The notes beneath the pieces were generated by a model, which ran no database searches, was not told where the DNA came from, and worked only from the letters and a program-made list of their open reading frames with translations. 23,622 nt of DNA from the NCBI GenBank assembly GCA_036939355.1, contig JALLAP010000082.1, positions 1 through 23,622 on the forward strand. The letters are read 5' to 3'. Within the stretch, counting starts at the first letter, position 1. Each line of letters opens with the position of its first letter. The position numbers and the translations under genes were made by a program. This DNA comes from Thalassiosira profunda (Eukaryota; Bacillariophyta; Thalassiosirophyceae; Thalassiosirales; Thalassiosiraceae). This document shows, in pieces, positions 1-23,622 of this stretch.

Positions 1-196
1 TTTTTTTAGCTTGAGAGGTGGCGACCCCGATCGCTCGAAAAGCAGGACTCTCCATACAGTACGTCTATACGTGATTGTTGAAGTTACCCCCAAGTCCCAT
101 TCCCATTTTCAGCGCCCGCCGGCCGCCTCCACCGCCCCCTCTCCCTCCGCCTCCGCCCCTCGCCCCGTTGCACCATCAATCTCCACCTCCCTCGCG

Positions 197-613
197 ATGG
201 GGAAGTCGTCCAATTTCACCGGGGGCTCGCTGAACTTCAAGGGGGATAAGAAGAAGAGCAAAAAGAAGGGCAAGAAGTCGAAGCACAAAATCGGTGACGA
301 TGAGGGCGACGCAACAAAGGCCTCTCCGTCCAAATCCCGGCGGGAGGAGAAATCCCGCCATCACGATGGCAGCAGCGGTGGCGAGGGTGCCGCCTATGGC
401 AAGAAGGGCAGCCCTTCCAGTGACACTGACGAGGAGGAGTTGACCGCCGCCGAGAAGCGATCGCGCAAGTTCAAGAAGCAACGCGAGACGGAGGAGATGA
501 AGAAGGTTGTCAGTTTGAGTCACCGCGAGCGGGTGGAGCAATTTAACGAGAAGCTGGGGAAATTGACGGAGCTCAACGACATTCCGCGGGTCAGCGCTGC
601 CGGCAATGGATAG
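197..613 (+). CDS. FAM32A: FAM32A-like spliceosome-associated protein
   Basis: A single-exon gene for a 138-residue protein. The start is the first ATG in an open frame that has no ATG further upstream; the translated region before it is Pro/Ser/Ala-rich and looks like 5' UTR. The N-terminus carries the family's short GGSLNFKG segment followed by a dense Lys tract (KKKSKKKGKKSKHK). A Ser-rich charged linker follows. The conserved C-terminal block holds EKRSRKFKKQRETEEM and then HRERVEQFNEKLGKLTELNDIP, which corresponds to the family's HKQRVEDFN...LTEHYDIPKVS end. Human FAM32A is about 112 residues, so this copy is slightly longer because of the linker. In the family, the protein sits in the nucleus and its C-terminus reaches the catalytic centre of the step-2 spliceosome to promote exon ligation. 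The assignment rests on the two ends; the middle is not conserved. The stop is TAG at 611. Confidence 0.85.
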   Translation: MGKSSNFTGGSLNFKGDKKKSKKKGKKSKHKIGDDEGDATKASPSKSRREEKSRHHDGSSGGEGAAYGKKGSPSSDTDEEELTAAEKRSRKFKKQRETEEMKKVVSLSHRERVEQFNEKLGKLTELNDIPRVSAAGNG

Positions 614-760
614 AGACTGATATGTCTGGGAATGATGCGTTCGTGGTGGGGGGAATTATGGTGCCACAGACAATCCACTTGCAACGTAGCCGCATGCGCA
701 GCTCCCAGACTGCAGCTCCGTGTAACCACAAAGCAGGGGGTGGAGGGAAATGTGCAGGGA

Positions 761-766
761 AATAAA
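761..766 (+). promoter_or_regulatory. Candidate AATAAA polyadenylation signal for the FAM32A-like gene
   Basis: A canonical AATAAA hexamer lies about 150 nt after the FAM32A-like stop codon, inside the 214-nt convergent spacer before the stop of the ML-like gene. It is on the correct strand, but a hexamer is weak evidence and many protists do not use this signal. Confidence 0.25.
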
Positions 767-827
767 GTCCTGATGATCCTTTGTACAATATCTGATATTA
801 AGGTTGCAGGACACATCTTATGCACGG

Positions 828-1648
828 CTACTTCAGATGGGCGTTGCCCTTCACCTTAAGCAGCACCTCGTCGCCCCCCTCGCCCTGTCGTCGCTTCAGC
901 CATATCGTCCCCTCCACGACCGTCCCGCTGCTCCCGTTGAAGAGCGCCGGTATTGGATTTTTCGCCGGAAGCTTTGCCGTCCACTGCCCCGCGAGCATGT
1001 CGGCTGTGATTGGACATTGCGGCATTTTGATGGACCACGATTTGGGTATCCCCGCTATGTGGATGGTGCAATCTTCTCCGCAAACCGAAAAGGTCTGCGT
1101 GTGACGTATTATGCCATCGACCTTCAAGGACAGCTCGAGGTAGGCATCTCCCCCAAGTCCCGCATCGTTTAGGCGGCCATCGTAGGCAATGGATAGCTCG
1201 TCGCCCCAGCCAAAGTGACAGTTGTTACCCCCGTATTGATCGGACGATTTGCAGTTCCCATTGCCAAAGGTTGCATGGGGCGTTTGCCGGGGGTAGATTG
1301 GAAGTGGGAGAACGATTCCGGAACAGAAGCGGCAAGAGGAAGGTATCTCAGAAGATACCCCGCCGCCGAGGTGACGAATTGCAATAATCGACCCGCCGCC
1401 GTAGCATCCTCCGACAGCGAGAGGGGACACGACGTCTCCGTCCGCTCAAACGATATGCCCGGGGGTACGTCGTTGTGGAAGGGCCACATGTCGACGTCAG
1501 CATGTGGAAGAACGGGCTGTTCCCCGAACACATCATGAATCACATCATTGCTATCGCCATCGCCGCGGCGAACAGAGGACGCCGCCGCCACCGCGGCCAC
1601 GAGCGCTAGGCCGACGGCTGCCCGGCGGATCAGACGCTGCGGCTTCAT
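828..1648 (-). CDS. Secreted protein with ML-like (MD-2-related lipid recognition) domain; internal frame switch
   Basis: Read on the minus strand from an ATG at 1648. The N-terminus is a good signal peptide (basic MKPQRLIRR, then an Ala/Val/Leu core ending about residue 24). The 3' half, in another frame and ending at TAG 830-828, reads GWGDELSIAYDGRL...GDAYLELSLKVDG...FSVCGEDC...MPQCPITADMLAGQWTAKLP...GTIWLKR. The Cys spacing, the CPI turn and the late beta-strand resemble ML-domain proteins, which bind lipids in secretory compartments or vacuoles. The two frames must be joined. One intron that restores frame in phase 0 runs from a GTACCC donor at 1468 to an AG at 1347 (122 nt), giving 232 residues, but both sites are weak. 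A sequencing frameshift in this draft assembly is an equal possibility. The signal peptide is clear, the ML call is moderate, and the joint is unresolved. Confidence 0.5.
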
Positions 1649-1732
1649 GCTTCGTGTCTGCGCCTCCTCCTTCCTGCGCCGGCGGGCGGGGGCCTGGTCT
1701 TTGCTCGCTTTCTCCAGTTTTTCCGCCCCTCG

Positions 1733-1748
1733 AAATGTACTAATTCCT
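1733..1748 (-). promoter_or_regulatory. Shared upstream element AGGAATTAGTACATTT
   Basis: On the minus strand this 16-mer lies 84 nt upstream of the ATG at 1648. It matches 15 of 16 positions of an element in the same orientation 68 nt upstream of the Obg gene ATG at 16483. Similar placement before two unrelated genes suggests a core promoter or factor site. There are only two examples, so function is inferred. Confidence 0.35.
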
Positions 1749-1827
1749 ACGACAATTTTTGACCTGATGTCTAACTAACCAGCGCTGCCAGCCGGCCATA
1801 GGGCGGCCGTGTCGGGAGCAACAGTCT

Positions 1828-1835
1828 TTTGCAAA
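1828..1835 (+). promoter_or_regulatory. TTTGCAAA motif upstream of the RdRP fusion gene
   Basis: An 8-bp palindrome, 36 nt before the proposed ATG at 1872, within the 223-nt divergent spacer between the ML-like gene and the RdRP fusion gene. The same core occurs close to the starts of three other plus-strand genes in the window. Confidence 0.25.
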
Positions 1836-1871
1836 CAAAGATACGCGACGCTTCAACACGCGGCGCACACG

Positions 1872-4800
1872 ATGGCGGCCCCTGACGACGGGACCGCCGT
1901 CCCGTCGGGCGGCGGCGAGCCAGAGGAGGAGGTTGTGGCGCGTGAACTTCTTGGGCCTCCGCCCACTTCCGCGGCCTCTCAAGGTGGCTCGACGACGAGG
2001 ACGGAAGTGAGGATATGTGTTCGCATGATGTTGCTGCCAACCTCAACAGGCGTATCTTTGCCCCTTCTATCCAAACACCCGTGCCATCTTCACTGATGCA
2101 TACCGTTTCTATTTGCTACTTCTCAGGAGGTACATGCTGGACAGACCCATTGTCCCGAACCGTCGCCGGGCGACTGCAGCGGCGTCTTCCAAGGTGGCAC
2201 GGATGGCCCCACCGCGCGGGCGGATTCCTCCGAGCTTAACGGAGGGGCAAGCATGGGAGCAGTCGAGCTTGCAATGGGCTGCGATGCTGACAATAATGGC
2301 GTCCCATTGGCGACCCCCAAGGACCTGTGCAAAGCACCAAATCTTCATGATGATGGCAGTAGTAGCAAGCAGCCTGCCGGGGAGGATACGTCCGTCGCTG
2401 AGCTGAATGGCGAAAGCGCATCTCTTCCTGGGGCAGCGGCTGATACTCCAGCCTCAACTCATAGTGCCGACGCTCCAAAGCCAACGCTGCTGTTAGAGTC
2501 GAAGCTTGCTTCGACGAGAACGTCCTTAGCAGATTTGCCTGCTGCTGATTCCTTCGCCGCCGCCATCGAAGAACATGCCCCTGCAGATAGAGTCGAGGGC
2601 GAGAATTCAGAACTGTCCGTTGATGCACCTCTCGGCACCATGGATGTGGATGATCCAAAGCAGCCTGCAGTGGTCACGCCCGCCAAGAATGGATCTGAAG
2701 GAAGCGACATCTCCGACAGTACACTGGGCAGTCCCAGGCCCTCGCCATTGCTCAAGGATGCAACGGAGCAAAACGCAGCAGCGAATGATCTATTGCCGCC
2801 CAAGCTCGTCGTGGTTTCCGGCACGTCTTCGTCGGCTTCTTCATCGGCCTCGATTGCATCTTCTGCTTCCAATGGCAGTCCCTGTGATACATCGAATTGC
2901 GAGGGCACGTCTTCTGCAAAACCTGGCGCAGGAACCGAAGATGGAGGCGTCGCGACCATGGCCACTACATCTAGTGAGATTAGCAGCCCCGACGCAATTG
3001 ATGTTCGAGTCAAGAAGGCTGCAATGCAGTCAATGTCTAGTGGTCAGGACCTCCCTGGGCCTGGCTGGAAGAAGGCCACCTTTTGTAGTGGAGACAGGGC
3101 CCGCCCTCTCTGGGTCTCTCCTGACGAAGGGACACAGTTCGACACGAAGCGGGAGGCCTTTCAGTTTGATGAACTTTGCAAAATGCATTCGACCGAAGTT
3201 GCAGCCTTGGGGGCTTTCAAGGCAATGAAGAGAAGGCTGGGAGAGAATTTCCGGATCAGGACTGCTGCTATCGCTGCCAGCATAGGCGATAATGCACTTC
3301 CGACTTCCGAGGAGTCTGATGAGTGTTACATCTGCGCGGATGGAGGCGGTAAGTGAAACTATCTCGAGAAGTCGATATTATGCTCGGATGTCTTGCTTGT
3401 ACCTCACAAAGATTTTGTTGTCTCTTCTAGAACTACTCTGCTGCGACCACTGCGACAAGGCCTTTCACTTGTCTTGCCACATGCCTCGACTGGAGTCAGT
3501 GCCGCAGGGCCCCTTCATGTGTATGGAGTGCCTTGCGCCTCTTCTCAAGAGAAAGTATCGCTGTGGCGAGTGTCAAGAGTGTACGCGTGAGGATTGTGGC
3601 AAATGCCACTATTGTCTAGGCAAAAAGAGGTTTGGTGGCGACGGATCGTATGGCAAGCCCTGCAAGTTCAAGCGGTGCAAAAATCTGCGATACGCTGCCC
3701 CAGAGAAGATGCCCAAGGTCGATTCTAAGCCTGGAAGGGCTGCAAAAAGGAAGCAGAAGAAGCAGAGCATGCCCAACAAAAAGTCGCGGACGGATGCGAG
3801 AGATGCAGCACAGAATTGCACTACGTTCAGTCGGAGCTCGCCTGTAAGGCAGCCTCCAGGACCAGGATGGAAGCACCAAAAAGTCACGGAGGGTGATGTG
3901 AACGTGTTCTACTGGATTTCGCCGAGCCGAAAGATCGTGTTTCAGAGGAGGGCGCAAGCATGCGACTTCGAGGAGCTCAGGAAACAGCACCGTGGAGATG
4001 AATTCCGGGCGTGGGGAGCGTACAGGGAAATGAAACGAGGGCATGACACGTTGGTCGTCAATGCCGGTCAATACGACACTGACGTGACCAGCGGCGTTTC
4101 CACCAAACGGTCGGCGGACCGCACTGCTGGCAAAAACGCTCAACCTGCTTCCAAGAAACGCAAACCAACGAAGCGCAACGCAGTGATCACACCGTTCAAG
4201 CCCTGCCCCCCACCAATGCATGAGGACGGGCTAAATTGCTCAGACTACAAGATCGTCCGTCTTATGAAGACTGCCAAGGTGACATTCTTCCATCAGCGTT
4301 TCCCAGGGAGAATCCTGCGCGTCAAAAGCAACCTTTCGGACGGCACCCCTCCGGAGAAATCAATCGTCCAGCGCGGCGCTAAATACACACTTGCTTCGGC
4401 CAAAGTGCTTAACGAGAAACCAGGCGGGCCAAAGGTCTTTGGCCATGCAAAGAAGATCGAGTTGGTGTACGTTCAGAAGCAGGGGCTTCAAAAGGAGCTT
4501 GCGAAGGTCTGCGCCTTCTCTTTGATGACGCCAGAAAAGATTGTCGCGAGACTTGGTAAGAACGAATGATGACAAGTACGGCGTCTATCGCGATGATTCT
4601 CTAACCCTTCCATTTACCTATAGCCCACCTCCAATCAGAGGCGCAAAGCATTTGCTACGTCGACGTCTCGAAGATCAAGACGATCAAAGAAGAGGGGCAC
4701 GAAGGTAAACAGATGGCACGTATTATTAGTTCACATGCACCAGTACTAAGCTCCATCTACTTTCTTTCAGGCTGCGGGTATTATCCAGATGGTTTCTTTG

Positions 4801-6169
4801 ACGAATGGGCGGACGAGGAGGGCTGCGAGCGAGGACGACGCGGGCTGAAGAGCTGCGATGCGATTCAGGTACGGGTCGTTGGGCCGCAGCTTGGTCTCGC
4901 AAAGGGTATGTTGCTAAAGAAGCGAGGAATATCTCACATCCAACTACCGAAGAGTATGATGAAGGCACCACCAAGCTCAACTTGCACGGATACCTGGGCG
5001 GCTGTGGTGATCAAGAACATGTTCCCGAGTGCCGAGAACCAGAATCTCGGGCGCTACTTGGATCCAAACGAAGTAGCAACTAAAAGTTGGAAGAAGGGAG
5101 ACAGGCGGAAGCCATTGAGCCCAATGTATCAGCGGATGGTGATTGGTTATGGAGTTGACGTCAGGGCTGTCAAGGAATACGCCAGGCAGTCGAAAAAGGT
5201 CACCAAACTGCGACATGGTGAGTGCAAATGATGTGATCAGAGCCAAAGCAAGTGCTGTGCCCCGCCCACGTCGTTTCAGCCCACTTGAAGGGAGTCATCG
5301 ATCCGACAGGGTTGCTACCAGAAAACAAGGTGTTCGTTTCGGGTTACATCAACGATGGCGCGGGAGGACGCGAGCTGTTTGGCAAAACCCACCGCAAGAT
5401 TTTCCTCTCGCGGAGTCCGTCGGTGGCGCCAGAGGACGCAAAGCTCGTGTCCGTTGTTGGATGCAAGCCCAAAGATATGAGCGCAGAGGATTGGAAGCAG
5501 CTTTGCTCGTACGACTTCGGTACCATCGTCTTCCCCAAGACCAGAAGGGGCTCTGTGCCCTTGCCGTGTATCATTGCAGGTAAGTTTTGCTTGCTCGCTT
5601 TTCTTCTGAATCTTCTCGCTTTACAATCTTGTTATCGCGATAGACGGAGACCTTGATGGTGATGATTACCTAGCGCTGTGGGACGAGAAGATAATGGATG
5701 GTCTCCTTCGTTCGAAGGACAAACTCGCTAGGAAATCGAAAGTGCTGCTTCATAAGCTTGAGCTTCCCAAAGGAGTCACGCATTCTGTCAACAAGGGCAC
5801 TACGTTTTCGGATGAGTCCGATATCAAGTGGCTGAGCAAATCCCAGGGCTTGATGCTCGATTTTCCCACGCAAAGGGCTGCATCCCAACTCGTTGGCAAG
5901 CTCTATGGCTTATGCAAAACGGCATCGGAGCAAGCCAACGGAAAGTTCGACATATACAATGAGGACGCGGTCGCTTATGGAAGGTAAACGAGTTGAGCCC
6001 TGCAGCAGTTGCGATACGAATATCTTCTCACTTGCTCGCATGTGTCCCGCAAACCAGGGCGTACAAGGATGTTCTCGACGTCCAAAAGCACGGCGGCAAA
6101 GTATTTTTGCCAGAACATCTTCACAAGACTCTGCCGAAGTCTCTACGAGCATTGTTGACGTCGGAGTAG
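1872..6169 (+). CDS. Chromatin-reader/RNA-dependent RNA polymerase fusion: MBD-like, PHD, CXXC, MBD-like, RdRP
   Basis: Eight exons: 1872-2006, 2127-3348, 3431-4555, 4624-4704, 4771-5217, 5280-5579, 5644-5983, 6058-6169. All introns are GT-AG (62-120 nt) and the joined length is exactly 1254 codons. Residues 46-350 are acidic, Ser-rich and probably disordered. Residues 354-417 form an MBD-like module (GPGWKK, WVSP, FDEL). Residues 443-487 are a PHD finger with all eight ligands (C445, C448, C457, C460, H465, C468, C483, C486) and the DGGELLCC start typical of readers of unmodified H3. Residues 495-538 are a CXXC finger with eight Cys and KRFGG. Basic NLS-like stretches lie near 545-572 and before 710. 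A second MBD-like module spans 594-656. From about 720 to the end is a cellular (RDR/QDE-1 type) RdRP, with GCGYYPDGF, an IQVR/GLAKG segment, [10 protein letters not shown] and the metal-binding DLDGD at 1106-1110. The family makes dsRNA for small-RNA silencing; nuclear, chromatin-directed action is inferred. ATG 1809 is a less likely start. Confidence 0.85.
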
Positions 6170-6262
6170 GCAAGTGAGGGATGCCAATCGGGAAAATATG
6201 TGTTTGGTATTAGGAGAAAAGTTATGTGTGTTGGCCCGAAGCGTGTAGAGGAGGAGGAGTGA

Positions 6263-9129
6263 TCAGACTTCAATCATCATGTTGCTGTAAAGTATGGCCA
6301 CGAGGTGAGATGTGAGATGAGGTGTGAGAAGGAAATCAGAGAGGAAATAGAGAGAAAAGACGGCTGGAGCGCACCCGTCTTTGTCTGTCTTGGCGCACAA
6401 GGCGCCGCCAAAGTCTGTAAAGAGATACACGATACAACTCGAGTTAGGTGAATGCATGTCATGCGCTTTCACTTGCATACATGCATGGTCAACTCACACG
6501 GCGTGCAGGGCTTGTCGTTCCACTCCCTGCTCTCTGGGTCGTGGATTTTGTGAAATGTGTCGATGGCGGTGTGGGCTTCCGCTGTTTCTCGAGACCACGT
6601 GTCAAACGCCAGGGTTCCATTATCTACTCGTCGGAAGGGCGACATGTTCATCCGGCGTTCGCGAGCCACGGAAGCAGCCCGTTTGTACAGTTCGCGCCCC
6701 GGGGCGTCCATTTCCAGCGCGAGTCTCTTGTACGAACACTTGGCGTCCAATCTCTTCTCGTCGGTGGATTGAATTTGAGAAACAATATGCGCCGTGATAT
6801 CCCTCACGCAATTGTTGGGAGGCGGCCAGAGACGTTCGCAAAACTGCGCAGCCGCCTTCTCCAGACAAGAATTCGCTCCTCTGCTTGTCGGGTGGCAATC
6901 TGCCGTCGGGTCGACGGCTGGGTTGTAGATTTCAATGGAGTACTCTTCGCCAAAGAAGGTCATGGCTCCCGCGTTCAAGAACTCCCAAGCGCGGGTTCGC
7001 GTGCACGTCAGGCCTTCTGTCTGGTTGCAAAGCTCGTCGAGTGTCTCCCAGTAAATCGGTTCTCTCACAATGGGATGGTGGTCTTTGGCGGCCAACTTGC
7101 CCCATTTGAGCAGGGCATCGACGGGCTCCTCGTCTTCCAATATGACCAGATCGGGCAGCTTGCCCTCGTAAACGTGCATTGCTTGGTCAACGGCCGTGTC
7201 CGGCTCGACCAACACCGCTTGGAGCACAGCGACGAGGAATATCAGCCACATGGAGAGGGTCCAAGTGAATGCAGGGTGCACCTTGCCTCTCATGCGCCCA
7301 GTGCGTGTGACGATATGCAGAGTGGCCAGGAGCACAGCAAGGATGCCCACGCAAAAGAGCGGGTGCTCCACCACTGCTTTGGCGGCGTCCTCTTTGAGAA
7401 GCTCCGCCATCGTGCTGCCAAACGGCAGGTTGACGAAGGCTGATCGATACTTGACGCCCACGAACTGCCGCTGACAAGTCTCGTTCCCCTGCAGACAGGA
7501 ATGCACAGCGTTCATGAGACGCGAGACGAATCGCAAAGCCAGGAACACACTTCGTGGGCACGCACAAACTTCTCGTAGTCGAGCTTGGTGATTTCGGTCT
7601 TCTGGAAGACGACCGCCCTCGTCCTCTCGCACACCACTTCCGGCTTCTTGCAGATTTCGTTGAACTTGACCACTTGGTCGTGCAGAGTGAGGTTGCGGCT
7701 CTTTCGCACGCTGTACAAGACGTCGGCCACTTCCTCGTTCTCCCAAACTACGAGCGGGCCAATTGTGGCATTGCCCATTGTAAAATTGCGATCGTAGTGT
7801 TTGACGGCCTTTCTGCGCTGGCAGTTGACGGTGGGCTTTTCGCAGAGCTGGTCAACAACGCCTCGAAAGTCCCAGCCCTTCTTGAAGAGTCCGTTGGAAG
7901 CGAAGAAGGCACTGTGGGAGGAGAAGCACACGAGTCAGCCTCTTACAAAAAGGCAGTAACTGACTGCAGAGTCAATGGGCAACTCACTAAATGTCATCGA
8001 CGGGCTCGTGCCCAATCAACAGTTCCAGTGTGTTGACGTAATCTCCGTCAGGGCTACTGATTGGGATCTTAAAGTAGGATGCCCTCTGACGGTTGCAGAC
8101 GACCAGGTCAGAGCCACACACGGAATCCATGATGCTTGGCATGTAGCTCGTAGCCACGCCATTGTCCTTGCACCACGAGTAGACCTTGTCGGCAGGCTCT
8201 TCGTTTTCGTAGATGGTCAGCGTGTTGATGGGAGCGCCGCCCTCCGCGTTGATTTTCTGGTTGTACACGACGCCGAAGTTGCGCGTGCATTTCAGTCGAG
8301 CGACGCCGCAGGCCCGTTGCAGCAGATGATTCTTTAGCGTGATCTCGTCCAAGCTTTGGTTGGATTTGCGAATGAAGCGGACGGCGGCATCGATCACCTC
8401 CTCGCCCTCGAAAACCTCCACGTCTCCAATGGTCCTGCCATCTGTCGTGGTGACGGTTTGTCGATACAACACTGGCACTCGACGCGTGCACGTAACGGAT
8501 TCGCAGATCACAAATAGCAGGTTTTGCCGGAAGGCAGTGCGATCGCCGACATCGACCGGAAGCGTCTGCACGAAGCTATCGACGGTATCCACCGCCTCGT
8601 CTCCGTCCAAGATTTCTAGCAAACCCAACGGCTTTCCATCCTCGCTTGCGATTTGGTTGTGCCAAATGCGAGGTCTCTTGCGCAGGCACGGCACAAGCTC
8701 GCAGAGCTTGGGCAGCAGGGCGTCCCTCAGTCCGTCGAAGTGCGATTCGATCGATTGCTCCTTTGCAAAGTTGTAGAGCGCGTCGACTGGTTGGGTACCG
8801 TCGTCGTACAATGCAAATGCGCCCGAGAAGGATGCATCATCCTGAAGCACGATGTCCTGGGAGAATAGCAAAGCAAACTCCCTCGAGTAGGGAACGCCTG
8901 CCTTTTTTGCTTCCTCCAAGATGGTCCTACGAGCGCTGTGATCGACGCCGTACGGCCGAAGGGCAGTAAATATCGCGTCGGCGGGCTGCTCTCCCTCCCT
9001 GATCACCACGTTGGATTGCCATCTATTATCGATATCGACCGCCCTCTGAAATATAATGGGCGCTTCCGCCCCTGCAGCCGCGACCAAGGAGGCCAGCAGG
9101 TGGCCAACGGCGATCAGGACCCTCAGCAT
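6263..9129 (-). CDS. Secretory-pathway membrane protein built of repeated ExExPxD / CxnCxR units
   Basis: Four exons on the minus strand: 9129-7988, 7911-7566, 7488-6498 and 6414-6263, joined by GT-AG introns of 76, 77 and 83 nt, giving 876 residues. The true ATG at 9129 begins a signal peptide (MLRVLIAVGHLLASLVAAAG). About eight degenerate units of roughly 75-95 residues follow. Each has an acidic core such as REGEQPADAI, YENEEPADKV, WENEEVADVL or LEDEEPVDAL, and most then show Cys, 5-8 residues, Cys-x-Arg (CESVTCTRR, CKKPEVVCER, CNQTEGLTCTR). Two hydrophobic segments at about 539-556 and 571-591 separate the last unit from the rest, so both ends probably face the lumen or cell exterior. The C-terminal region is Cys-containing and ends with a short Leu/Phe/Tyr-rich tail in the last exon. 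The second intron has an alternative donor at 7550 that adds five residues. I do not recognise the family and assign no function; paired Cys suggest disulphides. Confidence 0.75.
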
Positions 9130-9371
9130 TGCTACACACAACGAGCCCCAAGAGACCAACCAACAAACGATGCTGGCTCGACTACCCCTGCTCCTTCCCT
9201 GTCTCGTCTCTGTGCTCTCGGCCTCCCGGGTAGAGGAGGAGACGCCCTTCCGGGAGGGACCCAGCCGGCCGATTTGGAAAGTTTAAACATAAATTTGAAA
9301 TCAGCTCGAATTTTCAAAAAAAGCTGAGACGCTTCCTCCGAGTCCGAGAATCCTTGTTGGATTGGACAAAC

Positions 9372-9617
9372 ATGGAGGACGGACCACTCTTGGCTGCTGG
9401 CTTCGGCTTCGCGGCGTTTTGCCTCGCTTATTATCGGCTGGCACTGCGAATGCATGAGTGCATTCATGAGGGCCGCAGGCAAAGTAGAAAACAGCGCGAG
9501 CGCGAAGCCCGGTCCTCCGCCCGATCCTTCAGCGCCGGCGCCCCGCGACCGCTCGAGGTGCAGCGCAGAGCGAGACGGCGAAGAGGAAAGTTGGCAATCC
9601 TGGGCCACCAGTTGTGA
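9372..9617 (+). CDS. Possible small single-pass membrane protein, 81 residues
   Basis: An open frame from ATG (MEDGPLLAAG) to TGA at 9615. A hydrophobic stretch at about residues 6-25 (LLAAGFGFAAFCLAYYRLAL) is followed by a strongly basic tail (RRQSRKQREREARSS, then RRARRRRGK), as in small N-anchored membrane proteins with a cytosolic basic end. It is divergent from the repeat-protein gene, whose ATG lies 242 nt away. No family is recognised. An overlapping 158-codon frame on the other strand lacks any domain. In GC-rich sequence an 81-codon frame can occur by chance, and a downstream exon cannot be excluded. Confidence 0.4.
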   Translation: MEDGPLLAAGFGFAAFCLAYYRLALRMHECIHEGRRQSRKQREREARSSARSFSAGAPRPLEVQRRARRRRGKLAILGHQL

Positions 9618-9645
9618 GGCGTGAGGTTGGTCTAGGCGGTTGAAC

Positions 9646-9667
9646 CGACCGCAGAACGACCGCAGAA
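9646..9667 (+). repeat. Tandem 11-bp direct repeat CGACCGCAGAA x2
   Basis: Two perfect adjacent copies at 9646-9656 and 9657-9667, just downstream of the small ORF. The function is unknown; it may be a replication-slippage product or a paired protein-binding site. Confidence 0.6.
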
Positions 9668-9754
9668 TTTCAGCACGACGGGCGACAGCTAACGCTCGGG
9701 CAGCTCCCCCTCCAATAATTGGTAGAGCAATCGCTTCAAATTTGATCTCTCGAC

Positions 9755-9778
9755 ATCAGTGCACACACGTGCACTGAT
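9755..9778. repeat. Perfect 10-bp inverted repeat with 4-nt loop
   Basis: ATCAGTGCAC, loop ACAC, then GTGCACTGAT. All ten pairs are Watson-Crick. It lies in the convergent spacer about 215 nt past the WDR55-like stop and 137 nt past the small ORF stop, so it could be a 3'-UTR hairpin of either transcript. It is not the histone 3' stem-loop consensus and is not followed by a T tract. Confidence 0.5.
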
Positions 9779-9992
9779 TGCTGCCAGTTGCCCCGGACGC
9801 GTATTGAAGGGATGCATCGCCCACAACGCTCGCAACTGAGGCGCGCCAGGAGTGATGCCCGCAACAGTAAAAGTTCAACATATGTGCGCGGTGTCGCAGA
9901 CGCAAACGACTTCTAGGATGACGCGAATCCTCGTACAAAAATCGGTCAGCGCTGGAACAGCCTCTTTCTTCAGGCACGGCTGTCTCGCCAAC

Positions 9993-11570
9993 TCACAAGT
10001 CGCTAAAGAATTCCTCGTTGGCTGATCTGAAGAGCTTCTCTCGTTGCTTGGGCTTGCCGCCACCTCCATCTTCGCCACCGGAATCATCAGAATCGATGTC
10101 GCTGTCCTTCATTTCGTCATCCTCGTCCATGTCCTCCCAATCGTCTTCGCTGTCTTCTCCAGCTGCCTTGGTAGCTGCTCCTTTCAATCCTGGAGCTGCT
10201 TTCGGCGCGTCCTCTTGCATCATCCCTTCCTCTCCCCCCTCTTCGTCATCATCGTCCTCATTCAAGACAGACGCGTCCCACAACCGTATGTATTCGTCGT
10301 GGCTGACACTTCCAACCACCTTTCTCCCAGCGCTAAACCCCAACCCCTCAATCGGAAAGCCATCGTGCGCCCCCAATACGCCCAGCAGCGAGTTGGGCAG
10401 CAAATTCACCGCGCGGACCAATCCATCCGAACTTCCTGTCAATACGGTATCCTCGTCGACCTTCAACAACGCGTCGATGCTTTGCGGATGGCCCGGAAAG
10501 CGGTCCGAGATGTCGCCCCAAATATTGTAGCTGAAGAGGGATAAAATGCCCTGCTGGGTGCCCACCAACAGCTTCGCCCCGTTCTTGATCAACGCCAGGC
10601 TGAGCAATTCGTCCTCCTGGTTATCGGATTGGACGTACCCCGACGTGTCCCACGTGGACTTTTTGCCCCGGCTGCTTTGCGGCGGCGCCGTGGGAGTGTG
10701 GGGGTCGACGTCTTTGACAGAGACGGAGCGGGGCGTGTTCTTCCGATTAACGAAGCGCACGTCCAAGACCGAGAGCGTCCCGTCGGCAGATGAGGCGAAG
10801 AGGGTGGTGCCTTCGGCGTTCGTTTCGAAGTCGGTGATGTAATCGTGGTTGACCTTCCAGTGCTGTATGCACCCCGTGGGCAGCTGCATCAAATTGTCGA
10901 ACGGGTTGCTCGTTCGTTCGCTTTGGGCGCTGCCGCACATTCTCGTATCCCACAGGCGGACGGTGCCAACGTCGTCGCCCGTCGCCAAGGCAGGGCCGCA
11001 GGGCGAGGAGTGTGGCAGCTGGTACAGCTTGTTGATGCCCAAGTTGTGCGCGTTTTCGACCGACCAGAGGATGGGCGATGGGGCGTCCGGGTTGTTGGCG
11101 CTTTCCAGACGGCAGGCGCGTTCCGTGTCGAGGCAGCGGAGGGATCCACCGTTGCAAACCGTGTAGAGGTGTTCTCTGCCCGACTGCGACATGCTTGCAT
11201 CGTCGCTATTGTTCGATGGTGGTCTTGAGAAGAGGACGCTTCGACAGCTGGGGCCCTGGGAGGCCTTGCCTATCGCCCGATCGCCCGACGAGGCATCCGC
11301 CTTGGCGAGCATCTGCGTGTTGCTCTTTGAGGGAGGCGCCTCCTTGGCCACTTGAATAGAAGCCAAAATGGTGTCCGCCTCTTCGTCGCCCTCCATTCCG
11401 TCGTCCCCGCTATTGGTGGAGGCGGCGGCGGGAGCATCGTTCTCGGGTTGCAAATCGTGAATCTCGACGGTGCCGTCGACCAGGCCGGCGGCCACGAGGT
11501 CCTTGACGGGGTGGAACGCGATGGAGAGCGGCTGCGCCGAGCACTCGATGGGCCGGAGGGGCGTCGCCAT
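9993..11570 (-). CDS. WDR55: WDR55/Jip5-like WD40-repeat protein
   Basis: A single exon of 525 residues. The chosen ATG at 11570 gives MATPLRPIECSAQPLSIAFHP, which aligns with the WDR55 N-terminus (LAFHP..DLLAAG.VDG). The open frame continues upstream only into Arg-rich sequence that looks like UTR. WD40 blades are visible as LVDGTVEIHDL (about residue 30), DVGTVRLWDTR, ADGTLSVLDVRF, QQGILSLFSYN, SDGLVRAVNLLP and DEYIRLWDAS. An unusual acidic low-complexity insertion follows blade 1 (about residues 45-85). After the propeller there is a long Asp/Glu-rich stretch and a basic end finishing in FFSDL, the typical FF-x-DL tail of this family. WDR55/Jip5 proteins act in the nucleolus in rRNA processing and large-subunit biogenesis. 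The stop codon overlaps a GTGAGT sequence, but the conserved tail argues that the protein ends here. Confidence 0.85.
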   Translation of the reverse strand: MATPLRPIECSAQPLSIAFHPVKDLVAAGLVDGTVEIHDLQPENDAPAAASTNSGDDGMEGDEEADTILASIQVAKEAPPSKSNTQMLAKADASSGDRAIGKASQGPSCRSVLFSRPPSNNSDDASMSQSGREHLYTVCNGGSLRCLDTERACRLESANNPDAPSPILWSVENAHNLGINKLYQLPHSSPCGPALATGDDVGTVRLWDTRMCGSAQSERTSNPFDNLMQLPTGCIQHWKVNHDYITDFETNAEGTTLFASSADGTLSVLDVRFVNRKNTPRSVSVKDVDPHTPTAPPQSSRGKKSTWDTSGYVQSDNQEDELLSLALIKNGAKLLVGTQQGILSLFSYNIWGDISDRFPGHPQSIDALLKVDEDTVLTGSSDGLVRAVNLLPNSLLGVLGAHDGFPIEGLGFSAGRKVVGSVSHDEYIRLWDASVLNEDDDDEEGGEEGMMQEDAPKAAPGLKGAATKAAGEDSEDDWEDMDEDDEMKDSDIDSDDSGGEDGGGGKPKQREKLFRSANEEFFSDL

Positions 11571-11967
11571 GGTGGTGATGGGGCGTGGATTGGGTTGCTG
11601 GCGTCGCCGTCGGAGGAGTGCGTGCTCGCGCGGACGGGCCGAAAATTGGTGGCTGTGAAGACCCCTCCGTCTGGCCCTGCGCGCCGCCTGCCTCGCTCCT
11701 CTCTCTTCGATTTCCATCCGCTTCCCCCTCCCTTCTACAAGGTCGCGTCGCACCCTTTGCCTCCGCCCGGCCGCCCTCACCTCAGCCGCGGCTGTCCGAC
11801 TGGGTCACCTGGTTGTCCTCATCGACGACGATTGGCGAAGCAGTTTTGACCGATCGGTTTCGTTGTATCGCACAGAGGCAGAAGCAGAAGATACCGTGAC
11901 CCACAAACATACAATCACACCCACACATCACGGAAGCTTTCCTGCTCTCGACTTTTGCAAATACAAC
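11571..11967. other. Divergent promoter region between the WDR55-like and Lys-rich genes
   Basis: 397 nt between two divergent start codons. The half next to the WDR55-like gene is GC-rich and can be read in frame as an Arg-rich extension, judged to be 5' UTR. The half next to the plus-strand gene is AC-rich and ends in TTTTGCAAATACAAC immediately before the ATG. No other feature is seen. Confidence 0.5.
11954..11961 (+). promoter_or_regulatory. TTTGCAAA motif just before the Lys-rich protein gene
   Basis: An 8-bp palindrome ending 6 nt before the ATG at 11968, one of four such motifs close to plus-strand start codons in the window. It could be a transcription-start or factor site; its role is inferred from recurrence only. 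Confidence 0.25.
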
Positions 11968-12624
11968 ATGGAGGAGCCGCCGAAGATTGAACGTATCGTC
12001 GCGTCTCGTGGAGTTCCCCTCTCGGATACTGCATCCATCCTGAAGCGATACATCTCTACCGTCGACCAGCATCACCTCCACCACGAATCAGCAACGCCGG
12101 CGGACGATGACATCGACGACGACCTCGACGAAGCAATATCAAATGCAATCGACGCCGAAACGGCCACTCCCACCCGCAAGAGCCGGCAGGAACTGGAGGA
12201 GGAGCGTCTCATCGCGCAAATGGACCGCCTGGCAGATAGCAATAAAACGACGATCTCAGACGATGTCTACGAGCGATTGAAAATGATTACCGACTCCATC
12301 TGCGCCGAGGTGGAGGGCAAACCTTTGAGCGCCAGCGCGGCGAAGAAGAGGGCCGCCAAGAAACGGGCCGTCAAAACAGAGGAAGGGGCGCAAGATATGA
12401 ACATTGACGAGGGAGCGGAGGAATTTCTGGCCGATTTGGAGGAGGCGGAGCGGACGGAGGAAAAGGCAGAGACGCCGCAACAAACACCAACCCAAACGAA
12501 GAGAGACAAGAAAAAGGAGAAGAAGGCAAAGAAGGCCGCAAAGAAGGCGAAGAAGGAGGCCAAACGAAAGGCGAAGGAGTTGGAGGGGCAAAGTAGTGCG
12601 AAGAAGGTCAAGGTTGAGAACTGA
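11968..12624 (+). CDS. Uncharacterised Lys-rich, probably nuclear/nucleolar protein
   Basis: A single exon of 218 residues starting MEEPPKIERIVASRG; an in-frame upstream ATG at 11863 is less likely because the intervening codons look like UTR. The N-terminal third has an acidic patch (PADDDIDDDLDEAIS). The middle is a predicted charged helix (RQELEEERLIAQMDRLADSN, then DVYERLKMITDSI). The last 60 residues alternate Lys and Ala (KRDKKKEKKAKKAAKKAKKEAK) and end KKVKVEN, which resembles nucleolar and nuclear localisation tails. I do not recognise a family. Base and codon use match the neighbours and no intron is evident. It shares a 397-nt divergent spacer with the WDR55-like gene, so co-regulation with ribosome biogenesis is possible but unproven. 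Confidence 0.7.
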   Translation: MEEPPKIERIVASRGVPLSDTASILKRYISTVDQHHLHHESATPADDDIDDDLDEAISNAIDAETATPTRKSRQELEEERLIAQMDRLADSNKTTISDDVYERLKMITDSICAEVEGKPLSASAAKKRAAKKRAVKTEEGAQDMNIDEGAEEFLADLEEAERTEEKAETPQQTPTQTKRDKKKEKKAKKAAKKAKKEAKRKAKELEGQSSAKKVKVEN

Positions 12625-12784
12625 GAACTAACCCGGGCGTCGGAGCGTTTGGGCGACTTTTGAGAGACACAACGATGCTTGGCTTCGGCAGATGATGCTG
12701 GTGTGAGAGCAGTGGGGGACTGGCCCTCCGTGGCGGCCCCGGGGGCTCTCTGCGGCCCGCTCCTATTTCTCTCTATGAAACTGC

Positions 12785-12848
12785 CTAAGCATCAGCCCCT
12801 CTACCAGAACCCCGATTGTCCTAGGTGGATTTTCAGGTTGGTGCTTAG
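12785..12848. repeat. Long hairpin: 13-bp outer stem and 5-bp inner stem
   Basis: The left arm CTAAGCATCAGCC (12785-12797) pairs completely with GGTTGGTGCTTAG (12836-12848), allowing two G-U pairs in the plus-strand RNA. Inside it, CTACC (12801-12805) pairs with GGTGG (12824-12828) with one G-U. The G-U pairs favour folding as plus-strand RNA over minus-strand RNA. It could be a small structured RNA, a UTR element or chance. Confidence 0.35.
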
Positions 12849-13016
12849 TACGCTCGTTCATTCTTTCTTTCGAGGAAAGAGCAGAGCCCTCTCACCTCTC
12901 ACTTCTCCCCGCCCGGCGCATGCACCATGTTCCCCCCACAGCGCTCGGTCCAGTAACCTCCAACGATCCCCGGCCGCCGCCCTAACGTACAATAGGTCGG
13001 CTGCTGCCTTGGAGGG

Positions 13017-13034
13017 CCTTTGCAATTGCAAAGG
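13017..13034. promoter_or_regulatory. 18-bp perfect palindrome CCTTTGCAATTGCAAAGG
   Basis: A perfect palindrome ending 72 nt upstream of the LRR-protein ATG. It contains two overlapping TTGCAA cores, the same core seen before other plus-strand genes. A site for a dimeric DNA-binding protein is the simplest reading. Confidence 0.4.
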
Positions 13035-13106
13035 ATCACCAGCGTAGGTACCGCCGCGGCTGCGAAGTGGAAGGACATTTCCTTACATCCGCGAATCTGG
13101 CGCATC

Positions 13107-14528
13107 ATGAACGACGACGCTCCTAACAGGCCCGCCCTGCGGCGGTCGACCCGCACCACGCGGGTCGCCCGTCCCATCGATGCGCCGTATTGGGAGTCGC
13201 TCGGCTTTGGGCCCACTCATGCGAGGAACTTGTCGTTCTTCACGTATTTCGCATGCACCGGGGGCACTTCTTATGCGCCCAGAGATGGCGATATCTTCGT
13301 GCCATTTCACGAACAGCTTCTTCCGCATTGGAGGGTGTTTGCAAAGTGGATCGAAGATGACATGAAAGATGACGGAGAGGGTGAACCTAGCGACAATATG
13401 GAGATCAGCAATATTGCCATGCCCAAGCAGGCGTTTGATATCGTGACGCCGGTGGTGCTGCGGATGAAAGGTCTGATGCGGATCAATTTCAACAACAATG
13501 GTTTCGGCCACGATGGCTTTGTCGCGGTGACGGAGATTCTTAGGCACCACAAGACGATTTGTGAGATGCACCTGACAGAACAGCCCCAGATAAGCGCCGA
13601 GTCGGCCGCTGTATTGTCCGAGGCAATGAGGGACCACCCCTGCCTCAAGAGTCTCAGATTCTCGGAGAATGGTGTGGGGAGGAGCACGGAGGTGCTGAAG
13701 ACCATCTTGGAGGGGGTCAAACACATGACCCGCGTGGACTTGAGAAACAACGATATTGACGCGACGTCAGGTGGAATCATCGCCAACTTTGTTGCAGAAA
13801 ACCACCCCTCCCTCTCCATCTTTGACCTGGAAGGCAACGGATTGGACGACAACAATGTGCCTGCTCTTGTGGATGCGCTGAAGAAGAACACCAACCTCAA
13901 GATTTTTGACGTTGTGAACAACCAGATGTCCATCCTTGGACGCGAGGAAATGATCAATGCGGTCTTCGATACGTCATCTCTGAATGCAGTGGTGGCATCC
14001 AATCATACTTGCCAACTCCACGTCACGCCAGAGGGAGCTCCGACCGTAGCGGGTGGTATGTTCGACTTCATGATGCGGGTGATGACAGGTTCTGCTGGGT
14101 TCGGTTCTGGGTTCAGCGATGGAGTGGCACACGAGGAGACAATGAAGCAAGTGAATGAGATGGCGGAGAAAGACGAAATAGTCCGGTACAAAGTTCTCCG
14201 AGCACTTTGTGGAAGCAAAAGACGAGAGCCGGTGCCCGTGCAACTGCGATATTTGAATGATCTCGACGTGAAGTGCATGCCAGCGGTATTGGATCTGATT
14301 CAGGTGAAGTGGCACATCTCTCAGCCCATATTTGCCCTTGGCCGCCGGCGTCTGGCTAATACGAGATGCTGGACGGGATCGCTCGATCGGGTGTTCCACG
14401 TCGTGAAAAGCTGGCAAATGCCTGCGCTGTTTGAGTATGGCATCAGTTCGGCAAAAGCATCCGGGAGTGAGAAAGCGGCCGCATCTGCGCCTAAAAGGAA
14501 AGCGAGGGGCAAGCGGAAGAGAGGTTAG
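13107..14528 (+). CDS. Leucine-rich-repeat protein (ribonuclease-inhibitor type) with basic C-terminus
   Basis: A single exon of 473 residues starting MNDDAPNRPALRRSTRTTR. From about residue 120 to 300 there are six or so LRRs of 27-29 residues, of the ribonuclease-inhibitor class: LMRINFNNNGFGHDGFVAV, ICEMHLTEQPQISAESAAV, LKSLRFSENGVGRSTEV, MTRVDLRNNDIDATSGG, LSIFDLEGNGLDDNNVPAL and LKIFDVVNNQMS. A helical region with no recognised domain follows. The last residues (APKRKARGKRKRG) form a strong nuclear-localisation-like tail. No kinase, NB-ARC or membrane segment accompanies the repeats. LRR-RI proteins of this plain type are common in protists and act as protein-binding scaffolds; the partner is not predictable. 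The frame is open upstream to 13020 without a better start. Convergent with the Obg gene, 50 nt away. Confidence 0.8.
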   Translation: MNDDAPNRPALRRSTRTTRVARPIDAPYWESLGFGPTHARNLSFFTYFACTGGTSYAPRDGDIFVPFHEQLLPHWRVFAKWIEDDMKDDGEGEPSDNMEISNIAMPKQAFDIVTPVVLRMKGLMRINFNNNGFGHDGFVAVTEILRHHKTICEMHLTEQPQISAESAAVLSEAMRDHPCLKSLRFSENGVGRSTEVLKTILEGVKHMTRVDLRNNDIDATSGGIIANFVAENHPSLSIFDLEGNGLDDNNVPALVDALKKNTNLKIFDVVNNQMSILGREEMINAVFDTSSLNAVVASNHTCQLHVTPEGAPTVAGGMFDFMMRVMTGSAGFGSGFSDGVAHEETMKQVNEMAEKDEIVRYKVLRALCGSKRREPVPVQLRYLNDLDVKCMPAVLDLIQVKWHISQPIFALGRRRLANTRCWTGSLDRVFHVVKSWQMPALFEYGISSAKASGSEKAAASAPKRKARGKRKRG

Positions 14529-14578
14529 ATACTGCGTTGCCTTTGTTTATCATATAACTTGTGTGGTGGTTGAGAGCA

Positions 14579-16483
14579 TCAGGATGATTCCACTTCCTTG
14601 ACCACCTGACGCAGCCTCTTCGACAGCCCTTGCAGTCCTTCTCCCGTCACGCGGGCGCTGATTGCAAAAACGTCGTCGCTCTCGCACACTATACCGACTT
14701 CCTCTGCCACTCGCGCCAGTTGAAACAGCAACTCCTCCTTCCGTCCCATTCCCACCTCCTCGTTCGATAACAGGTCCATTTTGTTCGCCAAGATCAACGA
14801 TGGACGTTCCATTATCTCTCGCCTTCGTCGTCGCATCTCCTCGCCGTGCTCGCCCTCGTCGCCTTCCAGCTCGTTCTCCCCGAAGATGCCGCTGCTGCCA
14901 TACTCTCTCATCTCATTTCCCAGGATGCGGAGGTCGTTGACCGGATCCCGTCCATCGACGCCCACACCGTCAACAATGTATACCAACGCCTTCGTTCGTT
15001 CAATGTGCCGAAGGAACTCGGTGCCCCTTCCTCGGCCCTGGGCAGCACCATCAATAAGTCCTGGCACGTCCGCCATTGCTATTCGATACCCATCTTTGTA
15101 TTGAATCGATCCCACCAGTGGATTGAGCGTGGTAAATGGATAGCTGGCGATCTTTGGCCGGGCGCGACTCATGGCCGACAGCAGACTGGATTTCCCCGCG
15201 TTGGGGAATCCAACCAACCCCACATCGGCAATGAGCTTCAGTTCCAGCTCCAGAAAGGCGGTGGCACCCTGTCCCGGCACAGCCTTTTTCGAGGCGTGCA
15301 TTTCCATGTTCGAGAAGTGCGGTCTATTGGCGTAGGCGATGTTTCCAACCCCCGATTTGCCCCCGGCGGCAACAAGGAGCTGTTGGTTGGGTTGGTCCAA
15401 GTCCGCCAGGAAGGCGGTTTTGCGCATGGATTGGTTATGATCCGGGTAGGCCGTCGAGGCAAGCCCGCCATCCTCGTCGTAGAGCGATTCCGTGGGGCTC
15501 CAGTAGTACATTCCATCTTGGGAGCGAGTGCCCGTATCAACCACCTCGTCGTAATCAGAGGGCAGGGCACTGCCTCCACCTCCTCGTCGCTTTCTATTGC
15601 GCTTTCTTTGTCGTTTGGAGGATTGCAAATGCTCGAGGTATTCATCAAAGTCGTCCTCATCTTCGTCCTCATTGATGTTCTCGTCGCTGGCTGCATTGCC
15701 ATCTGATGTCGCGTCCAACTGTTGACTGTCATCTTCTCCCTGCATTTGGTTCTCCATTTCATCATCAGCATCCGCATCATCTGCATCCACATCGTGCTCA
15801 TCTACATCGCCACTCTCTCCATCCTCCATCTCCTCCCCATACATCTCCTCCACCTCGCTCCAATCCAGCACCCTCCGCACCACCACTCCACAAGGGACTC
15901 TCACGAACACATCCCGTCCGTTCTTCCCGTTCATCCCGCTCGGCCCGCCTCGTCCGCCGTCCACTCCCGTAAAGTGATGTCGCTCCATCTTCAAAGACGA
16001 CAATTGCGGATCCGTCACGAGGTACACATTCCCGCCCCGCCCCCCGTGGCCCCCACACGGCTTCTTCTTGTACGATCCCAACCGGTGGTACGCCTGGCTG
16101 CCCGCGCCGCCCGTGCCACCGCGGGCCTTGAGGTGGATGCGGTCCACGAAGGGGACGTGGGACGGTTGTGGTTTCTTTGTCTTTTTCTTCTGGTGTTGCC
16201 TTTTGGGTTTGGGGCCGCCGCCGGGGGTGACGGCAATGCGCATGCCGCCTGGGCGGATGGTCTCTTCTTGATGGAGGGAATGTGTGGCGCGATAGGAGAG
16301 GCGGCGGGTTTGCAAATGGTGATGGGTGGACGGTGCATGATGCTCGGCCGACGTCGGGCGAGGGAGGCAGGTGGGCGGGGATCTGACGCCGTTTCGTGCT
16401 CGAGTTGGCTCCGGTCGCAACAGCGATAGGAAAGGTCGGAAAGACAGCCGCCGGCCATGCACGGCGGTGACGGAGGTGGCCAT
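14579..16483 (-). CDS. Obg/CgtA-family GTPase, probably organellar, with large acidic insertion
   Basis: A single exon of 634 residues. The first 80 residues are rich in Arg, Ser and His with almost no acid (MATSVTAVHGRRLSFRPFLS), as in a mitochondrial or plastid presequence. The Obg fold starts at about 111 (FVDRIHLKARGGTGGAGS) with the Gly-rich GGHGGRGGNV and GGRGGPSGMNGKNG runs. It resumes at about 358 with LADLDQPNQQLLVAAGGKSG. The G domain holds G1 GFPNAGKS (425-432), G2 within YPFTTL (449-454), G3 DVPG (472-475), G4 NKMD (567-570) and SAR near the end. The family binds GTP and assists large ribosomal subunit assembly; eukaryotic members (MTG2/GTPBP5, ObgC) do this in organelles. An insertion of about 150 residues (208-357) splits the Obg fold, first Asp/Glu-rich, then basic (KRQRKRNRKRRGGGG). 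A smaller acidic insert (536-555) precedes G4. No TGS or C-terminal domain is present. Confidence 0.9.
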   Translation of the reverse strand: MATSVTAVHGRRLSFRPFLSLLRPEPTRARNGVRSPPTCLPRPTSAEHHAPSTHHHLQTRRLSYRATHSLHQEETIRPGGMRIAVTPGGGPKPKRQHQKKKTKKPQPSHVPFVDRIHLKARGGTGGAGSQAYHRLGSYKKKPCGGHGGRGGNVYLVTDPQLSSLKMERHHFTGVDGGRGGPSGMNGKNGRDVFVRVPCGVVVRRVLDWSEVEEMYGEEMEDGESGDVDEHDVDADDADADDEMENQMQGEDDSQQLDATSDGNAASDENINEDEDEDDFDEYLEHLQSSKRQRKRNRKRRGGGGSALPSDYDEVVDTGTRSQDGMYYWSPTESLYDEDGGLASTAYPDHNQSMRKTAFLADLDQPNQQLLVAAGGKSGVGNIAYANRPHFSNMEMHASKKAVPGQGATAFLELELKLIADVGLVGFPNAGKSSLLSAMSRARPKIASYPFTTLNPLVGSIQYKDGYRIAMADVPGLIDGAAQGRGRGTEFLRHIERTKALVYIVDGVGVDGRDPVNDLRILGNEMREYGSSGIFGENELEGDEGEHGEEMRRRRREIMERPSLILANKMDLLSNEEVGMGRKEELLFQLARVAEEVGIVCESDDVFAISARVTGEGLQGLSKRLRQVVKEVESS

Positions 16484-16809
16484 CGTTAAACAGCGACCGG
16501 AGGGGGGAGCTCCTCATCCTAGAGTGCTCTCCCTGCCGCCGCCGAGGGGGAAAATATACTAATTCCTCTGTACATCTAGAGGATAGGGCGGGGCGCGGGA
16601 GACGCGGATTTGCTCTCACAAGATCCCAACCCTCTTGCCGCTTTGACAACCCAACTCCAGAAGCCCAACATGGCCGCGGCGACAAGTCTTGGCCGAACAC
16701 AGATTGCACGCATTTGCTTTGAATCGGCAGAGAGCTTGGAGCATCATAAACTGCAATACAATACAACACAGAAGTGAGGGATACCACAGGATAAAGACAG
16801 GATACCTAC
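16484..16809. other. Divergent promoter region between Obg and SDR genes
   Basis: 326 nt between divergent start codons. It contains the shared element at 16552-16567 near the Obg side. The rest is ordinary mixed sequence, with an AC-rich stretch before the SDR start and no further coding potential. Confidence 0.5.
16552..16567 (-). promoter_or_regulatory. Shared upstream element AGGAATTAGTATATTT
   Basis: On the minus strand, 68 nt upstream of the Obg ATG. It differs at one position from the element 84 nt upstream of the ML-like gene. Similar position and identical orientation argue for a promoter role. Confidence 0.35.
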
Positions 16810-17830
16810 ATGAGCAGCTACGGAGAGAATCACCGGGGCCGGCGTTGCCTCGTCATCGGCGCCTCCGAGGGAATCGGCCGCGCCACCGCGGATATCCTCG
16901 CTGCCCGCGGCGCCCGCGTCGTGTACGCGTCCCGCTCCGAAGACAAATTACTAGCGGCCGTAAAGGGCAAGAAGCAGCACCACGTGGTGCTCGATGCATC
17001 CAACGCGGAGAGCCTCATAGAGGGGGTTTCACTGGCCGCCTTCAAATTGGGCGGCTTGGATCTAGTCGTCTACTGTCCGGGATACTTCGGCCCAGACAGC
17101 TATGGGAGCTTCGAGCGCCTCTTCGAATCGGGCGACTGGGACGCTGGGTGGGAAGGGTCCATCAACATACACGTGAAAGGTAGGAGCGGATGCCGTTTGC
17201 ACTGCTTGCATTGCGATTGCACGTCTTCCAACACTTGTGTTTCGTTTCGTACCTCTGAAAGGGATGATGAATTCGTTCCGGCACACGCGCAAGGCCCTGC
17301 TGAAGAGCGACAGGGGCGGGGTGTTCGTGGGATTGTCGAGCGTTGCGGGGTCAATGGGACATCCTGGGGCGGCGCAGTATGCCATTTGCAAGGCGGCGGC
17401 GGACGCGGCGCTGAAGCAGCTTGCGCTGGAGTACGCTCCGATGGGACTGCGGGTGTATTCTGTGGCCCCTGGGTTGGTCCATACTCCGGCCATTGAGGGC
17501 CTTGGCGCCGATACGCAATCGTTCTTGCAGAAGGTGGGAGACTCGCATGCCATGAAACGCTACGCCCAGCCGAGCGAGGTTGGGGAGTTGGTAGCATTTT
17601 TGGCATCAGAACGAGCGTCGTTCATGACTGGGGGGCCAATCTATGTGGATGGAGGAACCATGCTTAGAAGTGCATTGGGCGATGCAATACGGCCGTTCTT
17701 CGACGAGCGAGAGAAGGCGGCTGTGGAGTCTGTTGCCAACGGAAAGAAGGTGGGGCACCCAATTGCCGAGAAGAAGAAGGCGCGTGTCACAATCGAAGCT
17801 TCATACGATAGGGTGCAGAGCGAGTTGTAG
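16810..17830 (+). CDS. Short-chain dehydrogenase/reductase (classical SDR type)
   Basis: Two exons, 16810-17179 and 17262-17830, split by an 82-nt intron (GTAGGA...AAAG) and giving 312 residues. The dinucleotide-binding motif is GASEGIG (17-23) on a Rossmann start CLVIGASEGIGRA; YASRSEDK follows beta-2, where the Arg suggests NADP(H). D in VVLDAS binds adenine. The usual NNAG is replaced by YCPG (about 91-94). The active site is complete: N119 in INIHVKG, S150 in VGLSSVAG, Y163 and K167 in YAICK, with the normal 13-residue Ser-Tyr spacing. The end of the fold reads FMTGGPIYVDGG, as in 3-oxoacyl-ACP-reductase-like SDRs. A charged tail of about 55 residues follows. The substrate cannot be told from sequence. 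The splice join is confirmed by continuity across the Asn and Ser motifs. The stop is 83 nt from the convergent Rrp6 stop. Confidence 0.88.
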
Positions 17831-17913
17831 GAGTGCGCATGCTAAGCAAAGATGGGCCTGTCAAGCCAGGGAGGGTAATAGATAGATGTATTGTTGTTTT
17901 CACTGCTTCAGCA

Positions 17914-20900
17914 TTAGTACTTCTTCTTGCCGCGAACCTTCTTCTTTTGGGGCTTGCCTCTCGGCTCGCTGTGAAGCATTGACGCCGCACTCGTCGCTGC
18001 GCCAGCAAAGAATGGATTCTTTGGTGGGGCTGCATTTGGGTCGAATGCTCCCATGCCCGCGCCCATGCTGTGGTAGTCGACGGTCCCTCCGCCGCCACCT
18101 CCCCTCGCCCCAGGCGCATTGCCCTTCTTGTGGTGCGGTGCTCCGCCCTGCTTTTCCTTTTCATCCGGCGATTGCGCATCGTTGCGGACTACGGCCAGCG
18201 ATTCCGCGTCCTTCTTGTCTTTGCACCAACCCAATTCCTTCATCAATTGAATGTCGCTCTCTTTTCCCTCTTTCCCGGGCGACGCCTTCTGTCGTTTGTT
18301 TCCGCCTGCAAAGTATCCACCGGGCCCGCGGGAGGCGATGATTGCCTCAGCCTTTTCGAGATCATCTTCCTCCAGCTTCTCAGCGTTCAATGCGACCTCG
18401 CTCTCCGGAAATTGCAACGATTTAGGTGCGCCCTTCTCCTTGCCAGGCTTTCGTCGGTTGGCGTTGCTGAGAGAGTAGATCTCTTTCATACTCTTTGGAA
18501 TGACCAATTCATTCTCCTCTGGAGTCGCCTCTAGAGTGCTGCTGTCAACACCAGAGCCATCGGCAGTTGCGCCATTCACATCCTGGCTATTGTCATAATC
18601 GATGCCCTCTGATTGCGACATGGGGCGGATAAGATCCATGAGACTGAAGCCGTTGCCAAACTTCTTGTCTGCAGCACGGCCTTCGCCAATCTGTATCATC
18701 TCCTTCTTGATTAAGTTTGCACTGCGCTGGGCCACTTTCGCATCCTCTTCAATTGACGCTCCAGCATCGTTGCCCAAGGCAGTGCGGGCAGTCGCAAGGC
18801 CATCGGCAGAAGCTCCTCGATTCCCTTTCGCATCTTCGTTCTCCAGCGACGGTGGCGACATTTCCAAGCTGTGCGAAGAGTACTGCGTCGATTTATATCC
18901 CTGATTGGCGGCATTGACATCCAAAAACTTGCGAACCCCTTCGTCGTCTTCTGACTCGGATACCCCAGACGACCCACTTGCTCCTGGAATCGTTGGCGTC
19001 ATCCACCCTGCTTGTTGATAAAGAGCTTCGCTTCCAAGGATTGGGCTGAGCATTTCGCGGTTGCGGCTTTTCTGGGGCGGCAAAGCATGCTTGCTCGCGG
19101 CAGCCTTTGCCCCTGCATCAGCTGCTTTGGGTTTCTCCGTCATCTTGATGGCATTCAGTATCTCTTGGCTTCTCCTCATCACAAGCGGTGGCAGTGGATT
19201 GACCAAGCGTTGCAAAGCGGCCACTGTCGCTGGACGATTGCTGGCAATTCGCAGCAGCGCCGAATTCGAGCACACGTACTGCACTGATTCGTCCTCCTGT
19301 CTAGCTGTCTGGTCCCTCCAGTTGTACAGCACCTTCAGGGCTTCCTCCTGCTGCGACGACAGCTCAGAAGTCACCTTGCTGCTCTTGCTCCCACCGCGGC
19401 GGCGCGACCTACCTCCATCCATAATTGTCTGATAGCCGGATGGACGGAAGGGTTCCTTGTCGTACCGGATCAGACACACCAGCTTGCTCCTATCCAAAAC
19501 GGCTTTAATCGAAACGTCCGCCATTGAATGCTGCTCCAACTCCAACCGAAGCTGATCGTAAATGTCCAGCAAATACCGCGTATCGGAAACGGCATATCCC
19601 CGCATGTCCTCCGGCAGCGGCCTCCTCCTCCAGTCGCTCAGCTGGTGGACCTTGTCGGCCTCGATGCCGGCATATTTCCGCAACAGGTACGCCAACCCTG
19701 CGCTCGTAAATTTCAATGCACGCGAGGCACGGCCAGTGTCGAATAGGTTCACGACGTAGCATCCAAAGTCCCGCTGGAGCCACGGGATGTCCGAGTCGGC
19801 GCCATGCATTACCTTCAATATGTTGGGATTGGCCAGAATGGGTCCAAGGTGGGCGGGGATGGCGTGGCGCAGGGCAAGGGCGTCAATGAGGAAATCCTTG
19901 CCAGTGGTATCTGCGGACAGCGCTATGGGATGGCGCACGCTCAGTTGAATCAAACAAACAAAGCCGGCGAAGGTACGATGGGAGTGCGCCTCCAAGTCGA
20001 TGGCAAGCTCCTGGATCTCCCCACTCTGTTGGCCGTCTGTGATGCGCAGTACAAGCTGCGCAAGTTCCTCCTCCTTTCCAACCCAAATGCCGTCGTTCTT
20101 GTCGTGTTCCCCTTTTATGGGTCCCTCTGCCTTCTCAATCCCCGCAACATCCAGCTGCCAGGGGCGATATTCCAAAGCCTCAATCTCCTCTCGGTAGGGG
20201 TGCTCGCAGTGATGCGATGGCGCCACCATATCTGGCGCGTATTTCCGGCGGGTAATATCCCCCTCGCCCTCCCCGCCCCCACCGCCATCGAAGCGGGTGT
20301 CCAGCCCATGCCCCTCCTTCGTAAACTCCCCTCCGTCCAACTTGGCCTGCTTGGCTGCATCGTACACAATCGTGGGCACAAACGGCTCCTCCCGCGAATT
20401 TTGGGGAGGCTGGGTGACAAATCCCTGGAACACGTTCTGGGGCTTCTCCATGTCCGCCAGCCCCTCGAGCATGCGCCCGTAGGCCCCCGAGGCCTTGGTC
20501 CGGGCCCGCTGCGACGCGGTGCCGAGGGCGGCGGCGAGGGTGTCGTAGCCCTCGTCCCCGCCCTGCCGGCGCTCCTCCTGGGCAATGTGGGCGGAGACCC
20601 GATCGTAGAGGGCGTCGCACGCGTCGGCGCACTGGATTGAAAAGAAAGGTGCATGAGATGTGCGCATGTTGCAATTTGATGTGGAGAAACGAGTGCCGCC
20701 TCTTACCTTGGTCCACAGCTCGGGGTCGTCGAACTCGTAGTCCTCCACGCCGTCCATTGCGGCATCCTCGTCAGTTGAAATTCCCTCCAGCGCCTGAGAG
20801 AGCAGCGAGGAGAGAGACTGGCGCGCCTCGGTGTTCAGGGAGGAGAATTCGGGGAGGGACATCTGGAAAGAAAATTCGTCATCTCCGTCCTCCTCCTGTG

Positions 20901-21000
20901 CGTCGTTATTTTCGCGGGAGAGGGGCAGGGCGTTGACAGCCCGAGCTCCGAGGGCCAGCGAGGCCAGGAGCTTGGGGAGCGATGGCTCATCCGCGCCCAT
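17914..21000 (-). CDS. RRP6: Rrp6/EXOSC10-like exosome 3'-5' exoribonuclease
   Basis: Two exons, 21000-20707 and 20631-17914, giving 1003 residues. The 75-nt intron (GTAAGA...CCAG) is in frame and has no stop, so an unspliced reading adds 25 unlikely residues between PELWTK and CADACDALYDRV. An N-terminal PMC2NT-like region (Rrp47-binding in the family) covers about 50-200. The DEDDY exonuclease lies at about 300-480: AIDLEAHS supplies the first Asp and Glu, HGADSDIPWLQ the next Asp, and YAVSDTRYLLDIYD the last Asp with its Tyr. An HRDC domain follows at about 520-600 (EALKVLYNWRDQTARQEDES, then ALLRIASNRPAT). The long C-terminus is charged, probably disordered, and ends in GKPQKKKVRGKKKY, a likely nuclear signal and exosome-binding lasso region. 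The protein trims rRNA, snoRNA and aberrant RNAs in the nucleus. Catalytic residues appear intact. Confidence 0.93.
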   Translation of the reverse strand: MGADEPSLPKLLASLALGARAVNALPLSRENNDAQEEDGDDEFSFQMSLPEFSSLNTEARQSLSSLLSQALEGISTDEDAAMDGVEDYEFDDPELWTKVRGGTRFSTSNCNMRTSHAPFFSIQCADACDALYDRVSAHIAQEERRQGGDEGYDTLAAALGTASQRARTKASGAYGRMLEGLADMEKPQNVFQGFVTQPPQNSREEPFVPTIVYDAAKQAKLDGGEFTKEGHGLDTRFDGGGGGEGEGDITRRKYAPDMVAPSHHCEHPYREEIEALEYRPWQLDVAGIEKAEGPIKGEHDKNDGIWVGKEEELAQLVLRITDGQQSGEIQELAIDLEAHSHRTFAGFVCLIQLSVRHPIALSADTTGKDFLIDALALRHAIPAHLGPILANPNILKVMHGADSDIPWLQRDFGCYVVNLFDTGRASRALKFTSAGLAYLLRKYAGIEADKVHQLSDWRRRPLPEDMRGYAVSDTRYLLDIYDQLRLELEQHSMADVSIKAVLDRSKLVCLIRYDKEPFRPSGYQTIMDGGRSRRRGGSKSSKVTSELSSQQEEALKVLYNWRDQTARQEDESVQYVCSNSALLRIASNRPATVAALQRLVNPLPPLVMRRSQEILNAIKMTEKPKAADAGAKAAASKHALPPQKSRNREMLSPILGSEALYQQAGWMTPTIPGASGSSGVSESEDDEGVRKFLDVNAANQGYKSTQYSSHSLEMSPPSLENEDAKGNRGASADGLATARTALGNDAGASIEEDAKVAQRSANLIKKEMIQIGEGRAADKKFGNGFSLMDLIRPMSQSEGIDYDNSQDVNGATADGSGVDSSTLEATPEENELVIPKSMKEIYSLSNANRRKPGKEKGAPKSLQFPESEVALNAEKLEEDDLEKAEAIIASRGPGGYFAGGNKRQKASPGKEGKESDIQLMKELGWCKDKKDAESLAVVRNDAQSPDEKEKQGGAPHHKKGNAPGARGGGGGGTVDYHSMGAGMGAFDPNAAPPKNPFFAGAATSAASMLHSEPRGKPQKKKVRGKKKY

Positions 21001-21359
21001 GGTGATGGTCGTTGGGCGGCGCGGGCCGGCATGCAGTCGGTTTCGGGTTTCGGTTTATTAGTGGCCCGGCGGCGCACCAAACGCGCGTCCTCTAGTAGAT
21101 AAATAAGTAGTTCTTCTTCATCTTCCCCCACCTAAAGGACGCGGGCACAACGTCCCAAATTTTTAGATATCGTAGTACTCGGGTAGGTGACACACACAGG
21201 GGTGAACCAAAAACAGATGAACCATGCCGCCTCGTAGGACCGCCACGCCGCTGAACTGAACCTCCAGTAGCCGCAGAGGGGGCGACCAGCCGAGAGATAC
21301 TCGGAAGCTAGCGAGCAGGGCTGTCCATTTGCAATCTCAACGCTTCCCCCATTGCAAAT
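21001..21359. other. Divergent promoter region between Rrp6 and CAX genes
   Basis: 359 nt between divergent start codons. No convincing coding sequence is present. It ends with a 9-bp inverted repeat (ATTTGCAAT ... ATTGCAAAT) abutting the CAX ATG. A pyrimidine-rich stretch lies near 21108-21132. Confidence 0.5.
21327..21359. promoter_or_regulatory. 9-bp inverted repeat ATTTGCAAT/ATTGCAAAT abutting the CAX start codon
   Basis: Perfect arms at 21327-21335 and 21351-21359 with a 15-nt spacer; the ATG begins at 21360. The core matches the TTTGCAAA motif before three other plus-strand genes. If transcribed it would be a hairpin at the start codon; otherwise it is a dimeric factor site. Confidence 0.35.
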
Positions 21360-23252
21360 ATGTTCGGCCGGCGGCTGTCGCTGCCCTACCGCCTGCCCGA
21401 CAGCGCCCCGACCTTCGCCCACGGCCTCCATGCCGACCTCATCACGTCCACCGAATTGATATTCCGGAGTCGATTGACGTGGCTCCTCATCTTTGGCCCC
21501 GTCGCACTGGTGGGCAAGACGGGCATCTTCGGGGAGTCGACGTGCTTCGTCCTCGCGGGCCTCGCGCTGATCCCGCTGGCGGAGCGATTGTCCTTCGTGA
21601 CGGAGGAGGTGGCCAACCACACCAACCAGACGATCGGGGCGTTGCTGAATGCGACGTTTGGGAATGCCCCCGAATTGCTGATCTCGAGCGCGGCGCTGCA
21701 GGAGGGATTTTATCGCGTGGTTCAACTCACGCTGCTGGGATCGATGCTCACCAATCTGCTCTTCGTGTTTGGACTGTCCTGTCTCATTGGGGGACTGCGG
21801 TTCCAGGTGCAGGAATTGCGAATCGTGACGGGGAATGCCAGCATCGGAATGCTCATGCTCGCCGTGGCGGGGATGGCCCTGCCCGCGGCCCTGATGTTGA
21901 GCGATGAGATGATTTCCCACGAGGGGGAGCGGGAATACGTCGACAAGAACGGCGATGGGAAGAGCGACATCAACGACGGGCCGACGTTTTCCATGGTGGG
22001 ATTCTCGCGGTTCAACGCCGTCATCATGNGGCCGACGTTTTCCATGGTGGGATTCTCGCGGTTCAACGCCGTCATCATGATCGTGGGATACCTGCTGTAC
22101 TTGCTGTTCCAGCTGGGATCGCACAGCGAGGAGTTTGAGGATCTGGAAGAGGAAGAAGCGGAGGGTGAATCCGTGCATATGAACGGGACGAATCATGCAG
22201 ACGAAGAGGAGGGTCACGTTCGCATGCCAAGGGCAACAGCCCCCAAGAGGAAGAAGCGAGCGAGGAAGAACAAGTTTTGCCATCGTGTGATGTGGGGAAA
22301 CAGAGGTCTCGAAAATGAGGATGAACATGACGAGAGAGGTGTGTACGGACAACTAGCGCGAGAGGGCTCGATAAGGGAGATGGAGCTGTCTCCCCGGATC
22401 GTCGAGCTGGAGCCCGTATTAGAAAGCCAGTCGCTGCATAATGACCTCCCACAATGCCGACCCGACACGAGGAGCAGCAAAAATGATAGCGGAGAGGCCA
22501 GCAACACGAGCAGCAGTCGGAGACGGGTGGGGCTGAAGGCGGACGAGGACGCGGCAGAATTGGCAGCGCGGGAGCAAATTAAAAGCCGGGGAGGAATATC
22601 GCTCCCGCCACAACCGCCCAATGGCCGATCAACTGCGGGCAAAAGCCATTGTTCAGATGAACCGGAGGATGAGGAGCCATACATTCTGTCGCCGGACCTT
22701 CTATCAAATCACAGAAACGACGAGGAGGAAGTTCACATGTCGTTCAAAGCGGGTCTGTTTTGGCTGTTCATCATTACAATCAGCATATCTGCCATGAGCG
22801 ACATACTGGTCGACACGATAGATGGATTCGCCTACCGTTACGGGATATCCGAGGTCTTTACCTCGCTGATCATCCTCCCCTACTTCAGCAACATTGCCGA
22901 GCAGGTGTCGGCCCTGATTTTCGCCTACCGTAATGAGATGGACTTGTGCATAGGAATCACGGTGGGGAGTGCCGTTCAGATTGCACTATTCGTGCTTCCT
23001 GGGAGCGTCCTCATCGGCTGGGCAATGGATAGGAGTATGTCTCTGTTTTTTCGTGGATTCGAGACATGCTGTTTGATCTTCAGCGTGGTTTCCGTGGCGG
23101 CGGTGTTGCAGGGCGGAACGACTAATTGGCTCGTCGGCTGTTATCTACTTGGTGTTTACGCCATGATCGCCGCAGGCTTTTGGTATCATGAATTGGAGAA
23201 CCTCTCGGTAGACGGAGAGCTGCTCAATCTGCACAATCACACGGGGTCATAA
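21360..23252 (+). CDS. CAX: CAX-type Ca2+(cation)/H+ exchanger with EF-hand-like loop; assembly duplication inside
   Basis: A single frame of 630 residues as assembled, starting MFGRRLSLPYRLPDS. Two clusters of hydrophobic segments flank a long hydrophilic region. The first alpha-repeat has GNAPELLISS (101-110), the signature ion-binding helix of CAX proteins. The second has ILPYFSNIAEQVSA in place of the usual PIVGNAAEH, keeping Asn and Glu but not Gly or His. Between membrane segments, DKNGDGKSDIND (195-206) reads as an EF-hand-type calcium loop. The central loop holds the expected acidic helix (EEFEDLEEEEAEGE), then about 200 mostly disordered residues with a RKKRARKNK cluster. CAX proteins move Ca2+ into vacuoles or out of the cytosol in exchange for protons. 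Bases 21979-22028 and 22030-22079 are identical and separated by N; collapsing them removes 17 codons, keeps the frame and gives 613 residues with one normal membrane segment (VIMIVGYLLYLLFQL). Confidence 0.9.
   Translation: MFGRRLSLPYRLPDSAPTFAHGLHADLITSTELIFRSRLTWLLIFGPVALVGKTGIFGESTCFVLAGLALIPLAERLSFVTEEVANHTNQTIGALLNATFGNAPELLISSAALQEGFYRVVQLTLLGSMLTNLLFVFGLSCLIGGLRFQVQELRIVTGNASIGMLMLAVAGMALPAALMLSDEMISHEGEREYVDKNGDGKSDINDGPTFSMVGFSRFNAVIMXPTFSMVGFSRFNAVIMIVGYLLYLLFQLGSHSEEFEDLEEEEAEGESVHMNGTNHADEEEGHVRMPRATAPKRKKRARKNKFCHRVMWGNRGLENEDEHDERGVYGQLAREGSIREMELSPRIVELEPVLESQSLHNDLPQCRPDTRSSKNDSGEASNTSSSRRRVGLKADEDAAELAAREQIKSRGGISLPPQPPNGRSTAGKSHCSDEPEDEEPYILSPDLLSNHRNDEEEVHMSFKAGLFWLFIITISISAMSDILVDTIDGFAYRYGISEVFTSLIILPYFSNIAEQVSALIFAYRNEMDLCIGITVGSAVQIALFVLPGSVLIGWAMDRSMSLFFRGFETCCLIFSVVSVAAVLQGGTTNWLVGCYLLGVYAMIAAGFWYHELENLSVDGELLNLHNHTGS
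21979..22079 (+). repeat. Perfect 50-bp duplication around a single N (assembly join)
   Basis: Copies at 21979-22028 and 22030-22079 are identical, with one N at 22029. This is the signature of two contig ends that overlap but were placed side by side. The unit including the N is 51 nt, so the CAX frame survives with or without it. Confidence 0.9.
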
Positions 23253-23350
23253 CAGCATCATATGCGACAATTGTGTTCTGAAGCTTTCCCTAATAATCGA
23301 AACATGGCTAGAGCTCCAATCCACAACTGCACATACAATTCTTCACGCAT

Positions 23351-23622
23351 CTAGACAGCCTCCTCCTTTTTCGCTGGGACAGTGCCTTTCCATTCTCCCT
23401 TACGCTTCACCAATTCCTCAAGACCCGCGAGCTGCGACTCGAGGAAGCGGCTGTGTTCGTCCATGCGCTCCCTCATGCGGATGAGGTGGTCCACTCTACC
23501 GCGCGTTGAGTAATCCATCAGAGTATCGAAGTACCCCGGATCGATCACGGTCGTCCCAAGCTTGCGAGCGACCTGCATTGCCTCCCTCGCGCCGGCCTTC
23601 CTCTTTGGCTCCTTCTTCCCGC
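23351..23622 (-). CDS. C-terminus of an unrecognised protein, cut by the window edge
   Basis: The minus-strand frame is open from the right edge to TAG at 23353-23351 (about 89 residues visible). A Met at 23578 lies inside the frame, but the upstream codons (KKEPKRKAGAREA) continue without a stop, so the gene very probably begins outside the window. The visible part has a basic stretch, then VIDPGYFDTLMDYSTRGRVDHLIRMRERMDEHSRF, a likely amphipathic helix rich in Arg and Glu, and a charged end (KRKGEWKGTVPAKKEEAV). No family is recognised. It is convergent with the CAX gene, 98 nt from its stop. Confidence 0.6.
   Translation of the reverse strand, partial: GKKEPKRKAGAREAMQVARKLGTTVIDPGYFDTLMDYSTRGRVDHLIRMRERMDEHSRFLESQLAGLEELVKRKGEWKGTVPAKKEEAV

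Follow-up and report, generated by a model that had tools for sequence, protein, structure and literature searches.

A cellular RNA-dependent RNA polymerase fused to PHD and CXXC fingers in the diatom Thalassiosira profunda

The diatom Thalassiosira profunda encodes, in a single gene, a cellular RNA-dependent RNA polymerase (RdRP) joined to a PHD finger, a CXXC zinc finger and two copies of a diatom repeat module. The gene lies in a window of 23,622 nucleotides (contig JALLAP010000082.1), which is the whole stretch of DNA analysed here. A preliminary description of the window had proposed both this fusion and a protein that reads CpG methylation; the fusion is confirmed by Pfam matches, a rebuilt gene model and relatives, while methylation reading is unsupported. 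The fusion, its conservation and an intact catalytic motif are evident at the level of sequence. The domains are individually known, and what appears to be new, as we have not seen it described, is their combination in a silencing-type RNA polymerase. With a probability of about one half, we consider the protein to be a chromatin-docked cellular RdRP of thalassiosiroid diatoms that would make double-stranded RNA (dsRNA) in cis and feed silencing.

One gene, shared by relatives

The gene model rebuilt from the raw sequence (Table 1) has an in-frame TAA at 1776, 5' of the ATG, and introns of 62 to 120 bases. Its single joined frame reproduces the length of 1253 residues and the in-phase introns given previously. 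In the encoded protein, the PHD (29.1 bits against a cut-off of 24), zf-CXXC and RdRP (PF05183; 69.6 bits against 23.8) families are each matched above the curated cut-off, and the 3' exons do match PF05183, although exons 5-7 had been named as the place where the idea might fail. Assignment to the cellular RdRPs is supported by the profile, the DxDGD motif and the predicted structure of a relative, which appears to adopt the RDR/QDE-1 polymerase fold.

Table 1. Positions of the gene and its domains in the window
Feature	Position	Strand	Basis
Whole gene, 8 exons and 7 GT-AG introns, 1253-residue protein (reader cassette and RdRP)	1872-6169	+	Rebuilt from raw sequence
Repeat module 1, diatom type, putatively MBD-like, residues about 355-415	3054-3236	+	Alignment of repeats
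PHD finger, residues 445-486, interrupted by intron 2 (3349-3430)	3324-3531	+	PF00628, E 1e-6
CXXC zinc finger with eight Cys, residues 492-535; KRFGG retained, KQ replaced by YGK	3547-3678	+	PF02008, E 2.7e-8
Repeat module 2, diatom type, putatively MBD-like, residues about 595-664	3856-4065	+	
RdRP fold, from the last part of exon 3 through exon 8 (residues about 723-1253)	4240-6166	+	
Catalytic DLDGD motif, residues 1106-1110, directly after intron 6	5649-5663	+	Aligned to QDE-1 GDYDGD

The same architecture was found, as the preliminary description had suggested checking, in several species and at two further loci of the genome. On contig C49, a PHD-CXXC open reading frame (ORF) is joined by a phase-0 intron to an RdRP ORF that is 53-54% identical to that of the window; the NCBI model P0006 of T. 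profunda runs across both C49 junctions, and of the 1119 columns aligned with it 1021 are identical. This paralogue lies ~10 kb from a second CXXC gene with, by eye, leucine-rich-like repeats (L025, L028). PHD, CXXC and RdRP occur together in five of the 33 matches of the first protein search (P0003-P0007) and in one more, P0040 of Conticribra weissflogii, among the 24 matches of the third. They are also present in P0034 (Thalassiosira sp. AJA248-18), with PHD and CXXC below the cut-off, and P0009 (T. exigua) carries PHD, CXXC and the polymerase start, ending at the position of the window's exon 5/6 junction. P0003 is transcriptome-derived and marked complete, and its ORF spans PHD, CXXC and RdRP; in this evidence from a relative, there was no sign of transcripts that end between exons 3 and 5, which had been regarded as fatal to the fusion. 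Discostella, T. profunda and Conticribra all belong to the Thalassiosirales.

These relatives bear on whether a chromatin protein gene and an RdRP gene were simply run together by the gene model or the assembly. The join was initially spotted by eye on one contig, and the window does contain one scaffold join, although elsewhere (22029). Against such an artefact, the PHD-CXXC-RdRP order recurs at the two further loci, in the relative's transcript ORF and in annotated proteins of several species, and exon 3 alone, free of stops, contains the CXXC finger, repeat 2 and the polymerase start, as reported before. Because multiple loci, multiple species and one relative's transcript ORF share the architecture, a chimera was set aside as extremely improbable. 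The scaffold join itself is a single N between copies of a 50-base direct repeat, and it duplicates coding sequence within a sodium/calcium exchanger gene; a neighbouring gene on the minus strand (17914-21054) has 3'-5' exonuclease and HRDC domains and is read as RRP6/EXOSC10-like.

A tree was computed for 36 polymerase sequences; P0009 (291 residues) was dropped from it, and it preceded the finding of P0034 and P0040. In it, the eight PHD-CXXC rows together with P0001 and P0002 form one group (support 100/98), and P0008 of Cyclotella cryptica is its sister (100/100). P0001, which has no start methionine and appears cut, and P0002 carry neither PHD nor CXXC, so that the PHD-CXXC label requires two changes within the clade. 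P0008 comprises PHD, chromodomain, bromodomain and RdRP; it shares the PHD finger and the same kind of repeat module with the window protein but differs in its chromodomain and bromodomain and has no CXXC match, a Cys-poor remnant being visible by eye. Farther RdRP relatives bear chromodomains (P0015, P0042), KOW motifs (P0013, P0029, P0044) or helicase-associated domains (P0010), and the RdRP lineage probably acquired differing N-terminal modules more than once. Another RdRP of the genome (L027, contig C890), 36% identical and with a KOW-like N-terminus by eye, groups close to T. profunda P0032.

A second copy and constraint on the domains

Contig C149 of the assembly (21.8 Mb, 1366 contigs) carries a second copy of the gene. 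Its alignment with the window falls into four collinear blocks, at 197-1765 (84.7% identity), 1854-2310 (80.2%), 2639-9157 (87.0%) and 9993-12648 (86.4%), with unaligned gaps between them. An extra 30-base match lies at 12819-12848, and 13050-14500 is single copy in the genome. The copy may be a haplotype, a segmental duplication or a product of mixed strains. The N-terminus of its protein is left unclaimed because the long beginning of exon 2 is split over two frames. From exon 3 to the stop, a span that begins after the N-terminal 452 residues, 792 codons were aligned with 90% identical residues, and dN/dS is 0.172 overall, 0.137 in the PHD part, 0.014 in the CXXC finger, and 0.215 and 0.121 in the two polymerase parts. 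The ratio is 0.97 in linker 1, 0.55 in linker 2 and 2.23 in repeat 2, the last resting on 1 silent and 8 replacement changes. These codon ratios indicate constraint on PHD, CXXC and polymerase, with none evident for the two linkers or repeat 2. GT-AG borders are kept in the six introns compared, at 59-87% identity. Repeat 2 and linker 1, which precedes it, differ between the copies at almost no silent sites. Exon 3 has 102 changes in 1125 bases in total, but at 3731-3955 the copies differ at 5 of 225 bases and never at a third codon position, so that this is likely a short, recent gene-conversion tract; an antisense ORF at this tract has 204 codons in the window and 160 in C149.

Constraint also bears on the possibility that the RdRP fold is a catalytically idle scaffold that merely binds RNA on chromatin. 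P0040, with DLVGD in place of DLDGD, speaks for it and could be an inactive enzyme, or else the result of a sequence error. On the other side, the DLDGD motif first noted in the window gene is intact there, in C149 and in C49, it was found in 44 of the 54 fetched proteins, and dN/dS is 0.12 in the core; an idle scaffold is very improbable. The ten proteins without the motif are P0040 itself, P0009, whose model stops before it, five repeat-module proteins that have no RdRP match (P0035-P0039), and P0032, P0053 and P0054, in which a pattern search gave no motif of this kind.

What the reader cassette may recognize

The PHD finger possesses all eight C4HC3 ligands, as previously described, and its nearest solved structures by sequence are CHD4, AIRE, TRIM66 and TRIM24. 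Fingers of AIRE, TRIM24 and CHD4 favour unmodified H3K4, and the acids of DEC and CCD in the window finger align with AIRE, where we take them to play a role typical of the H3K4-unmodified class. By this resemblance, reading of H3 is plausible.

For the CXXC finger, the PF02008 match and motif comparison agree with the eight Cys and KRFGG already noted, which correspond to the eight Cys and KFGG-like linker of type 1, and the domain is homologous to the CXXC of DNMT1, MLL1, CFP1 and KDM2. Nine CXXC matches were obtained in all in the genome search. According to PMC3685328, the contact of type-1 fingers with non-methylated CpG is made by a KQ/RQ tip. Motif comparison found no such tip in the window finger; YGK stands there, as in C149 and P0034, whereas C49, P0006 and P0007 have LKQ. 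The claim that the protein reads CpG methylation is supported neither by the altered tip nor by the preference of the type for non-methylated CpG.

The two modules that had been called MBD-like are copies of a diatom repeat for which the evidence of an MBD-like fold is weak. No MBD match at E<=1 was obtained in the window protein with Pfam. When 20 modules were compared with Pfam at E<=10, eight families were matched and PF01429 was not one of them; HMMER filters discard most matches above 0.1 in such a search. In a comparison for methyl-CpG contact residues, the first loop of the module is five residues shorter than that of MBD1, and Foldseek with the repeat alone gave nothing under E 1. With the modules of P0004 as query, 8 proteins were obtained: P0004, P0009 and P0034 have chromatin or RdRP Pfam domains, P0039 is a BAH-domain protein by name only, without BAH on a Pfam scan, and the remaining four had nothing over a Pfam cut-off. 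With the CXXC tip altered and an MBD profile match missing, methyl-CpG reading is unsupported.

An alternative would be recruitment to active, unmethylated, CpG-rich gene starts, comparable to animal CXXC proteins, where antisense RNA or dsRNA would tune genes rather than transposons. In keeping with this alternative, C49 retains both KFGG and LKQ, which mark type-1 fingers that bind non-methylated CpG. However, a PHD finger of the H3K4-unmodified class, to which it is related by sequence resemblance, would be expected to disfavour active starts, and the window CXXC is without KQ. Moreover, the observed/expected ratio of CpG, 1.01 for the window and 1.0 when the fetched loci are pooled, shows no depletion there against which islands would stand out. 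Of 11 stretches fetched together, L025-L028 were read, and the other seven entered this pooled count alone. Taken together, gene-start recruitment seems rather unlikely.

A candidate link between chromatin and small RNAs

In plants and yeast, the choice of loci by RdRPs is spread across several proteins. Plant RDR2 reaches chromatin via Pol IV and partners, and fission-yeast Rdp1/RDRC acts in cis at silent chromatin, tethered by separate partners; the diatom protein would act in cis like the latter, but in contrast to both it carries its reader domains in the same chain. Neurospora QDE-1, unlike the diatom RdRP, is not known to be fused to PHD, CXXC or MBD-like modules. The gating of an enzyme by unmodified H3K4 or CpG state is familiar from DNMT3L/DNMT3A ADD, DNMT1, MLL1, CFP1 and KDM2; the logic is the same and the CXXC homologous, but those enzymes modify DNA or histones and do not synthesize RNA. 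Among the open-access papers searched, none was seen to describe the fusion of PHD or CXXC with an RdRP, in agreement with the preliminary description. For T. pseudonana, three RdRP homologues are reported in PMC3155517, whose domain scheme in figure S2 might depict such a fusion. In databases, the fusion proteins are named hypothetical protein or RNA-directed RNA polymerase.

In the favoured mechanism, the cassette, ordered as MBD-like repeat, PHD, CXXC and MBD-like repeat, would hold the protein in the nucleus on nucleosomes with K4-unmodified H3 tails and would also contact DNA nearby. The C-terminal RDR/QDE-1-like core would copy locally made transcripts, and possibly single-stranded DNA by the precedent of QDE-1, into dsRNA, which the genome's Dicer-like enzymes would convert into small RNAs leading to DNA methylation and transposon silencing. 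Targets would be split between the CpG-competent C49 and the window gene and its copy with the altered CXXC tip. According to PMC4247016, small RNAs of Phaeodactylum tricornutum map to methylated transposons, and methylation guided by RNA is proposed there. In the T. profunda genome, RNase III matches occur as pairs in two ORFs that are Dicer-like and similar to each other (L049 and L050, contigs C746 and C178), with hydrophobic, membrane-like segments upstream of them by eye. DNA methylase is matched on nine contigs. A profile search of the 21.8 Mb assembly gave no Piwi match, so that an Argonaute step is unsupported in this genome; PAZ was not matched either, but the PAZ control matched nowhere.

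A DNA-templated role, in which the polymerase, like QDE-1, would chiefly use single-stranded DNA of damaged or repetitive loci and would be anchored by the cassette to DNA instead of a histone state, appears improbable to about the same degree as gene-start recruitment. PMC2950127 describes that the QDE-1 core can also initiate on single-stranded DNA and that Neurospora QDE-1 interacts with RPA, an interaction requiring QDE-3.

A more specific form of the chromatin-docked reading, which we put forward tentatively, is a starter with two keys: H3K4, read by PHD, and DNA, read by CXXC and the repeats, would have to agree before local RNA or DNA is turned into dsRNA, and the paralogues would split the targets. 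The CpG-reading CXXC of C49 might then serve not-yet-methylated newcomers, and the re-tooled but very strongly constrained tip other targets. If true, chromatin state itself would trigger small-RNA silencing in these diatoms, without a separate tether. Research on RNA silencing still asks how an RdRP picks its loci; a conserved fusion of readers and polymerase would make this choice accessible to point mutations within a single protein, and it would represent a candidate link from diatom chromatin state to small-RNA production.
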